This document shows, one piece after another, positions 1 to 64,000 of a stretch of 64,000 nt of DNA. A model generated the notes under the pieces. It had not been told where the DNA came from. It made no database searches and saw nothing but the letters and a program-made list of their open reading frames with translations. Positions within the stretch are counted from its first letter, which is position 1, and the number at the start of each line of letters is the position of its first letter. The translations under genes were made by a program, and so were the position numbers. The DNA lies in the NCBI GenBank assembly GCA_017302795.1, contig JAFLCB010000002.1, positions 248,001 through 312,000 of the forward strand, written 5' to 3'. This DNA comes from Deltaproteobacteria bacterium. GTDB lineage: Bacteria > Bdellovibrionota > Bdellovibrionia > Bdellovibrionales > JAMPXM01.

Positions 1-174
1 CGCGGGCGCAGCTGTACGTTCATCGCAAATAGGTTCCGGTTTACCGTTGAAAATATTGATTTTGTCGAGAAGGCTTCTTGTGTGCTCAATGAAACCGCCC
101 GCGTGCGCTAAGCTACCCGACAAAATAACGATAGAAAAAGCCGCGACCAACGCCGCGATTGGGAATCGGAACAT
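1..174 (-). CDS. Secreted protein of unknown function, N-terminal fragment
   Basis: The reading frame opens at an ATG at 174 and runs off the left edge without a stop (58 codons visible). The first ~26 residues form a classic signal peptide: a short basic start (MFR), a long hydrophobic core and an SLAHA-type cleavage site before GGFIEH. The product is therefore probably exported to the periplasm or beyond. A weak AGGA lies ~6 nt upstream. The gene follows lgt on the same strand after a 58-nt gap, so it may be co-transcribed with ileS-lspA-lgt. Too little is visible to assign a family. Confidence 0.6.
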   Translation of the reverse strand, partial: MFRFPIAALVAAFSIVILSGSLAHAGGFIEHTRSLLDKINIFNGKPEPICDERTAAPA

Positions 175-232
175 ACTGAGTCCTATCGGTCGAAATTCTC
201 CGGGCCTTGTGCAAAATTGCCAAGAAACAGGA

Positions 233-1045
233 CTATTTGCCTGATTGATTTAACTGCCCACTGGCAGTCCGAAGAAAAAAGCCTCCGACAAGTATCAAAA
301 TGAGACTCATGACCATCGAGACGGTCACTCCAAACGCGCTTGGTCCACGCGGATCAGCCCGCATGAGTTCCATCAACATTCGTCCTAAGCCGTGAAGCAC
401 TAGCCACAGACTGAAAAGCTGTCCTGGCTGTCGACCCTTCGCCCATCTGCGGCCTTCGGCGCGATGAAGTACAAAGGCCGCTCCAAATTCCCAAATAATC
501 GCAAAAGCCTGTGTGGGAAGCATGAAGCGAATCGGCGATGCGCCATGTGAGTGAAGCCAATGTGGAAGTTCGCAGACAGCACCGTAACAACACCCTGTTA
601 AAAGACAGGCGATCCGGCCTGCTCCATAGCCAACGGCGGCGATGGGAGCAAAAAGATCAAGCCAGCCGCCGATCGATGAAGGCCGATCGCGCCGAAGTAT
701 CAGATACAGTCCAAGCATGCCGCCGATCGCTCCGCCGTACCAAACAAAGCCGCCGCCAAGGATATCAAACACCAATAACGGGTCCGCAATGTAGTACCGG
801 GGTTCTTCCCACAAAATATGGAAGAGTCGTGCGCCCACGAATCCAAATATCATAGCAGCGATGTAAAGATCTAAAGCGCGGCGAGGAGAATAGTCCAAAC
901 TGACGGCGCGTCTTGGGATCCAAAAAGCAATCGCACTTAAGACAATACTGATAACGACAAAGTAGCTTTGAATTCGAATCGGGCCGATTTCAATCCAAGG
1001 TAAAAAGCCAGACGTCGCCAATGACAACGAGCTGAATTCGCTCAC
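233..1045 (-). CDS. lgt: Prolipoprotein diacylglyceryl transferase Lgt
   Basis: Inner-membrane enzyme that transfers diacylglycerol from phosphatidylglycerol to the lipobox cysteine of prolipoproteins, the first step of lipoprotein maturation. The 270-residue protein has about seven hydrophobic segments. It shows the Lgt hallmarks: GGGFVWYGGAIGG around residue 95, and the signature region VGYGAGRIACLLTGCCYG around residue 138, close to the deltaproteobacterial form of the G-R-x-G-N-F block. The GTG start at 1045 overlaps the lspA stop in a GTGA, so it is probably translationally coupled to lspA, which acts next in the same pathway. The length is normal for the family. Confidence 0.93.
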   Translation of the reverse strand: MSEFSSLSLATSGFLPWIEIGPIRIQSYFVVISIVLSAIAFWIPRRAVSLDYSPRRALDLYIAAMIFGFVGARLFHILWEEPRYYIADPLLVFDILGGGFVWYGGAIGGMLGLYLILRRDRPSSIGGWLDLFAPIAAVGYGAGRIACLLTGCCYGAVCELPHWLHSHGASPIRFMLPTQAFAIIWEFGAAFVLHRAEGRRWAKGRQPGQLFSLWLVLHGLGRMLMELMRADPRGPSAFGVTVSMVMSLILILVGGFFLRTASGQLNQSGK

Positions 1046-1578
1046 GTCGGTGAGGGCTCATCTTTATTAGGAGTCGAGCCTGCGGTAACTTCCGCAGCTT
1101 TTTTGGTGCGAGTTAGCTCTAGGAACAAGAGTACGGCAACACCGACGACAATCGCACTGTCGGCAATATTGAACGCAGGCCAAGTATATTTCTTGTCGAT
1201 ATGAAAATCGAGAAAGTCGATCACGTAGCGAAAGCGAATGCGGTCGATGTAATTTCCGATCGCGCCACCAAACACCAGCGAAAGGGAAACGATTTGTTTT
1301 CGGTCCGTTTCATGCACTGTTCGCAGAATTCCTAAAATGACCAAAAGCGCGACTGGAGGCATCGACAAGAAAAAAATCTCTCGGAATGAGGGATGACTCT
1401 CGGCCAAAAATCCAAACGCGGCACCATAGTTGCGAACATAAGTGAGATTGAAAAATCCTTGAATAACATCGATCGATTCATGCAAAGAAAAATGAGTATG
1501 GACGTACATTTTCGTCGCTTGATCGACCGTGATGATGGCTCCTGCAATAGCCGCCAGAATCAAATATTTCAGTTTCAT
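1042..1578 (-). CDS. lspA: Lipoprotein signal peptidase II LspA
   Basis: Membrane aspartyl peptidase that removes the signal peptide of lipid-modified prolipoproteins. The 178-residue sequence has four predicted membrane segments and both catalytic-aspartate blocks: GNYIDRIRF near residue 107 and FNIADSAIVVG near residue 136. The conserved NYGAAFGF motif is near residue 51. A GAGG sits 5 nt before the ATG. The gene lies 31 nt after ileS and overlaps lgt by 4 nt. The ileS-lspA pairing is widespread in proteobacteria. The tail after the last membrane segment (KKAAEV...) is polar and slightly longer than usual. Confidence 0.94.
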   Translation of the reverse strand: MKLKYLILAAIAGAIITVDQATKMYVHTHFSLHESIDVIQGFFNLTYVRNYGAAFGFLAESHPSFREIFFLSMPPVALLVILGILRTVHETDRKQIVSLSLVFGGAIGNYIDRIRFRYVIDFLDFHIDKKYTWPAFNIADSAIVVGVAVLLFLELTRTKKAAEVTAGSTPNKDEPSPT

Positions 1579-1609
1579 TCAGTCCTCAGTTTTAATTCTA
1601 GTCAGCTCT

Positions 1610-4384
1610 CTAATCCGCGAGCGCCGTCGAACACTTAGGGCAAACCGTGGGGTACTTTGTGTCGCGACCGATCTCTGTGCTCCAATACCAGCAACGTTCA
1701 CACTTTTCACCCTCTGCATGCACGGCTGATATCTCAAATGCTCCCACGTTGAACTCGACTTGGGAAACAATAAAAAACTCAGTCAGAAGGGCACGATGGC
1801 GTTTTAGAACTTCAGCGCGCTTTGAGTCAGCGTGGATCACGATTTTCGCGTCCAGTCCAGACCCGATCGATTTTGTTTGGCGCAATTCTTCAAGTTTCTT
1901 GGTCACTTCCGATCGAATCGCAAAAAGTTCGTCGACGTCATTCTGAAGCCCATCCCCCGTCCATTTTGGATTTACTTCTGGGAAGTCGGTTAAGAACACA
2001 CTGTCTGCTTTCTCTCCAGGAAGATAAGAATAAACTTCCTCAGATAAAAACGAGGTGATTGGCGCCATGATACGCGTCAGACTGTTGGCGATTGTGAATA
2101 GCGCCGTCTGGGCAGATCGACGTTCAGCACCTGTTTTTTTGAAAGTGTAAAGCCGGTCTTTCAACATGTCGAGGTAGCCCGCCGACAGTGTCACCGTGAA
2201 GTACTGATTCAACAGGTGATAAACCTTATAAAACTCGTAAGCTTCATAGGCTGCCCGAGTGTCAGCGATGAGTTCGTTGAGTCGGCCGAGCGCCCACTGA
2301 TCGAGCAGCGTCATTTTCTCGAACGCCACACTATCAGTTTGAGGATTGAAATCGTTTATGTTCCCAAGGAAGAACCGCATGGTGTTTCGGAAGCGGCGAT
2401 AGGTTTCTGTGACGCGATCGAAACTTTCCTTTCCGCAGCCAACGTCTTGACCGAAGTCGACGTAAGAACACCAAAGTCGCAAAATTTCTGCACCCGATTT
2501 TTTTGTTGTGTCTGCAGGATCAACGACGTTGCCTAATGACTTAGACATCTTTCGACCTTGGACATCCGTTACAAATCCATGTGTAACGAGCGCTTTAAAC
2601 GGAGCTTTTCCTTCTGTCGCCATCGATGCGAGTAGCGAGGTCTGAAACCAGCCACGGTGTTGGTCACTTCCTTCGAGATAAATATCTGCTGGGTAGGTCA
2701 TTCCTTTACGTCGTTTTTGAACGGCCGACCAGCAAACACCCGAATCGAACCAGACATCAAGAATGTCATTCCCACGTTTAAATTCCGCTGATCCGCATTT
2801 GCACTTTAGCGGAACTCCAGATTTGTCGCGCGTGAAGTGGCTTTCGGGATGCGCATGATAGGCTTCGATACCGCCCTCTTTTTCAATTGCATCTGCCACT
2901 TGGTCCATGACATCGGCGTTCGCTAAAACCTCATCACACTTAACGCAATTGAAAACAGGGATTGGGACACCCCAGATTCTTTGACGCGAGAGACACCAGT
3001 CAGGTCGATTTTCAATCATCGCTCGCAAACGTGCCTCGCCCCAAGCTGGAACGAACTTAATATTCTGAATTTCCTTGAGCGCGCGTTTTCGCATTTGCGC
3101 TGCACCCGAAGAAACTTCTTTTGATTCTTCCAAATCCATTCCAAGAAACCACTGCGGAGTCGCACGGAAAATCAGCGGAGTTTTAGAGCGCCAATTGTGC
3201 GGGTATTGGTGAACAAATTCTTTGAATGACAAAAGTCCGCCATTGTCGCGAAGGCGCTGAACAACAAGGGGATTTGCATCCCAGATTTTTACGCCCTTGT
3301 ATTCAGGAACTTCGTCTGTGTAGCACCCGGCTCCGTCAATTGGAGACAAAACTTTGAGTCCGTACTGAAGGCCAACTCGGTAATCGTCCTGACCGTGGCC
3401 AGGCGCTGTGTGAACTGCGCCAGTACCTGCTTCCATCGTCACGTGCCCACCAAGCACGATTAAAGAATCGCGTTCATAGAACGGGTGTTTGGTTTTTAGT
3501 CTTTCAAATTTTGCGCCTTTTACAATGGTGCCGGTCGCGACAAGAGTCAGCCCGGTTTCCTTTTCGACGGATTCCTTTAGGCCGACCGCACAGATAAGTA
3601 TGCGGTCGCCGGCATCAAAAAAACCGTAATCAAAATCGGCGTTCAACGCCAAACCGAGATTCGCTGGAAGCGTCCAAGGAGTTGTCGTCCAAACTGCGAA
3701 TCCAACGGGTTTGCTGAAGTTCCCAAACGCTTTCGCCGGTCCTGTGAAGTCCATCACAAAGTAGATCGAAGGAGATTTGTGCTCGTGATACTCTACTTCA
3801 GCTTCCGCGAGTGCGGTTTGAAGCGTTGGGCACCAGTAGACTGGCTTTTCGCCGCGATAAAGCGTTCCTTTGCGAAGAGCACGTGCAAGTTCTCGAACTT
3901 CTTCCGCCTCGTAGGCGGGATCCATTGTCAGATAAGGATTTTGCCAATCTGCGAGTACGCCCAGGCGCTTGAACTGCTCCCCTTGGATTTTTACCCATTT
4001 TCCTGCTTCTTGCCGGCAAAGCGCCCGAATGTCGGTTTCGGTTTTTTCTTTTCGCTTGGCGCCGAGTTCTTTTGTGACGTTGATTTCAATTGGTAAACCG
4101 TGACAGTCCCAGCCCGGAATAAATGTCGCGTTGAAGCCGGACATATTTTTGAACTTCACTGTGAAATCTTTGAGGCACTTATTTAGAACGTGACCGATGT
4201 GAATGTTGCCATTCGCGTACGGAGGTCCATCAGGCATGGTGAAGGCCGGGCGGCTAGCATTTTTCGCGAGAATTTTTGAGTAAATTTGATTTTTGTCCCA
4301 GTCTGCGATCATTACTGGTTCGCGTTCGGGGAGGTTGCCCTTCATAGGGAAATCAGTAGCTGGAAGCTGGATCGTTTCTTTCAT
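1610..4384 (-). CDS. ileS: Isoleucyl-tRNA synthetase
   Basis: Class I aminoacyl-tRNA synthetase that charges tRNA-Ile. With the start chosen here it has 924 residues, normal for the bacterial type. HIGH is at about residue 62 in GNIHIGHVLN, the KMSKS loop at about residue 612, and a C-terminal zinc-binding domain carries CERC and CPKC pairs. The ATG at 4384 gives MKETIQLPATDFPMKG, which aligns with the usual IleS N-terminus. The frame is open 12 codons further to an ATG at 4420, but that extension does not resemble the family. The AGAAGG before 4384 is too close to be an ideal ribosome site, so the start is not certain. First gene of the ileS-lspA-lgt cluster. Confidence 0.95.
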   Translation of the reverse strand: MKETIQLPATDFPMKGNLPEREPVMIADWDKNQIYSKILAKNASRPAFTMPDGPPYANGNIHIGHVLNKCLKDFTVKFKNMSGFNATFIPGWDCHGLPIEINVTKELGAKRKEKTETDIRALCRQEAGKWVKIQGEQFKRLGVLADWQNPYLTMDPAYEAEEVRELARALRKGTLYRGEKPVYWCPTLQTALAEAEVEYHEHKSPSIYFVMDFTGPAKAFGNFSKPVGFAVWTTTPWTLPANLGLALNADFDYGFFDAGDRILICAVGLKESVEKETGLTLVATGTIVKGAKFERLKTKHPFYERDSLIVLGGHVTMEAGTGAVHTAPGHGQDDYRVGLQYGLKVLSPIDGAGCYTDEVPEYKGVKIWDANPLVVQRLRDNGGLLSFKEFVHQYPHNWRSKTPLIFRATPQWFLGMDLEESKEVSSGAAQMRKRALKEIQNIKFVPAWGEARLRAMIENRPDWCLSRQRIWGVPIPVFNCVKCDEVLANADVMDQVADAIEKEGGIEAYHAHPESHFTRDKSGVPLKCKCGSAEFKRGNDILDVWFDSGVCWSAVQKRRKGMTYPADIYLEGSDQHRGWFQTSLLASMATEGKAPFKALVTHGFVTDVQGRKMSKSLGNVVDPADTTKKSGAEILRLWCSYVDFGQDVGCGKESFDRVTETYRRFRNTMRFFLGNINDFNPQTDSVAFEKMTLLDQWALGRLNELIADTRAAYEAYEFYKVYHLLNQYFTVTLSAGYLDMLKDRLYTFKKTGAERRSAQTALFTIANSLTRIMAPITSFLSEEVYSYLPGEKADSVFLTDFPEVNPKWTGDGLQNDVDELFAIRSEVTKKLEELRQTKSIGSGLDAKIVIHADSKRAEVLKRHRALLTEFFIVSQVEFNVGAFEISAVHAEGEKCERCWYWSTEIGRDTKYPTVCPKCSTALAD

Positions 4385-4432
4385 CCTTCTCTGGTAGCAT
4401 GAATACGGATTCGCGACCATCGGATTCAGTTC

Positions 4433-5116
4433 TTAATCGATCAACTGCTTTAGCTGTTTGTACCCAATCGCCACTAGCATATGAAGTGCTTCGGTCTCGC
4501 TCGATAAATTCAATTTCTCGCGGACTTCCATCAAAATCGATTGGGTCCGACCATTAGGCGCCATACCAATTGCCCCTGCATGTGCTGTGACCTGCGGAGC
4601 GGGGACTGAATTGTGAATGTGAACGTGAGCAGCGGGCGGAGCCGTGTGAATCACGGTCTGTTGAGTTGCTGTTGCAGCTGTTTGCGCCATATTGGTCGGA
4701 CCATGTGCCGAGTGGCTGCCCGAGTGACTGCCGGAGTGACCGATGGTGTGACCGATGGTGTGACCGAGACTCATTGGTTGTGCTCCTGGCGAATCGAACT
4801 GACGCAGAGCCTCATTGATTTGGCGAAGATCAGAAAGAAAGTTTTGGCTGCTGACGGGCGCCTCATTTTCCATTCGCGAAGACTCGACCCGCGAAGTCTC
4901 TACTCGCATGGAATCTACTCGCGTTGTTTCCGAGTGACTGCCGCCCCTACCGCTTGATCGATAGTAGAGTGTCATCAAACGGTCTGGATCAGAGGCCTGT
5001 TTTCTTACATGATCTGGCTGGTTGACCAGCCAATTGAATGCCGCCTGCAAATCGACGCGGCTGTACTGCGTCGTTGTGTTGCCTGAATTTGCGGGGGGAA
5101 ATCCGTAAGAAGACAT
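4433..5116 (-). CDS. His-rich protein with putative DNA-binding C-terminus
   Basis: 227 residues, no family recognised. Three parts are visible. An N-terminal region (residues ~20-55) contains DLQAAFNWLVNQPDHVRKQ. A low-complexity middle has a TSRVESSR-type stretch and a His/Gly/Ser run of GHTIGH and GSHSGSHS units around residues 120-140. The last ~40 residues (ILMEVREKLNLSSETEALHMLVAIGYKQL) look like a ribbon-helix-helix-type fold, which is only inference. The His stretch is encoded by short imperfect tandem repeats near 4736-4765. It lies 48 nt upstream of ileS on the same strand. No good ribosome site precedes the ATG. Confidence 0.7.
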   Translation of the reverse strand: MSSYGFPPANSGNTTTQYSRVDLQAAFNWLVNQPDHVRKQASDPDRLMTLYYRSSGRGGSHSETTRVDSMRVETSRVESSRMENEAPVSSQNFLSDLRQINEALRQFDSPGAQPMSLGHTIGHTIGHSGSHSGSHSAHGPTNMAQTAATATQQTVIHTAPPAAHVHIHNSVPAPQVTAHAGAIGMAPNGRTQSILMEVREKLNLSSETEALHMLVAIGYKQLKQLID

Positions 5117-5215
5117 AGGGGCGGGACGCTATCCACCGGGCCCATGTTGGTTCAAGGAAATTCCCAAGTATGTCGAAGTTTTGAGCACGTAAAGAAGGTA
5201 CTGCAGAAGGCACAG

Positions 5216-5272
5216 AAGGTACCGCCTACATTTTTGAAACGCGCTGCGTTTCAAAAATGTAGGCGGTACCTT
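5216..5272. repeat. Long perfect hairpin, copy 1 of 3
   Basis: A perfect inverted repeat of 27-bp arms (5216-5242 and 5246-5272) around a 3-nt loop. The outer arm is AAGGTACCGCCTACA, the inner part TTTTTGAAACGC. It begins 4 nt after the stop codon of the NtrC-type regulator gene (minus strand). Two relatives with the same outer arm occur at 15867-15922 and 16991-17046. The inner part varies but stays perfectly paired. It could serve as a transcription terminator or mRNA 3'-end protector, or be a dispersed REP-like element. Confidence 0.85.
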
Positions 5273-5276
5273 TGGG

Positions 5277-6845
5277 CTATTTTGGATCTGCGTAATCTCG
5301 AGCAATGATGCCGTATTTTTCGATTTTACGAAGAAGTGTCTTCTTGGGAATATTGGCGTGAAGTGCGGTTTGATTTATTCGGCCTTTAAATGTTTTCAAG
5401 GCTTTCACTATGAACTCACGTTCGAACGCTTCTTTATGTTTATTAAAATCCAGCGTGTCTCCGCCGATCGAAACTGTCAATTCACCATCGTCGACGTCGC
5501 CTTCTTCGCCTGCGGCATCCATCGACTGGAGCTCGTCAAGAGCGTCCTCCGTTTTTGCCGCAAGCTCATCAGACGTGGGCGTCAAACTGATGGCTGATGA
5601 AGGAGCGGAAGTAAGGCCTTCGGATGCGAGTGCACTGAGGACGGAATCTAATCCCGCCCCATTCAGCTGCACTCCGACGGCATTGAGGACATTCTCTGGA
5701 ATAGAAGAAAGCGTCAGCGTGTTCGAAGACTCCAGGATGAAACAATGTTCGATCACGTTTTCAAGTTCGCGGATATTTCCTGGCCACGAATACCGCTTAA
5801 AAATCGCCATCGCATCGGCGGCGATATTTGTTATGCGTTTGCAGTGAGCGGTATTGAACTTCTTGATGAAACCATTGACCAAGTTTTCGAGGTCGTTTTT
5901 TCTCTCTGCCAACGCAGGCAAATAAATTGGTACGACATTGAGTCGATAGTAAAGATCTTCGCGGAACTTCCCCTCTTGAATCATTTGTTCAAGAGGTCGA
6001 TTGGTCGCAGCAATAACGCGAACGTTGGATTCGATTTCGCGGTTAGATCCCACAGGAGTAAATACTTTTTCTTGAAGTACGCGAAGAAGCTTTACCTGCA
6101 TTGTGACTGGCATTTCGCCCAGCTCGTCGAGGAAAAGTGTTCCGCCCTCGGCAAACTGAAAGCGGCCGATTTTTCGTTCATGAGCGCCCGTGAAAGAACC
6201 TTTTTCGTGGCCAAAGAGCTCACTCTCGAAAAGGTTTTCCGGAATAGCGGAACAGTTGATGGCGACAAATTTTCCATCTTTTCGCGAGCTGTTATAGTGA
6301 ACAGCGCGAGCGACAAGCTCTTTCCCGGTTCCCGATGCGCCGCGAATCAAAACGGGTGTGTCGACTTTTGATAGTCGATTGATAATGTTGAAAACCTTTT
6401 GCATCTCATTGGACGAGCCAATGATTTTTCGACCGGCCTCAGTCAAGACCGGGGCACTCGCCGCGATGCTTGAAATCAAAGACTGTGCTTTCAGCGCTCG
6501 CTCGGTCATCGCAAGAAGATCTTCCGAGCTAATTGGCTTCGCAAGGTAGTTGTAAGCGCCTTCTTTGACCACCGAAACCGCATCGTCAATATTCGCGTAA
6601 GCGGTCATGATAATGACCTGAATGGAGGGGTCGTGTTCCTTAATTAGCTTGAGGGCCTCTAGGCCAGAAAGTCTCGGCATGTCGACATCAAGCATAACGA
6701 GGTCAAACCGGCTCGCTCGCACTTTTTCAACAGCCTCAAGGCCATCATGCGCTTCTGCGATTTCGTAGCGACCGGCGGAAGACAGTGCTTCCCGCACTGA
6801 AAAGCGAAGTCCCGCATCATCATCAACAACTAGAATCCGAAGCAT
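5277..6845 (-). CDS. NtrC-family sigma-54-dependent response regulator
   Basis: 522-residue activator with three parts. The receiver domain (1-120) has phosphoacceptor D53 in LVMLDVDMP and conserved K103. The AAA+ domain (~140-375) has Walker A GASGTGKE at 169-176 and a GSFTGA loop at 216-221, a variant of the sigma-54-contacting GAFTGA. A C-terminal Fis-type helix-turn-helix (~485-512) contains INQTALHANIPKKTLLRKI. An acidic linker separates the last two. It is the last gene of the operon, 21 nt after the CHASE2 kinase, its probable partner. It presumably activates sigma-54 promoters; one candidate in this window lies upstream of fliL. GAGGGG precedes the ATG. Confidence 0.92.
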   Translation of the reverse strand: MLRILVVDDDAGLRFSVREALSSAGRYEIAEAHDGLEAVEKVRASRFDLVMLDVDMPRLSGLEALKLIKEHDPSIQVIIMTAYANIDDAVSVVKEGAYNYLAKPISSEDLLAMTERALKAQSLISSIAASAPVLTEAGRKIIGSSNEMQKVFNIINRLSKVDTPVLIRGASGTGKELVARAVHYNSSRKDGKFVAINCSAIPENLFESELFGHEKGSFTGAHERKIGRFQFAEGGTLFLDELGEMPVTMQVKLLRVLQEKVFTPVGSNREIESNVRVIAATNRPLEQMIQEGKFREDLYYRLNVVPIYLPALAERKNDLENLVNGFIKKFNTAHCKRITNIAADAMAIFKRYSWPGNIRELENVIEHCFILESSNTLTLSSIPENVLNAVGVQLNGAGLDSVLSALASEGLTSAPSSAISLTPTSDELAAKTEDALDELQSMDAAGEEGDVDDGELTVSIGGDTLDFNKHKEAFEREFIVKALKTFKGRINQTALHANIPKKTLLRKIEKYGIIARDYADPK

Positions 6846-6866
6846 ATCGCCCCTCTCGAGTGACCA

Positions 6867-8777
6867 TTATTCCGTTGGCAATTCGACTGTGAACGTAGTT
6901 CCCTGCCCAAGCGTCGAATCCACGAGGACTCGCCCTTTATGCAATTCGACAAAGTATTTAGCAAGATAGAGACCGAGGCCTGAGCCCTTAATAGTTGAGC
7001 CCTTGGCGTTTCGACTACGATAAAATTTCATAAAGATGTGAGGAAGTTCATCCTCTGGGATGCCCGGGCCCTGGTCAGCGACCTGGACAACGATCGATCC
7101 GTCCCGCTCTTCAGAGGTCACTAAAATCGAGGTTCCTTCCGGGCTGTACTTGATTCCGTTTTCGATCAGGTTTTGAAACACTTGCCGCATCAGATCCACA
7201 TCGATTTTTATGCTAAACAGGGGCTCGAGTTCCGCCCGAATTTCGATATTTTTCGAGCGAGCGAGGTATTCGAGTTTTGCGATCACGTCTTTTACCAGCG
7301 CGTTCACATCCTTCGAATGAAAATGCAGTTGAATCGCTTTGGACTCAATTCGACCGAGATTTAGTATGCCAGAGACAAACTCCAAAAGCTCATCGCTAGA
7401 ACGTCGCAAAGTTTCGACGGCCTCCCGCTGACGGGCAGACAGGGGATTGCTGTCGTTGCGAACGACATCAGCCATCCCCTGAATACGTGCGATCGGCGTT
7501 TTAAGATCATGCGACATCATCGAGAGGAAGTTCGTTTTAAGCTCTTCAACCTGAGTCAGCAGTTTATTCTTTTGGTAGTATTCCCAGCTTCGCCGATTTT
7601 CGATGATCAAGCGGTAGGGAATAAAGAAATAATAGCAGATGAAAATCGCGATAAACGGATGAGCGACTGCGATCCAAAATCCGCCTAGCCAAAGTGCTAA
7701 AAATGCAGCGACAAAATATCCGGTGAGGGTCGAGCCAAGGATTAACAAGCCCGTTGTCGGGGTTAGCGTCAGGACGACGATGACCGTCAGGTAGGAAATG
7801 AGTCCGGTGAGCAGCGTGTTCACCCATTGCGGTGCTCGGATCGGCGCTTCGTTTTGAATGAGCGTATCAAACATGTTGGCTGAGAGTTCGACGATCGTCA
7901 TCGCCACGATTTCTCTGGAATAGGGGGTTCGAACATAATCTTTCGAAGTTGTCTGAATGTCCCGGCCAAGGATCACGATCTTGTTTTGAAATTGATTGAG
8001 ATCAACCGTGCCTCTTAGGACTGAAAGAAAACTGATCGCCTGGTAGGTGCCCGCGGGAGCGAAACGGATGTAGGCCTGATCGCTTTTTAGATAATCAAAC
8101 ACTCCGCGAAATGCTTCTCGGTCGTAGACGGGTTTCGCAGGTTGACCATTGAGTTCCCAAATTTGCGCGGCGGTCGTCGGATAGAGAGTGGGCAAGCCTT
8201 GGTAGGCGAGCATCATCCTTCTCGTCACGTCGTCACGGGCAAAAATGTTTCGGTCGACTGGGACCGGCGCACTTGCGGTCTTAACTTTTTCAAAGGGGAC
8301 AGGAAGCTTCAGCGCATCTCGTTCGCCACCTAACGGAACGTCGTCCAAAGCGACGACGAATCTTGGGATTTCGGAGGCACTGTTCGCGAGCGCCCGCTGC
8401 TCTTCGGCCGAGCCAAGCGTTTCCGAAAGATTAATCAAAGAAACAATCGTGTGGGCTTTTGCCTGATGAAGGCGTTCGACCACAGTTTTGAAATCATTCG
8501 CGTTTGGAACACGCCCGAGTTCTTGAATTGTAGCGGGGTCTATGACGATTGTAGCGACATGGCCAGAGGGAGCCGGTGCCGGTCGGAATCTAAGCCGAAC
8601 GTCATAGGTGAAAGATTCAATGTAATCGAACGGAAACTGAGTCAGGATTGCGGTGATTGCAGCTGCAAAGATGGCTCGGGAAACATGAATCAGCGCGGGC
8701 TTTAATTGAAGTTTGGACCAAAAAGAATTGGCCAACGAATTGGCCAAAAAATTTCTCTTATCTTGCTGCTTATCCAC
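6867..8777 (-). CDS. CHASE2-domain sensor histidine kinase
   Basis: 636-residue membrane kinase. One membrane segment (~32-48) leads into a periplasmic CHASE2-type sensor domain (~50-310, starting FDYIESFTYDVRLRFRP). Three closely spaced membrane segments (~315-390) follow. The cytoplasmic part has a HisKA domain with phospho-histidine near 423 in MMSHDLKTP, and a HATPase domain with DQGPGIPEDELP and GSGLGLYLAK. The GTG start at 8777 has AGGG 4-5 nt upstream. It sits between the small ORF at 8803-9039 and the NtrC-type regulator. CHASE2 is a sensor of unknown ligands; the neighbouring radical SAM enzyme suggests a modified peptide as a possible signal (inference). Confidence 0.92.
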   Translation of the reverse strand: MDKQQDKRNFLANSLANSFWSKLQLKPALIHVSRAIFAAAITAILTQFPFDYIESFTYDVRLRFRPAPAPSGHVATIVIDPATIQELGRVPNANDFKTVVERLHQAKAHTIVSLINLSETLGSAEEQRALANSASEIPRFVVALDDVPLGGERDALKLPVPFEKVKTASAPVPVDRNIFARDDVTRRMMLAYQGLPTLYPTTAAQIWELNGQPAKPVYDREAFRGVFDYLKSDQAYIRFAPAGTYQAISFLSVLRGTVDLNQFQNKIVILGRDIQTTSKDYVRTPYSREIVAMTIVELSANMFDTLIQNEAPIRAPQWVNTLLTGLISYLTVIVVLTLTPTTGLLILGSTLTGYFVAAFLALWLGGFWIAVAHPFIAIFICYYFFIPYRLIIENRRSWEYYQKNKLLTQVEELKTNFLSMMSHDLKTPIARIQGMADVVRNDSNPLSARQREAVETLRRSSDELLEFVSGILNLGRIESKAIQLHFHSKDVNALVKDVIAKLEYLARSKNIEIRAELEPLFSIKIDVDLMRQVFQNLIENGIKYSPEGTSILVTSEERDGSIVVQVADQGPGIPEDELPHIFMKFYRSRNAKGSTIKGSGLGLYLAKYFVELHKGRVLVDSTLGQGTTFTVELPTE

Positions 8778-8802
8778 GAGGCCCTATTGCTTTCTCGTAT
8801 GG

Positions 8803-9039
8803 TTAGCGATCAAGGCCAGAAACTGGAATACAGCCTCCACCTGGACGGCGATCCATCGTCGGACTTTTTGCCGACAAGGAATCCGCCAGGGGAGTGTGTC
8901 CTGCGTTCGAAGTATGAGCAGCGACGCTTTTTACTTCGTTTACACTGTGGTCAGTCTCCACCGATGACGAAATGCGATCGATTGCCTGCGCCGAGGACAA
9001 CGAACCTTCTGGCGAATTTAATTTTTTAATGAATTTCAC
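8803..9039 (-). CDS. Small ORF coupled to a radical SAM enzyme; candidate modified peptide
   Basis: From a GTG at 9039 this frame encodes 78 residues starting MKFIKKLNSPEGSL. GGAG lies 6 nt before the GTG, and the frame overlaps the end of the radical SAM gene by 14 nt, an arrangement typical of translational coupling. A longer version from the ATG at 9087 (AAAGGA ~10 nt upstream) is possible. The peptide is Ser/Ala/Thr/Asp-rich, has no signal peptide or membrane segment, and ends in a Gly-rich tail with its only cysteine, RRPGGGCIPVSGLDR. It stops 25 nt before the kinase start. No family is recognised. A precursor for the adjacent SPASM enzyme is inferred from position only. Confidence 0.5.
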   Translation of the reverse strand: MKFIKKLNSPEGSLSSAQAIDRISSSVETDHSVNEVKSVAAHTSNAGHTPLADSLSAKSPTMDRRPGGGCIPVSGLDR

Positions 9040-10414
9040 TGATGTCTCCGTCGTCTCGTCGACCGTTTGTATATCGTGATTCAGCATATCGTTCAATTCC
9101 TTTGGCGATGATGGTTCGTGTTCGCTCGCAGAAGGCGTGGTCCACCTTGTGCTTATTTCCGTTTTTAACCTTATTTACATGCATACAGCCGCCACCGCAG
9201 ATGTGGCGAGCCCAGCACGAGCCGCAGCCATGCTTCTCGATGAGTGGCTGAGAAAATCCCTGAAGCACAGGGTTCTTCAGGTTTAGTTCTGCGTGATCTG
9301 TCGAACCAAGTTCTTCGTCCTTTTGTCCAACAAACCATTGGCAGGCAGTCAATCGACCGTCGGTATCAAGCTGAAGATGATTTTTGCCAGCCAAACAATG
9401 ATTTTCAATTCGGGCGCGATCGTCGAGCGCGCGAAACAGATGATCAAAAACATGAAGGCGGCGAAGTTCATTTTCGCCCCCGCGTGCATAGGCGAGATCG
9501 GCCACCTCGGAGATGCCTTTTGCGTATATTTTCGATGCCAGTTCGTCGTCAACTTCGGCTGCAAAGTCGAACTTCATCGAATCAAACGGGTATACAGAAA
9601 GAAATTCCCAGGCTCGAACGATGCTTAGCCCATGTTTCCCAAAAACCGCTCCTGCCGTCAAAGAGCCCAGGCGTTCGCGGACCTTCAACAGCTCCTCGAG
9701 CCCCTTTAGCACTAAGGCGCTAGATCCTTTCCCCGATTTCGTCAGGCGAGCGTTGTCGTTGTCTTCAGGATGACCGTCGATCGAGATCGTGACGTGGGCA
9801 TTCATCGATGCGAGCAGTTCGGCCGCATCCGGCGTCACGAGAGTCCCGTTGGTGACGATGTCGAAACGCAGCTTTATTCCTTGGCCTGCAGTGACGAGCT
9901 TTGCGTGTCGTTCGATTGATCGAAGAATCTGAGGATGTAAAAGCGGTTCACCGCCAAGAAACGTAATAACAAATTTTTCGCCGGCGGGAACTTTGTTTAA
10001 AAGCCGAGCCAGCAGTTCTTGGGTCTTTTCAAGGTCAGGTGTTTTAACTTTAGATCCATAGGTTCCGTCGCCTCCGGCCGCGCAATAAGTGCAGGCAAGA
10101 TTGCAGACTTGCGCAACGTTAATCGTGAGCGAACGAATCGCGGGCTCTCGCAATCTCGAAACCGATGTCCCAGATCCTGCGCGTTCTTGTTCCCATTGCT
10201 TCAGCTCAGAAATGGCTTCGTTCTCTTCTTTTGATTCAACCTGGATGGACGGTGATTGAAGTGCGCGAAGAGCAGTCCAAGCCTGCGGAGCAAGAGCAGC
10301 GACTTCCATTGTGTCTGAATGAAAACCAAAAGTCCGCTGGTCGCGGGTTCTCAAGCCGAGAAGTTCGCCGTGCCTGACGATTTCCATCTCCATCGCATTC
10401 GTTTTCTCGATCAC
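9026..10414 (-). CDS. Radical SAM/SPASM peptide-maturase-like protein
   Basis: 462 residues. The radical SAM cluster motif is C104-x3-C108-x2-C111 in VCNLACTYC, followed by a GGEPLL motif near residue 155 and TNGTLVT, which bind S-adenosylmethionine. The C-terminal SPASM-type region (~345-440) carries further cysteines for auxiliary iron-sulfur clusters: TACQW, CGSCWARHICGGGC and AFCERT. The first ~90 residues are an extra domain that could bind a peptide. SPASM enzymes usually modify ribosomal peptides or proteins (RiPP maturases, sulfatase or quinohemoprotein maturation); the substrate here is unknown. The GTG start is backed by an AAGGGGG ~5 nt upstream. First gene of a four-gene operon with a small ORF, kinase and regulator. 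Confidence 0.88.
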   Translation of the reverse strand: MIEKTNAMEMEIVRHGELLGLRTRDQRTFGFHSDTMEVAALAPQAWTALRALQSPSIQVESKEENEAISELKQWEQERAGSGTSVSRLREPAIRSLTINVAQVCNLACTYCAAGGDGTYGSKVKTPDLEKTQELLARLLNKVPAGEKFVITFLGGEPLLHPQILRSIERHAKLVTAGQGIKLRFDIVTNGTLVTPDAAELLASMNAHVTISIDGHPEDNDNARLTKSGKGSSALVLKGLEELLKVRERLGSLTAGAVFGKHGLSIVRAWEFLSVYPFDSMKFDFAAEVDDELASKIYAKGISEVADLAYARGGENELRRLHVFDHLFRALDDRARIENHCLAGKNHLQLDTDGRLTACQWFVGQKDEELGSTDHAELNLKNPVLQGFSQPLIEKHGCGSCWARHICGGGCMHVNKVKNGNKHKVDHAFCERTRTIIAKGIERYAESRYTNGRRDDGDISEIH

Positions 10415-10627
10415 CAGGCCCCCTTTCTTCGTTAGGTGCGTCTTCTTTTAGAGACTGCTAGTGATAAAACTTCACCAGCTAGTCGACAGCCATTCGAATG
10501 TGGTGCCGAGTTGACCCCACGCGGGCACATGCAGTTGCGCCAAATCGCATAATTACGATCTAGCCGTGCATTCCGACCGCCTAAGGACCAAAAGGTGCGT
10601 CCCTCGGAACTGTCGCAATTGACTATA

Positions 10628-10694
10628 GCAACAGGCGTTCCGCCTTCGGGGCAACAGGCGTTCCGCCTTAAGGGCAACAGGCGTTCCGCGCCTT
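10628..10694. repeat. Three tandem ~23-bp units abutting the PBP gene stop
   Basis: GCAACAGGCGTTCCGCCTT occurs at 10628 and 10651, with a third copy at 10674 differing by a 2-nt insertion (GCGCC). Each unit contains a mini-hairpin AGGCG-TTC-CGCCT. The array runs directly into the stop codon of the minus-strand PBP gene at 10693, so on its mRNA the units are serial stem-loops right after the stop. The rest of the ~280-nt gap to the radical SAM gene shows nothing else I can support. Confidence 0.8.
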
Positions 10695-13326
10695 AGAAGA
10701 AGCCGGGTGAAGATTTCGATTTTGATTCTTTGGGTTCGATGATGGTTACGGGCTCTTTAATGAGCTCGCCGATCCCAGGGTATTTTTCGAGGTCAGAAAC
10801 TTCAATCGTCTTAAGCTGAACTGTGTCTGGCCAAGGGAAATCTAAATTGGCAAGAATCGATTTTGAAAGCTTCTGCGAATTAAGCATGAATTGCGACCAA
10901 ATCGGAACTGCGCCTGATCCGCCGGTTAGACCGTGCGATGTGTTGTCATCGTATCCGACCCAAACCACGGCGACCTGATTGGGTGTGAAGCCAGCGAACC
11001 ACGAATCTTTTTTGTCATTCGTGGTACCCGTTTTTCCCGCAGCAGGACCCACGAGTCCCATCGCGCGTGCCCCGCGTCCCGTGCCGTGATCAACTGCAGC
11101 TTTTAAGATTCCAACCAACATACTAGCGGCCTCGGTGTTGACGACGGCCTCCGCAGTCGGCCGGAAACTGTGGAGCTCTCTTCCTGATAAGTCTTCCACT
11201 CTATACAAAGTGGAGAGCGGAACGCGGGATCCTAATCTTGCGAGAGACGTGTAGGCCGCAAGTACCTCAAGCGGAGCGATTTCGAAGGCTCCAAGCGCTA
11301 AGGAAGGAAGGTTTTCGAGTTTAGATGTCATTCCAAGTCGACGTGAAAGTTCAATCACATTTTTGATTCCCACTTCTTGTCCGAGGCGCGCCGTAGATGA
11401 GTTCAGCGATTCGGCAAGAGCGAACCAAAGCGGAACTGTGCCTCGATATTTTCCATCATAATTTTTCGGGGTCCAAGATTGTCCCTCGTATTTTATCGTG
11501 TAGGCGTTGTCATCGAGTTCCGACTCTGGGGTAAACGCCGCTTCTTCCCTTGAGCCTGATTCGAGCGCCGTCAAGTACACGAAGGGTTTCATGACTGAAC
11601 CGACTTGGCGTCGACTTTCAGTAGCTCGATTGTACTGAGTGGCCGTGTAACTACGGCCTCCGACAATGGCGTTGATGAAACCGGAAGATGGATCGGCCGC
11701 GACAAGCAGCGCCTCAAGGCTTTTTCCCTTTTCAGTTTTAATTTTTTTTATCAGTGTGTTTGTTGTTTCAAGTTTTTCAAGTCCTTGTCGCACAGCCCGT
11801 TGTGCTGCCTCTTGGGTGCGTAAATCGAGAGTGGTGTAAACGCGAAGACCTTGCGACAAATCCAATCCTAACGTTTCAAGTTCTTTTCGCGCAGACTTAA
11901 CAAAGTAAGGCGCAGGCTCGGTCATTGATCGAGCAGGGGACTTCGGAAGCGGATGGGCCGATGCACTCGCAGCAGTTTCTGCGTCCAGTCGACCTGACTC
12001 TTTCATTTTTTCGAGGACTCGCGTGCGCCGTTTCATTGCGGCATCGGGTTTCGTGAAAGGGTTGAACATTCCTGGACTATTCAGGATGGCAGCAAGCAGG
12101 GCGCATTCGTGGGTTTCCAATCGATCGATCGGCTTAGCGAAATAGTGCTGAGATGCTGCGGCGAAACCCCGAACTTCGAAGGGTCCGTTTTGCCCCATGT
12201 AAATCAAATTTAAATAGGTTTCTAGGATGTCCTCTTTTGTGGCTCGTCGCTCGACGAGAAACGACATCGCTATTTCTGTGACTTTTCGGCGCAAAGTTTT
12301 TTCTTCAGTGAGAAAGTAGTTCTTTACTAGCTGCTGGGTGATCGTACTGCCGCCTTGTGCGAAACGGCCACGTCGAAGATTAGTTACAACTGCACGAATA
12401 AGTCCCGTGAAGCTGATTCCCGAATGTTCTAAGAAAGCTGGGTCTTCGATCGCCAGAAGTGCATCTTTACAGGCTGGCGGGATTTGGCCCAGGCTCACCT
12501 CTGTGCGCAACGTGGGGCGGTCGCCATAGTATTGAGCATAGAGCTCCGGATTGAGCACCGCGGAATCGACAGGTCGCGGATTCGCACCAGCGAATGTACC
12601 GACGACTTCGCTTTGCGAATTGAAGGCTATGATCTGAACGGGTTCAGAATCCGAGATTCTTGGAGTGGCTCCATCGCTTTCCTCGGCCGCTGGCGGTGGA
12701 AACCCATTCTCATTGGTCTCGTCGCCCGGATCTGAGTCCGACGTCAAGTCGTCCGGGTTGGGCTCGACTCTCGCGTTAATGTCTGCTTGCGAATGAGATG
12801 AATTTTCTTGTATCGACTGTAGGATCGCGCTTGCTGAAAAGCTTGAGGCTGAACTGGGCTGGTGCCGGAAGGCGACACAGCTTTTGATGTCCTTGGCGGT
12901 GAAGTTCTCTGAAGCTTGACTGGTGTTGGGTAAAATCGACGCGCAGCCATCGCCTGGCCACAGGCTAAAGTCAGACGGTTGAAGCGGTTGACCGAACTCA
13001 CGTGCGCGGTACCCGCGCCGGGCAAAAACGGCAGTCAGTTCTTCAGGGCCAAGGATCTGCCCCACTCTTATGAGTTCGGGTGCTGAGTAGAACTCGACCG
13101 GCGGGGCGAATCGTTTTTGCTCAAACCGTTGGGCGATTTCCCGATCGAGTTGAAAAATCCAAGTGCCGACGATAAGCGCGGCGGTGATCGACAGAAAAAA
13201 TAAAATCAGCGCTAGAGCCAGAAGGATTCGACGTTTCCGGCCGCGATTTTGGCTGGTCGGATTTTGCCCGGTTGGATTTTGCCCGTGGCTTTCGTTAGTG
13301 GGAGGGGTCTCGTTCACGTGAAGCAC
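10693..13326 (-). CDS. Bifunctional penicillin-binding protein 1 (PBP1B-like)
   Basis: Class A PBP that polymerises glycan strands and cross-links peptidoglycan in the periplasm. 877 residues: a cytoplasmic basic tail; one membrane segment (~33-57); a UB2H-like region (~65-110) with FYSAPELIRVGQ; a variable Ser/Asp/Glu-rich insert (~130-225); the GT51 glycosyltransferase (~285-450) with EDPAFLEHSG and GGSTITQQLVKN; and the transpeptidase with SVMK near 575, SLNSST near 645 and KTGTTND near 762. The UB2H-like region suggests the PBP1B branch. The GTG start at 13326 has no clear ribosome site; a second in-frame GTG lies three codons on. The 23-bp repeat array follows its stop directly. Confidence 0.92.
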   Translation of the reverse strand: MLHVNETPPTNESHGQNPTGQNPTSQNRGRKRRILLALALILFFLSITAALIVGTWIFQLDREIAQRFEQKRFAPPVEFYSAPELIRVGQILGPEELTAVFARRGYRAREFGQPLQPSDFSLWPGDGCASILPNTSQASENFTAKDIKSCVAFRHQPSSASSFSASAILQSIQENSSHSQADINARVEPNPDDLTSDSDPGDETNENGFPPPAAEESDGATPRISDSEPVQIIAFNSQSEVVGTFAGANPRPVDSAVLNPELYAQYYGDRPTLRTEVSLGQIPPACKDALLAIEDPAFLEHSGISFTGLIRAVVTNLRRGRFAQGGSTITQQLVKNYFLTEEKTLRRKVTEIAMSFLVERRATKEDILETYLNLIYMGQNGPFEVRGFAAASQHYFAKPIDRLETHECALLAAILNSPGMFNPFTKPDAAMKRRTRVLEKMKESGRLDAETAASASAHPLPKSPARSMTEPAPYFVKSARKELETLGLDLSQGLRVYTTLDLRTQEAAQRAVRQGLEKLETTNTLIKKIKTEKGKSLEALLVAADPSSGFINAIVGGRSYTATQYNRATESRRQVGSVMKPFVYLTALESGSREEAAFTPESELDDNAYTIKYEGQSWTPKNYDGKYRGTVPLWFALAESLNSSTARLGQEVGIKNVIELSRRLGMTSKLENLPSLALGAFEIAPLEVLAAYTSLARLGSRVPLSTLYRVEDLSGRELHSFRPTAEAVVNTEAASMLVGILKAAVDHGTGRGARAMGLVGPAAGKTGTTNDKKDSWFAGFTPNQVAVVWVGYDDNTSHGLTGGSGAVPIWSQFMLNSQKLSKSILANLDFPWPDTVQLKTIEVSDLEKYPGIGELIKEPVTIIEPKESKSKSSPGFF

Positions 13327-13367
13327 ATCCGTTGGTTCAGATACGATGCTTGATTCTTTGCCTCATT

Positions 13368-13383
13368 CACAATAGTGATTGTG
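13368..13383. promoter_or_regulatory. 16-bp palindrome in a divergent promoter region
   Basis: CACAAT-AGTG-ATTGTG is a perfect 6-bp dyad in the 146-nt gap between the divergently transcribed PBP gene and the GroES-domain gene. Its position suits an operator for either gene. It is not a CIRCE (HrcA) element. The function is inferred from symmetry and place only. Confidence 0.3.
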
Positions 13384-13472
13384 CGTCCAAGAGTCTATTG
13401 CTCAAAAAGAATATTAGGTTGCAAACGTTTTCCGTTTTTACGCCTGAACGACAGGCAGAGAAGTGATCCAAA

Positions 13473-14027
13473 ATGGCAAAGTCGAAATCCGTTAAAAAAG
13501 AAGTAAAAAAAGCTGCTCCTAAGTCTGCAGCCAAATCCGCTGTTAAAGCCGCAAGCAAAACAAAAGCTGCCGCTAAGACAAAAAAGCAGCCTGCAGCAAA
13601 ACTGGCCGTGAAGTCGAAGCCTGCGGCAAAGCCAGCGGCGGCAAAAGTGAAACCGAAAGCCGTTGCGAAGCAGCCGGCGATGATGGACGCAAAAGCCGCT
13701 TCCGCAAAACTGACTATGATCAAAGGCGGGAAGTCGGCCTTTCTTATGCCACTCGACGATCGACTACTTGTTGAAAAGCTCGTCGCGAGCGATCGCACTC
13801 CGGGGGGACTCTATATTCCCGACATGGCGCAAGAACGCCCAACAAAGGGAAAAGTGATTGCGGTTGGAAAAGGTCATCGCGACGCCAAGGGTCGAATTCG
13901 GCCGCTTGATGTCAAAGTTGGCGACGTCGTTTTGTTTACGCAGTGGTCAGGTTCTGAAATCGAGCTCGATGGCGCGACTTTTTTGATTATGCGAGAAACA
14001 GATCTTCTTGGAGTTTCAACGGATTAA
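13473..14027 (+). CDS. GroES-domain protein with Lys/Ala-rich histone-like N-tail
   Basis: 184 residues. Residues 90-182 are a complete Cpn10/GroES domain: LMPLDDRLLVEKL, a mobile-loop-like segment with GGLYIP (~111-116), GKVIAVGKGHRD, VKVGDVVLF and a normal C-terminal ETDLLGV. Residues 1-80 are almost entirely Lys, Ala and Pro, like the tails of bacterial histone H1-like proteins, with no signal peptide. GroES caps the GroEL chaperonin, but no groEL is next to this gene and the normal protein is only ~97 residues. It may be a second, specialised co-chaperonin, possibly tethered to nucleic acid (inference). A weak ribosome site precedes the ATG; a strong terminator follows the stop. Confidence 0.88.
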   Translation: MAKSKSVKKEVKKAAPKSAAKSAVKAASKTKAAAKTKKQPAAKLAVKSKPAAKPAAAKVKPKAVAKQPAMMDAKAASAKLTMIKGGKSAFLMPLDDRLLVEKLVASDRTPGGLYIPDMAQERPTKGKVIAVGKGHRDAKGRIRPLDVKVGDVVLFTQWSGSEIELDGATFLIMRETDLLGVSTD

Positions 14028-14040
14028 TTCACGCTTCCTG

Positions 14041-14078
14041 AATCCGTGTGCCGCTATAAAATCCGGCACACGGATTTT
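14041..14078 (+). terminator. Intrinsic terminator after the GroES-domain gene
   Basis: A perfect 13-bp stem (AATCCGTGTGCCG paired with 14064-14076), a 10-nt loop and a TTTT run, starting 14 nt after the stop at 14027. Confidence 0.85.
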
Positions 14079-14247
14079 AGTTCTCCTCCCACTTCTTATT
14101 TCGCGCTCCGCCAGTCCTGGCGAGGGTTTCACGACTTGACCTATTGTGATGTATGGCAATGTAACGTTTCTATTGACCGGCGACTTGATTCGTAGCGGAC
14201 TATGGCCACGGCCAAAGTTAGCGAAGTTTGAAGGAGCAAGTTCCAAT

Positions 14248-15756
14248 ATGAAAAATACGTCGCACGAATTCGGTTTTATAGGTACTTCGGCAAATGCAGG
14301 TCGCCGACGACGCCGCAGCGGTGTTGAGTCGATAGTGAAATTGATCTCACTAGGACTTGCTGTTTCTGCGATCGCGATTTCAGCGTCGCTTTCGTCGGCT
14401 GCGGATCTCCAATGGGGTGGGCTGTATCGATTTGAAGGTGTTCGGATCGACAATCCCGAGCTGAAGTCAGATAAATCCGAAAAAGCCTACATGCTTCATC
14501 ATTTGATTCTTCAACCAAAGATCGTTGCGGCTGACGGGATGACCATCTTTGGTCGATTCGATTTGATGAACAATGCAGGTTTTGGCGTCAACACTCAGGC
14601 CGGCGAGTTTATCGGTAAAGGTGTCGGAGGCGCTACGCCGTCTTCGATTGATAACAGCAACGTTCTCTCGCGCAATCAAGATACGGGCGGCTTGGCCGTC
14701 ACCGAACTTTATATGAGCTGGGCACAAGAGTTTGGTCAGTTGGTGGTAGGCCGCGCACCACTTCATTTCGGGCTCGGAACTTGGTTCAACTCTGGTCGAG
14801 GCAATTTTGATCACTACCTTTCGACCCTCGATATGGTTGGTTATAAAGTAGTGACTGGAAACCTCTTCATTATGCCGATCGTTGGTAAAGTGAACGAGGG
14901 GGCCGTGAACAAGGAAGACGATGTGAACGACTATATGGTTCACGTTCAGTACGACAATCCAGAAACTGAACTCTCGATCGGTCTTCTGTATCAAATTCGA
15001 AATGGTGGCGGAAACGACAACGTCACAAATTCCGACTACATGGGCGGTGTCGGGTCGACGCAGGTTGCGAACTATAAACACAACTACATCGGTGTTTTCT
15101 CTTCTCAGAAGCTTTCGAACTTCACGGTCGCAGTTGAAGCAGGGGTTTTGAGCGGCGACACGGGTGTTCGCTCCAGCGTCGCCAATGGCAGCCAGGATGT
15201 GAAGCTCAACTCCTTCGGTCTTGCTGCTGAGGTCGCTTGGAAACCGGAAGCTTCGAAATGGTCGGCGAACGTGAAGGGCGGATTTGCGACCGGTGATGAT
15301 CCAGGAACAACGGATACCTACGAAGGATATTCGTTCAGCCGAAACTACCGCGTTGGACAGTTGATGTTCACTCATCCGCTTGGTCAGCGGGACTTCTTGC
15401 GCACAGGACTTACTCGAAGTGTAGCTGGAAGTAGCGCAGCTCAAATCGATACAGAAACGATTTCGAACGCGATGTACTTCGCACCTGCTGTACAATATCG
15501 AGCAAGCGATGCGTGGTCGTATGGCGGAACTTTTGTCTTGGGCCGTTTGAATAAAGAGCCTATCGCGGGCGGCAGCACTGGGACGGATCTTGGATACGAA
15601 TTTGATTTGAATTTAACGTGGACTCCATTTGATCGATTCACTTGGATCACGGAAGTGGGAATGCTCTTACCAGGGGAAACATGGAAGGCAGGCCCCGCGA
15701 ACTTGGATAACTCGTTCGCGTATGGAATTACGACCAAGGCCGCTATTCGATTTTAA
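14248..15756 (+). CDS. Outer-membrane beta-barrel (porin-like) protein
   Basis: 502 residues from the ATG at 14248, which has AAGGAG 11 nt upstream. The frame is open further back to 14146, but that part lacks signal-peptide character. An RRRRRSG block precedes a hydrophobic signal segment (~30-50) ending SLSSAAD. The mature part is rich in alternating aromatic/polar strands with Gly, Asn and Asp turns, and ends in phenylalanine (AAIRF), as BAM-assembled barrels do. It resembles porin or alginate-export-like barrels in general build only; substrate and exact family are not recognised. The unusually basic n-region is odd. A strong terminator follows. Confidence 0.8.
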   Translation: MKNTSHEFGFIGTSANAGRRRRRSGVESIVKLISLGLAVSAIAISASLSSAADLQWGGLYRFEGVRIDNPELKSDKSEKAYMLHHLILQPKIVAADGMTIFGRFDLMNNAGFGVNTQAGEFIGKGVGGATPSSIDNSNVLSRNQDTGGLAVTELYMSWAQEFGQLVVGRAPLHFGLGTWFNSGRGNFDHYLSTLDMVGYKVVTGNLFIMPIVGKVNEGAVNKEDDVNDYMVHVQYDNPETELSIGLLYQIRNGGGNDNVTNSDYMGGVGSTQVANYKHNYIGVFSSQKLSNFTVAVEAGVLSGDTGVRSSVANGSQDVKLNSFGLAAEVAWKPEASKWSANVKGGFATGDDPGTTDTYEGYSFSRNYRVGQLMFTHPLGQRDFLRTGLTRSVAGSSAAQIDTETISNAMYFAPAVQYRASDAWSYGGTFVLGRLNKEPIAGGSTGTDLGYEFDLNLTWTPFDRFTWITEVGMLLPGETWKAGPANLDNSFAYGITTKAAIRF

Positions 15757-15832
15757 CGCAGCTCGATTGCATCTAGTATTTGCATCTTAGATTACATCTC
15801 GAACGCAACATGACGGGATAGCGGAGCAGGGC

Positions 15833-15862
15833 CCTGGGGGAGCAATCCCCCAGGTTTTTTTT
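15833..15862 (+). terminator. Intrinsic terminator after the porin-like gene
   Basis: CCTGGGGGA, a GCAA tetraloop, TCCCCCAGG, then eight T. A textbook rho-independent terminator 76 nt after the stop at 15756, in the gap between convergent genes. Confidence 0.93.
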
Positions 15863-15866
15863 GCCA

Positions 15867-15922
15867 AGGTACCGCCTACCTTTTGGTAGCGCAGTTGCGC
15901 TACCAAAAGGTAGGCGGTACCT
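15867..15922. repeat. Long perfect hairpin, copy 2 of 3
   Basis: 27-nt arms (15867-15893 and 15896-15922), fully complementary. The practical loop is AGTT. The outer arm AGGTACCGCCTACC matches the copies at 5216 and 16991; the inner part is TTTTGGTAGCGC. It lies 6 nt from the stop codon of the minus-strand secreted-protein gene at 15929 and just beyond the terminator of the convergent porin-like gene. Confidence 0.85.
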
Positions 15923-15928
15923 AGTCGG

Positions 15929-16825
15929 CTATTTTACGTAAACGAGAGCGATGCCAGAAGAGGCATTTGATGCCAGTGCGTCGACTTGGTCGCCGTTTAC
16001 AGCGAAGCGAACTGTTTCTACTTGTTTGTCGTAGTAAAGCGTCCCAGTGAGAGCGAAGCCTTTGAACGCTTGCGCAGCATCGCGAACTCCGTCTGTTCCC
16101 CAAAGTGTCGCACGCTGTCCATTGTCGCTAACAACTTGAACGTTTGCTCGTGGAGCGGTATCGACAAGTTTGAGTTCTGTTATTTCTGTTCCCCAGCCAG
16201 CCGGAAGATTTGCGTATACACGGGCGCGCGAAATAATTTTCTCAGCGGAGAAATAGGTAACGGTGCCGATGTATGATTTTCCCGCGAATTCAGCCGGCGC
16301 TTTAGAATCCAGAGCGATCCCCATAAAGCGATTTGGCAGCATTGAATTTGGAACTTCGATTTCAAAAAGGGGGCTTGCAAGAGCTTCCACTTTTTTACCT
16401 GTTTTCGCGTTGAACAAACGAGTAACGTCGGGCGCTCCGCAGCAGCCGAATTGACGAATGCCAACAAAACCAGTCCCTGGAAAGACAACTTCGGCGCCAT
16501 CTTCTTGTGCGGTCCAGATGACTTTGTCGAACCGGGCTTTATCATTGCCACGGACTTCTAAAGAAATTTTGTCTTCCATCGAATCCGTCCCTGAGAGGCG
16601 ACGAGTTTGAATGACGGCCTTTGCTAAATAGTCTGTGGGATAACCAAGTTCAAAGTATCGAGTCTCGGTTATTTCGATGGTTTCCATGTCATTAGACGAA
16701 TCCTTTAGAACCTTGATCGATGCTGAACCTTGATCAGAAAAGGTGATCATCGAGCCAGCCGCGGCGGCCACCGCTGCGATCGCCAAAGTGCTTAGAGCTG
16801 TCATTGAAGCTTTCGCCAAGTTCAT
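15929..16825 (-). CDS. Secreted protein of unknown function
   Basis: 298 residues. A signal peptide (~1-24, MNLAKASMTALSTLAIAAV followed by small residues) points to export. The rest looks like beta-rich soluble protein with two adjacent cysteines in RQFGCCGAPDV (~residue 128) and no membrane segment. No known family is recognised. AGGAG lies ~10 nt before the ATG. It is flanked on both sides by copies of the long hairpin repeat. The upstream gene on the same strand is also an unknown secreted protein, but a terminator-like hairpin between them suggests separate transcription. Confidence 0.75.
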   Translation of the reverse strand: MNLAKASMTALSTLAIAAVAAAAGSMITFSDQGSASIKVLKDSSNDMETIEITETRYFELGYPTDYLAKAVIQTRRLSGTDSMEDKISLEVRGNDKARFDKVIWTAQEDGAEVVFPGTGFVGIRQFGCCGAPDVTRLFNAKTGKKVEALASPLFEIEVPNSMLPNRFMGIALDSKAPAEFAGKSYIGTVTYFSAEKIISRARVYANLPAGWGTEITELKLVDTAPRANVQVVSDNGQRATLWGTDGVRDAAQAFKGFALTGTLYYDKQVETVRFAVNGDQVDALASNASSGIALVYVK

Positions 16826-16957
16826 AATATTGAAACTCCTGAATAGAAAAGATCGTTTAGATTGAGGGCGGACGAGGCTTACCAGACAAGTTGACGCGGC
16901 GCAACTAGAGATCCGTGGAAGGCTTCTTTTTCAGGTCGGTTGGGATTGAAACGGGAA

Positions 16958-16985
16958 AAGCCCACACGGTTTAACCGGTGGGCTT
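16958..16985 (-). terminator. Terminator-like hairpin
   Basis: Arms AAGCCCAC and CGGT pair with ACCG and GTGGGCTT across a short loop, with one bulged base. On the minus strand the stem runs into TTTT. Together with the long hairpin at 16991-17046 it lies just downstream of the secreted-protein gene at 17055-18605, so it probably ends that transcript. Confidence 0.6.
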
Positions 16986-16990
16986 CTTAG

Positions 16991-17046
16991 AGGTACCGCC
17001 TACATTTTGGTAACGCATCTGCGTTACCAAAATGTAGGCGGTACCT
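16991..17046. repeat. Long perfect hairpin, copy 3 of 3
   Basis: 26-bp perfect stem (16991-17016 with 17021-17046) and an ATCT loop. The outer arm AGGTACCGCCTACA is shared with copies 1 and 2; the inner part is TTTTGGTAACGC. It begins 8 nt after the stop codon of the minus-strand gene at 17055, the same placement as the other copies. Confidence 0.85.
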
Positions 17047-17054
17047 TTGGGTGG

Positions 17055-18605
17055 TCAGTTTGGCGAGAAGATCGAGCGCGGAGCCTGGAAGCTCAAAGCC
17101 GGTGCAGTAGATGGTAGCCCTGGAACTGATGATCGCGATGCGCCTGCAACGCCCGTTGAACGAACTGTTGCGAGATTTACCGGAATCGCGAAGTCGCTAC
17201 CAAGAACTGAGTCCTTGATGGTCCCTGAAAAGCCAGAGGTGCGAGTCCCAGCGATGGAACTTGGGCTCGAAAGGTTCATGAAATTCACACTCTCACGCAT
17301 CATCTTTTGTAGATCGGCGAAGGGTTGTGAGAACTCTTTGTAATCTTGCGCGGTCATGAGGCCCGAGGTCTGCATCGATCGCATTGGACGAATCAAGTTT
17401 GGTTCGAGATTCATGCCGATGTCGTATCGAAGAGCATCGTAATCGCCTTTGACGAAATCCAAAGTTGCAGCAGCGTTTTGATATTGCTGATTTGATTCGT
17501 AGTAGGCCTGCATTGCGTAGGTATCCAGCGGGTTGCGCATGGCTTGCTGATAGAGAGCATCGCGCTCGGCCTTGCGAGCATTCAGCTCAGACCGTGTCGT
17601 TCGAAGATTTTCTTTTACGTCTTTTGCACGTGACCCGTACTTCTCGGCTTCTTCATGAGCTTCAGCACCAGTTTTCATGGCCGAGAGCTCGCCGATTAGT
17701 TTCGAAACTGCGTTATTCGAGCGACCACTTCGCGACGAGCGACCAAGGTCATGTTCTGCGCCGATATCCTCGACGGCCTGCATGGCTTCCGTGATCAAAT
17801 CTTTTGCATGTTCAGCGCGATCTTCGTCTTCTGACATCAACGCATCTTTCAATTGACGTTTGAAGGGTCCGCGAACGATTCGCTGCATCTCTGCAAGAAC
17901 CGCTTTGCTCATCGCCTCGTCTGATTTGTGTTTTCCTACACGCTTGTCGATGCTGTTCAGTTGATCCAACCAGCAATCAAGCTTCGCTTCACCTTTAAGG
18001 CTAGTTCCTTTTTTGTCGAGGGTGCAGTTTTTCATTCCGTCAGCAATGCGGGATTTGTCTTCGTCGTCTTTGCCTGATTCTTCACGGGTCGCGACTTCTG
18101 ATCCTGGGCACGCCTCTTTTTTGAGTGTGCGATGAGCTTTGACGGTCGCGATCAGCGCATTGTCAGCTTCTGACTTTTTAACGATCGTGTTTATGAGGTC
18201 GGCACGCCAAGTAATGGACACCCACGAATCACCGGAACGAGTCGGACGGTGCGCTGTGATTTCCGTCATCATCTCCCCACCTTTTTCGACCTGTTGGTAT
18301 TTTAACTTATAAGTGTCACCGCAAATTTTCGCGTCAGCTTCATGAGACGGAAGGGTTGTCTTACCCGCGTCAGGCGAAGAAATTTTAATAGCTGCCGGAG
18401 GTGCACCTTTTGCCGCGACAGTAAGCGCAGCCGGAGCCGTGCTGACTTTGCCATCGCCTGTCGCCTCGCTTGGCGCGCCCGGTGTTGTAGTTACAGCTTC
18501 AGAAGCAAGTTCGTGAGAACCGACTTCGAGCTTCTCCCACGACACGTTTGCCGCAAGGACCATCAATAGCGCGCCCTTTAGTGCTGTTTGTTTCGTGAGT
18601 TTCAT
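17055..18605 (-). CDS. Secreted protein with coiled-coil region, unknown function
   Basis: 516 residues with a signal-peptide-like N-terminus (MKLTKQTALKGALLMVLAAN). Residues ~30-90 are an Ala/Thr/Pro-rich linker. A domain with cysteines follows at ~90-240 (CGDTYKLKYQQ, KNCTLDKKG, LDCWLDQL). Then comes a long charged helical stretch (~240-400) with coiled-coil character, including RAKDVKENLRTTRSEL, and a Ser/Pro/Gly-rich C-terminus. No family is recognised. GGAGG lies 4 nt before the ATG. Periplasmic or surface location is inferred from the signal peptide only. Confidence 0.75.
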   Translation of the reverse strand: MKLTKQTALKGALLMVLAANVSWEKLEVGSHELASEAVTTTPGAPSEATGDGKVSTAPAALTVAAKGAPPAAIKISSPDAGKTTLPSHEADAKICGDTYKLKYQQVEKGGEMMTEITAHRPTRSGDSWVSITWRADLINTIVKKSEADNALIATVKAHRTLKKEACPGSEVATREESGKDDEDKSRIADGMKNCTLDKKGTSLKGEAKLDCWLDQLNSIDKRVGKHKSDEAMSKAVLAEMQRIVRGPFKRQLKDALMSEDEDRAEHAKDLITEAMQAVEDIGAEHDLGRSSRSGRSNNAVSKLIGELSAMKTGAEAHEEAEKYGSRAKDVKENLRTTRSELNARKAERDALYQQAMRNPLDTYAMQAYYESNQQYQNAAATLDFVKGDYDALRYDIGMNLEPNLIRPMRSMQTSGLMTAQDYKEFSQPFADLQKMMRESVNFMNLSSPSSIAGTRTSGFSGTIKDSVLGSDFAIPVNLATVRSTGVAGASRSSVPGLPSTAPALSFQAPRSIFSPN

Positions 18606-18749
18606 AGTTCCTCCAGTTCGATCTGAAAATAGAATCCTTCATAGCCCTCTAGTCCAAGAGTCGAGCCGGCTGCCTGGCGAGTTTGCCTGCTGCAATGTAA
18701 GTCTTTAATTTTACTGATTTAAATTTCGATCAGCGCGGCTATTTAGAGT

Positions 18750-18765
18750 ATGACCGTGGGGTCAT
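18750..18765. promoter_or_regulatory. 16-bp palindrome in a divergent promoter region
   Basis: ATGACC-GTGG-GGTCAT is a perfect 6-bp dyad in the 290-nt gap between the divergent secreted-protein gene (18605) and the kamA-type gene (18896). It could be an operator. I see no convincing -35/-10 pair next to it, and nothing else clear in this gap. Confidence 0.3.
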
Positions 18766-18895
18766 TAGATTGCGGACATTCCTGACACCCCACATGGGTG
18801 GTCAAATTTAAGAAGTCCTTTCAGCAGCTTAGATTGTCGAATTCTCTGACAGGGGGGATGGCGCATTTTCGGGACAAGTGTGCTAGGTGCTCTGT

Positions 18896-20179
18896 ATGCG
18901 TTTTCAGTTCACAGATTCGCCGCCGCCTCAGGGTGTTCAATTTTCAGATTGGAATAATTGGATCTGGCAAATGCGCCACTCCCTGAAGTCCGAAGCTGAA
19001 TTTAAAAAGCAGTTCTCAATGACAGCTTCAGAACGGGCGGGCTTCGCAAGTGGTGAGATCCCATTATTTGAAGTGCGGACCACTCCTTATTATGCAGCGC
19101 TGGCAAGCCCTACAGACCAAGACGATCCGATTCGAAAGATGCTGATGCCGCGGAAAGAGGAATTGCACCGGGGAACTCAGGCGATGCTTGATCCCCTGGG
19201 CGAGCGCAAAAACAATCCCTCGCCACGGATCGTGCACCGATATCCCGATCGCGTCCTTTTTTTAGTAACTGACTTTTGTTCAGTCTACTGTCGGTACTGC
19301 ACGAGAAAGCACTTTACTGGCGGCGAGCAAGCCTTTGTGAAACCTGATGAGTACAAAGCAGCACTCAGTTATTTACGTCGTGCCACTGGAGTACGTGAAG
19401 TCATTTTGTCTGGCGGCGATCCGCTGACATTGTCAGATGAAAAGTTAGATCGAGTCGTTTCTGACTTGAGAAAAATCGATCATATCGAAATTATTCGCGT
19501 GGGCACAAGAATGCCGGTCGTGTGTCCAATGCGTGTGACGGACGATCTAGTTGGAATTCTCAAAAAAGCAAAGCCCGTGTATTTGATGACCCATTTCAAT
19601 CACCCGCGCGAACTGACTACGCAGGCTGCAGCGGCTGTTGAACGTTTTGTCGACAACGGGATTCCAGTCTTCAATCAAATGGTTTTACTCAACGGAGTGA
19701 ACAACGATGCGCGGATCGTGCAGGCACTTTCTCGTCGCCTTCTGTTTCTTCGCGCCAAACCTTACTACATGTTTCAATGCGATCCCTCGTTTGGCACAGA
19801 TCATTTGAGAACAAGTGTCGAAGAGAGTTTGGAGATTCAAGCCGAGCTCTGGGGTAACTTGTCGGGTCTTGCAATGCCAACGTTGTCGCTTGATATTCCC
19901 GACGGCGGCGGTAAAGCCACCTTGGTACCGGAATTCGAAATGATTGATAAGCGCTTGGGCGACCGCGAAGCGGGAACAACGCGTTCTTACAGAGGCTGGG
20001 ATGGTGTCGAGTCTGTCTACAAAAGTCCGCCTAGGTCTCAACGTCAGTTGCCGATCGATGCAGCCGATTACCAAGAAGAATGGAACGCCTTAAAGCGTGC
20101 GAAATCTAAACCGCAGAACCCGGTCGAAGGCCAGCGCACTCATTTTTTTGCCGATCCGCTTTTGCCAACTGAAGTTTGA
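18896..20179 (+). CDS. kamA: Lysine 2,3-aminomutase family protein (KamA-like)
   Basis: Radical SAM, PLP-dependent enzyme that moves the alpha-amino group of L-lysine to the beta position. 427 residues from the ATG at 18896 (AGGTG 7 nt upstream). The cluster motif is CSVYCRYC (~residue 136) in VTDFCSVYCRYCTRKHF. GGDPLTL (~186) and the PLP-domain region follow, in the usual order. Length and N-terminal region fit true KamA better than the shorter EF-P-modifying EpmB (~340 residues), though EF-P modification cannot be excluded. It is convergent with the helicase gene, 4 nt apart, and has no obvious operon partner. Confidence 0.85.
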   Translation: MRFQFTDSPPPQGVQFSDWNNWIWQMRHSLKSEAEFKKQFSMTASERAGFASGEIPLFEVRTTPYYAALASPTDQDDPIRKMLMPRKEELHRGTQAMLDPLGERKNNPSPRIVHRYPDRVLFLVTDFCSVYCRYCTRKHFTGGEQAFVKPDEYKAALSYLRRATGVREVILSGGDPLTLSDEKLDRVVSDLRKIDHIEIIRVGTRMPVVCPMRVTDDLVGILKKAKPVYLMTHFNHPRELTTQAAAAVERFVDNGIPVFNQMVLLNGVNNDARIVQALSRRLLFLRAKPYYMFQCDPSFGTDHLRTSVEESLEIQAELWGNLSGLAMPTLSLDIPDGGGKATLVPEFEMIDKRLGDREAGTTRSYRGWDGVESVYKSPPRSQRQLPIDAADYQEEWNALKRAKSKPQNPVEGQRTHFFADPLLPTEV

Positions 20180-20183
20180 AAAA

Positions 20184-22559
20184 TCAGGTTCGCTCTAAGC
20201 GCGCATACTTTGCGACAAACTTTTTCACTGTATTGTCCGAAAAAACAACGGTCACTTTCGTGTCGCCACCACTTCCTTCAACCTGCAGAACTTGACCGAC
20301 GCCATACGAAGGATGTCTTACGCGCAAACCTTTTCGATATTCAGGTCCCGAGGACGCATCATCAAACGAGTCGCTCCCATTTTCATAATCTGGAAACGGC
20401 GATCCGCCTCGCGCGGAACCTGCAGAACCCATCAAAGGATGGGATTTAGAAGTTCCATATTGTGACGCTTGCGTATCGTCACCGCCCCAACGATCTAAGA
20501 ACCGCGGTCGACTTGAAACAGAGGACTGCTGAACGACGCCCTCCTTTGGAAGCTCTTTTAAAAATCGACTTGGTGGATTCATCTGGTCTGTGCCCCAAAC
20601 TTTTCTAGTCCTAGCGTGGGTCATGAAAAGTCGTTTTTCAGCACGAGTCATACCGACGTAACAAAGTCTTCGTTCTTCTTCGATTTCCGTTGGATCTGCT
20701 GAATCTGTGGCGCGTCCACTTGGGAAAAGATTTTCTTCACAACCAACGATGAAGACATAAGGGTATTCAAGACCCTTCGAAATATGAAGCGTCATCATCG
20801 TGACGGCACGTTCGCCGCCATTACCGTTGCCAGTGTCATCCGCATCGCTGACCAGTGCCATTTCTTCTAAAAATGCCTGTAGGTGACCTTCTTCGCCTCG
20901 TTCTTCCGCAAATTTAGAAATCGCGTTTTGCAATTCTTCAAGGTTTTCAATTCGCGCTTCAGCTTCAGGCGAGCCGTCGGCGATCAACCGTTTTGCGTAC
21001 TCCGTTTTGTCGACAACGGCGATCGACAGGTCAGGAAGCGAAACTTGGCGGGCTTCTTCGCGAAGGGCAACTAGGAGGTTTAAGAAGCTGCGAACTTTTG
21101 ACGTAGTACCAGAATTGAATTCGCGGTTATCGACCGCCATCGACGCGGCCTCCACCATCGAAATACGACTTTGGTTCGAGATCGCCTCAATTCGTTCCAC
21201 GGTTGTTTTTCCAATTCCGCGCGCGGGAACGTTAATGACCCGTTTAAAGCTGATGTCATCGCTTGGATTCAATACGAGCTTCAAATAGCCAAGAATATCT
21301 TTTACTTCCATCCGGTCGTAAAACTTCATACCGCCAACAATTCGGTAGGGAATTGTGCGCGAGCGAAACTGTTCTTCAAGAACCCGGCTTTGTGCATTGG
21401 TTCGATAGAAAACGGAAATCTCTTCTGGCGAAGCATCGGTTTCACGAATGAGTTTCGCGATTTCATTTACTACAAATCGCGCCTCATCGTATTCATTCTG
21501 CTCTTCGCGTACGATGATCGGTTCGCCTACGGGGTTATTTGTGAAAAGAGTTTTGTCTTTTCTTTGAGTGTTGTTGCGGATGACGTGGGTTGCGGCGCCT
21601 ATGATGGTTTGAGTGGACCGATAGTTTTCTTCAAGCTTGACGACCTTGGAATTCGGAAAGTCTTTTTCGAAAGACAAGATGTTTTGGATGTCGGCACCAC
21701 GCCAAGAATAAATCGATTGATCTTCGTCACCGACAACGCAGAGATTTTGATGGCCATCGGAAAGCATTCTGACGATTTTGTACTGCACCGAGTTTGTATC
21801 TTGATACTCGTCCACCATGATGTAGCGAAATTTATTTCTGTAGGCTTCAAGCACCGCAGGATAATCGCGAAAAAGCTGATGAGTCTTAATCAGAAGATCA
21901 CCGAAATCGAGGGCATTGGCTCGCTTCATTTCCTCTTCGTAGCGTTCAAAGACCGCAAGCTGTTGTTCGTCCATCAGATGGCGCCGCTTTCGAACATCAT
22001 CAGGCGTTAGCCCATCAGTTTTGACGGAATTGATTCGTCCAGCAAATAACTTGGCGGGATAGAGCTTTTCGTCGTATCCAAGTGCCGAGGCGACCTTCTT
22101 AACCATCGCCAGTTGTTCCCCTGTGTCATAGATACCAAAGAAGGGTCGATAATCGAGGAGTTCAATGTGTTCACGAAGCAGGCGCGCGCCGATCGAGTGA
22201 AAAGTCGAGATCCACATTCGGTCTTGTTGATTGAAAGAGGATTCGCCTTTGCCAAGACCAAGTTCGCGAAGCAGCGTTTGAGTTCGGTGCTCCATTTCGC
22301 GCGCGGCTTTGTTGGTAAATGTCACGGCAAGTATTTGTTCGGGGGCCGCACGACCCGTCGCGATCAGGGCCGCAATCCGATGGGTCAGAACACGTGTCTT
22401 CCCAGATCCAGCGCCAGCCAAAATCAAAAGCGGCCCGTCCATCGCTTCAACGGCCTCGGCCTGTGGTGGATTAAGTCCACGTGTAATCGCCTCCAGAAGA
22501 GTTGTAGATCCTTCATGTCGCATCTCGATTGTATTCTCCTGAAAGTCCTCGTGAAGCAC
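20184..22559 (-). CDS. UvrD/PcrA-type superfamily 1 DNA helicase
   Basis: 791-residue 3'-to-5' helicase of the UvrD/PcrA/Rep group, acting in repair and at stalled forks. Walker A GAGSGKT is at 49-55, motif Ia follows in AVTFTNKAAREM, the DEYQDTN Walker B box lies near residue 250, GDEDQSIYSWRGA follows, and VMMTLHISKGLEYPYVFIVG-type motif V lies near residue 590. The C-terminal VRHPSYGVGQVLQVEG segment is the Tudor-like tail of PcrA/UvrD, which binds RNA polymerase. The GTG at 22559 has GAGGG 6-7 nt upstream; an ATG 12 codons in is the alternative start. Confidence 0.93.
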   Translation of the reverse strand: MLHEDFQENTIEMRHEGSTTLLEAITRGLNPPQAEAVEAMDGPLLILAGAGSGKTRVLTHRIAALIATGRAAPEQILAVTFTNKAAREMEHRTQTLLRELGLGKGESSFNQQDRMWISTFHSIGARLLREHIELLDYRPFFGIYDTGEQLAMVKKVASALGYDEKLYPAKLFAGRINSVKTDGLTPDDVRKRRHLMDEQQLAVFERYEEEMKRANALDFGDLLIKTHQLFRDYPAVLEAYRNKFRYIMVDEYQDTNSVQYKIVRMLSDGHQNLCVVGDEDQSIYSWRGADIQNILSFEKDFPNSKVVKLEENYRSTQTIIGAATHVIRNNTQRKDKTLFTNNPVGEPIIVREEQNEYDEARFVVNEIAKLIRETDASPEEISVFYRTNAQSRVLEEQFRSRTIPYRIVGGMKFYDRMEVKDILGYLKLVLNPSDDISFKRVINVPARGIGKTTVERIEAISNQSRISMVEAASMAVDNREFNSGTTSKVRSFLNLLVALREEARQVSLPDLSIAVVDKTEYAKRLIADGSPEAEARIENLEELQNAISKFAEERGEEGHLQAFLEEMALVSDADDTGNGNGGERAVTMMTLHISKGLEYPYVFIVGCEENLFPSGRATDSADPTEIEEERRLCYVGMTRAEKRLFMTHARTRKVWGTDQMNPPSRFLKELPKEGVVQQSSVSSRPRFLDRWGGDDTQASQYGTSKSHPLMGSAGSARGGSPFPDYENGSDSFDDASSGPEYRKGLRVRHPSYGVGQVLQVEGSGGDTKVTVVFSDNTVKKFVAKYARLERT

Positions 22560-22682
22560 TTTAAGCCCTCGCCGCTGGTTGACTACCGGTTTTTTCGCGG
22601 TGCCATTTTTCGGCCCGCTCCGTGCTTTCCAACTCGCCTTGTGGGTTTAGCGGATTTGCCTCGAAAGAGGAACGAGATTGCG

Positions 22683-24041
22683 GTGCTTCCGGGACGAGAA
22701 TTCGGCCTCTGGACAGCTATTCTCGCCGTTTTGCTTGGTACTAGTGCCTGTGCCCCAGTTTCAGAGAGCGAATCTTCGGAAAATCAGGTGTATCGGCTTC
22801 CATGGCCATCGGGGTCAGGAAAGTACGAACTTCAGGACATCGTTCTTCAGACTTTCACCGAGCCACAGAAGCTTCGTGGTCAGGTGGCGGAGATCATCGT
22901 CGATCCTCGCGTCACCAGTGGGCAACTGATCGGCGAAGAACCGATCGGTCGTTGGACAGAAACGAATGTGAACGGCGTTTTGAGAAGAATCCCTTCGGAC
23001 TTTGTCACTCTTCAAGCGGCCGTGTTGTACGCCCATCATGAAAAACTTAATCTCATCGATCGTAGTTTGGGTCTCTTTCCCTATTTAAAAGGACCGTCGA
23101 AAATTGGACTCCTTTCTCGGTTGTCGGACGGATTTTCGACACAGCTGATTCTAAACAACGCGATCTTTGATGGGCGACTGGATGTTTTGTTTGTTGTTCC
23201 GTTCACAGGACCAGAACTTCCCATTTCAATGAATGCGGGAATCATCGCCCACGAGCACTTTCATCGACTCTTCCAAGCGGTAGTTTTGCGTCGGCTTCAG
23301 GCGATGCCAATTCAAGGTATCGAAATTCAGCAAGAGCATGCGTGCGCGGGAGCAAAAGCTTCTGCTGAAGAAGCTTCTGGCACCGAAGCTTCGCCAACTG
23401 AGGCCGTTGCCGGTCTGCCGTTGGAAGATCAACTGGTACCACTTAAGATTTGGAATCAAACGGTTTTGCGCGGGGTGAACGAAGGCCTCGCCGATTTTTG
23501 GGGCTGGTCGTATGCGAACGATGACTTTTTTGTCGGGCGGTCATTAGGCGAACAGGAAGACTCGGCCAGAAGACTCGATCGCAAACCTTCTAAACTTCCG
23601 TCCCAAGTCGCTTTCCGAAACATGTTGATCACGATCGGCTCGTCAGGGCGTCCTGTGTTGAAGTCCGAATCCGGCCGAGTTGCGGCGTCCTATCGACTTG
23701 GAACGGAATACGGCCGTCTGCTACGCACGCTTGTCGACGCTGTGGAAGCCTCAGGGGTTGATCGAGAAAAGTCCAGAGCGCAAGTTCGCAGAGCGGTTGG
23801 TCGCTCCCTAGAAAGTCTTGCCATCGACATTTCTACTTTGTGGTTGAAAGACGAATTGAATCCCGAGCTTCTGCTTCGTCCCGTGATTTCTGGACTTCTA
23901 TCTTCGGCTGGCGGCGAGGGAATCGAGGCACTTTCGGCTGGAAGTATCAGGGCTGTTTGTCGTGAGCTGAAGGCACTGAGTGCGTCTAAAGAATTACTGG
24001 GAGAAAGCTGCCCAGCCGAGACGCCAGGGGTGACTCCGTGA
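22683..24041 (+). CDS. Putative zinc metallopeptidase lipoprotein
   Basis: 452 residues from a GTG at 22683 (AGAGGA 11 nt upstream); an in-frame TTG at 22656 would add a basic RKR n-region and is a fair alternative. A hydrophobic segment ends in GTSAC, a plausible though not ideal lipobox. HEHFH at about 190-194 fits HExxH, and NEGLADFWGW at about 266 resembles the NExxxDxxG block that supplies the third zinc ligand in thermolysin-like gluzincins. No exact family is recognised, so peptidase activity is inference. The next gene starts in the stop codon (4-nt overlap), so the two products probably work together at the outer membrane. Confidence 0.7.
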   Translation: MLPGREFGLWTAILAVLLGTSACAPVSESESSENQVYRLPWPSGSGKYELQDIVLQTFTEPQKLRGQVAEIIVDPRVTSGQLIGEEPIGRWTETNVNGVLRRIPSDFVTLQAAVLYAHHEKLNLIDRSLGLFPYLKGPSKIGLLSRLSDGFSTQLILNNAIFDGRLDVLFVVPFTGPELPISMNAGIIAHEHFHRLFQAVVLRRLQAMPIQGIEIQQEHACAGAKASAEEASGTEASPTEAVAGLPLEDQLVPLKIWNQTVLRGVNEGLADFWGWSYANDDFFVGRSLGEQEDSARRLDRKPSKLPSQVAFRNMLITIGSSGRPVLKSESGRVAASYRLGTEYGRLLRTLVDAVEASGVDREKSRAQVRRAVGRSLESLAIDISTLWLKDELNPELLLRPVISGLLSSAGGEGIEALSAGSIRAVCRELKALSASKELLGESCPAETPGVTP

Positions 24042-24685
24042 AACTGGGAATCTTTTTGTGCCTTGTCGGCTTACTATCTAACTTGTCTCACGCCTCTGCG
24101 GACGAGTTATATGCGTCAGAAACTGCGATAGCGCAGGCCGAATCGGTTCTTGTTACGGACGAGAATTCAATCGTTCTTAATAAGAACTGGGAGCTGCGTC
24201 CCATGATCACATTGGGTGCAGCAGTCTTGTTTGAAAAAACAAACGACCAGCGCTTTCAAAATTCTGTTTTGCCGCTACTTATTGGCGTGGGGTTGAAACT
24301 TGACCAAGATTTCTCTCGTTGGACGACGCGGATCGAGTACTCCGCCGATGAGTCGCTCGATGGAAATCAGACGCTGTCGGTTCGCCGTCGTCGTCAGGCC
24401 GCTTTGGCTTGGGCGACGCGGGATCTGGGGATGGCTAAAGGATGGGTTTCTTATCTTGGCCTCGGCGCTGGCTTTGTCCAAAGTGAAATCGTCACGACCT
24501 TGAACGGCGCTTCGGAAACTGGTGTTGGGGGCTGGAAGGGTGCATTTGCAGGAGCCTTGGGATTCCGCGCGGACTGGAGTAACGTCGTGACAATTCGAGC
24601 CGAGTTTCGCTATGAATCCGCCGAGACCTTAAAAACAAACGACGCCCGATCGGGCGTCGCAGTTTACTTAGAAAACTCGTTCTAG
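24038..24685 (+). CDS. Small outer-membrane beta-barrel protein
   Basis: 215 residues with a signal peptide (MKLGIFLCLVGLLSNLSHASA) and a mature part of alternating polar/hydrophobic strands, for example RIEYSADES, ALAWATRDLGM and IRAEFRYES. It ends in phenylalanine (YLENSF), as outer-membrane barrels do. The size suits an 8-stranded barrel. The GTG start overlaps the stop of the metallopeptidase-like lipoprotein by 4 nt. Its 3' end contains a perfect 20-bp palindrome that probably also terminates the convergent SPOR gene. The family is not recognised. Confidence 0.72.
   Translation: MKLGIFLCLVGLLSNLSHASADELYASETAIAQAESVLVTDENSIVLNKNWELRPMITLGAAVLFEKTNDQRFQNSVLPLLIGVGLKLDQDFSRWTTRIEYSADESLDGNQTLSVRRRRQAALAWATRDLGMAKGWVSYLGLGAGFVQSEIVTTLNGASETGVGGWKGAFAGALGFRADWSNVVTIRAEFRYESAETLKTNDARSGVAVYLENSF
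24640..24659 (-). terminator. Terminator of the SPOR gene inside the convergent barrel gene
   Basis: CGACGCCCG-AT-CGGGCGTCG is a perfect 20-bp palindrome. On the minus strand it is followed by TTTGTTTTT (24639 down to 24631). It lies 39 nt beyond the stop of the SPOR gene but within the last codons of the plus-strand barrel gene, so coding and termination signals share the same bases. Confidence 0.75.
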
Positions 24686-24697
24686 AGTTGCGCCAAA

Positions 24698-25618
24698 TCA
24701 GCGAGCGATTTTTTGAACAATAGCAGATGGAAGATCCGCTTGTTTCAGCAATTGTGCGCGAAATTTCGAAGCGTCGTTAAACGACTTGAAGCTTCCAACG
24801 CTGACGCGGTACCAGGTTTTGCCGTTGATCTTTGCTTCCACTGGAAATGCCGGGAATCCCTTTTTTACCATCGAATCGACATGTTCGCGTGCTGCATCCG
24901 CAGTTGGATACGAAGCCACCTGCACTGTGAATTCCACATCGCTCGTCGTGCCTACTGTTTTCGGAAGGCTTGATGGTACGCGCGTCTCTTTAGCTGCTTT
25001 TTCAGATGCTGCCGTTGTTGGCGCAGCATTGTTGGCAACGCGGGTGGCTGCCTGGTGGGCCGCAGAGAGATCTGGTTTAGCAGACTCAGATGGAGCCGAC
25101 GCAACTGCTCTTGCCGTTGCTTTTGCGGGGGCTTGAGCTGCTGCTTGAGTTGAAGCCGCTGCTGCGGCAGGCGCGGTCATCGACTGGGCTGTCGCGTGAC
25201 CACCAGTAGAGTGTCCGGTTGCCGTTGGATTTGTTGCGTAATTTGCCGCGTGATTTGCGGCAGAAGATGTTTTTGGAGAAGCGGCTACTTGCTCTGCTTT
25301 TTCTGCTGTGCCAGTTCCCTCTGATGCGACTTTTTTCTGCGCTTCAAGCGCTTTGTCCGTCGCGGCCGCAACTTCTTCGTCTGTCAGTGCGTCGTCATCT
25401 TGGCCTCCGTGCTGGTCAGCAACAGAATCAGAAGACTTGCGAACCTCGCGGTCGAATTCCCCTTCAAGGGCTTGGCGCTGATAATCGCTATCGGAAAGTT
25501 TTTTTCCGAACCAGATCCCTGACGAAAATGCGAATAGAGAAACAAGTGTGATCGAAAGAATTTTAAGAACAAGGTCCCAGCTCGATGCGCCTCGTTCGTT
25601 CAAAGTTTTTACTGACAT
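24698..25618 (-). CDS. SPOR-domain membrane protein
   Basis: 306 residues: a short cytoplasmic tail, one membrane segment (~16-38, LVLKILSITLVSLFAFSSG), an acidic and then very Ala/Thr/Ser-rich linker (~60-215), and a C-terminal SPOR domain (~225-303) with FTVQVASYPTADAAREHVD and WYRVSVGSFKSFNDASKF. SPOR domains bind peptidoglycan stripped of stem peptides at division septa, so the product is probably a periplasm-facing septal protein of the FtsN/DedD/RlpA kind. Which one cannot be said. The gene is convergent with the barrel gene, 12 nt apart, and divergent from the inositol monophosphatase-family gene. Confidence 0.88.
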   Translation of the reverse strand: MSVKTLNERGASSWDLVLKILSITLVSLFAFSSGIWFGKKLSDSDYQRQALEGEFDREVRKSSDSVADQHGGQDDDALTDEEVAAATDKALEAQKKVASEGTGTAEKAEQVAASPKTSSAANHAANYATNPTATGHSTGGHATAQSMTAPAAAAASTQAAAQAPAKATARAVASAPSESAKPDLSAAHQAATRVANNAAPTTAASEKAAKETRVPSSLPKTVGTTSDVEFTVQVASYPTADAAREHVDSMVKKGFPAFPVEAKINGKTWYRVSVGSFKSFNDASKFRAQLLKQADLPSAIVQKIAR

Positions 25619-25724
25619 GCTGGATCTCCGTTTCCACCAAAGTTTTCGAGGTTCTTCACGCCCTCACCAATTCGTTCATCGACGACTACTTCTATATGTT
25701 AAAGAGTCTCTGAACGCGGGGTCA

Positions 25725-26630
25725 ATGTGTCAAATCCTTGACAAAATAGCAGACTCTTCGGCTGATGACCCTATGGTTGCAGATATTGGCTCAAACGGCG
25801 ACGGTTCAAATCAGTTCAAACTATCGGCACCACTTGAGAAAGTGGCGAAAGAAGCATTGGTGACAGCTGGAAAAGCAGCCGATGCCGCAGGTCTAGTCCT
25901 AAAAAAGTATTACGGCCGGCTATCATCAGTTGACGAGAAATTTCAGGCTGGACTCGTCAGCGAAGCAGATCGAGAGTCCGAGGCCGTAATAAAACAAATC
26001 CTGTTTGAAAAGTTCCCGCACCACCAAATTCTTGGGGAAGAAACTGGCCTTTCCGGGGTCGAGGCAACTGACGGTGCGATTTGGATGATAGACCCTCTGG
26101 ATGGGACAACCAATTATGTCCATCGATTGCCATTTTTCTGCAGCAGTCTGGGGCTAGAGATTCAGGGGCAGTTGTTAGTAGCAGTTATCGATGCTCCATT
26201 ACTTGGTTGGCGCTACGAGGCCATTCGCGGGGGCGGAGCATTTTTAAATGGTGCACCAATTTCAATCTCTAAGCGAACCAAGTTTCGCGACGGGCTTTTT
26301 GCGACCGGGTTTTCAAGCTCTGATCACACGTTAGATGTACAGATGGAACTTGTTTCCCACGTCATTCGGAACGCGCGAGGAATACGTCGCTTGGGCGCTG
26401 CCGCACTCGACCTTTGTCTTGTTGCGGAGGGAGTTTTTGACGGATTCTGGGAACGAAACCTACAGCCCTGGGATACGGCGGCTGGAGTCCTAATCGCGCG
26501 CGAGGCCGGTGCAATCGCGACCGACTTTGCTGGGAAGCATTTCGAGCCCCGCAAGCGATCCGTCGTTTGCGCGACTCCCCATCAACACTCGGAGCTTATG
26601 AAAATACTTGGTCGAGTTGACCCGACCTAA
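25725..26630 (+). CDS. Inositol monophosphatase family protein (SuhB-like)
   Basis: Mg-dependent phosphatase family that hydrolyses inositol-1-phosphate or related sugar phosphates. The metal-binding motifs are all present: GEET (~residue 106), IDPLDGTTNYVH (~122-133) and WDTAAGVLIAREAG (~248). The domain itself starts near 25830. The start is uncertain: ATGs at 25725 (GGGG close upstream) and 25773 are both possible, and the frame is open back to 25548. The N-terminal ~30 residues before the domain are unusual for the family. The substrate cannot be told from sequence (inositol phosphate, PAP or histidinol phosphate are options). Confidence 0.88.
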   Translation: MCQILDKIADSSADDPMVADIGSNGDGSNQFKLSAPLEKVAKEALVTAGKAADAAGLVLKKYYGRLSSVDEKFQAGLVSEADRESEAVIKQILFEKFPHHQILGEETGLSGVEATDGAIWMIDPLDGTTNYVHRLPFFCSSLGLEIQGQLLVAVIDAPLLGWRYEAIRGGGAFLNGAPISISKRTKFRDGLFATGFSSSDHTLDVQMELVSHVIRNARGIRRLGAAALDLCLVAEGVFDGFWERNLQPWDTAAGVLIAREAGAIATDFAGKHFEPRKRSVVCATPHQHSELMKILGRVDPT

Positions 26631-26784
26631 CGCCTCGGTCCCAGCCAATCACTTGGCGACCGTCAAAATCCACTCAGCCTAAAAGACCAGGCGAGAGCCC
26701 AGGCGAAGATCCAGGAATTTTTCTCAGCTTCGAATAACCGCGACGCCGCCCTTTGGGGTCCAGTCAATATCGGTTGCGAATTTG

Positions 26785-26800
26785 TGGCACCGTCGTTGCT
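26785..26800 (+). promoter_or_regulatory. Sigma-54 (-24/-12) promoter of the fliL operon
   Basis: TGGCACCGTCGTTGCT matches the sigma-54 consensus TGGCAC-N5-TTGC with the required 10 nt between the GG (26786-26787) and GC (26798-26799) doublets. Transcription would begin near 26811, about 30 nt before the fliL GTG at 26840. RpoN-driven flagellar genes are common in proteobacteria, and an NtrC-type activator is encoded at 5277-6845. The rest of the ~200-nt gap upstream shows no other signal I recognise. Confidence 0.82.
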
Positions 26801-26839
26801 TTCTCAAGCTTTGACTCATCACGGACGCAGGAGGCGGAA

Positions 26840-27376
26840 GTGGCAGAAGATAATGCAGCAAAAGACGCGGCGGCAGCAGCGCCAGCCGAAGGTAAGGCAT
26901 CAAAACCGATTCTGCTTTACGCGTTAGTCATCATCAACATGCTCTTTGTCGGGGGCGTCGGGGCCCTCGTCTTCATGGGCAAGAAGAAAGAAGCGCAGCA
27001 CGCGACGATCGAAAAAGTAGTCGAGGGTGAAGCGCAAGCACAGGCCGAAGAAAAAGGTAAAGCTGATGAGTTCATTGGAAAAATGATTCCGATGGAAACG
27101 TTTTATGTGAACCTGGCCGGCAATCGCGGGAACCGACTTTTGAAAGTTAATATGGAGCTCGAAGTCGAAAGTGAAAAAGTCATCGAAGAAATCGAGAAAC
27201 GAAAGCCCCAAATTCGCGACATCATCATAATTATTCTATCCTCTAAGACATTCAAGGATCTGGAATCGCGTCAGGGCAAAGAGGGTCTTCGCGATGAAAT
27301 CAAAGACGCGGTGAATTCGTTTCTGACCAAGGGAAAGATCAAGCACGTTCACTTCACGGAATTTATTTACAACTGA
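26840..27376 (+). CDS. fliL: Flagellar basal body-associated protein FliL
   Basis: 178 residues from a GTG with a perfect AGGAGG 5 nt upstream. An Ala-rich cytoplasmic start is followed by one membrane segment (~22-42, LLYALVIINMLFVGGVGAL), a charged linker and the conserved periplasmic FliL domain (~75-178) with FYVNLAGNRGNRLLKVNMELE and IRDIIIIILSSKTFKDL. FliL sits around the stator-rotor interface of the motor. First gene of the flagellar operon, behind the sigma-54 promoter; fliM starts 9 nt after it. Confidence 0.92.
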   Translation: MAEDNAAKDAAAAAPAEGKASKPILLYALVIINMLFVGGVGALVFMGKKKEAQHATIEKVVEGEAQAQAEEKGKADEFIGKMIPMETFYVNLAGNRGNRLLKVNMELEVESEKVIEEIEKRKPQIRDIIIIILSSKTFKDLESRQGKEGLRDEIKDAVNSFLTKGKIKHVHFTEFIYN

Positions 27377-27385
27377 GGTCAAGGC

Positions 27386-28405
27386 ATGAATCAGGTCTTA
27401 TCGCAGAGTGAAGTTGATGCACTGTTAGCCGCCGTCAATGAGGGTGAGCTAGCAGAGAAATCTGGTACAGAACCCGGATCATCCGGCGATGACCGCGTGG
27501 TCGTCGTCTATGATTTAACAAGTCAAGATCGAATTATTCGAGGACGACTTCCACAGTTGGACGTCATCTATGAAAAATTCATGCGTTCGTTTCGAGTCTC
27601 GCTTTCAGCGCAATTGCGAAAAATTGCGACACTCAACCACGCATCGACGGACTTTTTGAAATTTGGTGAATTCATTAACACGCTACCGATGCCAACCTGC
27701 ATGTCGGTTTTACGTTTCAACGCACTTCGTGGCTCGGCATTGTTAGTGATTGAAACCAAGCTCGCCTATGCGCTTGTGGATAGTTTTTTTGGCGGTGATG
27801 ATCGTCCCTACAACAAAGTTGAGGGAAAGGACTTCACTCCGATTGAGCTAACGATCATTCAAAAGGTCGTGCAGCTGGCAATTGATGACCTTGAGGCTGC
27901 GTGGCTTGCGATCGCAAAAATTGATTGCAGCTTCGTCCGCACGGAAGTGAACCCACAGTTTGTTGGTCTAGTTCCTCCTACGGATGTGGTGATTGCGTCG
28001 ACGTTTGACGTTGAGCTCGAAAATGCCAACGGGACGATCACTCTGGTTATCCCATACGCGACAATCGAGCCGATCAAACAAAAGCTCTCCAGCGGCTTTC
28101 AGGTTGAAAGCGATCAAGCGGACAAAAAGATTTGGGCTGGAATTATTCAGAAGCAGCTTCTGCACACAGAAGTCGATGTGAAGGTGAACCTCGGAGAAAC
28201 CGAAATCACACTTAATGAGCTTATGAACCTTCGTCCAGGAGATGTGATTCCGCTGGATCAAGACTCTAGTGGGGAGTTTGATGTACTTGTTGAAGGTGTT
28301 CCAAAATTCCAAGGGTACTACGGCATCAATCATGGATCGATCGCGGTTCAATTGATCAATAGTCCCAATGGACGTGGCAAAGGAGACGGCAATGGCAGAC
28401 GATAG
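27386..28405 (+). CDS. fliM: Flagellar motor switch protein FliM
   Basis: 339 residues. The N-terminal [10 protein letters not shown] (residues 4-13) is the CheY-P-binding peptide. The middle domain (~50-240) has the FliM signature [20 protein letters not shown], and the C-terminal ~75 residues form the FliN-like SpoA domain with [28 protein letters not shown]. Together with FliN and FliG it forms the C-ring, which sets rotation direction. GAGG lies 7 nt upstream. Its last 14 nt overlap fliN. A Gly/Lys/Arg-rich tail ends the protein. Confidence 0.95.
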
Positions 28406-28739
28406 AAACAATGTCACGAATCTGATGGAGGTCGATCCGGCGACGAGCGGCGCATCGGTGGCGGAGCTCCGGAAAAATGATCGCAACCTCGATTTAATTC
28501 TCGATATCCCTTTAAAAGTGACAGTTGAACTAGGTCGCACGCGGATGTTGGTGAGCGATCTTCTGAACCTCGGGCAGGGAAGTGTGATCGAGCTAGCAAA
28601 GCTTGCTGGTGAACCGATGGAAGTCTTAGTCAACGACAAGCTTGTCGCGCGCGGCGAAGCAGTTGTTGTTAACGAAAAGTTTGGTGTTCGCCTGACAGAT
28701 ATTATCTCGCCTTCTGAACGAGTCGAACAGCTGAAGTAG
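28392..28739 (+). CDS. fliN: Flagellar motor switch protein FliN
   Basis: 115 residues from the ATG at 28392, which has GGAG 6 nt upstream inside the end of fliM. After a ~35-residue variable N-terminus comes the SpoA domain (~36-110): [33 protein letters not shown] and [21 protein letters not shown]. FliN forms the lower C-ring and docks export cargo through FliH. Followed 8 nt later by fliO. Confidence 0.95.
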
Positions 28740-28747
28740 GAGCCGAA

Positions 28748-29902
28748 ATGTCTAAGTTTAAAAAATCCGGAAAATTTGCTGGTTTCAACCTGCTCGGCGT
28801 GTTCGTTGGAGCAGTCTTTTTTCTCGGTGGTTTTTTTGCCGAGGCCGCAGATGTAAATTTAAAACGCGACGCGGAAGAGATCGCAATTACGGCCGCTGTG
28901 CAAGCTGACTTCGACGGCACCGACGCGACAATTTCCGCTCCTGAAGCAGGAACAATTGAAATTCATGTTCCGGGTGCGGACTTCGGCATTGATGGCCGTC
29001 GTCAATTATTTCGATTCGATGACGTGACAGTAAAGACGGTGTCACTGACTAAAGATGGGGCCGCGGGAATTATTCGATTCAACTTGAAAGAGAACAATGC
29101 GTCGGCAGCAGCAGATCAAATTGCCATTGGGCGTTCCAATGGCTTTGTCCGCGTTTCAATACCTGCGAAGCTACAAACAATCGCCACACCTTTCACAGGA
29201 GTAAAGCCAGTTGTCATTTCGGCAGTACCGAATCTTGCCAACGTAGAGCCTGCGCCGGCCAATGAAAAGGAAAACGCGACTGCTGAAATTCAAGACCGAC
29301 TAACGGCGCGGGAAGAGTCAAAGAAGGCTGACGTAGCTGCGACGCCGGTGGCAGCAGCCGCTGCTGCGGTAAAAGATAATCGACCGGAATCAGAAATTCC
29401 CGTTTTTGCGGCCGCGACACAAGAAAAGAAAACAGCAGGCGCAGGAATCGAGCGTTTGGTAATCACGTTGTTTGTGGTTTGCGTTGTGTTGGGTGCAGCA
29501 CTTTTTGGAATCAAGCGTTGGTCCATCAACCGGAAAGGCCAAGCTGGTAGCCCAACAAAAATTCAAATTTTAACTCAGTATCATTTGGGCCCTAAAAAGA
29601 GCCTCGCTATAGTTCAGGTTGCCGGCGAAGCAATTCTGATTGGAATCACAGATCAAAACATATCAATGCTAAAAACCTTGGCTCTGATTGACGACGAAGT
29701 TCCTGGGCTTGTGCCGAAAAACTTTTCTGATGAACTCGATTCTGACGACCACGTCGGTCGCGCAGCTCAGGAGGGTTACGATCCAGAGCCAGAGGATCAA
29801 GTCGAAAATTTTGCTATGAAGGGCCTCGGGGAAGTCCGTGACCTCGTGAACACGAAGTTTTCCTTTGGTTCGAATGGTCGTTCATCACGGAAAGACGTCT
29901 AA
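28748..29902 (+). CDS. fliO: FliO-like flagellar protein with large N-terminal periplasmic domain
   Basis: 384 residues, much longer than typical FliO (~100-150). A signal-peptide or membrane segment (~10-36) is followed by a beta-rich domain (~37-150) with LKRDAEEIAITAAVQ and FGIDGRRQLFRFDDV that recalls AMIN-type peptidoglycan-binding domains (inference). An Ala/Glu-rich linker, a second membrane segment (~237-255, LVITLFVVCVVLGAALFGI) and the FliO core (IQILTQYHLGPKKSLAIVQVAGEAILIGIT, ~270-300) follow, then an acidic tail. FliO helps assemble FliP in the export gate. Its position between fliN and fliP is the standard fliO slot. The last base overlaps fliP. Confidence 0.85.
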   Translation: MSKFKKSGKFAGFNLLGVFVGAVFFLGGFFAEAADVNLKRDAEEIAITAAVQADFDGTDATISAPEAGTIEIHVPGADFGIDGRRQLFRFDDVTVKTVSLTKDGAAGIIRFNLKENNASAAADQIAIGRSNGFVRVSIPAKLQTIATPFTGVKPVVISAVPNLANVEPAPANEKENATAEIQDRLTAREESKKADVAATPVAAAAAAVKDNRPESEIPVFAAATQEKKTAGAGIERLVITLFVVCVVLGAALFGIKRWSINRKGQAGSPTKIQILTQYHLGPKKSLAIVQVAGEAILIGITDQNISMLKTLALIDDEVPGLVPKNFSDELDSDDHVGRAAQEGYDPEPEDQVENFAMKGLGEVRDLVNTKFSFGSNGRSSRKDV

Positions 29903-30675
29903 TGAAAAACGGGCTTCCTGGCAAAGCTCTGTTAGCGGCAATGGCGACAGCGGCGGTCGCATTGATACTAGGCGTATCGGACGTTGCGATGGCTCAGGTG
30001 ACACTTCCATCGGTGAATCTTGGATTTAAGACAACTCAAAACCCGAGTGAAGTGGTCAACACAGTCAAAATCATTCTGATGATGACTGTCTTGACGCTCG
30101 CGCCAGCGATTCTGATTATGATGACGGGCTTCACGCGTTTGATTGTCGTGTTATCGTTTTTGCGGCAGGCACTAGGCACGGCGCAAATGCCACCCAATCA
30201 GATCCTCGTCGGACTCGCTTTGTTTCTCACTTTCTTTATCATGCGGCCCGCCTTTGAAGAGGTAAACCAAAACGCGCTTCAGCCTTTTCTGGCAAACAAG
30301 GTGAATCAAGAGCAGGCAATGGATGCGGCGCTGGTGCCACTGCGAAGGTTTATGTTTAATCAAACGCGAGACGCAGATCTCGGCCTTTTCGTGAAGCTCG
30401 CAAAAATCGAAACACCAAAAACAAGACAAGATGTTCCTACAACAGTTCTGGTTCCCGCATTTATCATTTCAGAACTTAAAACAGCGTTTCAAATCGGGTT
30501 CATTATCTACCTACCCTTTCTTGTTATCGACATGGTGATCGCAAGTGTCTTGATGGCGATGGGTATGATGATGCTTCCGCCGGTTGTTATTTCGCTCCCA
30601 TTTAAAATCATGCTGTTCGTGCTTGTTGACGGTTGGACGCTGTTGATCGGTTCAATGGTCAAAAGCTTCGGCTGA
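29902..30675 (+). CDS. fliP: Flagellar export gate protein FliP
   Basis: 257 residues. A cleavable signal peptide (~1-31, ending VAMAQ) and four further membrane segments are visible. The FliP signatures are clear: ILIMMTGFTRLIVVLSFLRQALGTAQMPPNQILVGLALFLT in the first half (residues ~72-112), and FIISELKTAFQIGFIIYLPFLVIDMVIASVLMAMGMMMLPP in the second (~188-228). FliP with FliQ and FliR forms the helical export gate of the flagellar type III apparatus. Starts on the last base of fliO. Confidence 0.97.
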   Translation: MKNGLPGKALLAAMATAAVALILGVSDVAMAQVTLPSVNLGFKTTQNPSEVVNTVKIILMMTVLTLAPAILIMMTGFTRLIVVLSFLRQALGTAQMPPNQILVGLALFLTFFIMRPAFEEVNQNALQPFLANKVNQEQAMDAALVPLRRFMFNQTRDADLGLFVKLAKIETPKTRQDVPTTVLVPAFIISELKTAFQIGFIIYLPFLVIDMVIASVLMAMGMMMLPPVVISLPFKIMLFVLVDGWTLLIGSMVKSFG

Positions 30676-30689
30676 AGCGGAGGTCTTAA

Positions 30690-30962
30690 GTGACAGAAGA
30701 ACTTGTCATGCGACTTGGGCAGGAAGCTCTAAAAACGACCGCGATGGTTGCGACGCCGATGCTAGGGGCGGCACTGGTCATCGGTCTGGTAGTCAGTATT
30801 TTTCAGGCCATCACTCAGATCAACGAAGCGACACTTACCTTCGTTCCAAAAATGGTGATTATCGGATTAATTCTGATGCTTGCCGGTCCTTGGATGATTG
30901 ACGTTCTATCTACTTACACCATTGGACTCTACGAAAACTTACCGATGTTTGTGCGTGAATAG
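30690..30962 (+). CDS. fliQ: Flagellar export gate protein FliQ
   Basis: 90 residues, the normal length, with two membrane segments (~17-40 and ~50-75). It carries the family pattern TTAMVATPMLGAALVIGLVV and FQAITQINEATLTFVPK. Part of the FliPQR gate. The GTG start has GGAGG 7 nt upstream. Lies 14 nt after fliP. Confidence 0.96.
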   Translation: MTEELVMRLGQEALKTTAMVATPMLGAALVIGLVVSIFQAITQINEATLTFVPKMVIIGLILMLAGPWMIDVLSTYTIGLYENLPMFVRE

Positions 30963-30972
30963 AGGAATCTAG

Positions 30973-31758
30973 GTGGCGCCGTTTCAAATCAATGAAACTG
31001 AAATTATGATCTTTGGCCTCTCGCTGATCAGAATTTCTGCATTTTTCGCCACGTGGCCGGTTTTTTCTCAGTTCAGCGTGCCCAACGCTGTAAAGGTTCT
31101 TTTCGCGCTGTCGGTCACATTTTGTGTGTTTCACGTTATCCCACGCACCGGCATTGACTCTGTTTCCCTTGAAACTGGTCTCGCATGGCTCGCTGTAAAA
31201 GAAGCCTTCATCGGAATCCTCATGGGCTTCGTCAGTCGATTGCTTTTCTACGCTGTCGAAATTGGCGGCCACATGATTGCAACTTCAATGGGATTAACAA
31301 GCGCCACGGTCTTTAATCCTGCAAGCGGCGCTAACTCGACCGTCATCGAAAAGTTTTATCTCGTCCTTTTGACGCTTCTTTTTCTCGGATTGAACGCACA
31401 TCACACATTTCTCTCGGCGATGGTCGAGAGTTTTACGTCAATTCCTATCTCGCCGGCGGGCATTGATCTTGCTGCCTTCAATAGTCAGAAGGGCGGAGGA
31501 GAGATGATTCAGCAGGTGACTATTGCAGGACTGAAGATGGGAGCACCAGTAATGGTTGTTATCTTCTTCCTCAACGTCGCAATGGGCATCATTGGTCGCG
31601 CGGTACCGCAGATCAACGTGTTAGTGACATCGCTGCCAGTCAATATCCTGGCTGGACTTGTCGTGATGATTGTCACTCTACCTGCGCTGATTCTCGGGCT
31701 CGACAAAGGCATGGTGGATTTCGGGGAGATGCTCTTCAGACTTTTAAGATCGTTGTAA
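30973..31758 (+). CDS. fliR: Flagellar export gate protein FliR
   Basis: 261 residues, mostly hydrophobic with about six membrane segments. It has the FliR features LIRISAFFATWPVFSQFSVPNAVK near the start, VKEAFIGILMGFVSRLLFYAVEIGG around residue 75-100, and GRAVPQINVLVTSLPVNILAGL near 212. It closes the FliPQR gate. The GTG start has GAGGA 6 nt upstream. The next 60 nt up to flhB hold no clear structure. Confidence 0.96.
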   Translation: MAPFQINETEIMIFGLSLIRISAFFATWPVFSQFSVPNAVKVLFALSVTFCVFHVIPRTGIDSVSLETGLAWLAVKEAFIGILMGFVSRLLFYAVEIGGHMIATSMGLTSATVFNPASGANSTVIEKFYLVLLTLLFLGLNAHHTFLSAMVESFTSIPISPAGIDLAAFNSQKGGGEMIQQVTIAGLKMGAPVMVVIFFLNVAMGIIGRAVPQINVLVTSLPVNILAGLVVMIVTLPALILGLDKGMVDFGEMLFRLLRSL

Positions 31759-31818
31759 GTTAGTTAGGACGCGTTCGCTCAGGATGAGTGACGGCGAATA
31801 CCCAAGGACGGGTCGGTA

Positions 31819-32886
31819 ATGGCAGAGGACCAACAGGAACGGACCGAAGAGGCTACGCAACAGCGGAGAGATGACTTCCGCAAGCGTGGCCAGGTTGCAC
31901 AGACCAGAGAGCTCGCAAGTGTACTTGTGCTGCTTGGGTCGGCGTTTTTATTCTGGGGTCTGGGTCGATTTGCTCTCGAGCAGGTTTCAGAACTTATCAC
32001 GTTTATTTTGGGCCCGAACCTGGTTGAAGCAGTTCGCACCGGACAGGTCGAGCCGCTCGTATTTTTTGCCGTAAAAAAAGCGTTGTTCCTAGGCGGCCCG
32101 ATTCTTCTGATGCTCATGCTGCTGTCGGGAATTTCAACTGTTGTGCAGGTGGGATTTCTACATAACGAAGAGGCAATGGATTTTAATCTTGAAAAGATTA
32201 ATCCCATCAGTGGCCTTCAAAAAATATTCAGCATTCGGTCGGTTGTCGAGGGGCTCAAGTCACTCTTGAAATTGATTCTTGTGATCAGCATCGCTTACGC
32301 GCTGGTGAAAGATGAAGTCGACGTTCTCCATCGCCTAACGTTTTATTCCATTGAGCAAATCCTAGCCTACACTGGTGACCTTACCATTAAACTTTTAGCC
32401 GGCCTCGGTGTCTTCATGGCAGTGATCGCCGGCGCGGACTATTTCTTTCAGCGCTGGGATCTTGAAAAGCAGATGCGCATGACAAAGCAAGAGATCAAAG
32501 AAGAGCACAAATCTCGAGAGGGTGATCCGATGATCAAGGCTCGCATTCGCCGCATTCAGCGCGAAATGTCGAGTAAGCGGATGATGAAGGATGTACCTAA
32601 GGCGGACGTCATTGTTACCAACCCAACTCACATTGCCTGTGCCCTGATTTATGATCCGAACACCATGGCGGCGCCTAAGCTGATTGCGAAGGGCAGTGGT
32701 CTGATCGCTGAAAAGATCAAGGAAATCGCGCGCGAGAACGGCGTGCCTATTTTAGAAAACAAGCCTCTGGCGCGGGCCATTTTCAAAACTCTAAAGATTG
32801 GCCAAACGATTCCGCGAGAGCTGTTCACCGCTGTCGCTCAAGTTCTTTCGTATGTGTACCGGCTTAAGAAGAAGGTTGGGCGTTAA
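31819..32886 (+). CDS. flhB: Flagellar export switch protein FlhB
   Basis: 355 residues. The cytoplasmic start (EDQQERTEEATQQRRDDFRKRG) is the classic FlhB N-terminus. Four membrane segments lie between ~30 and 215, followed by a charged linker and the self-cleaving domain with NPTH at 268-271 in VTNPTHIACAL. Autocleavage between Asn and Pro switches export from rod/hook to filament substrates. The stop shares its last base with the flhA start. Confidence 0.97.
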   Translation: MAEDQQERTEEATQQRRDDFRKRGQVAQTRELASVLVLLGSAFLFWGLGRFALEQVSELITFILGPNLVEAVRTGQVEPLVFFAVKKALFLGGPILLMLMLLSGISTVVQVGFLHNEEAMDFNLEKINPISGLQKIFSIRSVVEGLKSLLKLILVISIAYALVKDEVDVLHRLTFYSIEQILAYTGDLTIKLLAGLGVFMAVIAGADYFFQRWDLEKQMRMTKQEIKEEHKSREGDPMIKARIRRIQREMSSKRMMKDVPKADVIVTNPTHIACALIYDPNTMAAPKLIAKGSGLIAEKIKEIARENGVPILENKPLARAIFKTLKIGQTIPRELFTAVAQVLSYVYRLKKKVGR

Positions 32887-34982
32887 TGGAACAAGTATTT
32901 CAATTTTTAAAACGCTTCGAGAAGTATTCCAAAAACGTCGACCTTTTAATGGCGATCGCAATACTAGCGGTCCTCGCCGTTATGATCATTCCGCTGCCTC
33001 CGCTGCTTTTAGATTTAGCACTTACCCTAAGCTTAGCGGCGTCGATTTTAATTCTGCTCGTTTCTTTGTATGCTAAAAAAGCGCTCGATTTTTCGGTTTT
33101 CCCCAGCTTGCTTCTGCTCACGACGCTTTTTCGATTGTCCTTAAACGTTGCTACCACGCGATTGATCTTAAGTGAAGGACACAACGGTTCTTCGGCGGCC
33201 GGTGCCGTGGTTCACGCTTTTGGAAGTTTCGTCGTCGGAGACAACTACGTCATCGGCTTCATCGTCTTCATGATTTTGATCGTCATCAACTTTGTGGTCA
33301 TCACAAAGGGTTCTGGTCGCGTTGCGGAAGTTGCCGCTCGATTCACGTTGGACGCCATGCCCGGTAAACAAATGTCGATCGATGCCGATCTCAATGCGGG
33401 TCTGATCAACGAAGAGCAAGCTCGCAAACGTCGAAAAGAAATTGAAGGCGAAGCGGATTTCTACGGAGCGATGGACGGTGCCTCTAAGTTTGTACGCGGT
33501 GATGCAATTGCCGGTATTCTTATTATGGCGGTCAACATCATTGGTGGTCTTTTGATCGGAGTTCTTCAGCACGGGCTCGATATCGCAGCGGCGGCCGAAA
33601 CATACACGAAGCTTACGATCGGTGATGGTCTCGTTACCCAAATCCCAGCACTGATCATATCTACAGCTGCCGGTATCATCGTTACTCGCACGGGTAGCGA
33701 AGATGACATGGGTACGGAAGTCGTGTCCCAGCTCTTTTTGAATTCGCGCGCGATGTACATCGGTGGCGGAGTCATTGCTTTCCTTGGCATGGTTCCGGGT
33801 CTCCCTGGAATTCCATTCTTCACTTTGGCCGGTGGTTTTGCTGGGATTGGTTGGCTGGTTGATCGTTTTCAAAAGGAAGAAGTTTCTGAAGCAAAGCGAA
33901 AAAGCGATGAGCAAGCGGCAAAACCGGAGAAAGAGAAGGTCGAAACACTTCTGCCTTTGGATCTTGTGGAACTCGAAGTTGGCTATGGGTTGATCAACAT
34001 TGTTGAGAGCAACCAAAGTGGCGATCTGCTCGAGCGAATTGTGTCTATTCGAAAGCAGTTCGCACTCGACATGGGCATCATCGTTCCAAGCATTCATATT
34101 CGAGACAATTTACAGCTTGAGCCGGGTGAGTACCGGGTTCTTATTAAAGGCAATCGTGTCGGCGGCGGAACGTTGCGACCGGATTACCTAATGGCAATGG
34201 ATCCAGGCAACACTACCGCGCGAGTTGATGGAATACCGACGCGTGAACCTGCCTTCGGTCTCGACGCCCTTTGGATTGGAAAGTCATCAAGAGAAGAAGC
34301 AGAGCTTGCAGGTTACACCGTCGTTGATCTGCCGACTGTCATGGCAACTCACCTTACGGAAATCGTTCGAACTCATGCGCACGAGCTTCTTGGACGTCAG
34401 GAAGTTGCAGGCTTGGTTGAAAATCTTAAGAAGTCTTATCCCAAAGTCGTCGAGGATCTCATTCCAGATCCACTTTCGATTGGAGTGGTGGTTAAGGTTC
34501 TTCAAAATCTCCTCCGCGAACAGGTTTCGATTCGCGATCTTTTGACTATCTTTGAAACTTTGGCTGATGAAGCTGGCCGCACAAAAGACGCTGATCTTTT
34601 GACAGAAAGCGTTCGCAAAGCAATGGCGCGAGGAATCTCGGCTCGATACAAAGACGACCGCAGCAAAATCAACGTCATGAATCTCGACTCGCGGCTAGAG
34701 GAACTAGTTTCGAACTCGCTTCTGCAGACGGACCAAGGTGTGCAGCTTGTGATGGACCCTCGAGCGGCTTCGGACATGATCGAAGGAATCGCGAGCACGA
34801 TCGAACGGCACCCAGAAATCGCGGGTCAGCCAATTCTTTTAGTGAGCCCAACGACTCGGCGACACATATCGAAACTGACTAACAGGTTTATTCCTCAGCT
34901 TGTGGTTCTTTCGCACAACGAAATTTCAACTGACGTTAACATTCGCTCCGTAGCAACGGTGGAGATCGCCAATGCGGGTTAA
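32886..34982 (+). CDS. flhA: Flagellar export protein FlhA
   Basis: 698 residues, the usual size. About eight membrane segments occupy residues ~20-325. The cytoplasmic FHIPEP-type loop is seen in RFTLDAMPGKQMSIDADLNAG (~155-175). The large C-terminal domain (~345-698), which forms the nonameric ring that receives chaperone-substrate complexes, includes LELVSNSLLQ-like and QPILLVSPTTRRHISKL segments. The start overlaps flhB by one base; the end overlaps flhF by 11 nt. Confidence 0.97.
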   Translation: MEQVFQFLKRFEKYSKNVDLLMAIAILAVLAVMIIPLPPLLLDLALTLSLAASILILLVSLYAKKALDFSVFPSLLLLTTLFRLSLNVATTRLILSEGHNGSSAAGAVVHAFGSFVVGDNYVIGFIVFMILIVINFVVITKGSGRVAEVAARFTLDAMPGKQMSIDADLNAGLINEEQARKRRKEIEGEADFYGAMDGASKFVRGDAIAGILIMAVNIIGGLLIGVLQHGLDIAAAAETYTKLTIGDGLVTQIPALIISTAAGIIVTRTGSEDDMGTEVVSQLFLNSRAMYIGGGVIAFLGMVPGLPGIPFFTLAGGFAGIGWLVDRFQKEEVSEAKRKSDEQAAKPEKEKVETLLPLDLVELEVGYGLINIVESNQSGDLLERIVSIRKQFALDMGIIVPSIHIRDNLQLEPGEYRVLIKGNRVGGGTLRPDYLMAMDPGNTTARVDGIPTREPAFGLDALWIGKSSREEAELAGYTVVDLPTVMATHLTEIVRTHAHELLGRQEVAGLVENLKKSYPKVVEDLIPDPLSIGVVVKVLQNLLREQVSIRDLLTIFETLADEAGRTKDADLLTESVRKAMARGISARYKDDRSKINVMNLDSRLEELVSNSLLQTDQGVQLVMDPRAASDMIEGIASTIERHPEIAGQPILLVSPTTRRHISKLTNRFIPQLVVLSHNEISTDVNIRSVATVEIANAG

Positions 34983-36588
34983 GAAATTCGAAGCCAAGTC
35001 CATGAAAGATGCTTTGCGTATGGTGAAAGCCGAGCTTGGGCCAGAAGCGGTCATACTTGGTGCGCGCGAAAACAAACGATCTTTTGGAATCGCAGGAGAG
35101 ACCTCTTTCGAAGTGACGGCAGCGGTTTCCGAATCGACCCTCCAAAAAAAGCGGTTTGTGGAGTCGCGCTTAAAAGAAGACGATAAAGAAAAATTTCGGA
35201 CGGCGGACGCTCGCGCTCAAAGACGAATGATTGAAAAAATGGTCGATAAGCGAACGCAGTCACAAGCGGTAGCAGCTCGCCAAGCCAGCGACGCTGCGGA
35301 CTGGCGTCCTCGTCCAATCACAAAAATCAGCTATATCGACATTCAAGATGAAGCTCCGGCGCAAGCACAAAAACCACGAGAAACTGCAAAGGTTTATGCG
35401 CCTCGTGCAGGCGTTCGGCAACCGGCCCAATCGCTTGGTCAAACTTCCGTTCAAGCTTCTGCAGCTGCGGTGAAGCCGGCACCGAAAGCCACGAGACCGC
35501 CTGCAAGCATCGATGGGATAGAGGCAAATCGAAGCGGAATGGCGGATGTCCGAGGGAAAATTAGAAGTCTTGCTCGTGAAGCGTTCGAAGCGGGCGGCAT
35601 GATTGAATCCGCTCCACCCAAAGCCACAGTGCCCACAACGGCAGTAGGCCATTCAGCTGGTCAAAATGGAGCGCAAGAAATAATTTCTTTGAAAAGTGAA
35701 ATTCATCGACTGCAAAGTCTGCTTGAGGGATTTCAAAAAGTTCCGCAGACCTTTCAAGGGGCGGCACATCCCGGGGCTGAGTTTGGGTTAGGTTACGATT
35801 TTAGCCGGTGCTATCAAAAGCTAGTTGAAGCCGGGGTGGCGGGCGATCTCGCGGCGGAAATTTTAACGCGTGCTTCGCAAGAAATCGATTCGTTCAACGC
35901 CAAAAAGCCTGCCATTGTCGAGGCGTGGGTGGCGAAATGGCTGCTTCATAATATTTCAGTTTGCACCCGGCCATTGGCGGGCAAAGTTCACGTCTTCGTT
36001 GGTCCAATGGGTGGAGGAAAAACCTCACAGCTAGTTAAGACGGCCGCGCAGCTTGTGATTCGCGAAAAGAAAAAAGTGGCGATCGTTACTACAGATACGT
36101 CAAAGGTCGGCGCCGTCGATCAATTAAAGATTTATTGCCAGATTCTAAATGTTCCGTTTGCAATCATTCGCGATCGCTCTGAATGGGAATGGCTAGAAAG
36201 CCAGTTAGGCTCGATCGATCACGTTCTCATCGATTCGCCCGGCCTTGGCCTTCGCGATATGGACGAAATTCAAAAGATTCGTTCCCTTATGCCGTCGGCA
36301 GAAGGTGCAGCGATTCATTTATGTCTTTCGTCCTCGATGAAAGAGTCCGACGCGCTAGAGGTGGTCCGCCGCTTCCGCGTTGTCCAACCGACAGATCTGG
36401 TTTTTACCGCTCTCGATCTCAGCGTTCAACACGGAGTAATTGCCACCGTGCAATTGCGCTCCGGACTTCCGATTCATTCGTTCGGTATCGGCGCAAGGGT
36501 CCCCGAGGACTTCGAGGTCGCCACCAAGGAACGAGTCCTAGATCTTCTTTTCAAACTTAGCAGCCTCAAGCGCACCACGGAGAAATAA
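34972..36588 (+). CDS. flhF: SRP-type GTPase FlhF (divergent G motifs)
   Basis: 538 residues; FlhF sets the number and polar place of flagella. The N-terminal MRVKKFEAKSMKDALRMVKAELG block is the FlhF B-domain start. A long variable Ala/Gln/Pro-rich linker (~80-235) precedes the NG domain. G1 reads GPMGGGKT at 344-351 in place of the usual GPTGVGKT, and DTSKVGAVDQLK replaces DTYRIGA. The G3 region is IDSPGLG, and the G4 motif TKLD is TALD at 479-482, lacking the lysine that normally supports guanine binding. GGAG lies 7 nt before the ATG inside flhA. flhG follows after 3 nt, the usual pairing. Confidence 0.9.
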   Translation: MRVKKFEAKSMKDALRMVKAELGPEAVILGARENKRSFGIAGETSFEVTAAVSESTLQKKRFVESRLKEDDKEKFRTADARAQRRMIEKMVDKRTQSQAVAARQASDAADWRPRPITKISYIDIQDEAPAQAQKPRETAKVYAPRAGVRQPAQSLGQTSVQASAAAVKPAPKATRPPASIDGIEANRSGMADVRGKIRSLAREAFEAGGMIESAPPKATVPTTAVGHSAGQNGAQEIISLKSEIHRLQSLLEGFQKVPQTFQGAAHPGAEFGLGYDFSRCYQKLVEAGVAGDLAAEILTRASQEIDSFNAKKPAIVEAWVAKWLLHNISVCTRPLAGKVHVFVGPMGGGKTSQLVKTAAQLVIREKKKVAIVTTDTSKVGAVDQLKIYCQILNVPFAIIRDRSEWEWLESQLGSIDHVLIDSPGLGLRDMDEIQKIRSLMPSAEGAAIHLCLSSSMKESDALEVVRRFRVVQPTDLVFTALDLSVQHGVIATVQLRSGLPIHSFGIGARVPEDFEVATKERVLDLLFKLSSLKRTTEK

Positions 36589-36591
36589 GTA

Positions 36592-37434
36592 ATGGGTTAT
36601 TCAAGTGAAGTAACAGGTCGGTCCACTAAAGTGATTTCAGTGACGTCAGGCAAAGGTGGAGTTGGCAAAAGTACGATCGTCGCCAATCTTGCGATCGAGT
36701 TTGAAAAACGGGGCAAACGCGTGCTTCTTTTTGACGGAGATCTTGGAATGGCAAACCTCGATATCATGTTCCAAGTGAAACCGACGATGTCGGTCGCCGA
36801 CGTGATTCATGGGGGAGCAGATCTGCGTGATGTTTTAGTGCCGCTGACTCCTTCGATAAGCCTGATCCCTGGCGGAACCGGTGTGTTTGAACTGCAAAAG
36901 CTCCCGACAAGTGCCAAGCAAATATTGCTTGATCAAGTTAGTGACCTCGGCACGATCTACGACATTATGCTTATCGATACTGCCCCCGGCATTGCTGATA
37001 ACGTTCTCTATCTAAATTCAGCGGCGCAGGAAATCACAGTCGTCTTAACGCCGGACCCATCATCCCTGGCGGATGCCTACGCTCTTATAAAAGTACTGAA
37101 CGTTAGGCAGCGTGAAACGAAATTCAACGTGATCTGCAATCAAGTCCGAGACGAACAAGATGGCCAGAAAATTTTTGATCGCCTCCAATCCGTCGCCGCT
37201 CGATTTTTACCTGTGTCGCTTTCTTATCGTGGGTCAATTCCGTCCGATCCGCATTTGCGGCAGTCCACACGCTCACAGCAGCTAGTGTGTCGAACTTTTC
37301 CCCAGGCGGAGTCCGCAAAAGCAATAAATGCATTGGCGAATTCTCTCTTGGGAGTTGAACAAGCTGGATTCGGCGAGGTCGAGTGTAAAGGAAGTTTACA
37401 GTTTTTCTGGAAACAGTTAATCGGCGCAGCCTAA
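36592..37434 (+). CDS. flhG: MinD-like ATPase FlhG (FleN)
   Basis: 280-residue ParA/MinD-family ATPase that limits flagellar number and partners FlhF. The deviant Walker A GKGGVGKS is at about 20-27. LLFDGDLGMANLDIMF follows near 45-60, and LIDTAPGIADNVLYLN holds the Walker B/switch region. GGAG lies 9 nt upstream, in the end of flhF. The C-terminal amphipathic region ends in FFWKQLIGAA and could bind the membrane. The ~150 nt between this gene and fliA contain several GGCCAG/GGTCTGGC-type repeats but no structure I can name. Confidence 0.94.
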   Translation: MGYSSEVTGRSTKVISVTSGKGGVGKSTIVANLAIEFEKRGKRVLLFDGDLGMANLDIMFQVKPTMSVADVIHGGADLRDVLVPLTPSISLIPGGTGVFELQKLPTSAKQILLDQVSDLGTIYDIMLIDTAPGIADNVLYLNSAAQEITVVLTPDPSSLADAYALIKVLNVRQRETKFNVICNQVRDEQDGQKIFDRLQSVAARFLPVSLSYRGSIPSDPHLRQSTRSQQLVCRTFPQAESAKAINALANSLLGVEQAGFGEVECKGSLQFFWKQLIGAA

Positions 37435-37586
37435 CTAACTGCCATCTAGTTTTTAAGGCCAGGCCAGACGGCGAGGCCAGGATAATCTCAAGTTTCACGA
37501 GGTCTGGCATGAAACAGTCAGGACTTCAAACGGCCCGGCGAAAAGAGTAACCTTAAAGTGTTACTCGAAGGAAAAATGAGGGAATG

Positions 37587-38366
37587 ATGAATAACTCGTT
37601 ACTCAAGAAGTATAAGGAAGAGCCCACGCGCCTGAACCCAAAAGAGCGTGAAGAACTCATCCGTGAATATACGCCGCTGATCAAATTCATCGCGCAAAAA
37701 ATTGCGGTTCGTCTTCCCTCAAACATCGAGCTTGATGACCTGATTTCAAGCGGTGTTATTGGTTTGATGGACGCGATCGAAAAGTACGATCCCACGCGTG
37801 ACAATAAATTTAAAACTTATGCTGAGTTTCGAATTCGTGGAGCGATCTTAGACGAACTTCGAGCTCAAGATTGGGTGCCGCGCTCGGTCCGCGACAAGGC
37901 GAAGCTTCTAGACAAAACAGTTGCCGATTTAGAAGCGGCGACAGGGCGTCAGGCTACGGACGAGGAAGTGGCAGCGAAGCTTAATATGACGTTGGACGAA
38001 TTCTTCGAACTTGTTAATCAGGTTCGTCCGGTGTCGGTATTATCGATTGACGAAATTGCGTCTTTTTCTAACGTCGATAAGAAATCTTTGATGTCTCTTC
38101 TGGAAGACGTAAAAGTCGCCAACCCATACATTCAGCTAAATTTGAAATCCGTCAAAGACGTCATCACCGGTGCGATCGAAGAGCTGCCGGAGCGCCAGCG
38201 TCTGGTCCTGTCTTTGTATTACTACGAGGATTTGAACTTGAAGGAGATTGGTAAAGTCTTACGCGTGACTGAGAGCCGTGTGTCGCAGTTACATGCACAG
38301 GCAATCAGCCGTCTTCGTCAGAAGCTAACCGCTTTCTTTAAAGAACAGAATAACGAAGCTAGTTAA
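37587..38366 (+). CDS. fliA: Flagellar sigma-28 factor FliA
   Basis: 259 residues. Region 2 (~25-95) has LPSNIELDDLISSGVIGLMDAIEKYDP and FKTYAEFRIRGAILDELRAQDWVPRSVR, the sigma-28 signature. Region 3 and region 4 (ELPERQRLVLSLYYYEDLNLKEIGKVLRVTESRVSQL) follow. It directs late flagellar (filament, chemotaxis) genes. Two ATGs stand in tandem at 37584 and 37587; GAGGG is better spaced for the second. Last gene of the flagellar operon, after a ~150-nt gap that may hold its own promoter. Confidence 0.94.
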   Translation: MNNSLLKKYKEEPTRLNPKEREELIREYTPLIKFIAQKIAVRLPSNIELDDLISSGVIGLMDAIEKYDPTRDNKFKTYAEFRIRGAILDELRAQDWVPRSVRDKAKLLDKTVADLEAATGRQATDEEVAAKLNMTLDEFFELVNQVRPVSVLSIDEIASFSNVDKKSLMSLLEDVKVANPYIQLNLKSVKDVITGAIEELPERQRLVLSLYYYEDLNLKEIGKVLRVTESRVSQLHAQAISRLRQKLTAFFKEQNNEAS

Positions 38367-38432
38367 AGGTCCTTATTAAAATTCGGGCCCTTAATTTCAA
38401 TATGGGCCTCGAAAGCTCCGATACATCAGTAT

Positions 38433-41400
38433 ATGGAGAAGGGGCATTTTCTATTCCTGCTTTGCAGGTCATTTGTATTCGCGCTGCTTCTCGTTGTGAC
38501 TGCGGATATCTCGGTGGCACGCGTGCCACTCGATGTCGCCACAGTCTCCAGACTTACGAGTCTAACCTTAAGCGCTATTCCTGAATTCAAAGCGATGGAT
38601 GAAATTGCCGAAACCTCAAACCTGCGGGTGGCGGCTTACGGCGGTACTGCTCGTGAAGTTACCGATCTTGTCATCGAACGTGTGAACACACTCGGATCCG
38701 TCGACGCCTACGTCAATTGGCTAAAGAGCCAAAGCAATATCTCCATTGTCGATTGGCATCGCTTGCAAAGTGATTTGGATGTCATGTTGATACCCAACGA
38801 AGGCGCGGATGTGCCGATATCTCCGCAGAGAATGGCAGAGATAGATGCGGTGAGAAAGAAAATCGACCTTCGATTTCCGCAGAGTGTCTTCTACAAACGA
38901 ATTGACCTCATCGTCCCACAAGAGTTTTTTGTAAAGTATCCGGTTGGTAATGAACACTTCGAGCCGATCTCTAACTTGGCGATTACGGCCAAGGGAGTCG
39001 AACGGCTTCCGCAACTGAATGTTGAATTTGACGGTAAGAAAATCAACATGGGCGACGAGGGGCTGCGGCAGTTCGCTTCGGGACAATTGGATTTTCGCCT
39101 CAATCCGTCAGCTGTGCCGGGTTCAGGGACGAATAATACTTTCGGACTTTTAAGACAGGCACTGCGGTGGATCCGCTATCTTTCAGAATATCCCGATTCG
39201 GAAGTCACGCCCGAGACCGACAAAACGATTCGGACCGTTGTTCAGCAGCTAGAGCGTGATGCTTCGGGTGAGGTTCAGACTTTGCTTCGCGACGGACACA
39301 GTAAATATAAGCCAGGAAAGCCGAGCTTTGCAGAGGGCGCAAAGCTCATTGAGCAGCTGGAAAAGCTTCAATTGTATTCGAAGAATTCTGCGAAAACACG
39401 CAAGCTGCTTGAAACATATGGGATCGTCAAAATGGCAGAAGCAGCGGGGATCGCGAAGGAACGTATCTTAGTTCCTATTCCGCAGCGACCGAAAGACATC
39501 CCGGTGGCTGGGAAAAAATTGGGGAAGGAAATTGTTGTCCGACATCGCACAAGCCTCAACGCTGCCCAGAATATTTCTCGCGGTGCACTCTGGGCTTCCA
39601 ACGACAGCTCTATGATCGGAGATAAAGCGATGCAAGCGGCAAACGGCCCAGGGCTTTACGCCGCCCACGAATTCGATTCGCTGTCTTATGGCGACCATTA
39701 CGTTTCTATTACTCTCAGCGCCGAGGCCGTTGAGGGAGTCGACTTTCGACGTCAGGGGCAGTGGTTTGTCATCATGACCGAGAACGCAATCGCGAGAGAT
39801 GCAGGCGGCAATCGAAAAATCGATAGGGTCACCCAAAAAGAACTGCTTAGAAATTTAACCGAGATCCTGGATAATCGCGGTTTACAGAGAAAAAATCGTC
39901 TTTCAGTGTTGCGTGGTATCGGCGGTTTATTGAATCCAGAAACTTCTTCGGCTGACTTTGATTCTTTCAAAAACGTTTATGCACAGGCTGAGCAGCGCGG
40001 TATTGGTCGAGAGTTCCTCGCATCGCTCTTGTCGCGACCGCATCTCGATTCACATCTTTCAAATCTCCAGTCGCCGCTCCGCAAATGGTTGAGCGCAGAA
40101 ATGAAATCTGGATTCGACACAGATAGTATCACTTCTCATACTGGCCGAATAAACGCTGCAGAACTCGTGATCCCAGCTGGAATGACTGATCAGGCAGAGA
40201 TCGCAGCACTTCCGGCGCAAATCAAACGAGACTTTTTAAACGTCACCTATGCGCTACCCGAGGAAATGCGTGCTCGCTATGACGCTCGATTAAAAATTTT
40301 GGAAACCGAATCTGACCCGTCCTTTCGACTTGCGGTCGAATTTTGGAAGTCAAGTTCGAGAATTCCCGATGAAGCGTCGGAACAGCGGGTGCTTGCATTA
40401 CTTAAAGAAATTCCGAATCCTGACCGCGCCACTCTTTCGCAGGTTCAGCGGATGGTTGATTATTCGAAGAAGTACCCGGCAAGTATCGGTGAATATCTTT
40501 ATCAGCATCTTGACCTTATCGACGATCCGGCCGAGCGCGCAAGGATCGCGATTCGTGCTGGCTATGTTCGACCAGATCTTTTTCGAGCGTTGAACATCGA
40601 CGGGCAGAGATCAGAAGTAAATATTCGAAATTTGGTTAAGAGATTGGGTCCAACAGATGCGATGAAGAAAACAGCGGCGGAACTCATGGCGTCCCGCGAT
40701 CCGAAGGCGCAAGCAATAGCTGTCCGGATCGGCGCAGCTCAGGCTTCCTTTTCAGATATTCCGCTCGAAAAGTTAGCTTTGGATTTCGATTTTCGCGGCC
40801 TACCAGAAGATGTTCTGGAAGAAGTGTTTAAAGGATTTCAGGCGCAACCTTCTGCAACTATTCGGCACGCGCAGCATTTGCATGCACTTTCGCGAGTGAA
40901 ACTTTCTGAGGATTCGATGCGAGCCGGGCCCCTTCGCAGAGCGGTTATCAGCGCAATCTCAAATGGTGGAGTCGAAGCTTTGCGTGCGGTATCAGATCTG
41001 AACGGAGATGCCCTGTCGAATTTGGTCAGAGAATTGTCAGATCGCAAGAAACGCGATCTCCCGACGGAAAAGTTACTTTTGGAATGGCTAGAGAAGACTT
41101 CCGACGCGAAGATGCAGTCGGCAATCCTGGACTACTTTTGGAAATCGAGTCTTACGTTTGGGCGCGACCAAGCATCCAAAGAAGAACCACTTTTCAAAAT
41201 CGCGGCGCAACTGGCAGAGAAAAGTACTGACCCCAATGTCCGTCGGAATGCTTATGGTGTCCTGTCTTGGAATTTTCGCGATCGACCCGAGGTTTTAGAA
41301 ATTGCAGCGCGCAATATTGGGACTGAAACAGACCATCATGTCCTGCAATCGATTTACGGAGCCGCTCAGTCAGCCGTTTATGAAAAGCCATTTGGCACCT

Positions 41401-41753
41401 ACAACGACGAATTGGCAGTTGCTGCCTTTGAGGCGATGTCGAAGAATCCCGCAGGAAACCCGCAGCATGCCAAGTTCATGTTGGAGTGTCTCGAATGGCA
41501 GCGAGGTGAACCTCTGCGGCGGCAGGCGTACCTAGATCAGATCAAAAGCCTCAGGCCTCCCGATCCAGTTCCAGCTCCGGTAAAAATAAATGCAGTGGTT
41601 TCCGGGCCCGTCGCTTTGGAACAGACGGCTCCAGTGGCAATAAGGGCCGCTTCTTCAACGGATGCAGTGCCGCCTAGCACTCAGCAGCTGAAAGGCCTAA
41701 GGCGTTTCCTGCCAGAATGTGCAAAGTGGTTCGAAAAATTGCGAAAGCGTTAA
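38433..41753 (+). CDS. Large exported protein with NTase-like and ART-like motifs and helical repeats
   Basis: 1106 residues; no known family recognised as a whole. A signal peptide (~1-30, LFLLCRSFVFALLLVVTADISVAR) predicts export. YGGTARE (69-75) and SDLDVML (113-119) recall the GG...DxD pattern of nucleotidyltransferase head domains. VRHRTSLNAAQNISRGALW (~369-387) followed by GPGLYAAHEFDSLSYGDHY (~405-423) recalls the H-x-T, G-x-G-x-Y and YG elements of ADP-ribosyltransferase-like folds. Residues ~640-1010 look like HEAT/armadillo-type helical repeats. All three domain calls are inference from motifs. It could be an effector acting on prey or host, or an envelope scaffold. The stop overlaps the convergent sigma-factor gene by 4 nt. 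Confidence 0.7.
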   Translation: MEKGHFLFLLCRSFVFALLLVVTADISVARVPLDVATVSRLTSLTLSAIPEFKAMDEIAETSNLRVAAYGGTAREVTDLVIERVNTLGSVDAYVNWLKSQSNISIVDWHRLQSDLDVMLIPNEGADVPISPQRMAEIDAVRKKIDLRFPQSVFYKRIDLIVPQEFFVKYPVGNEHFEPISNLAITAKGVERLPQLNVEFDGKKINMGDEGLRQFASGQLDFRLNPSAVPGSGTNNTFGLLRQALRWIRYLSEYPDSEVTPETDKTIRTVVQQLERDASGEVQTLLRDGHSKYKPGKPSFAEGAKLIEQLEKLQLYSKNSAKTRKLLETYGIVKMAEAAGIAKERILVPIPQRPKDIPVAGKKLGKEIVVRHRTSLNAAQNISRGALWASNDSSMIGDKAMQAANGPGLYAAHEFDSLSYGDHYVSITLSAEAVEGVDFRRQGQWFVIMTENAIARDAGGNRKIDRVTQKELLRNLTEILDNRGLQRKNRLSVLRGIGGLLNPETSSADFDSFKNVYAQAEQRGIGREFLASLLSRPHLDSHLSNLQSPLRKWLSAEMKSGFDTDSITSHTGRINAAELVIPAGMTDQAEIAALPAQIKRDFLNVTYALPEEMRARYDARLKILETESDPSFRLAVEFWKSSSRIPDEASEQRVLALLKEIPNPDRATLSQVQRMVDYSKKYPASIGEYLYQHLDLIDDPAERARIAIRAGYVRPDLFRALNIDGQRSEVNIRNLVKRLGPTDAMKKTAAELMASRDPKAQAIAVRIGAAQASFSDIPLEKLALDFDFRGLPEDVLEEVFKGFQAQPSATIRHAQHLHALSRVKLSEDSMRAGPLRRAVISAISNGGVEALRAVSDLNGDALSNLVRELSDRKKRDLPTEKLLLEWLEKTSDAKMQSAILDYFWKSSLTFGRDQASKEEPLFKIAAQLAEKSTDPNVRRNAYGVLSWNFRDRPEVLEIAARNIGTETDHHVLQSIYGAAQSAVYEKPFGTYNDELAVAAFEAMSKNPAGNPQHAKFMLECLEWQRGEPLRRQAYLDQIKSLRPPDPVPAPVKINAVVSGPVALEQTAPVAIRAASSTDAVPPSTQQLKGLRRFLPECAKWFEKLRKR

Positions 41754-42937
41754 GCCTTCAATCGCTCTTCAAGAATGTTTCTAATTTTTAGCATCAACCT
41801 ATTTTCCATCTGACGAACGGCCTCGCGCGTGACGCCATACTTTTCGCCGATTTCTTGAAGTGTCAGAGGTTCATCGGCAAGGAGGCGATCCTCCAAAAGT
41901 TCTCGCTCACGATCATTTAGCGAGCCGCGCAATTCCTCAATACCTTCGTGAAGAAGTGAAAGCATCTCGTCTTGGCCAATTTTTTCATCGATCGGCAAAT
42001 CATTTGATGCCTCAAAATCTAGGAGAGTGGTTTTTCCAGAATCATCGACCGAGGTTTGCAGCGAAACATCGCGACCTTTTAGCCGCATACTCATAGATTC
42101 AACATCTGATTCGCTGACACCCAATCGACTGGACAGCAACTGAACTGTTGGCTCTTCGCCCATGGACTCGAGAAGGTCTTTCTCTTTTTGCAGCCGATAA
42201 AACAATTTTCTTTGTGACTGAGTCGTACCAATGCGAACCATCGAATACTGTCGCATGAGATAATCCTGAATGTAGCCGCGAATCCACCAGACTGCGTACG
42301 TGATCAATCGTACGCCTTTGTAAGGATTGAACTCCCTAACGGCGTGCATAAGACCAACGTTGCCTTCTTGGACAAGATCAATGAGGCGTGCACCAAATCG
42401 TGAATATTCGGCAGCGACTTTGACAACAAACCGAAGATTGCTTGTGACCAGTGCTTCGGCGGCTCGTTTGTCTCCGGTCTCGCGGTAGCGCCGAGCTAAC
42501 TCTTGTTCCTGCTCTCTCGTAAGAAGCGGGTAACGGCGGACTTCCGCCATATAGATTGCAACCGGGTCAGAGCTGGTCGAATCGGCTGTCGTCAAACTCT
42601 TGCTGTTGGAAGCAATACCGGTTTGATCGATAGGCTTTTTTGAAATCAGATCTTTAATTTCTGCAAATTCGGGCTCGCGATCGGGACTCAGGCTTTTCGA
42701 AGCGTGATCTTGCCAGCCCCGAGACTGCCATTCGTCGGCTTCTTCGGCCACCCGACGAGGAAAATCCAAATCTGATTCCACATCTTCGGAGCCGTCCGCA
42801 ACGGGATCGACGATTTCTGCCTCTACCGAACGAACTTCACTGGCCGGCCGCTTAGGCCGCGCAGCGGTTTTGGATTTCGTCTTTCCAGAAGTAGCCTTCG
42901 GCTTTGTCACAAGTCTCTTTCTTGATGGCTTTTTCAA
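41750..42937 (-). CDS. rpoH: RpoH-type (sigma-32-like) sigma-70 family factor
   Basis: 395 residues. Residues ~125-390 contain sigma regions 1.2-4: DPVAIYMAEVRRYPLLTREQE, NLRFVVKVAAEYSRFG, DLVQEGNVGLMHAVREF, YAVWWIRGYIQDYL, and a C-terminal helix-turn-helix LTLQEIGEKYGVTREAVRQME. The SQRKLFYRLQKEK stretch after region 2.4 matches the RpoH box of heat-shock sigma factors. The first ~120 residues are a Lys/Arg-rich then acidic extension absent from normal RpoH (~285-330 residues). The frame starts with TTG at 42937 without a clear ribosome site; a GTG at 42910 is an alternative. Convergent with the large exported-protein gene. Confidence 0.85.
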   Translation of the reverse strand: MKKPSRKRLVTKPKATSGKTKSKTAARPKRPASEVRSVEAEIVDPVADGSEDVESDLDFPRRVAEEADEWQSRGWQDHASKSLSPDREPEFAEIKDLISKKPIDQTGIASNSKSLTTADSTSSDPVAIYMAEVRRYPLLTREQEQELARRYRETGDKRAAEALVTSNLRFVVKVAAEYSRFGARLIDLVQEGNVGLMHAVREFNPYKGVRLITYAVWWIRGYIQDYLMRQYSMVRIGTTQSQRKLFYRLQKEKDLLESMGEEPTVQLLSSRLGVSESDVESMSMRLKGRDVSLQTSVDDSGKTTLLDFEASNDLPIDEKIGQDEMLSLLHEGIEELRGSLNDRERELLEDRLLADEPLTLQEIGEKYGVTREAVRQMENRLMLKIRNILEERLKA

Positions 42938-42961
42938 TTAAGATTTTCGCGGTTGTCTAGT

Positions 42962-43267
42962 TTAGGTGAGGGCCCTCGACATTTTTTTCTCGAGTGTCGC
43001 CTGCACCATGCCCTTTACCGGTAAAAGCATCAACGGTAGATCGACTTCGATCGTCACGTTGGAGCCAGTTCCCTGGGCCGTAACATTGAGCTCAGCCGAA
43101 AACTTGGAACCCTTTATCAGTCCCGAATGGCTATTGTCGCTGAAGCTAACCTTGCACGATGCGTCCATTTTTCTTAGGTCCTGATCATTTTCGAGCAACT
43201 GTTTCATTCGCGAGTAGGCTTCCGCCTGGCTCAGCGCCGACTTCGATTCAACTTTGAATTTGGGCAC
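42962..43267 (-). CDS. Polyhydroxyalkanoic-acid-system-like small protein
   Basis: 101 residues. PKFKVESKSALSQAEAYSRMKQLLEND and SGLIKGSKFSAELNVTAQGTGSNVTIEVDLPLML resemble the PHA_gran_rgn family of small granule-region proteins; the fold is probably a START-like helix plus sheet. The call rests on pattern memory only. GGAG lies 6 nt before the GTG. It lies 24 nt upstream of the RpoH-type gene on the same strand, so the two may share a transcript. A role in PHA metabolism is not shown by any neighbour. Confidence 0.55.
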   Translation of the reverse strand: MPKFKVESKSALSQAEAYSRMKQLLENDQDLRKMDASCKVSFSDNSHSGLIKGSKFSAELNVTAQGTGSNVTIEVDLPLMLLPVKGMVQATLEKKMSRALT

Positions 43268-43453
43268 GATTTTCTCCGGGTCAAGTTGATGCTCTATGTT
43301 AGAGCTTTTAGCTTGTTAGCCTACGACGTCCCGTGGCCTAAGTCAGTCGGCTTCGTGACTGGTATAAGTATTCGTTTGCGCAAGCCAAACCCTTTTCATG
43401 ATTGGCTTTTTTACGAACTGGCACTAGGCTAGAGGCTTTACCCAAGCGGAATC

Positions 43454-43506
43454 CCTCAGGCATATCCCCTCTGGCATATTCCTCTGGCATATTCCTCTGG
43501 CATATT
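43454..43506. repeat. 13-bp tandem repeat upstream of aspS
   Basis: Three perfect units of CCTCTGGCATATT (43468-43480, 43481-43493, 43494-43506) and one imperfect unit, CCTCAGGCATATC, at 43454-43466. The array ends just before the AGGAG ribosome site of aspS, so it lies in the 5' UTR or promoter. The copy number could vary and tune expression. The rest of the 250-nt gap upstream shows no RNA gene or clear promoter. Confidence 0.85.
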
Positions 43507-43519
43507 AGGAGTACCACCT

Positions 43520-45361
43520 GTGTTGAGCACTGAAGTTTCTGGAAAATCTTCGACAGCGAAGTTTGTGGCTCAGATTAAGCGTTCGCATTACGCCGGCAAC
43601 CTTCGAGTCGAGCACGCCGGTCAGACAGTTGTCATAATGGGATGGATTGATGGCCGACGAGATCATGGTGGCCTTATTTTTGTCGATGTTCGCGATCGAG
43701 AAGGCACTGTACAAGTGGTACTCGATCCTGCAAATCCTGCGATGGCTGCAGCAAAGGAACTTCGCGCGGAGTTCGTCGTTGGGATCCGCGGTTTAGTGCG
43801 TGCGCGTCCAAGCGGAATGACAAATAAAAAACTTGCTACTGGTGAAGTTGAAGTTGAGGCCCAAGAGATTGAAATCCTCAGTGAGGCAAAGACGCCGCCG
43901 TTTCAAGTGAACGACGATTCCGTTGGCGAAAATCTGCGTCTGAAATATCGCTATCTCGATATTCGGTCCCAGCGCCTCAGCGGATATCTGCGTAAACGAC
44001 ATGAAATTGTTCGCACAGTTAGAAACTATCTTTCTGACGAAGGATTTACGGAAGTCGAAACGCCTATTCTGTATAAATCAACGCCCGAAGGCGCACGGGA
44101 CTACCTTGTACCTTCGCGCGTGAATCAAGGTACCTTCTACGCGCTTCCGCAATCTCCTCAGACGTTGAAGCAGCTTTTGATGATCGGCGGAATGGACCGC
44201 TATTTTCAAATCGCTCGGTGTTTCCGAGACGAAGATTTGCGCGCAGATCGCCAGCCAGAGTTTTCACAAATCGATATCGAGATGAGCTTTGTTGACCAAG
44301 AGGATATCATCGCGGTGAACGAAAAGATGGCGCAGCTGATTTGGAAGAAGTTCCGCGGTGTCGAGCTTGGTCCGATTCCAAAAATGAAATTCATCGATGC
44401 TATGAACCGCTTTGGTTGCGACAAACCTGACATGCGTTTCGGTCTTGAACTGCAAGACCTCACGGCAAAAGCCGGGGGCACAGGTTTCAAGGTTTTTGAC
44501 GACGTCCTAGCAAAAAATGGCGTGATTAAAGGTCTTGGGGTTGAGCAGGCGGGTGATATGTCGCGCGCGCAGATAGACAAACTTGTCGAGATCGCCAAAA
44601 AAGGCGGCGCCAAAGGACTTGTTTGGATCAAAGGCGACGTGAATGGGACGCTCACTTCGGCCGTTAGCAAAGCGCTTCCTGAAGAGAAGGTAAAAGACTT
44701 TCATAAGACACTTTGCCCCTCCGGCAAAGGCTTGTCTTTAATCGTTGCCGACACCTTCGATACAGCTTGCTCGGCGCTTTCGGCGCTGCGTTTGCACTTT
44801 GGCCGCGAATTGAAGTTGATCGACGAATCCCAAGACAAGTTTCTGTGGGTCGTGGATTTCCCTTTGTTTGAGTACGATGCAGAAGGTGGTCGCTGGAACG
44901 CACGTCACCATCCGTTCACATCGCCACAGAATCAGCACATGGACATTCTCAAGAATGGCGAGGAAAAACGTTACGGTGAGATTCTGGCCAAAGCCTATGA
45001 CCTTGTTTGCAACGGCCACGAGATCGGCGGCGGGTCCGTGCGGATTCACCGCAGCGATGTTCAAGCTTCGATGTTCAAGGCCCTCGGTATGTCGCTGGAG
45101 GAAGCGAAGGAAAAGTTCGGTTTCTTCATGGAGGCCCTCACTTACGGAACCCCGCCTCACGCGGGGATTGCTTGGGGCGTTGATCGTTTGACGATGATTC
45201 TTTGCAACACAGACGCAATTCGCGATGTCATTGCGTTTCCAAAAACAGCGAAAGCGACGGACCTTATGGCCGATGCCCCGAACACCGTTTCCCGAGATCA
45301 ACTGATCGAACTCGGGATCCGTTTAGCTCCGGGCGTAGGTGAAACGCCAGCGACCTCCTAA
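43520..45361 (+). CDS. aspS: Aspartyl-tRNA synthetase
   Basis: Class II synthetase, 613 residues, bacterial type. The N-terminal anticodon-binding OB fold (~25-125) has VIMGWIDGRRDHGGLIFVDVRDREG. Class II motif 2 is FRDEDLRADRQPEFSQID (~residue 235), a bacterial GAD insert domain lies at ~310-430, and motif 3 is GIAWGVDRLTMIL near 555. The GTG start at 43520 has AGGAG 8 nt upstream, and a TTG directly follows it. A ~17-residue extension precedes the usual N-terminus. Convergent with the propeller-like gene, 3 nt apart. Confidence 0.96.
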   Translation: MLSTEVSGKSSTAKFVAQIKRSHYAGNLRVEHAGQTVVIMGWIDGRRDHGGLIFVDVRDREGTVQVVLDPANPAMAAAKELRAEFVVGIRGLVRARPSGMTNKKLATGEVEVEAQEIEILSEAKTPPFQVNDDSVGENLRLKYRYLDIRSQRLSGYLRKRHEIVRTVRNYLSDEGFTEVETPILYKSTPEGARDYLVPSRVNQGTFYALPQSPQTLKQLLMIGGMDRYFQIARCFRDEDLRADRQPEFSQIDIEMSFVDQEDIIAVNEKMAQLIWKKFRGVELGPIPKMKFIDAMNRFGCDKPDMRFGLELQDLTAKAGGTGFKVFDDVLAKNGVIKGLGVEQAGDMSRAQIDKLVEIAKKGGAKGLVWIKGDVNGTLTSAVSKALPEEKVKDFHKTLCPSGKGLSLIVADTFDTACSALSALRLHFGRELKLIDESQDKFLWVVDFPLFEYDAEGGRWNARHHPFTSPQNQHMDILKNGEEKRYGEILAKAYDLVCNGHEIGGGSVRIHRSDVQASMFKALGMSLEEAKEKFGFFMEALTYGTPPHAGIAWGVDRLTMILCNTDAIRDVIAFPKTAKATDLMADAPNTVSRDQLIELGIRLAPGVGETPATS

Positions 45362-45364
45362 TAA

Positions 45365-46630
45365 TTATTTCGTCACTCTTTGTTTTCGTCCCGCTGGTCT
45401 AGCTTGGACGGCGGGAAGCGACTGGCAATCGGCATGGCCAAAGTGCTGAGGGTGTTTCTTTCGAAGTGATTCACATTTTTCTCGAAACAGAAACGGTGCA
45501 ATCCATTCTGGATGCAATGTCGGGTAGTTCGGGCAACTCAAAATCATGGCGAGTGCTAACTTCTTCTGTGCCTCCGTTGGTGCGACACGATTGTAAAAGT
45601 CGCGCTCGATTTCTAAAACCGGCAAGCCGTCGCCCATAGACGATACTTCTGGCCCAAGTGCTTTTCTCGAAGTGCGCGCCATAAAATCTTTTTTGAAAGA
45701 TAGAACTCCAATACTGCCGTCAGGAAAAAAAACCGAGAAGTAGGCGTCAACGCTTTCGCTGGGCGGCTGAACTGGCACATACGTTCCCGAAGCAATATCA
45801 AAGACCAAAGCAGTTCGGCTTTTTAGCCCTGCAATATGGGCGGGAAAAGTGATCATCCCGCCATCGTAAGAAAAGGACACTTTGCTGGTTCCAAAGCCGA
45901 GATCTGCAACTTGCCGGCAATGACCTCCAGGCATGGTGATATCATAAACGATAGTGGTTTTAGTCGCCGAGCTAATCGTAGCGAATCTGCGGCCATTTCG
46001 CGACATCATCGGCAGCGCCCAGTCGAGATCACCACGATTGCTTAGGTTGCCGCAGAGTTTCGTCGGTTTGCCGATTGCGACAATCTTTCCGTCTTTTTCT
46101 TGGTAGTCGTTTATGACGCCTCTCCCTTCGCCAGTTAGCACTCGGTAAAAAGTCTTACCGCTCTGATCATTAAGCTGACCTACTGATTGATACCATCCCG
46201 TGTGGTCTTTGAATTCTGCTACTGGTTTTGCGTTTTTATTACCTCGATTTAGGTCTTCGACTTTGTAAAATCGAACCGGAACCGGATGTACATAATATTT
46301 CCCATCAAGTGTTGGGTAGGGATCAATTCCCTTCGTGATTTCGGTCGTGCGACGCGTTTTCAGGTTATAAACTTTTGCTCGAGTTTGGTTGACCATGATT
46401 CGGCTTGCCCAGCGGCCATTCATCATCAATCTGTCGTTCCCAAGGGGTTGCGAGAAATATCCCTCCGTGCCATTCAGTGAATGACGTTCATTTCGCGGCC
46501 TTTCTATCAAACAAGAACGCTCTAGTTCGAGTTCCGCTGGTAAAGCTGACGACTGAGCGGCTTGAATCGAAACCAAAGAGATCAGGATAAAAAGACCCGA
46601 ACGATTCGCTATTGAACGATTAAAGATCAC
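45365..46630 (-). CDS. Secreted beta-propeller-like protein of unknown function
   Basis: 421 residues from a GTG at 46630 that overlaps the upstream stop in GTGA, with AGGG ~7 nt upstream; an earlier in-frame start at 46678 is less likely. The signal segment (~8-28, SGLFILISLVSIQAAQSSA) predicts export. Repeated blocks such as SRNGRRFATISSATKTTIVYD and SYDGGMITFP...TALVFDIASG look like WD40/TolB-type propeller blades. Cysteines near both ends (RSCLIER, CPNYP, CESLRK, ADCQSL) may form disulfides. No family assigned. Translationally coupled to the secreted protein at 46627-47433. Confidence 0.72.
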   Translation of the reverse strand: MIFNRSIANRSGLFILISLVSIQAAQSSALPAELELERSCLIERPRNERHSLNGTEGYFSQPLGNDRLMMNGRWASRIMVNQTRAKVYNLKTRRTTEITKGIDPYPTLDGKYYVHPVPVRFYKVEDLNRGNKNAKPVAEFKDHTGWYQSVGQLNDQSGKTFYRVLTGEGRGVINDYQEKDGKIVAIGKPTKLCGNLSNRGDLDWALPMMSRNGRRFATISSATKTTIVYDITMPGGHCRQVADLGFGTSKVSFSYDGGMITFPAHIAGLKSRTALVFDIASGTYVPVQPPSESVDAYFSVFFPDGSIGVLSFKKDFMARTSRKALGPEVSSMGDGLPVLEIERDFYNRVAPTEAQKKLALAMILSCPNYPTLHPEWIAPFLFREKCESLRKKHPQHFGHADCQSLPAVQARPAGRKQRVTK

Positions 46631-47433
46631 TTTTTTCCCTTCGCTTCCGAAGCGGAGTCCGTTAGCCACTTCTTCCAAACCGTTTTCGGTTTGTGTCCTG
46701 AATATGCGTCACTTTGCAATTGGCCATTAATAGAAGCCAGAACGGACGGGAACTGTCTGCTTAACCCGCGATACATGTAGCCTGTTTGATCGAGCGAGGC
46801 CCACTGGACAGCAACCTTCGAAATGAGCGACTGTTGTTCCGCGAGTAAGTCTTTTTGAACCTGCGACTGCTGCTCAGATGGCATATTTCGATCAGCCAGA
46901 AAAACGACCTCGAATTTGAGGTCATTTGCAATTTCGAGAATTGAAACCATTCCTTCTACAGAAAGTGGCATTGCCGTCGAGTAGCTATAATATAGAGTGT
47001 TTCCGCTTTTTAGTCCTGATTGGTTTTTCCGAGCGTCTTTCAGCGTCTTCACGAATTTATCCGCGTCGAACAAACAGTCGCTGGAATTTGATATTTCAAC
47101 GGCCTCCGACCGATCGTTGTCAGAGTAAATTATGCGGGAAGAACGGAGCTCGGCATTTCCTGTGGTCGTTTGAATTTGGATCCAGTTCAAGGACTTACGA
47201 TCAAAAGCGTTCCACGTTTGAACAGAGCCGATCGTAGGCGCAGACTGCCAATCCCATCGATGCAAGTTTAAATCGGTCAGCGCGATTGATAATTGATTGC
47301 GACACTCAGTCGGAGAGATGTTTTCTAACACACCGCTCATTTTAACTGCCGCCGAATTTGAGGTCGAAGTACAAAATAAAATGCTCGTAGTAATAAAGAA
47401 CTTTGCGAACACAGAGAGCAAGCGATGGTTCAT
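46627..47433 (-). CDS. Secreted protein of unknown function
   Basis: 268 residues with a signal peptide (~1-29, MNHRLLSVFAKFFITTSILF then a small-residue site). The mature part has two cysteines (TECRNQL, SDCLFDA), an alternating strand/helix pattern and FEVVFLADRNMP, which could sit in an alpha/beta fold. No family is recognised. It is the first gene of a two-gene unit with the propeller-like protein (4-nt stop/start overlap), so the two probably act together in the periplasm or outside the cell. A 20-bp palindrome lies ~40 nt upstream of its start. Confidence 0.72.
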   Translation of the reverse strand: MNHRLLSVFAKFFITTSILFCTSTSNSAAVKMSGVLENISPTECRNQLSIALTDLNLHRWDWQSAPTIGSVQTWNAFDRKSLNWIQIQTTTGNAELRSSRIIYSDNDRSEAVEISNSSDCLFDADKFVKTLKDARKNQSGLKSGNTLYYSYSTAMPLSVEGMVSILEIANDLKFEVVFLADRNMPSEQQSQVQKDLLAEQQSLISKVAVQWASLDQTGYMYRGLSRQFPSVLASINGQLQSDAYSGHKPKTVWKKWLTDSASEAKGKK

Positions 47434-47473
47434 ATTAATTTAGTTTGAAATGAGTTTGATGAAAGTTGTAGCT

Positions 47474-47493
47474 GACCTTCAATATCGAAGGTC
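47474..47493. promoter_or_regulatory. 20-bp near-perfect palindrome in a divergent promoter region
   Basis: GACCTTCAATATCGAAGGTC is symmetrical except for one mismatched pair. It lies in the 207-nt gap between divergent genes (starts at 47433 and 47641), 41 nt from the minus-strand start. This fits an operator for a dimeric regulator. A second hairpin, GCACAC with GTGTGC (47601-47623), lies just before the ribosome site of the plus-strand gene. Confidence 0.4.
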
Positions 47494-47640
47494 TAGTATT
47501 CCGTTTTCACACTCGACTAAATTCCAGTTTTACCCTCGACTCCGCAGCTTTGTCTCAAGGTGAGCCGACAAGAGACTGCGAGGCACATGATGTGACTCAC
47601 GCACACTCGAGCGAAGGGTGTGCACCGACAGGAGGTTGGT

Positions 47641-48171
47641 ATGGAGAAGATCAGCGGAATTTTGCCTAGTTCATCGCGAGTTTCATCCGTTGATATGAAA
47701 GACGCTGCACCCATTCGCCCCGGAACACCTAGTTTCGGAAGACCAGAAGGCGTTTCTTCCTTACGAGACGCAAAAATCGGTGAAACAGCGGCTAGGGCCG
47801 CAAAAATCAATCAAGACCGTCTTGACTGGAAATCTAAGGATCTCAATCAGGCCGCTCTGGCTCGCGAGATTTCTGAAAGCTTTTTCATCAACCGAAAGGC
47901 CAATGCCGTGAATGAAATGAATGTCGACGCGGGAATGACGGAGCTAAGGGGAGATACTGCCAATCAGGGGATCCCTGCCGCAATGATGTCGGCGAAAGCC
48001 TCGGCGCCAGCCGGTTTTGACTCGAGAATCGAATCTGTTGTTGAATCTGTAACGAGTGATTTTGGCGATTTGGCTACTGATCTTGCTCCCGTTGAAATGA
48101 ACGAATCGCCCCAATCCGATGCGCCAGCTGGCCTTTATCCGAGAGGCAGTTTTGTCGACGTCCGTGCATAA
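47641..48171 (+). CDS. Unknown soluble protein, Ser/Pro-rich N-terminus
   Basis: 176 residues from the ATG at 47641, which has AGGAGG 5 nt upstream. There is no signal peptide or membrane segment. The first ~40 residues are polar and Pro/Ser-rich (RPGTPSFGRPEGVSSL). A short helical part follows (AARAAKINQDRLDWKSKDLNQ), then an acidic, disordered-looking C-terminus. No family is recognised. The 3' end overlaps the convergent cpaF-type gene by 37 nt. A regulatory or cytoplasmic scaffold role linked to the Tad locus is possible but not shown. Confidence 0.65.
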   Translation: MEKISGILPSSSRVSSVDMKDAAPIRPGTPSFGRPEGVSSLRDAKIGETAARAAKINQDRLDWKSKDLNQAALAREISESFFINRKANAVNEMNVDAGMTELRGDTANQGIPAAMMSAKASAPAGFDSRIESVVESVTSDFGDLATDLAPVEMNESPQSDAPAGLYPRGSFVDVRA

Positions 48172-49322
48172 GTGAGATTGCTTCCATGTCGATAGAGCGT
48201 GGAAAAACAAAAGCCAATATCTTCCAGCGAGGCGACCTGGTGAATACTTCCCAGTCGCCTTTTCCCGTCTTCGTCCTTTTCAGCGACGACAATGAAGTCG
48301 ATACTTGAATGAATCAGCGAGCGAACTGTGTGAGTGGTCCACTGTGGTGCGCCCATTTGCACGAGCATTTCCAGGCGCAGCAATGCCTCGCGCGGTGTTG
48401 CTGCGTGAAGTGTCCCCCAGCAACCCCTGTGACCGGTGGCAAAAGCCATCAATAGGTCCTTTGCCTCTCCGCCGCGGACTTCACCCATGACAATTCGGTC
48501 GGGCCGCATTCGCAAACAGTGCTTGAGGAGATCTCCGAGGCCGAATTCCGTGTCGCCAGCGACTCGTGCAGGTTTGGAAAGAAGTTTTGTACTTACGGCG
48601 TTCGGTATCGCAATCTCGTCGGTGTCTTCGATCAGCAAGATCCGCTCGTTTGAACCGGTTGCGTTCAGGCAGGCTGAAAGAGCCGAGGTTTTTCCGGCTC
48701 CGGTTGCTCCCACAACAAGTACATTGGATTTCTCATCTACGATTTTCTCTAAAAGTTTCCTTCCGCTGTCATCGACCCAACCCAGTTCTCTAAGCTCATC
48801 GAGTGACCATTTTTTATTGCGGATTCTTCTGAGTGTGATGTTGGGCGTTTCACTGACAATCGGGAGACCCGCGACGTGAACTCGGAAATCTCTCCATCGG
48901 CCGTTAGCAAAAGGCTGTGTTTCATCGGTGTTTGTACGCGCTTCTCGCGTCAGCCGGTGAACAAAGCTTCGGAACGTCGTGTGATTTAAAAACCTGTCTG
49001 AGTGAGGAATCAACTTTCCTTTCCGTTCGAGCCAAATCACTTCGGGTGAAAGAATGAGGATCTCGGTAACGTCGTCGTCACCGATCGCCGAGTGGAGCGG
49101 CCCAAATTCAAATAGCTCTTCAAGCACACGGCGTTTCGTAATTTCGCTCAGATGGAGAGTCGCTTTATCTATGCACGTTTCAAGGGCGACGTCGCGATCG
49201 CGGTTAATACGATCCAATACTGGCGTGTGCTTGAGACTTGGAATTTCTTGAATGGCACGTAACGTTGATTCCGCTTGCTTAAAAACTTCAGCATTGAAGA
49301 GGGTATTTTCACTAGATTCCAT
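48135..49322 (-). CDS. cpaF: Tad pilus assembly ATPase CpaF (TadA-like)
   Basis: 395 residues from the ATG at 49322 (GAGGG 5-6 nt upstream); the frame is open back to 49427 but that part overlaps the secretin gene. A secretion ATPase: an N-terminal helical domain, then VVGATGAGKTSALS (Walker A, ~185), an Asp box LLIEDTDEI, and RPDRIVMGEVRGGEA (Walker B, ~250) with GHRGCWGTLHAATPREAL after it. It powers Flp pilus extension or retraction. It overlaps the upstream secretin gene by 11 nt. The usual tadB/tadC partners do not follow. Confidence 0.92.
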   Translation of the reverse strand: MESSENTLFNAEVFKQAESTLRAIQEIPSLKHTPVLDRINRDRDVALETCIDKATLHLSEITKRRVLEELFEFGPLHSAIGDDDVTEILILSPEVIWLERKGKLIPHSDRFLNHTTFRSFVHRLTREARTNTDETQPFANGRWRDFRVHVAGLPIVSETPNITLRRIRNKKWSLDELRELGWVDDSGRKLLEKIVDEKSNVLVVGATGAGKTSALSACLNATGSNERILLIEDTDEIAIPNAVSTKLLSKPARVAGDTEFGLGDLLKHCLRMRPDRIVMGEVRGGEAKDLLMAFATGHRGCWGTLHAATPREALLRLEMLVQMGAPQWTTHTVRSLIHSSIDFIVVAEKDEDGKRRLGSIHQVASLEDIGFCFSTLYRHGSNLTYARTSTKLPLG

Positions 49323-50712
49323 TTTCGCCCTCGCTTGGCGCATTTGGAAAATAGACTTCGGGCGTAACGAAGACCAAGAGTTCGGTAAGGTTTTGGTTAA
49401 AGTCTTGGCTTTCGAACAGTCTTCCAAGAATAGGGATGGAGTTTAATAGAGCGACCCCGGAGACCGCTTTCGATTCTTCTTTCTTTATTAGCCCCGAAAG
49501 CACGACAGTTTGAGTTCCCTTGAGATTGAACTGAGTATCAATTCGATTTGTGAGAATTCCCGGTACAGTGTCGACTTTGTTGGCCCCATCGAGCGACGAA
49601 ATTTCGGTGCTAAGCTGAAACTTCAAACGTCCCAGGCGATCTGCCCGTGGCTGAACATGGAGCATGATTCCGTATTTTTTCCATTCAACTTGCGATGTGC
49701 GAATAGTGGAAATTTTAATAGGTATTTCACCACCGGCGAAAAACTTTGCCTCTCCTCCCGAACGGCACAACAGATTGGGCATAGCTAAAATCCGACCATC
49801 ACCGGAATTTTCAAGTGCTTCGATTTTGGCGGTGAGCGATTCGCTCGACACCACAAATGAGGAGGCCGCGCTAACCGTCAAATCTTGAGGCCATCGAATC
49901 CCCAGCAATTGCCTCTTGGAACGACGGATTTCCGCAAGGACAATCTGTGTTCGAACCATCGGTTCGAGCTCATTTAACGTTGCCGAGGTTTCAAGCGATA
50001 AACCAAGGGTGGTCACTGCTAGAAGTTGAGTTGCCGAATGCTTCGGCCCCTCAGTGCCGGAGGTCAGCCGGATTCCCGATTCATCTATACGCAAAAAGTC
50101 GCCCGGCCACGCTAGCTTCTTTAGTTCTCCGTCGATTGCCCTATGTAGGTCTCCTCGGATCGGGGCAAAGGTGTTGGCTTCAAGGCGCCAAGCAATTCGA
50201 TGAGTTTTTGCTATTGCTACTAAGTTCTCCCAATCATCAATTCGCAGTAGTTCGCCGGTCACGACGACTTGCGGAAGCGCGGCTGGGTCAAGCGTGAGCC
50301 CGCGGCGTAAACTTAAATAATCGTTAAAGCGGCGGGCCGCTTCCGCGACTTTTCTTTCTGTCACGTAAATGGTTCGATCTTGAAGCAAAGACTCGTCTCG
50401 CTTGTCGCGGACATCGCCTCCGCGGGACGAGATAAAGCGCATACTTGTTCTGCCCGTACGACGGCCGGTGAGAATGATGCTTGATCCGATAGATCGGGCT
50501 CGGACTATCCCACCGTCGCTTATATGAATTTTCGATGCGTTTGGGATTTCTAATCGCACCGATTCTCCTAAACCGATGATAGAGGTTTTCGCATTGGCCC
50601 CCAGTGCGAAAAAAGAAGAAGCTGCAAGAAGGGCATAAAGCAGGCGTCTTTGCAGGCTGGGGCTCAAGGATCGGATGATTAACAAATTGCAAATGGGCTT
50701 TGGGGCATTCAT
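49312..50712 (-). CDS. cpaC: Tad pilus outer-membrane secretin CpaC (RcpA-like)
   Basis: 466 residues. A signal peptide ends near ALGANA (~41). An N-terminal domain with IGLGESVRLEIPNASKIHISDGGIVRAR is the CpaC pilus-assembly N-domain. The secretin domain (~250-455) contains GDGRILAMPNLLCRSGGEAKFFAGGEIP, VDTVPGILTNRIDTQFNLKGTQTVVLSGLI, and the closing VSGVALLNSIPILGRLFES and LTELLVFVTPEVY. It forms the outer-membrane channel for the Flp pilus. GAGG lies 8 nt upstream. Coupled to cpaF by an 11-nt overlap. Confidence 0.92.
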   Translation of the reverse strand: MNAPKPICNLLIIRSLSPSLQRRLLYALLAASSFFALGANAKTSIIGLGESVRLEIPNASKIHISDGGIVRARSIGSSIILTGRRTGRTSMRFISSRGGDVRDKRDESLLQDRTIYVTERKVAEAARRFNDYLSLRRGLTLDPAALPQVVVTGELLRIDDWENLVAIAKTHRIAWRLEANTFAPIRGDLHRAIDGELKKLAWPGDFLRIDESGIRLTSGTEGPKHSATQLLAVTTLGLSLETSATLNELEPMVRTQIVLAEIRRSKRQLLGIRWPQDLTVSAASSFVVSSESLTAKIEALENSGDGRILAMPNLLCRSGGEAKFFAGGEIPIKISTIRTSQVEWKKYGIMLHVQPRADRLGRLKFQLSTEISSLDGANKVDTVPGILTNRIDTQFNLKGTQTVVLSGLIKKEESKAVSGVALLNSIPILGRLFESQDFNQNLTELLVFVTPEVYFPNAPSEGENGI

Positions 50713-50829
50713 AGGTTTGGCCTCGCTGGCGGAAAAAGCGTGATGCTTTCGCAGTTCTGCAAGAGCGGTAAACCTCTGAGATCGAACTATTCGACAATAG
50801 AGTGAAGAAATTTGTCCGAGTTCCGGATA

Positions 50830-51954
50830 TCAGTGTTGGAGGGAGTCAGGATCAATTCCGATTGAGAAGCTTGCAACGACTTTTCCTGCTTTAGAAGCCA
50901 GCTCAAGTTTAGAATCCTGCAACTTTAAAAGGGCGTTACAAATACTGAGGCCGAGCCCAGTGCCGACCGAGTGATTCAACGTGTTTTCGTTGAGCGTAAA
51001 TGGCTTGAAAAGATTTTGAATTTTTCTTTCGTCGATGGCAGGTCCGAGATTTTCAATCGAGATTTTGTAAAGTCCGCCTGCAATGGTTTTTCCGCTAACT
51101 TGGATTTCGCTGCTTGCGGTGGCGAACTTCACAGCGTTGTGGGTCAGTCGACGAATCACATTTTTCAATATTTTTTCATCGCCAATGAAGTTTTGATTTT
51201 CGATGTCGAAACGAATCTCAAGGTGTCGATCCGACGCAATTTTTACGACGGGATCAGTTAGAAGTTTTTCGCTTAGTACCGACTTCGAGGTTAAGGATCT
51301 CAAATCTAGTTTGGTTTGCTTCGTCTCTGCCGAAACCAACTCTAAAGAGTCATTGATCATATCTTGCAAACGAGTTGCGGCGGTGCGGATGCGGCTGAGA
51401 TAACGCTGCTGATCGACATCGAGCTTTGTTTCACCCAAGAGGTCCGTAAAACTGAGCATTGTTGTGAGAGGTGTTTTTAATTCATGGTTCACTAGCACCA
51501 TGAATTGGTTTTTCGCTTGATCCAAGGTTTGCAGTTCGTCGAGGGCCTCCTGCAGCGCTCGATTCTTCTCCATCAGCTCTTGGCCGAGCTCATACCGTTC
51601 GACAGCTTTGTCGATCGTGTTAACGAGATCGACGGGGTCCCAAGGTTTATTTACGTAGCGATAAATTTGCCCGCTATTGATCGCTTCAATAACGACTTCA
51701 ATATCGGCGTAACCCGTCAGCAAAATACGGATGGCATCGGGGTGGGTGGAGAGTGACTTTGTTAGAAATTCAACGCCAGTCATTCTCGGCATTCGTTGAT
51801 CGCTGATGATCAAGGTAACTCGATTTTTGTCCAGAATCTTAATAGCGTCTGCGCCTGAAGTCGCCTTTAGTACCTTGTACTTCGTACGAAAGAGGCGCTC
51901 GAGCGCATCTACGTTATCAGCTTCGTCATCAACGCAAAGAATGGTGTGCTTCAT
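50830..51954 (-). CDS. Response regulator-histidine kinase fusion
   Basis: 374 residues, soluble. An N-terminal receiver (1-120) with phosphoacceptor D52 in ISDQRMP is followed by a coiled linker, then HisKA with H157 in LVNHELKTP. A HATPase domain comes last, with NVIRRLTHNAVKFA and VGTGLGLSICNALL. A receiver placed in front of a kinase suggests that phosphorylation controls the kinase. No membrane segment or output domain is seen, so a partner must carry the output. It lies 117 nt upstream of the cpaC-cpaF pair on the same strand and may regulate the pilus. Confidence 0.9.
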   Translation of the reverse strand: MKHTILCVDDEADNVDALERLFRTKYKVLKATSGADAIKILDKNRVTLIISDQRMPRMTGVEFLTKSLSTHPDAIRILLTGYADIEVVIEAINSGQIYRYVNKPWDPVDLVNTIDKAVERYELGQELMEKNRALQEALDELQTLDQAKNQFMVLVNHELKTPLTTMLSFTDLLGETKLDVDQQRYLSRIRTAATRLQDMINDSLELVSAETKQTKLDLRSLTSKSVLSEKLLTDPVVKIASDRHLEIRFDIENQNFIGDEKILKNVIRRLTHNAVKFATASSEIQVSGKTIAGGLYKISIENLGPAIDERKIQNLFKPFTLNENTLNHSVGTGLGLSICNALLKLQDSKLELASKAGKVVASFSIGIDPDSLQH

Positions 51955-52314
51955 CAGTTATTTCTAGTGTAGGATTTAATCAGAGGAACCTGCAATACGG
52001 TTTCCTTGAGTAGTGCTGCTCGACGTCCAAGGAGGGAAGTCGGTAGAAACCGCGCGAGAACCTAGGTTTCGGCTTGCCGACGCCCTTTCAGGAATCTCTC
52101 GAAAAGCGCGGATTCACCTGCCCAATTCCCGACCGAGGTCTAGGGCATCCTCTCTTGCTGTCAACATTTTCGACACGGATACGGCATTAGCTTGAAAAGC
52201 AACTCGACTTGTATCGAGGTGATTCAAGTCGAGCGTCGAAAATGTCGACACGGTAGAAGTGATAGACCGTTTACGTAAGACCGCTTCGAATAGCGAAGCG
52301 ATCAAGGAGACGAC
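51955..52314. promoter_or_regulatory. 360-nt divergent intergenic region with compound dyads
   Basis: Region between the regulator-kinase fusion (minus) and the Gly/Met-repeat gene (plus). It contains two related 17-bp sites of the form TGTCGA-N5-TCGACA: 52159-52175 (minus orientation, one mismatch) and 52234-52250 (first base differs). A 9-bp inverted repeat, CTCGACTTG (52203-52211) with CAAGTCGAG (52225-52233), abuts the second site. AAGGAG at 52305-52310 is the ribosome site of the next gene. The layout fits cooperative binding by a dimeric regulator. I see no tRNA or known riboswitch. Confidence 0.6.
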
Positions 52315-54654
52315 ATGAAGCTCAGAGCATGGGCAACGCTCTTGATGGCATTCATCATGATGACATCTTCCATTTCCTCAGCTCAGTGGGGATACGGAAT
52401 GTACGGCGGCATGCAAGCCTGCCAAGGTTATGGTGCTGCTGAAGGTGCAAGCGATGAAGACGACGAACTGGCCGAACTTGCCGAAGAACGTCGCGAACTT
52501 CGCCGTGAAAAGCGCGAGCTTGAAAAATCATTTCGTCAGATCGAACGCGATCTCGACACGCTTCGTGAGTCGGTCACCACGGTTGTAAAATCAAGCTGGT
52601 CGACAGTGATTCTCGAGCACATGGACAAGGGAATGAACTGTTCGGTTTGTGGTACCCAACCAGGCCGAGTGGTCGTTGAGGGTCCGCAAGTAGCAATACC
52701 AGCACCGACTCCGGGTCGTCCAATCGGTCCTCCAGTTGGGCCCGGAACCGTCACAGAAACCGTCACGATTATAGAAGAAGTGGCTCCAACGCCGATCGTG
52801 CGTCCCGCGACCCCGACACCAGCGCCGCCGGCAACCCCAGTTCCGCGGCCGCCAGCTCCGCGTCCTGAGACGCCGCCACCTCGCCCAATTGTTGTGGTGC
52901 CACCGCCTACGCCGGTTCCAACACCTGAAGTTATTATTCTTCGACCGGTCCGTCCTAAACCTTCGCCAAATCCGAGTCCATCATCAACGCCCAGGAAACG
53001 AACGGAGTTCACACCAGAATCTGGCGGTGGCCGGATGCCCGCGGGTGAGCGCATGCCAGCTAATGAGGTCGTGTCCGCTTCTGCAAGACTGACGGGACAG
53101 GCACAGCCCGGTTCATTTGATGATTTCGGTCCAGATCTCGGTGAACAGACGTTTGGTGCCGATGGTTCTCCGACTCTATGTAATCCAGCTCGTGCGCCTT
53201 ACACCATGAACGCCTGGCGCGCGATTTGTCGCGGAGAAGGACGAATCGATGCGCGTGTTTGTCGCGATCGTTACTTCCAGCAAGGTGAAGTTAAGCCTGC
53301 GCAAGCTAATTCATGTGCTCGTGCCATTGAACGTTACCGCAAGCTGACGCTTGAAATGACCAAAGCACAAAATCGGTTAGCTAAAGTTGAAGACGAAATT
53401 TCAAGCATTGGTTACCGAATTGGCGATATCAAGATGTCACGACGTCTTGATCGTGACATGGAAGCAGATTGTCCAGCCGGCGACGGAAGTTGCTACGAGC
53501 GCGGTTCGGCAAAAAAGACCAGATCAAAAGGTCCCTCGCTTGGACAAACTCTTCTCGCTGTCGGGATGGACGCACTTCAAATTGGTGCGACATACACGCT
53601 CGGTAAGAAAGCAAACGAGTGGAATGCACGCACGGGGCACCAAGCGGTTCCATACGTCGCTTCGGGCATCATGAGTGGCGCTTATTATCCTTATCGTACG
53701 GCCGGTCTTTATGGCGGCATGTATGGAGGAGTGAATGGCGGCTTCGGATGTTCGCCTTCGATGGCCGGCGGCGGAACGACAATGGGTCCCTATGGAATGA
53801 TGGGCCCATACGGTATGGCAGGCGGAGTCTATGGCGGAATGAATAGTCCGTTCGGCTACCCTGGAATGCAGGGATATCCGAACTACGGCGGAGGAATGTA
53901 CAACCCGGGGGCAGGTCCTTGGGGTATGAATGGTCCATGGGGCGTCGGTCAATGGCCAGGCGGTTACCCAGGTGCCGGCGGATTCGTTGGCGGAATCGCC
54001 GGAGGAATTGCCGGAGGATTCGCTGGAATGCCAGGAATGGCCGGTGGATTCGCTGGTATGCCCGGTTACGCTGGTGGTATGGCAGGTATGGCCGGCGGCT
54101 TCGCTGGAATGCCAGGTTACGCTGGTGGTATGGCAGGCATGGCCGGTGGTTTTGCAGGAATGCCAGGAATGGCCGGCGGCTTCGCTGGAATGCCAGGTTA
54201 CGCCGGCGGTATGGCAGGTATGGCCGGCGGCTTCGCTGGAATGCCAGGTTACGCTGGTGGTATGGCAGGTATGGCCGGTGGATTTGCGACCGGATATGCC
54301 GGTGGCTTCGCCGGTATGGCCGGCATGGCCGGTGGCTTCGCGTCGCCGTGGGGAATCGCAGGCGGAATGGCTGGCGGCTTTATGACTGGCATGTCGATGG
54401 ATCCAACTTTGATGCAGCAGCAATATCAGCTGCAACTTGAAGCTCAGCGACGTCAGACCGAGCAGGCGGCCTCGCGCATGCGCCTCTATCAAGGCTTTAT
54501 GTCGGAGTACATGCAATTCCAGATGAAGTGGAACCAGTACTTTGGAAGTGGTGCAGGATCAGATCTCTACTATACCCCAGGCGCGGGCTCAGGTTCCACC
54601 ATACCAGGCGGCTCTGGGCCAGGTGTCGGGACAACTCCGGGAAGAACGCGGTAG
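52315..54654 (+). CDS. Secreted Gly/Met/Ala-repeat protein, possible surface fibre or adhesin
   Basis: 779 residues. Signal peptide ~1-24 (LLMAFIMMTSSISSAQ). Then a charged coiled-coil segment (~45-90, ELAEERRELRREKRELEKS), a CSVC pair (~106), a Pro/Thr-rich stalk (~125-235) of APTPGRP-type repeats, and a Cys-containing helical domain (~285-385). A long Gly/Tyr/Met-rich region (~435-695) has exact 17- and 10-residue repeats, GGFAGMPGYAGGMAGMA and GGFAGMPGMA. A Gln-rich helix and a Gly/Ser/Pro tail close the protein. No family is recognised. The low complexity suggests an extracellular or envelope structural protein. AAGGAG lies 5 nt upstream; a strong terminator follows. Confidence 0.8.
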   Translation: MKLRAWATLLMAFIMMTSSISSAQWGYGMYGGMQACQGYGAAEGASDEDDELAELAEERRELRREKRELEKSFRQIERDLDTLRESVTTVVKSSWSTVILEHMDKGMNCSVCGTQPGRVVVEGPQVAIPAPTPGRPIGPPVGPGTVTETVTIIEEVAPTPIVRPATPTPAPPATPVPRPPAPRPETPPPRPIVVVPPPTPVPTPEVIILRPVRPKPSPNPSPSSTPRKRTEFTPESGGGRMPAGERMPANEVVSASARLTGQAQPGSFDDFGPDLGEQTFGADGSPTLCNPARAPYTMNAWRAICRGEGRIDARVCRDRYFQQGEVKPAQANSCARAIERYRKLTLEMTKAQNRLAKVEDEISSIGYRIGDIKMSRRLDRDMEADCPAGDGSCYERGSAKKTRSKGPSLGQTLLAVGMDALQIGATYTLGKKANEWNARTGHQAVPYVASGIMSGAYYPYRTAGLYGGMYGGVNGGFGCSPSMAGGGTTMGPYGMMGPYGMAGGVYGGMNSPFGYPGMQGYPNYGGGMYNPGAGPWGMNGPWGVGQWPGGYPGAGGFVGGIAGGIAGGFAGMPGMAGGFAGMPGYAGGMAGMAGGFAGMPGYAGGMAGMAGGFAGMPGMAGGFAGMPGYAGGMAGMAGGFAGMPGYAGGMAGMAGGFATGYAGGFAGMAGMAGGFASPWGIAGGMAGGFMTGMSMDPTLMQQQYQLQLEAQRRQTEQAASRMRLYQGFMSEYMQFQMKWNQYFGSGAGSDLYYTPGAGSGSTIPGGSGPGVGTTPGRTR
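54013..54276 (+). repeat. Two 132-bp higher-order coding repeats
   Basis: Within the Gly/Met-repeat gene, 54013-54144 and 54145-54276 each encode one 10-residue unit (GGFAGMPGMA) and two 17-residue units (GGFAGMPGYAGGMAGMA) in the same order. Codon-level differences between the copies are few. The nested pattern points to duplication of a 44-residue block and to likely length variation between strains. Confidence 0.85.
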
Positions 54655-54682
54655 AAATTCGTTCCGATTGTAAAATCAAATG

Positions 54683-54716
54683 CGGCCAACAACGAAAACG
54701 TGTTGGCCGTTTTTTT
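54683..54716 (+). terminator. Intrinsic terminator after the Gly/Met-repeat gene
   Basis: CGGCCAACA, a 9-nt loop, TGTTGGCCG, then seven T, 28 nt after the stop at 54654. It lies between convergent genes. Confidence 0.92.
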
Positions 54717-54734
54717 GGCCACCGGTTGATTCAA

Positions 54735-55895
54735 TTACCAACCGAAGTTTGTTGTCGGCTGTACTTGTGTTTCTCTGCTGCGTGCAGAAATTGCGATAGC
54801 TAATACTGCGACGCCGCCAATTGCTGCCCACATCCATGGGCGAACGATCGGTGGTTGATCAATCGGAGCCGTCGAACGAAAGGGATCGAGTGGAACGGCA
54901 CCGCGACCGAAGTTGCTGATTTGTTTCAGTCCCAAATTCTGAATCCTCGGTAGAGCGACGCCGATCATCTCCTCGCATGTTTCATCTCCAATCACAGCTA
55001 TTTGCGCGGGCTTAGAATGATAAGCAGAGAAATCTACTGAACAGGGGGTCTTTGGGTTGATCCAAACTTGTCGGGGCCCTAGATCTTGGAAATTCCGGGG
55101 ACTCGAAATCAGCAAAGTCTTTGGCTGAAAAAGATTAGAAACGAAACTCAGTCGAATCTTTGCCGCCGGCAAATCTTCAGCCATGGAAACAGGGGCGAAG
55201 TAGATTTCGAAATACCTTTGCGATTTAGGTTGCCATTTGCCGTTCACAAAAACGCCTGAAACGTCTTCCGGCAGATCTGCAAATTTATAGATTTTTGGTG
55301 TCATTGTTTCAGCAATTTTCCTCGCTTCGAACAAAATCATGTCCGACTGTTCTCGCGCATTCGCCGCTGGCCCGGCCATTGATTCCATCGCCGATTCGGT
55401 CATCGGTTGAGAACGCCGTTTCAAATGTTGCGCGATTCGGAAGATAAGCGGATCGGTTTTCTCAGTCGCATTCTTTTGCATGCGGCGATTGAGATTCGCC
55501 TTTCTAACAAGAAACTCGAAAAAAATATTTTGAATTTCTTCGGTCCAGTCACCCTGGTCCTCAATCTCAAGGAGCGCATCAATCGCACCTACTGATGGTG
55601 GAGCAGTAGAGCCCTGAGCATCGAGCCACTCAATTTGAGCCGCAACAGTTTTCGCGCGGATCGCGCTTTCCATTTCTTGGCTGTCAGAAATTCTCTTTGC
55701 AAGAAAAGTTGCCACAGGAACAACTCCGAAAGACTGGGCACGGGCTTGAAATTCAATTTCGGAAATTGAGGGGTGCCGAAACGCCGGGGTAAAGTCTTCA
55801 CTAAGGTCTCCTGTCTGGCCAGATGCGGGAGTGATTGAAAGAAACAAGGTCGACATTGCAATCAGCGGGATAAGGATGCATTCAGTTTTTTTCAT
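54735..55895 (-). CDS. Exported protein with C-terminal membrane anchor, Tad-locus unknown
   Basis: 386 residues. A signal peptide (~1-27, ILIPLIAMSTLFLSITPASG) comes first, then a helical part (~35-190) and a beta-rich part (~200-330, RYFEIYFAPVSMAED, FQPKTLLISSP) with two cysteines. A C-terminal membrane segment (~355-372, WMWAAIGGVAVLAIAIS) ends the protein. No family is recognised. It is the last gene of the minus-strand pilus cluster, 13 nt after the CpaB-like gene, so it probably serves pilus assembly or anchoring (inference). Confidence 0.75.
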   Translation of the reverse strand: MKKTECILIPLIAMSTLFLSITPASGQTGDLSEDFTPAFRHPSISEIEFQARAQSFGVVPVATFLAKRISDSQEMESAIRAKTVAAQIEWLDAQGSTAPPSVGAIDALLEIEDQGDWTEEIQNIFFEFLVRKANLNRRMQKNATEKTDPLIFRIAQHLKRRSQPMTESAMESMAGPAANAREQSDMILFEARKIAETMTPKIYKFADLPEDVSGVFVNGKWQPKSQRYFEIYFAPVSMAEDLPAAKIRLSFVSNLFQPKTLLISSPRNFQDLGPRQVWINPKTPCSVDFSAYHSKPAQIAVIGDETCEEMIGVALPRIQNLGLKQISNFGRGAVPLDPFRSTAPIDQPPIVRPWMWAAIGGVAVLAIAISARSRETQVQPTTNFGW

Positions 55896-55908
55896 GCGAA
55901 GCTCACTT

Positions 55909-56559
55909 TCATTGAATTGAATTTAAAGTTTCCTGCTCCGGGATTTCTTCGACGATAAAATCTGGTTTGGTATATTTTGGTCGCTGGTTCCTGCTAGTCT
56001 TGCGCGGTTCGGGATAGCCATGTTTCGGCGAGCCCTTCCTAACCACAACAAGAACGGGGGTCCCAAGTCTTGTGAGAATATCCGAATCGGCTTCTTTCAC
56101 TAGAACTGCAAACTTCAAAGGATTTTTCGGTGCTCGTACCAGCGGCAAGCCGCGTGCGATGAGTCGCTTTCTTCGACTTGTACTACCGGACTCTAAGTTA
56201 ACTGAGTCATCACTAAGCGCGCTGTAAAGATCAACGTAGGCATGATTCTCGATAAGCGCATCAATAGCTTCGAAATTCAGCGGTTCAATTGGAACAAGGA
56301 CAAACCCGTCAGGCAACTGATCGATCAAAGACGGAACGGAGGATGGTTCCGATTTAGGCCGAGCTTCAGAATTTCCAGAAGGCCCGAATGAAAGTAGCAA
56401 CATCATTAAAATAGCCGCCGTCGAACTAAACATCCAAATGCGAAAGGCTTTTGATTGTCCTTCAACGGTGTCATCGGAGTTTCTGAGGCTGCTACTTATT
56501 TTTCTGATAGATCGTTCTAAAGTCTTCAAAACCAGTTCGACCCATTTTCGTGCCAGCAT
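55909..56559 (-). CDS. CpaB-like pilus assembly protein (divergent)
   Basis: 216 residues. A basic cytoplasmic part precedes one membrane segment (~41-60, MFSSTAAILMMLLLSFG). Then LPDGFVLVPIEPLNFEAIDALIENHAYVDLYSAL resembles the CpaB/RcpC pattern, in which a SAF-like turn is followed by a valued pair of strands ending in V-D-hydrophobic. ARGLPLVRAP...FAVLVKEADSDIL fits the next CpaB block. The C-terminus is a basic, Pro-rich tail. CpaB proteins sit in the periplasm under the secretin. GGAGGA lies 7 nt before the ATG, which supports this start even though it overlaps the preceding gene by 68 nt. Confidence 0.65.
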   Translation of the reverse strand: MLARKWVELVLKTLERSIRKISSSLRNSDDTVEGQSKAFRIWMFSSTAAILMMLLLSFGPSGNSEARPKSEPSSVPSLIDQLPDGFVLVPIEPLNFEAIDALIENHAYVDLYSALSDDSVNLESGSTSRRKRLIARGLPLVRAPKNPLKFAVLVKEADSDILTRLGTPVLVVVRKGSPKHGYPEPRKTSRNQRPKYTKPDFIVEEIPEQETLNSIQ

Positions 56560-56764
56560 TTTTCAGTCCTCCGACGCAAATAAATACACAACCCAAAAAG
56601 AGCATCATGACGATGATGAGTTCGATGAAAGCTTGTCCTCTGTTGGCTGCGGGGCCCATAAACCGGAACCTACGGGCTCGAGAGTCATTGAACAGCCGAA
56701 CTCGATCTCCGGAAAAAAATCGTCGACCGCTGAATCTATAGGGTTTCTCAAGGTGCTTTTCCAT
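56492..56764 (-). CDS. TadE/TadF-like pseudopilin
   Basis: A single membrane segment with the prepilin motif NRG-QAFIEL (Glu at +5), then a short C-terminal tail; a minor Tad pseudopilin is likely. From the ATG at 56764 (GGAG 7 nt upstream) it is 90 residues with a long basic leader and overlaps the preceding TadG-like gene by 160 nt. From the ATG at 56659 it is 55 residues with a 55-nt overlap and a normal leader, though only a weak AGG site. I cannot decide between the starts. Its 3' end overlaps the CpaB-like gene. Confidence 0.65.
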   Translation of the reverse strand: MEKHLEKPYRFSGRRFFSGDRVRLFNDSRARRFRFMGPAANRGQAFIELIIVMMLFLGCVFICVGGLKNAGTKMGRTGFEDFRTIYQKNK

Positions 56765-57333
56765 TTGAGTACTCCGTTTTGTGAGTGTTGAAAGTTAGGC
56801 GCTGGGAAATATGTAGGTGTTAAGTGCGTCGGTGAAGAAGCAACCATTTGGAAGCTCGGTGCCCGGGTTTCAATCCTCGCGGACTTCAGCCAGGGACGTA
56901 GTCCTTCCGGGATACTTTCCAAAACGCCTTGTTTGGCCAGCGAGGGAACCATGCTGGAGGCCTGCTTTCCCTTTGCTAGCCAATAGAGCTGTTTCTTCCG
57001 TACAGGAGCCTGTGCGAGTTCTACGGTTTTTAGTAAAGCCAATGCTGCTGATCGCGCGGCTGGATTAGGTATCACAATCGAAGCCTTCAAAGCCTTTAAA
57101 GCAGATTGCCTCGTTGTTTCGAGTGCTTTGGCTCTTACGTTTAGCTTGGTTAGCTCTGCCAGCGCATTCCCTACGCTGGCCTGACTTTTTGCCATACGAA
57201 GTCTACACGCAGTCGTCGCCTTCGCTTCAACTGCGAGAGCCAAACCTAAGATGAGGATTCCTCCGACGATCATTACAACAAGCGGCAAAAGAACGACCGC
57301 AGCGAAAGAAATTTGGCCTCGTTCATTTTTCAA
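56605..57333 (-). CDS. TadG/TadE-like pilus protein
   Basis: 242 residues. The N-terminus MKNERGQISFAAVVLLPLVVMIVGGILIL has the RGQ-type leader and single membrane helix of TadE/TadG proteins, though +5 is Ala rather than Glu. A helical, Ala/Leu/Lys-rich part (~45-130) and a polar C-terminal part with one disulfide-capable cysteine follow. Its start overlaps the upstream pseudopilin gene in ATGA. The C-terminal ~50 codons overlap, in another frame, the possible leader of the next pseudopilin gene. Confidence 0.72.
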   Translation of the reverse strand: MKNERGQISFAAVVLLPLVVMIVGGILILGLALAVEAKATTACRLRMAKSQASVGNALAELTKLNVRAKALETTRQSALKALKASIVIPNPAARSAALALLKTVELAQAPVRKKQLYWLAKGKQASSMVPSLAKQGVLESIPEGLRPWLKSARIETRAPSFQMVASSPTHLTPTYFPAPNFQHSQNGVLKWKSTLRNPIDSAVDDFFPEIEFGCSMTLEPVGSGLWAPQPTEDKLSSNSSSS

Positions 57334-57701
57334 CTGCGACCTCTTGGAAAGTACATTGGCTTTCTAAATGTTGAATTTGCGTAAATCTGGCCCGAGCGTT
57401 GGGAGCGGTCGAAGGCAAGTTGAAGACTTACCCGTGATCCGGTGCGATCGGATTTGAACACGAGAATTTTAGTGCGACCGATCGGTAGTCCGGCGGTCAA
57501 AGTCGATTCGAGACGGACTCGACACCGAGTTGGCGGCGACGGAGAAGCCAGGCAAACCGCGGCTTCGCGAGCAGCGCGATCCAACCAAATTTTCGCAAAC
57601 GACATATAGAGAATTCCGGAGCTTCCGAGAATTAATATTCCCAGGATTGGGACCATGAGGACTGATTCCAACGTGGTAGACCCGTTTTGATTCAGCTTCA
57701 T
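57330..57701 (-). CDS. TadE-like pseudopilin
   Basis: 123 residues. MKLNQNG-STTLE has a type IV prepilin cleavage site with Glu at +5, followed by a hydrophobic helix (SVLMVPILGILILGSSGILYMSF). A basic C-terminal domain with two cysteines in VCLASPSPPTRC follows. This matches TadE/TadF minor pilins. AGGTGG lies ~3 nt before the ATG. Overlaps the flp gene upstream and the TadG-like gene downstream by 4 nt each. Confidence 0.8.
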   Translation of the reverse strand: MKLNQNGSTTLESVLMVPILGILILGSSGILYMSFAKIWLDRAAREAAVCLASPSPPTRCRVRLESTLTAGLPIGRTKILVFKSDRTGSRVSLQLAFDRSQRSGQIYANSTFRKPMYFPRGRS

Positions 57702-57976
57702 TGTCCACCTGTCGAACCAACTCCATCCATGAAATTGCCGAGGTCTCGTTTTTTCAATTGTTCTTCAGGAATTGCGTCCACGACCGGCTTAGCTTTTTTG
57801 CCTTGAAGGGCATAAGCAATGGTCGCGAAGCGAGAGTTCACTGCTTGGCCGAGAACGCGCACCACACCTATGGTAGCGACTGCGACTAGAGCTACAATTA
57901 CCAGGTACTCGATAAGTCCTTGGCCTCTTGAGTTTGTAACGGCCGAGGTGGAAGGCGATTTTCTGAATTTTCTCAT
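57698..57976 (-). CDS. flp: Flp-family major pilin
   Basis: 92 residues. The leader MRKFRKSPSTSAVTNSRG is followed by QGLIEYLVIVALVAVATIG, the Flp motif with Glu +5 and Tyr +6 and the usual hydrophobic helix. The tail (~45-92, LQGKKAKPVVDAIPEEQL...) is longer than in many Flp pilins, which end near 60 residues. GGAG lies ~10 nt upstream. First gene of the pilus cluster, set apart by a terminator at 58061-58088 from the small basic-protein gene. Confidence 0.9.
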   Translation of the reverse strand: MRKFRKSPSTSAVTNSRGQGLIEYLVIVALVAVATIGVVRVLGQAVNSRFATIAYALQGKKAKPVVDAIPEEQLKKRDLGNFMDGVGSTGGQ

Positions 57977-58060
57977 GTTTGCAGTTCTCCGAGTTACGAA
58001 TAGATTTTTCGAACGCGGGTTGTGGACTGCAGGAGTTGTTCAAGGTGCGAGACCAAACGC

Positions 58061-58088
58061 AAAACGCCGAGGTTTCCCTCGGCGTTTT
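58061..58088. terminator. Bidirectional intrinsic terminator
   Basis: A perfect 12-bp stem, AAAACGCCGAGG with CCTCGGCGTTTT, around a TTTC loop; the stem ends give T-runs on both strands. It lies 40 nt after the stop of the small basic protein (minus strand) and upstream of flp, so it separates the two transcripts. Confidence 0.9.
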
Positions 58089-58128
58089 AATTCTTCCGGC
58101 GTCCGGACTTAGACCTAATTCATTAGGC

Positions 58129-58386
58129 TCAGCCGCCTCGTTTTTTTGCAGCTCGGGCAGCGCGAGCTTGCTCTTCACGTTCGACTCTTCGGCGAATGAT
58201 AATTCGGCCCAAAACTTCATAGGACTCGACACGGAGATCGTTTTCGTAGACGAAACGATAAAACCCTTCGATTTCAGGGCTTTGGCGGAATTTTTTGGAT
58301 GAAGTTGGCAGGCTTTCACTCTGTACGAAGTCGATCGAGTTTCCATCTTTCGAGAGCTTTACTTTTTCTGCCTTTTTAGCTGCCAT
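58129..58386 (-). CDS. Small basic protein of unknown function
   Basis: 85 residues from the ATG at 58386 (AGGGG 7 nt upstream). Lys-rich start (MAAKKAEKVKLSKDG), a compact middle (EIEGFYRFVYENDLRVESYEVLGRIIIRRR) that looks like mixed helix/strand, and an Arg/Ala-rich C-terminus (EEQARAARAAKKRGG). Size and charge would suit a nucleic-acid or ribosome-associated protein, but I recognise no family. It stands alone, divergent from folD, with its own terminator. Confidence 0.72.
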   Translation of the reverse strand: MAAKKAEKVKLSKDGNSIDFVQSESLPTSSKKFRQSPEIEGFYRFVYENDLRVESYEVLGRIIIRRRVEREEQARAARAAKKRGG

Positions 58387-58564
58387 CTGCGCGCCCCTTT
58401 GAACCGAGGCCATTCCGGCCTCTCTGTGATAGCCGTTTTATGCCTGAGGTCAAAAAGCAGTCAAGAAGCGTCTGGAGAAGGTGCTCAAACTGCGATGTTT
58501 GAGTTACAACTGGAGCGACGCTCCATGATTATTTGACTGAAGTTTTTAACTGGGGGGACTGCCC

Positions 58565-59461
58565 ATGGCTCAAATGACGATAATCCTCGATGGTAAGGAA
58601 GTAGCATCCGTCCGCCGAACGGAATTAGCCAAGAGAGTCGCAAGCCTGAAGGTTAAGACTGGGCGTGCGCCAGGTTTGGCTGTCGTTTTGGTCGGCGAAA
58701 ATCCTGCGAGCCAAATCTACGTTAAAAATAAGATCAAAGCGTGCAAGGAAGCCGGTATCGAAAGTTTTCACGTCGAACTTTCGGGGTCGATCACGCAAAA
58801 AGATCTTCATCAAGAGATTGATAAGCTTAATTTACGAGGTGATGTGGACGGGATCTTAGTACAGCTCCCGCTTCCTAAAGGTTTAAACGAGACGCTTGCG
58901 ACCGAGCGGATTTTGCCAGCTAAGGATCCGGACGGTCTGACCAGCGGAAATTTGGGACTATTGTTTGCGGGCCGAACGCGTGTTGCTCCATGCACTCCAT
59001 ATGGTGTGATGAAGATTCTGGAGCATTTCAAAATTAAAGTGGCGGGGCAAAATGCTGTGGTTATTGGCCGAAGCAACATTGTCGGTAAGCCGATGGCGCA
59101 GTTGCTCTTGGAAGCGGATGCGACAGTTACGATCGCTCATTCGAAGACGACAGATTTGCAAAGTCTTACAAGTGCTGCCGATATCGTCGTTGTCGCGGCG
59201 GGACGCCCGCGGTTTTTGGGTCGCGAGTTTTTTCGCCAGGGCTCTGTGGTCGTTGATGTTGGAATTCATCGTGTCGCTGAAAACGAGAATTTATTGATCA
59301 ACGGCAAACGAGCAACGATCTGCGGCGACGTGAGATTCGAAGAATTAGTCGGGCATGTGTCTGCGGTCACGCCGGTGCCTGGCGGTGTTGGACCGATGAC
59401 AATTCAGATGCTGTTGGAAAACACTCTGAAACTGGCAGAGTTGAGTCAACCCGAGCGCTGA
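58565..59461 (+). CDS. folD: Methylenetetrahydrofolate dehydrogenase/cyclohydrolase FolD
   Basis: 298-residue bifunctional enzyme interconverting 5,10-methylene-, methenyl- and 10-formyl-tetrahydrofolate. SQIYVKNKIKACKEAGI holds the catalytic Lys (~57). DGILVQLPLPKG is at ~96-107, the NADP site is VIGRSNIVGKPMAQLL (~165), and PGGVGPMTIQMLLENT lies near the end. A G-rich ribosome site precedes the ATG. Its one-carbon role fits with gcvT-gcvH 2.3 kb away, though the lytic transglycosylase gene lies between on the other strand. Confidence 0.96.
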   Translation: MAQMTIILDGKEVASVRRTELAKRVASLKVKTGRAPGLAVVLVGENPASQIYVKNKIKACKEAGIESFHVELSGSITQKDLHQEIDKLNLRGDVDGILVQLPLPKGLNETLATERILPAKDPDGLTSGNLGLLFAGRTRVAPCTPYGVMKILEHFKIKVAGQNAVVIGRSNIVGKPMAQLLLEADATVTIAHSKTTDLQSLTSAADIVVVAAGRPRFLGREFFRQGSVVVDVGIHRVAENENLLINGKRATICGDVRFEELVGHVSAVTPVPGGVGPMTIQMLLENTLKLAELSQPER

Positions 59462-59484
59462 TTCAGTATTTTAACGACATTTTT

Positions 59485-61509
59485 TTAACGACGCACGCAC
59501 TGAGGCGCTGGACGCCAGGGAGCGACGGCTTTTTCTGGTTTGAGCGGCTGCATTTCAAGAGCGGCGTGGTGGGCCGCGACGAAGTCGATAACGTAGTTCA
59601 AGGTCGAACTTGGAGCCATATTGTATCGATGAATGGCCCAGAAACTTAATCCGAGTTCTCGAATTTCACGTAGCCGCTCTTGTGAATGTCTGCGGGTGCG
59701 GCTTTGACATTTTTTTGACGTTAAAGCCAAACACTCGACATTGCCTTCGCCCCAATTGTAAGCGGCGATCGCAAGTTTTGGATCCCGAGGGAACATATTT
59801 AAAAGAACGCGGAAATACCTTCCGGCGGCTTCCGATGATTTAGCGAGATCCGCGCGGTCGTCGCACGGACTTGCCATGTGAGTGGTGACTTTTCCTTTTT
59901 CGTTGGTCACCGGAATCAGTTGTTCGATTTTCAAGCCAAAGCGTGAGTCGGTCGCAGTCGACGGCATAAACTGCCAAGGGCCAACTGCTTTCGCGGAAGA
60001 AATTTGCACTGGGTATCCCTCTTCAATGAAGAACGTAGATTCGATGAGAGTGATAAACGAAAACTCCGCGGGAACTCGGCTCGCTTTTAATCCTTTGATA
60101 ACGACGTCGCGATTAGGAATATAATTTGTCGCAAACGCTTTGAATCGACGCGACTCCTGCCACTCTTTTACTTTTTTCGCGACCAGTGGATTTTTTCGGT
60201 CCTTGGCCCACGACTTTGTCACGCGGTCGGAGAGGTCTACCGGAACCATCCATCCTGTTAAACCCGCGTTCTTGTTTTGCGGAGTTTCTATATTTGGTGC
60301 CGGGACAAGCGGTTGCTGTTCGTCGAGGAAGAAACCGTCGTCTTCGCCCTCTTCCGGTTCAGCTGGAGCTGAAGGCGCCGGAGCTTGCGGCGCAGGACCA
60401 TTTGACGGAGTGCTAGGAGCACTTGAGGGTTTTGGTGCTGGCGCTGCCGTTTTTGGTGTTTTCTTCTGGCGAACTAAAATGAAAACTCGTTCGTTGCTCT
60501 CGGGAAGAATGCCGAGCATTCCAGGAACAGTCGCGGCAATCTCAATAAATAATTCGCCGCGCGTGGTGTTTCCGATCATGCGTCCTTCGAGATCACGGTA
60601 CGTTTCGGTACCTTTACAGTTCAGTTTAAGTGGTTCGTCGAGATCGTTGGTCTCGACCAGTCGGCCGGAAGGACAAATCGATGGATCGCCCATTTCGAGA
60701 TCAAAGCCCGATGGACCCCAAGCAACTTCGAAAGATTGCAAACGACCATAGCGAGTGGTTTTGAAATCTGTAGCCAGCCGCTTAAGATGAACCTGGTCTA
60801 ACTTTTCCTGTTTTACTGATCGAACAATAATCGAGACCTCTTGGTTGCGAAGAATGAATCCCGCTTTTGCTTTAGATCCATGGCGTTCTTTGAGGGACAT
60901 CGTCGCAGTCGCGCATTGAAGGCCTTTGGGCGACTCGGGAGGCAAATCTAAGGTTACGCGACGACAGAGAAGAGCCATGTCGAAGGAGCTTTGCTCGCCG
61001 TTCGCGGTTTTGCCTGTGATAGATTTGTACCGAACATCTGGATTGGCGGCCGTCCCTTTGTTTGCAACGTCTTTGTCGGTGAAATCAAATGATAGTTTTC
61101 CTGAATCTCGGAGGTTAACAAGAACTCGGATGCGGCTAGCCGACTCCTCGATTCGAGCTCCCAATATTTGGGCTGCGAGTTCGCGATCTTCTTTTTCTAA
61201 ATTTTCAGGTCCTGCCTCTTGACCCGCTTCTGGGCCGGCGTCCCGTCTTGGGGAGTCTTGAATTAATTCTTGTTTCAGTCGATCGAGGGCTTGATCGTCG
61301 CCGGCTCCGGTATGCGAACGGCCAGATTTGTCTTTGTATCCAGTTGTATTGGATTGTTCGTGAAATTGCTGAGCCTTAGGGGCGGGAGCACACGCCGAGA
61401 CTGCAAGCGTGGCGAGTCCAGACGCAAGTACAACTACAGTCGCAACGACGGATTTCAGCTTCCGCCTCGGCAGTTCTGTTGGTTTATGTTTGTATGGCTC
61501 ACGTGGCAT
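59485..61509 (-). CDS. Lytic transglycosylase lipoprotein (SLT domain)
   Basis: 674 residues. A hydrophobic segment ends in AVSAC (~40), a plausible lipobox, so it is probably outer-membrane-anchored. Residues ~100-360 form a beta-rich domain I do not recognise. A Pro/Ala linker (~375-430) follows, then the SLT domain (~495-640): EFSFITLIESTFF with the catalytic Glu, SAKAVGPWQFMPSTA and LAIAAYNWGEGNV. It cleaves glycan strands to anhydromuropeptides. The large N-terminal domain is unlike MltD (no LysM visible) and could bring specificity. GAGGG lies 4 nt upstream. Confidence 0.88.
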   Translation of the reverse strand: MPREPYKHKPTELPRRKLKSVVATVVVLASGLATLAVSACAPAPKAQQFHEQSNTTGYKDKSGRSHTGAGDDQALDRLKQELIQDSPRRDAGPEAGQEAGPENLEKEDRELAAQILGARIEESASRIRVLVNLRDSGKLSFDFTDKDVANKGTAANPDVRYKSITGKTANGEQSSFDMALLCRRVTLDLPPESPKGLQCATATMSLKERHGSKAKAGFILRNQEVSIIVRSVKQEKLDQVHLKRLATDFKTTRYGRLQSFEVAWGPSGFDLEMGDPSICPSGRLVETNDLDEPLKLNCKGTETYRDLEGRMIGNTTRGELFIEIAATVPGMLGILPESNERVFILVRQKKTPKTAAPAPKPSSAPSTPSNGPAPQAPAPSAPAEPEEGEDDGFFLDEQQPLVPAPNIETPQNKNAGLTGWMVPVDLSDRVTKSWAKDRKNPLVAKKVKEWQESRRFKAFATNYIPNRDVVIKGLKASRVPAEFSFITLIESTFFIEEGYPVQISSAKAVGPWQFMPSTATDSRFGLKIEQLIPVTNEKGKVTTHMASPCDDRADLAKSSEAAGRYFRVLLNMFPRDPKLAIAAYNWGEGNVECLALTSKKCQSRTRRHSQERLREIRELGLSFWAIHRYNMAPSSTLNYVIDFVAAHHAALEMQPLKPEKAVAPWRPAPQCVRR

Positions 61510-61701
61510 ACGTCCCTCACCGGATTCTTAGTGCAAGGCATGGGCGCGGTCCTTAAAGGGTGCCATCGAAAGAATCGCTAAGTTTCGGTTTTACCAGGCA
61601 AAAGCGAAAGTCTGGAAAGGGTGCCGGAAGTCGCTTTAATTCGGTTTGGCGAGTATTTCCCGCAGTGCCGATATATTGAGCAACATTGAAAGGAGTTCGC
61701 G

Positions 61702-61767
61702 ATGACAAAAACTGGCGTTATCAGCTGGCAAAAGCGCCGTTTCTTGACTGCGCGGCGGGAGAGGTGA
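61702..61767 (+). CDS. Short upstream ORF, possible leader peptide for gcvT
   Basis: A 21-codon ORF (MTKTGVISWQKRRFLTARRER) with a strong AAAGGAG 7 nt before its ATG, 37 nt upstream of gcvT. The product is very basic (6 Arg, 2 Lys). It could be a leader peptide coupling translation to gcvT expression, or a chance ORF. I do not see glycine-riboswitch cores in the ~295-nt gap; it does hold two AAAGGGTGCC direct repeats (61556 and 61616). Confidence 0.35.
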   Translation: MTKTGVISWQKRRFLTARRER

Positions 61768-61804
61768 AAAGTGCGTCGCTAGAAGAGATCAACCGTGAGG
61801 CAAT

Positions 61805-62929
61805 ATGACCGAAGCCAGTTCCCCCAAAAAAACTCCGTTGGCGGATGAGCATGTCCGTTTGGGCGCGCGCATGGTGGACTTTGCTGGCTGGTGGATGCCG
61901 GTTCAATATCGAGGTCTGAAGGAAGAGCATCTCAGCTGTCGGACTGGAGTTGGCCTTTTTGATGTTTCGCACATGGGTGAGTTTCGCGTTCGCGGACCGA
62001 AGTCGCTTGAAACTCTTCAATGGATAACCACCAATGATGTTTCGAAACTTTCAGCAGGCGAAGCGCACTACTCGCTGTTTCCAAATCCGCAAGGTGGCTT
62101 GGTCGATGATCTGATCGTTTATTGCGTAAAGCCCGGCGAAGAGTACCTCTTGTGTGTCAACGCGGCGAATATCGAAAAAGATTTTGCGTTTGTCACAAGC
62201 AACAATCGCGGGGCTGAAATTTCGAACGAAAGTTCGGACTGGGGCCAAATCGCGGTCCAGGGCCCGAAAGCTTTGGTTCTGCTTGATCGAGTGTTTGAGG
62301 CTAGCGAAGTAAAGCCGTCAGCTATGAAGGCCTTCACACATCGTGCTTTCGCGTGGAACGGAACGAAAGTAATTTTAGCTCGAACCGGATATACGGGTGA
62401 AGAGGGAGCCGAAGTTTTTGTTCCGGCTTCAGTAGTGGTCAATTTGTGGCGCGAGTTTTTAGAAAAAGGCAAAGACCTAGGGGCCGAGCCGATTGGTCTT
62501 GGTGCTCGCGACACGCTTCGCACGGAAATGAAATATTCGCTCTATGGCCATGAAATCGATGACACCACAAACCCCTACGAGGCAGGACTTGGCTGGGTGA
62601 TAAAGCCTGAGGCCAAAGACTTCATCGGTCGAGCGGCAATTGTCGCAGTAAAAGAAAAGGGTTTTTCGCGGAAGTTGATTGGGTTTGAGCTGACCGAGCG
62701 TGGAATTCCACGTCAGGGTTACACGCTGCTGTCCCCAACTGGGGGGAAAATCGGAGTATGCACGAGCGGGACGATGTCGCCCTCGACAGGTGCTTCGATC
62801 GGAATTGGCTATGTGAACACTGAATTTGCTGCAAATGGAACAGAGATCGCCGTAGATATTCGCGGGAAAGCCGTGAAGGCGAAAGTGCGACCGACGCCAT
62901 TTGTGACGACTTCGTTAACTACGAAATGA
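61805..62929 (+). CDS. gcvT: Glycine cleavage system T protein (aminomethyltransferase)
   Basis: 374 residues. Transfers the aminomethyl carbon from lipoyl-H protein to tetrahydrofolate, releasing ammonia. Family features: VRLGARMVDFAGWWMPVQYRG at the start, FDVSHMGEFRVRG (~53), YCVKPGEEYLLCVNAANIEKD (~108), ARTGYTGEEGAEVFVP (~195), GLGARDTLRTEMKYSLYGHEI (~235) and the C-terminal CTSGTMSPSTGASIGIGYV. GAGG lies 4 nt upstream. gcvH follows after 32 nt. gcvP is not in the window after gcvH. Confidence 0.96.
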   Translation: MTEASSPKKTPLADEHVRLGARMVDFAGWWMPVQYRGLKEEHLSCRTGVGLFDVSHMGEFRVRGPKSLETLQWITTNDVSKLSAGEAHYSLFPNPQGGLVDDLIVYCVKPGEEYLLCVNAANIEKDFAFVTSNNRGAEISNESSDWGQIAVQGPKALVLLDRVFEASEVKPSAMKAFTHRAFAWNGTKVILARTGYTGEEGAEVFVPASVVVNLWREFLEKGKDLGAEPIGLGARDTLRTEMKYSLYGHEIDDTTNPYEAGLGWVIKPEAKDFIGRAAIVAVKEKGFSRKLIGFELTERGIPRQGYTLLSPTGGKIGVCTSGTMSPSTGASIGIGYVNTEFAANGTEIAVDIRGKAVKAKVRPTPFVTTSLTTK

Positions 62930-62961
62930 AATTTTAATTTTTGAAATCAGGAGGATCAGAG

Positions 62962-63351
62962 ATGTCGAACTATCAATTGCCAGAAGATTTTTACTACACA
63001 AAAGACCACGAGTGGGCACAGGTTGATGAAAACATCGTGACCATTGGAGTTACGGAATTTGCGCAGGAGCAACTTGGCGAGATCGTCTATCTCGATCTTC
63101 CAGAAGAAGGCGCAAAATACTCACAAGGTGAAAGCTTTGGCGTCGTCGAATCGGTGAAAGCAGCGAGCGACTTGTATGCTCCCGTTTCGGGAACTGTCAT
63201 CGAAGTAAATCAGTCGTTGATCGAAGACCCATCAGGTCTTAACGATGACCCGATGAACACCGGCTGGTTGATTCGAATCGAAATGGAAACCGAAAAAGAA
63301 TTGGCGAATATCATGCGCGCGCCAGATTATCGTAAGTTGATTTCGAAGTAG
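62962..63351 (+). CDS. gcvH: Glycine cleavage system H protein
   Basis: 129 residues from the ATG at 62962 with AGGAGG 7 nt upstream. Lipoyl-carrier of the glycine cleavage complex; the lipoylated Lys lies in GVVESVKAASDLYAPVSG (~residue 64). YYTKDHEWAQVDENIVTIGVTEFAQEQLGEIVYLDLPE is the standard N-terminal half. Length is normal. Ends the gcvTH unit, with a terminator 59 nt downstream. Confidence 0.97.
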   Translation: MSNYQLPEDFYYTKDHEWAQVDENIVTIGVTEFAQEQLGEIVYLDLPEEGAKYSQGESFGVVESVKAASDLYAPVSGTVIEVNQSLIEDPSGLNDDPMNTGWLIRIEMETEKELANIMRAPDYRKLISK

Positions 63352-63410
63352 CGAAAAACGGCTCTGAAACCGGTTCTGAGAGACATTCAGCGCCTGAACA
63401 GTCACTTTTA

Positions 63411-63436
63411 AAAGCGGTCCCGACGGGCCGCTTTTT
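63411..63436 (+). terminator. Intrinsic terminator after gcvH
   Basis: AAAGCGG, one bulged base, CCC, a GAC loop, GGG, CCGCTTT, then further T. It shows that gcvTH ends here without gcvP. Confidence 0.85.
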
Positions 63437-63582
63437 CTTTAGAGCTAAAATACTGGCACCACAGATGGCCGCAGGTCTCTCTTTCTGTTGCCGTTCCTTT
63501 GCCTGGCTATTGCCCGGATATTGCCCGGATATTGCTTGGTATGGGGCTTCGAACCTGTACGTGAGTGAACGGAGCCCTAACC

Positions 63583-64000
63583 ATGACCAGAAAATCCAGC
63601 CTCATTCTATCGAGTCTTTTTTTATTCGGTGTGACTTCACTCAGTTCGGTCGTGGCGATAGCGAAATCGTCCGTGCTCCAAGAAATTAAAACATTTGATG
63701 GTCAGGTCATGCGTTGTGAATCGCGCGAGGATCTCGGGCGCATGGGCTATCAAGTTTCTTCTCTTTTGGGCGGGATTCGACCACCCAACTTGGAAGTGAA
63801 GTTGAATATCGTGACACTGAAGTGTGCCGAACGGGCCGGTATTTACCGGTTCGAACCCGCGGCTCTTGGTGCAAGGGTGCCGAATTCCCGCGATGGTTTT
63901 GTCGAATTCTCGAGCCTTGAGCTGGTCGCGTACACGCCGGATTTAAAAGTATTGCGATCTCTGCCAATCGATCTTCGGTCTTCGTCACATTCTCTTGTTG
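63583..64000 (+). CDS. Secreted protein of unknown function, N-terminal part
   Basis: Open from the ATG at 63583 to the right edge without a stop (139 codons). CGGAG lies 8 nt upstream. A signal peptide (MTRKSSLILSSLFLFGVTSL, then a site near VVAIA) predicts export. The visible mature part has two cysteines (VMRCESRE, TLKCAERA) and alternating strands (LEVKLNIVTLKC, LELVAYTPDLKV), suggesting a small beta-rich secreted domain with a disulfide. No family is recognised. Upstream, 63508-63540 contains short ATATTGCCCGG direct repeats of unknown meaning. Confidence 0.65.
   Translation, partial: MTRKSSLILSSLFLFGVTSLSSVVAIAKSSVLQEIKTFDGQVMRCESREDLGRMGYQVSSLLGGIRPPNLEVKLNIVTLKCAERAGIYRFEPAALGARVPNSRDGFVEFSSLELVAYTPDLKVLRSLPIDLRSSSHSLV

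Follow-up and report, generated by a model that had tools for sequence, protein, structure and literature searches.

The window, the 64,000-nucleotide stretch of DNA analysed here, carries an open reading frame in which a GroES (Cpn10) domain follows a Lys/Ala/Pro-rich segment, raising the question of whether this segment belongs to the protein and, if so, what a co-chaperonin would use it for. As summarized in Table 1, the fusion recognized in the first-pass annotation is real: the 184-aa frame opens with ATG and runs through a tail of residues 1-88 into a complete Cpn10 domain. The domain, which had been called intact, scored 97 bits against a curated Pfam cut-off of 21.1, its beginning being shifted slightly to residue ~91-92. 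Foldseek placed the core next to solved Cpn10/GroES structures, chains of the GroEL-GroES complex among them, and phmmer also matched it to solved GroES/Cpn10. In an AlphaFold model based on an alignment of 43 sequences, the blocks of the Cpn10 domain had pLDDT values of 71-94; the tail was modelled without secondary structure, its ten-residue blocks averaging a pLDDT of 44-59.

Table 1. Positions of the tailed groES gene, its parts and its conserved neighbours in the window.
Feature	Position	Strand	Basis
groES2, tailed second co-chaperonin, 184 aa	13473..14027	+	ORF; Pfam Cpn10; 45 tailed homologues in 60 genomes
Lys/Ala/Pro-rich disordered tail, residues 1-88, net charge +24	13473..13736	+	Composition; pLDDT; coding selection in homologous tails
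Cpn10 (GroES) domain, residues 92-181	13746..14015	+	Pfam PF00166, 97 bits; Foldseek and phmmer against solved GroES/Cpn10
GroEL-contact hydrophobic triad of the mobile loop, L113-Y114-I115 (E. coli GroES I25-V26-L27)	13809..13817	+	Alignment of 42 GroES2 and 46 GroES1
Basic roof hairpin, residues 133-143 (E. coli positions 45-55)	13869..13901	+	Net charge comparison
Divergent class A penicillin-binding protein (PBP1), conserved upstream neighbour	10693..13326	-	Pfam, NCBIfam; 43/45 loci
Barrel-type gene, conserved downstream neighbour	14251..15756	+	NCBIfam TIGR04551, E 1.9e-17; 42/45 loci

The tail consists of ~30% Lys and ~30% Ala and lacks aromatic residues, and its Lys density (24 per 80 aa) compares with at most 14 in the other window ORFs of at least 150 aa. 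Its proposed likeness to histone H1-like proteins holds in part: the composition agrees, and 6 of 43 GroES2 family members have a match to Pfam HC2 ("Histone H1-like nucleoprotein"), but the window protein itself gave no HC2 match and is not filed as a member of that family. No hydrophobic stretch was found in the window tail, ruling out a signal peptide. Furthermore, when the tail only was searched against its own genome at E values up to 10, the sole match was the tail itself, so that it is not a copy of another Lys-rich protein of the same genome.

The genome containing the window, that of a relative of the predator Bdellovibrio, measures 4.23 Mb in 39 contigs at 98.6% completeness; it encodes two Cpn10 proteins and one Cpn60. 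The other Cpn10 (GroES1) adjoins the sole Cpn60 on contig 5; since this normal groES-groEL pair, whose existence had been left to be checked, is present elsewhere in the genome, the window gene is a solo second groES, hereafter GroES2. As had been remarked at first pass, no groEL is adjacent, and the flanking genes are those for PBP1 on the minus strand and a TIGR04551-like barrel-type protein on the plus strand. In a tree of 42 GroES2 cores and 46 GroES1 sequences, the two groups were split without a misplaced sequence (support 0.96). Judged from its sequence, the window gene is an old second co-chaperonin of the order and the same paralogue as bd3349 of Bdellovibrio.

Of the 60 genomes that represent the order here, 45 encode a tailed GroES2, and one more GroES2-like core, in G030, is cut by a contig end. 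Every complete copy is tailed; no tail-less GroES2 occurred at the 45 loci. The tails are 46-213 aa long (median 118; the longest in L052), with 24-54% Lys and net charges from +17 to +99 (median +36). Compared with L060, the closest relative in the sample, the window protein shows 43% identity in the tail and 82% in the core; the tail sequence drifts and its composition stays. In the phylum sample, counted from the listed rows, 82 of 105 genomes of the order had two Cpn10 matches, and 10 of 185 genomes outside the order did so, none in an open frame longer than 132 aa; a tailed second GroES elsewhere in the phylum is thus unsupported. Note that three single-copy genomes outside the order (G083, G114 and G117) contain long open frames, and that a crude motif filter missed their groES. 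A scan of genome contigs for tailed GroES, insensitive to distant relatives, returned only L034 (Bdellovibrionota). On the other hand, groES2 is cleanly absent from 11 genomes that keep a DUF507 gene and the barrel-type gene in locus order (PBP1 being visible in 10), and these losses indicate that groES2 is not universally needed. The gene can be lost, but the tail is kept wherever the gene is kept. Separately, G015, a genome of the order that is 99% complete, has no Cpn10 match at all, and its DUF507/barrel-type locus is present without groES2.

These comparisons have a bearing on whether the tail is translated, since a start near residue 80 (for example at M83) would leave a GroES of normal size. 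In the window gene, such a misannotated start would put the onset of translation at residue ~70-83; the corresponding proposal for bd3349, the reannotation published in 2012 (PMC3464611), speaks for it, as do the codons M70, M71 and M82. The Shine-Dalgarno site at M1 is moderate (-3.1 kcal/mol); the sites at the three internal Met codons are weaker, and one internal GTG scores higher (-5.0 kcal/mol). Because of the moderate M1 site, the case for a translated tail in the window gene rests on homology, and the decisive evidence comes from the relatives. At all 45 tailed loci the start codon (GTG in 28, ATG in 17) is followed by Ala, typically as MAKK or MATK, a count partly due to selection because the start rule demanded Ala or Ser after the start. 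Shine-Dalgarno pairing averaged -7.2 kcal/mol at the tail start versus -1.6 kcal/mol at internal start codons. Moreover, the stretch from tail residue 20 to the core is free of ATG in 35 of the 45 homologues, and in four it lacks GTG and TTG as well. At 21 loci the tail start overlaps the end of the upstream DUF507 gene by 8-17 bases, which suggests translational coupling.

The tail is also under strong purifying selection in close pairs. In five such pairs the dN/dS of the tail was 0.06-0.16; third codon positions had changed 11-39 times, each of the other two positions 2-12 times. In the same pairs the other two forward frames contained stops and gave ratios above 1; one antisense frame gave low ratios too, as it mirrors the third codon position, but it had stops in every pair. 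We therefore consider the tail almost certainly translated, and an internal start, rejected at the family level by the Shine-Dalgarno comparison, the missing internal start codons and the dN/dS values, hardly credible.

The same reasoning applies to bd3349. Lambert et al. named this gene groES2 in 2012 and moved its start to a Met at base 322 on the grounds that the preceding region is repetitive, which left a protein of 117 aa (PMC3464611). The published numbers are matched exactly by L036 and L039, each with 224 aa and a Met at codon 108 from which 117 aa follow, and both are therefore inferred to belong to the B. bacteriovorus type. This Met is lacking in L068, a close relative with 95% tail identity across the aligned codons. 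Together with the purifying selection on the tail, its absence makes the 117-aa model very probably wrong and the tail, by these sequence comparisons, very probably part of the protein. The correction matters in that the published start discards about half of the bd3349 protein: GroES2 has been partly published already, and its distinguishing half was discarded. The expression data in the same paper, obtained with HD100, show that groES2 is expressed in wild type at 2-4 h of predation only and is de-repressed in a bd0743 sigma-factor mutant (PMC3464611).

With the tail accepted as part of the protein, the next question is whether GroES2 still works with GroEL. Positions 25-27 (E. coli numbering), the hydrophobic triad by which the mobile loop of GroES contacts GroEL, keep this character in all of the 42 GroES2 cores compared, and T21 and G23-G24 are nearly invariant. 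Because the triad is kept, a loss of GroEL binding is unlikely, and GroES2 probably still caps GroEL, as far as its residues can tell. The roof of the lid differs between the paralogues. Roof positions 50-51 are mostly Lys-Lys in GroES2 and acidic in GroES1 (Ala-Lys in the window protein), and the net charge of positions 45-55 averages +4.4 in GroES2 (minimum +3) versus +0.7 in GroES1 (maximum +1). A basic roof and a basic tail lead to the same prediction, namely a lid that would meet a polyanion.

Two readings had been offered at first pass, a co-chaperonin with an anchor and a repurposed Cpn10. In the latter, the heptamer would be a scaffold showing seven H1-like tails that condenses or bridges DNA without GroEL, and the solo gene with no groEL beside it, the strongly basic tail and roof, and the H1-like tail composition are all compatible with it. 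However, a scaffold would have no need of a triad that stays hydrophobic in every core, or of the nearly invariant T21 and G23-G24, making this an improbable reading. The co-chaperonin with an anchor fits better owing to the conserved GroEL-contact triad, which speaks for the lid; the anchor is a prediction drawn from the tail.

Across the order the locus comprises PBP1 (divergent), DUF507a, DUF507b, groES2 and the barrel-type gene, with PBP1 at 43 of 45 loci and the barrel-type gene at 42 of 45, several of the exceptions being cut by contig ends. The window groES2 likewise sits between PBP1 and the barrel-type gene. The TIGR04551 match of the latter is weak (E 1.9e-17, far under the family cut-off), its start is uncertain, as a GTG at 14146 could also serve, and a PDB search with its protein gave no match. 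It is possibly a client or functional partner of groES2.

Several further observations were made at this locus. In 21 relatives (for example L041, upstream of groES2 at 2866) a DUF507 pair corresponds to the first and second halves of the Pfam model and lies immediately 5' of either groES2 or the barrel-type gene. The barrel-type gene stays beside DUF507 where groES2 is absent. The structure of DUF507 has been solved and its function is not known (PMC10439177). In the window's own genus and in g20, a Bdellovibrio-like genus, the sampled genomes gave no DUF507 match at all. In L016, L062, L063 and L064, shortly before the tail start of groES2, a TTGAC-like hexamer followed on its 3' side by a TTTAGTC/ATTAGTC-like box was seen by eye and is a possible promoter. 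A sigma-70 scan around the window groES2 returned no promoter-like site. In addition, a conserved block near TTTAATCGTGGTCGCAACATA lies ~80-100 bases upstream of the groES2 start in Bdellovibrio-like genomes (L035, L036, L039, L042, L044, L049, L053, L069, L070 and L072) and may be a regulatory element. Elsewhere in the window, 9026-10414 (-) encodes a radical SAM protein whose Cys-rich C-terminus appears by eye to be of the SPASM type, and two long ORFs, 38433-41753 (+; 1106 aa) and 22113-24041 (+; 642 aa), have no Pfam match.

Taken with the tail and the roof, the kept contact residues and family knowledge lead us to propose that the Cpn10 domain of GroES2 would form a heptameric lid on the single GroEL of the genome. 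The ring would display seven disordered polycationic tails (~+24 each in the window protein) together with the basic roof, and the tails would act as a sticky tether holding the GroEL-GroES2 complex on a polyanion, with the nucleoid as first candidate. GroES2 would be stage-specific, appearing late in predation in Bdellovibrio, and general folding would be left to GroES1. We give an about even chance to this reading as a whole, an alternative GroEL lid whose tails hold the chaperonin on the nucleoid or on some other polyanion; the lid is well supported and the tether is presumed. Tethering to a polyanion or surface is probably the main role of the tail.

The nucleoid comes first for two reasons. 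AlgP and PhaF have Lys/Ala/Pro tails for which DNA binding is shown or assumed and which contribute to granule positioning (PMC9239181), and late groES2 expression coincides with chromosome recompaction, which takes place before the filament constrictions close (PMC11318664). Because composition and not sequence is conserved, any polyanion partner fits and DNA is not singled out; overall, the balance between DNA and another partner is roughly equal. A narrower version, in which an order-wide, stage-specific lid places GroEL on the nucleoid and couples folding to chromosome recompaction at predator-filament division, is tentative and less likely than not. Against a nucleoid tether, the neighbours of groES2 concern the envelope and not the chromosome. 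The PBP1 and barrel-type genes would rather suit tails that fix the chaperonin to the anionic inner membrane, to ribosomes or RNA, or to polyphosphate granules, the last being where H1-like AlgP localises (PMC9239181). For the membrane option there is also a hydrophobic, transmembrane-like stretch of 19 residues (mean hydropathy 1.9-2.0) between tail and Cpn10 in one genus only (L017:1492-2214 (-) and L023:1501-2106 (-)). However, this stretch is missing from the remaining tails, and genes that lie side by side may act in different parts of the cell. We regard these other partners together as somewhat unlikely.

The tails of a GroEL lid could also act inside the folding chamber, altering its charge or capacity for particular clients, as with phage T4 gp31. 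The chamber of GroEL-GroES has a capacity of roughly 60 kDa, and seven tails of ~9 kDa (up to 213 aa each in L052) would largely fill it; the wide span of tail lengths, 46-213 aa, also speaks against a part tailored to the chamber interior. Bdellovibrio groES2 has been proposed to supply an alternative lid for clients of the late stage, and synteny could link a client gene, the barrel-type neighbour, to it; however, Lambert et al. found no added gp31 homology in groES2 (PMC3464611). We consider this explanation quite improbable and retain the tethered lid.

Among known systems, bd3349 is the closest: it is a second, solo groES of the same clade with the same PBP1 and barrel-type neighbours. 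It differs in that its published model drops the tail, whereas the present data indicate a translated one, and in that the published expression timing refers to Bdellovibrio alone. Phage T4 gp31 is likewise an alternative lid for host GroEL, but it has no such tail and is a weak fold match to the window core (1g31, E 0.018). GroEL1 of Mycobacterium tuberculosis, as cited in PMC5904260, is a duplicated chaperonin component with reported nucleoid association, but an Hsp60 subunit, whereas GroES2 is a lid. AlgP and PhaF, the KPAA-tail proteins of Pseudomonas (PMC9239181), resemble GroES2 in carrying a disordered, tether-like Lys/Ala/Pro tail on a folded domain; their tail is C-terminal and built of KPAA repeats, and their cargo is polyphosphate or PHA granules and not a chaperonin; we claim no homology. 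With canonical GroES/Cpn10 (PF00166), GroES2 shares the full domain, the contact triad and the fold, but adds a polycationic tail of 46-213 aa and a basic roof hairpin, and in the window it lies outside the groESL operon. GroES is among the most uniform small bacterial proteins, yet most of an order keeps a tailed second version of it, whose tail the sole paper found on groES2 set aside. Should the tails serve as anchors, the cellular site of folding would be set by the lid of the chaperonin.

Follow-up and report, generated by a model that had tools for sequence, protein, structure and literature searches.

Genes and Features at the Locus

A gene for a 779-aa Gly/Met-rich exported protein, here called GM, lies amid Tad-type pilus genes in the window, i.e., the whole stretch of 64,000 nucleotides that was analyzed. 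The gene is real, its ORF and coordinates being those given in a preliminary description of this DNA, and its product is an exported protein by prediction from the sequence. The features at the locus are as follows, with the basis of each assignment in parentheses.

48135-49427, minus strand: TadA/CpaF-like ATPase (PF00437, E=3e-39; TIGR03819, E=1e-68, below its cut-off)
49312-50712, minus strand: secretin, CpaC/RcpA-like (PF00263, E=7e-37)
50830-51954, minus strand: receiver + HisKA + HATPase protein, divergent partner gene of GM (Pfam)
52224-52248, plus strand: promoter-like element TCAAGT-N14-TGTCGA, located 91 bp ahead of the GM start codon (alignment block, pattern)
52315-54654, plus strand: GM gene (ORF; homologues)
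54678-54714, no strand assigned: hairpin followed by a T-run, a possible terminator for both of the convergent genes (inverted repeat; RNA folds z -2.2 and -1.6)
54735-55895, minus strand: 386-aa probably exported protein, convergent with GM (ORF; signal-like N-terminus)
55909-56559, minus strand: 216-aa conserved island protein (35 of the 38 island loci that have room carry it)
56605-57333, minus strand: TadG-like minor pilin candidate (hydrophobic N-terminus and position; relatives elsewhere)
57330-57701, minus strand: TadE-like minor pilin candidate (position and N-terminus; relatives elsewhere)
57698-57976, minus strand: Flp pilin with a GQGLIEYLVIV motif (sequence)

The TadA, CpaC and kinase genes are found on one side of GM and the Flp, TadE-like and TadG-like genes on the other, which places GM on the opposite strand between two halves of a Tad cluster, as had already been described. 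From the divergent kinase gene it is separated by 360 bp. The labels TadE-like, TadG-like, Flp and FolD, the last for a gene beyond that of the Flp pilin, were given by motif and are presumed to hold. Neither Pfam nor NCBIfam returned a family for the 386-aa protein, nor did Pfam for the TadG-like candidate. At E<=0.001, 11 T2SSE and 6 T2SSF matches are counted in the host genome. Not one of the six, which would be of TadB/TadC type, falls in the window, and the Tad island therefore looks partial.

Architecture of the GM Protein

The following parts of the protein can be delimited, all encoded on the plus strand.

52315-52383, plus strand: type I signal peptide, aa 1-23, with the cleavage after SSA placed by eye (sequence)
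52444-52626, plus strand: N-terminal coiled coil, aa 44-104 (AlphaFold2 helices 44-90 and 93-104)
52648-53184, plus strand: Pro-rich linker, 45 Pro in 178 aa (sequence)
53179-53502, plus strand: helical domain containing Cys, with a long coiled coil, aa 289-396 (conserved Cys columns; helix 328-384)
53539-53634, plus strand: Gly-containing hydrophobic helix, aa 409-440 (AlphaFold2 helix; conserved Gly/Tyr columns)
53683-54381, plus strand: Gly/Met/Ala low-complexity domain, about aa 457-689 (composition)
54013-54144, plus strand: 44-aa repeat unit, copy 1, aa 567-610
54145-54276, plus strand: 44-aa repeat unit, copy 2, aa 611-654, same protein with 11 silent DNA differences
54403-54543, plus strand: Gln/Met-rich helix, aa 697-743 (AlphaFold2; Q-rich columns conserved)

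Ahead of the ATG, a Shine-Dalgarno-like stretch, AAGGAGACGAC, can be recognized by eye. In the signal peptide region, Ala is the family majority at columns 21 and 23, and AlphaFold2 places an N-terminal helix at residues 2-17. The motif WGYGMYGGMQAC comes next, ahead of the first coiled coil, where pLDDT reaches 80-87 across residues 51-100. The Pro-rich stalk and the coiled coil of the preliminary description are both found again, in the sequence and in the AlphaFold2 helices, respectively. The long Pro-rich linker is mainly confined to the window's own family (f1): the median linker length over 58 GM rows is 36.5 aa, and 9 of the 11 rows with at least 20 Pro in the linker belong to f1.

Seven Cys columns are conserved, namely 36 (58/58 rows), 109 (53/57), 305 (54/58), 316 (57/58), 334 (58/58), 393 (57/58), and 479 (58/58), and all of them are present together in 51 of the 58 rows. 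At column 396, Cys occurs in 43 of 54 rows; the window protein has Arg there, with C386 instead, and its Cys pair is formed by residues 386 and 393, the counterpart in most relatives being CxxC. The hydrophobic helix 409-440, modeled at low confidence (pLDDT about 43-46), can be regarded as a possible membrane-active segment.

Over the whole protein, the mean AlphaFold2 pLDDT is 44, and the model is confident only in the coiled-coil-like helices. No match at E<=0.001 was obtained with this model in Foldseek, and in a PDB profile search the best E was 0.025, for coiled coils. For the window protein, no hit in Pfam or NCBIfam exceeded the cut-off of its model. Pfam was also run on 30 members cut off ahead of the repeats, and no Tad domain is among the families returned. 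An adhesin or anchor domain was found above cut-off (Pfam, NCBIfam) neither in the window protein nor in these 30 members. Carrying a type I signal peptide, as judged by eye, and no Tad domain, GM does not look like a Flp/Tad pilin or a core Tad component. It does not look like a trimeric or classical autotransporter adhesin either, no YadA anchor or autotransporter beta-barrel being matched in Pfam; the resemblance of its coiled coil to the NCBIfam autotransporter-associated N-terminal domain is weak (17 bits, with a cut-off of 55).

Repeats and Composition of the Gly-Rich Part

The low-complexity domain of the window protein contains 38% Gly, 15% Ala, and 12% Met. The nested Gly/Met repeat of 10+17+17 residues reported earlier is confirmed at aa 567-610 and 611-654, as two tandem 44-residue units of identical protein sequence. 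No charged residue occurs in the unit, and an extra Gly is found every 7 or 10 residues. An exact 132-bp block, as first thought, is refuted: 11 of the 132 bases differ between the copies, all silently, which rules out an exact DNA duplication, and the longest exact DNA repeat within the gene is 62 nt. When 11 changes were placed at random, the protein was unchanged in 0 of 20,000 trials, with a mean of 7.85 amino-acid changes. Since the observed changes are all silent, an outcome never obtained by chance, the repeat is maintained at the protein level and is no fresh copy.

The earlier suggestion that repeat number may vary is supported by three single-contig genomes whose N-parts are 98-99% identical and whose C-parts measure 320, 324, and 331 residues; aligned pairwise, these C-parts show 13-23 gap columns. 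A contig end cuts 6 of 57 homologues on the side of the repeats and none on the opposite side; in 20 further loci, one homologue is cut at each side. As homologues run off contigs at the repeat side, repeat copy numbers derived from short reads are unsafe.

In 55 of the 58 rows (three short ones dropped), the Gly-rich part has a mean of 39.5% Gly and 0.5% charged residues, the latter reaching a maximum of 12% in one row. RTX proteins are built on Asp-containing Ca-binding nonapeptides, which neither the uncharged 44-aa unit nor this low average of charged residues resembles. Met makes up between 0 and 52% across the 55 rows and falls as Leu/Ile/Val/Phe/Tyr/Trp rise, with r=-0.93, a value obtained from related rows, uncorrected for the tree and with fractions that are partly sum-constrained; L092, one of the low-Met rows, contains a run of N and an out-of-frame tail. 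A chemistry that depends on Met itself, e.g., the scavenging of oxidants or the binding of metals, is disfavored, Met being at 0-2% where Leu, Phe, Ile, and the like make up 22-31%.

Regarding Gly spacing, a distance of 2 between Gly residues is rare (mean z -3.5), one of 4 is the most enriched (1.7), and one of 3 only weakly so (0.4). The best lag is 4 in 12, 3 in 9, and 6 in 7 of 51 rows, and lags 3, 4, and 7 are prominent in the window protein. A single Gly period, as in collagen, polyglycine II, or silk, is not constant over the family (51 of the 58 rows, the shorter ones dropped). The uninterrupted Gly-X-Y of collagen-like proteins is not found, lag 3 exceeding z=2 in 15 of 51 rows, and L045 alone comes near to pure Gly-X-X. 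Selection seems to hold Gly content and overall hydrophobicity, and not Met, a fixed Gly spacing, or the number of repeats.

A separate observation concerns the last residue of GM (window 54649-54651), which is Arg in 47 of 52 uncut rows despite differing tails and in 12 of 20 further loci, one of those being cut by a contig end. As background, Arg ends 96 of 764 mechanical ORFs of at least 250 aa. C-terminal Arg can thus be taken as a strong trend only and not as a rule, given the 12 of 20.

Relatives, Synteny, and History of the Family

In a whole-protein search, GM matches were found in 64 of 98 genomes, the window's own counted. A profile of the non-repeat part matched 120 of the 368 genomes in the phylum, the window's own again counted, the weakest of which may be chance matches; 116 of the 120 belong to the same order, three lie elsewhere in the class, and one elsewhere in the phylum. 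The six loci named by lineage are Bdellovibrionota, Bdellovibrionaceae, Bdellovibrionales, and Bdellovibrio MAGs.

Sixty stretches were taken, mostly round the better matches, and a GM ORF was identified by phmmer (E<=1e-3) in 57; L077 and L097, matched only by the profile or the whole-protein search, and L088, a neighboring piece with no match, were excluded. Forty-five of the 57 loci were labeled "island" from neighbor genes and kinase, two of them (L061 and L096) from the kinase alone. The kinase gene is adjacent and divergent to GM in all 45, and 43 carry another island gene. Among island loci with room, Flp is present in 37 of 38, CpaC in 38 of 42, and TadA in 37 of 41. GM therefore occupies a constant position beside flp, tadA, and rcpA/cpaC genes, with the reservation that the label drew on these same neighbors. 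What had been called an insertion into the pilus locus appears from synteny as an old resident of it.

Twelve of the 57 copies lie outside the island, with no island genes within the stretch taken. In five of the 12, a kinase-like gene is found just upstream on the same strand; that of L079 is a HAMP-type kinase without a receiver. On a tree of 58 GM proteins, midpoint-rooted and with 17 of 55 inner branches open, the island/other label takes four changes, i.e., a clade of nine from a Bdellovibrio-like genus and three single cases. Among the non-island copies, L047 groups with its own genome's island copy (support 100/100), L094 belongs to a fully supported set of four that includes its own genome's island copy, and L089 is not placed. 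From this nesting on a midpoint-rooted tree, we infer that the island is the old home of GM, and the copies outside it mostly look like later duplications. Homologues away from pilus genes, which the preliminary description had held to speak against a pilus link, do exist in these 12 of 57, most of them best read as derived second copies.

The 20 further stretches comprise 18 island loci and two second copies outside the island, so that 18 of 20 show the same locus type. The synteny in both sets gives good support to the proposed exported protein linked to the pilus. The kinase is adjacent in 15 of the 17 further island loci with upstream room, and in L175 and L177 the secretin gene, not the kinase gene, is next to GM. 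L168 and L169, which belong to the class but not to the order, also carry the island.

Some individual loci deserve mention in their own right. In L061 (G071), a kinase and GM pair has no Tad genes detectable beside it, and a pilus partner may thus not be obligatory for GM. In L081, the second copy of genome G038 (7418-8932, plus strand) has a convergent YkuD L,D-transpeptidase gene 18 bp away, a neighbor kept in six of the clade of nine. The homologue of L065 (G040) ends after about 420 residues within the Gly-rich part, at an in-frame TAA, and is possibly a broken copy.

Promoter-Like Element and 3' Hairpin

Upstream of GM, 40 of 46 island copies carry the pattern T[CTA]AAG-N15-[GT][ATC]CGA at 61-132 bp from the assumed start, the pattern having been shaped on the same sequences in which it was first counted. 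With a spacing of 13-17, the element is likewise found in 40 of the 46, against a null mean of 0.9 and a maximum of 4 in 300 first-order Markov sets, and it is found in one of 12 non-island copies. In a later set, chosen after the pattern was fixed and counted with no null, it precedes 11 of the 17 island copies that have sequence upstream and neither of two second copies. On both strands of 48 stretches (1.71 Mb), the strict form TCAAGT-N14-[GT][AT]CGA occurs at 29 sites, all at the GM gene, 28 being assigned by script and that of L064, 69 bp before the likely GM start, by hand.

The elements usually read TCAAG or TTAAG and ACGA or TCGA. The attack-phase consensus of B. bacteriovorus is reported to be TTAAG-N16-CCGATA (PMC3627812), and the GM element resembles this FliA consensus in its spacing and in part of its letters. 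In the 14 flagellin upstream regions of two genomes, one site has the GM spacing, five are one base shorter, and one is two bases longer; with this mostly shorter spacing, FliA can be named only as a candidate sigma factor for the GM element. Genome-wide, the element is not enriched in six genomes (81 sites vs. 102 for the reversed pattern), and a regulon of that extent is not visible. A single site in G038, that at the GM gene, fits the narrower TCAAGT-N13..15-TGACGA, vs. three for the reversed pattern. Separately, TCAAG-N16-ACGAT has nine sites in G038 vs. three for its reverse.

The preliminary description had credited GM with a complex promoter and a terminator of its own. The conserved element and the hairpin with its T-run agree with this. 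The long palindromes upstream (52159-52250), however, are not conserved as such, by eye in four relatives, whereas the -35/-10-like element is, and the terminator scan does not list the hairpin at 54678-54714, giving one terminator-like site vs. a mean of 3.0 in shuffles. The promoter/terminator scan also returned no sigma-70-type promoter on the plus strand, and Rfam gave nothing at gathering score within 51800-54900.

Comparison with Known Systems

The locus L055 (genome G038) is taken here, from genome size and gene order, to be that of B. bacteriovorus HD100. Its order is Flp, TadE, TadG, a small ORF, proteins of 160, 291, and 412 aa, GM, kinase, secretin, TadA, and AspRS, and its Flp matches PF04964 at E=4e-4, below the cut-off of that model. 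The same gene order can be read for the HD100 flp3 locus from three papers, in which flp3 is Bd3297 (PMC5430801), Bd3306 and Bd3307 are named pilQ and cpaF (PMC3818213), and Bd3311 is aspS (PMC4206432). ORF counting from Bd3297 puts GM at about Bd3304 and the kinase at Bd3305. In PMC5430801, flp3 is reported to be silent under the conditions tested and its pilin dispensable, deletion being without loss of predation. The same paper places flp3 outside the TAD locus and calls it non-TAD-associated, whereas in the genomes considered here the flp3-type pilin is housed in a partial Tad island of its own, in the window at 48135-57976 and without a TadB/TadC-type match. No paper on Bd3300-Bd3305 was found in main texts, and papers naming Bdellovibrio together with glycine-rich include none on the GM protein, as judged by titles and abstract openings. 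A search for proteins that are Gly-rich, Met-rich, and of low complexity and belong to the pilus and outer membrane likewise gave nothing related.

As in Tad/Flp pilus islands, GM is surrounded by a TadA-type ATPase, a secretin, and Flp and TadE/G-like genes; unlike Tad/Flp components, it has no pilin motif or known Tad domain, and the window has no TadB/TadC-type match. Abductin and silk-like elastomers are Gly- and Met-rich, of low complexity and with aromatic residues. GM is like them in these respects, a likeness of composition only, and differs from them in being bacterial and in having Cys domains and coiled coils. Some phage adhesins carry polyglycine-II domains, and every-third-residue Gly is enriched in the window genus and strongly so in L045, but the GM family, unlike these adhesins, has no constant Gly period.

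Proposed Role and Alternatives

Taken together, the evidence fits an exported protein, probably oligomeric and stabilized by disulfides, whose uncharged Gly/hydrophobic domain is kept for its composition, and a domain kept in this way has the look of adhesive or elastic surface fibers. GM can best be read as a secreted low-complexity surface or pilus-associated fiber, probably of the attack phase and with a putative fiber function, and its location suggests that it works with, or is co-regulated with, the flp3-type Tad system. Its transcription would start from its own FliA-like promoter, head-to-head with the receiver/histidine-kinase gene and apart from the pilus genes; the element is observed, its activity and sigma factor are presumed. 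Exported by Sec by way of the predicted type I signal peptide, the protein would oligomerize via its coiled coils, be locked by putative disulfides among the conserved cysteines, and be held at or beyond the outer membrane, where the uncharged Gly/hydrophobic domain could form a sticky or elastic fiber, a coat, or a pilus-associated tether at the contact with surfaces or prey.

The reading preferred here, tentatively and at a little less than even confidence, is that GM is a secreted structural protein of a second, flp3-type Tad locus of Bdellovibrionales. Weighing against it are the low-confidence model with no fold match, the want of a recognized adhesin or anchor domain above cut-off, the element's lack of genome-wide enrichment, the reported silence and dispensability of the flp3 pilin in HD100, and the L061 pair with no Tad genes detectable beside it. 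Its constant position inside the island would also suit a periplasmic or outer membrane scaffold or assembly factor of the Tad machine, helping the secretin or pilus biogenesis, which is not a surface fiber and has its Gly-rich part packed inside the outer membrane or through it. The Gly-containing hydrophobic helix 409-440, though of low confidence, and an island seemingly without TadB/TadC (no T2SSF match in the window) point the same way. Such a role is nevertheless rather unlikely, as GM has its own promoter-like element and the opposite strand, unlike the adjoining Tad genes, and as second copies persist away from Tad genes and the kinase and GM pair of L061 has none nearby.

A general surface or matrix protein of a biofilm or coat, located at the Tad genes through co-regulation with the adjoining kinase and without direct pilus contact, would account for the kinase being next to GM in all 45 labeled island loci, L061 among them, and for the derived copies elsewhere, six of the clade of nine lying beside the gene whose L081 member is YkuD. 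The old location with Flp/TadA/CpaC across many families of the order, and in L168 and L169 outside it, makes this unlikely, as do L175 and L177, where the secretin and not the kinase adjoins GM. That GM was inserted recently, has a phase-variable repeat, and bears no relation to the pilus might be imagined from the opposite strand and the repeats, but this is contradicted by a position conserved across the order and by repeat differences that are silent and accumulated, and is highly improbable.

On the preferred reading of GM as a structural protein of the flp3-type locus, a fuller picture can be drawn, which we hold to be doubtful as a whole: a family of the Bdellovibrio lineage forming an elastic or adhesive Gly/hydrophobic fiber of the hunting phase, displayed with a second Tad pilus, its low-complexity domain selected for composition rather than sequence; it would be a bacterial counterpart of the Gly/Met elastomers of animals, possibly serving contact with prey or surfaces. 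Predatory Bdellovibrio needs pili and surface proteins for the recognition and entry of prey, yet its flp3 pilin is reported to be silent and dispensable (PMC5430801). An exported low-complexity protein is kept at this locus across the order. With the conserved GM and an attack-phase-like promoter element of its own, the flp3 locus is made testable, and the Gly-hydrophobic domains of the family, in which Met, Leu, Phe, or Tyr can take the hydrophobic part, form a natural series for work on materials and adhesion.
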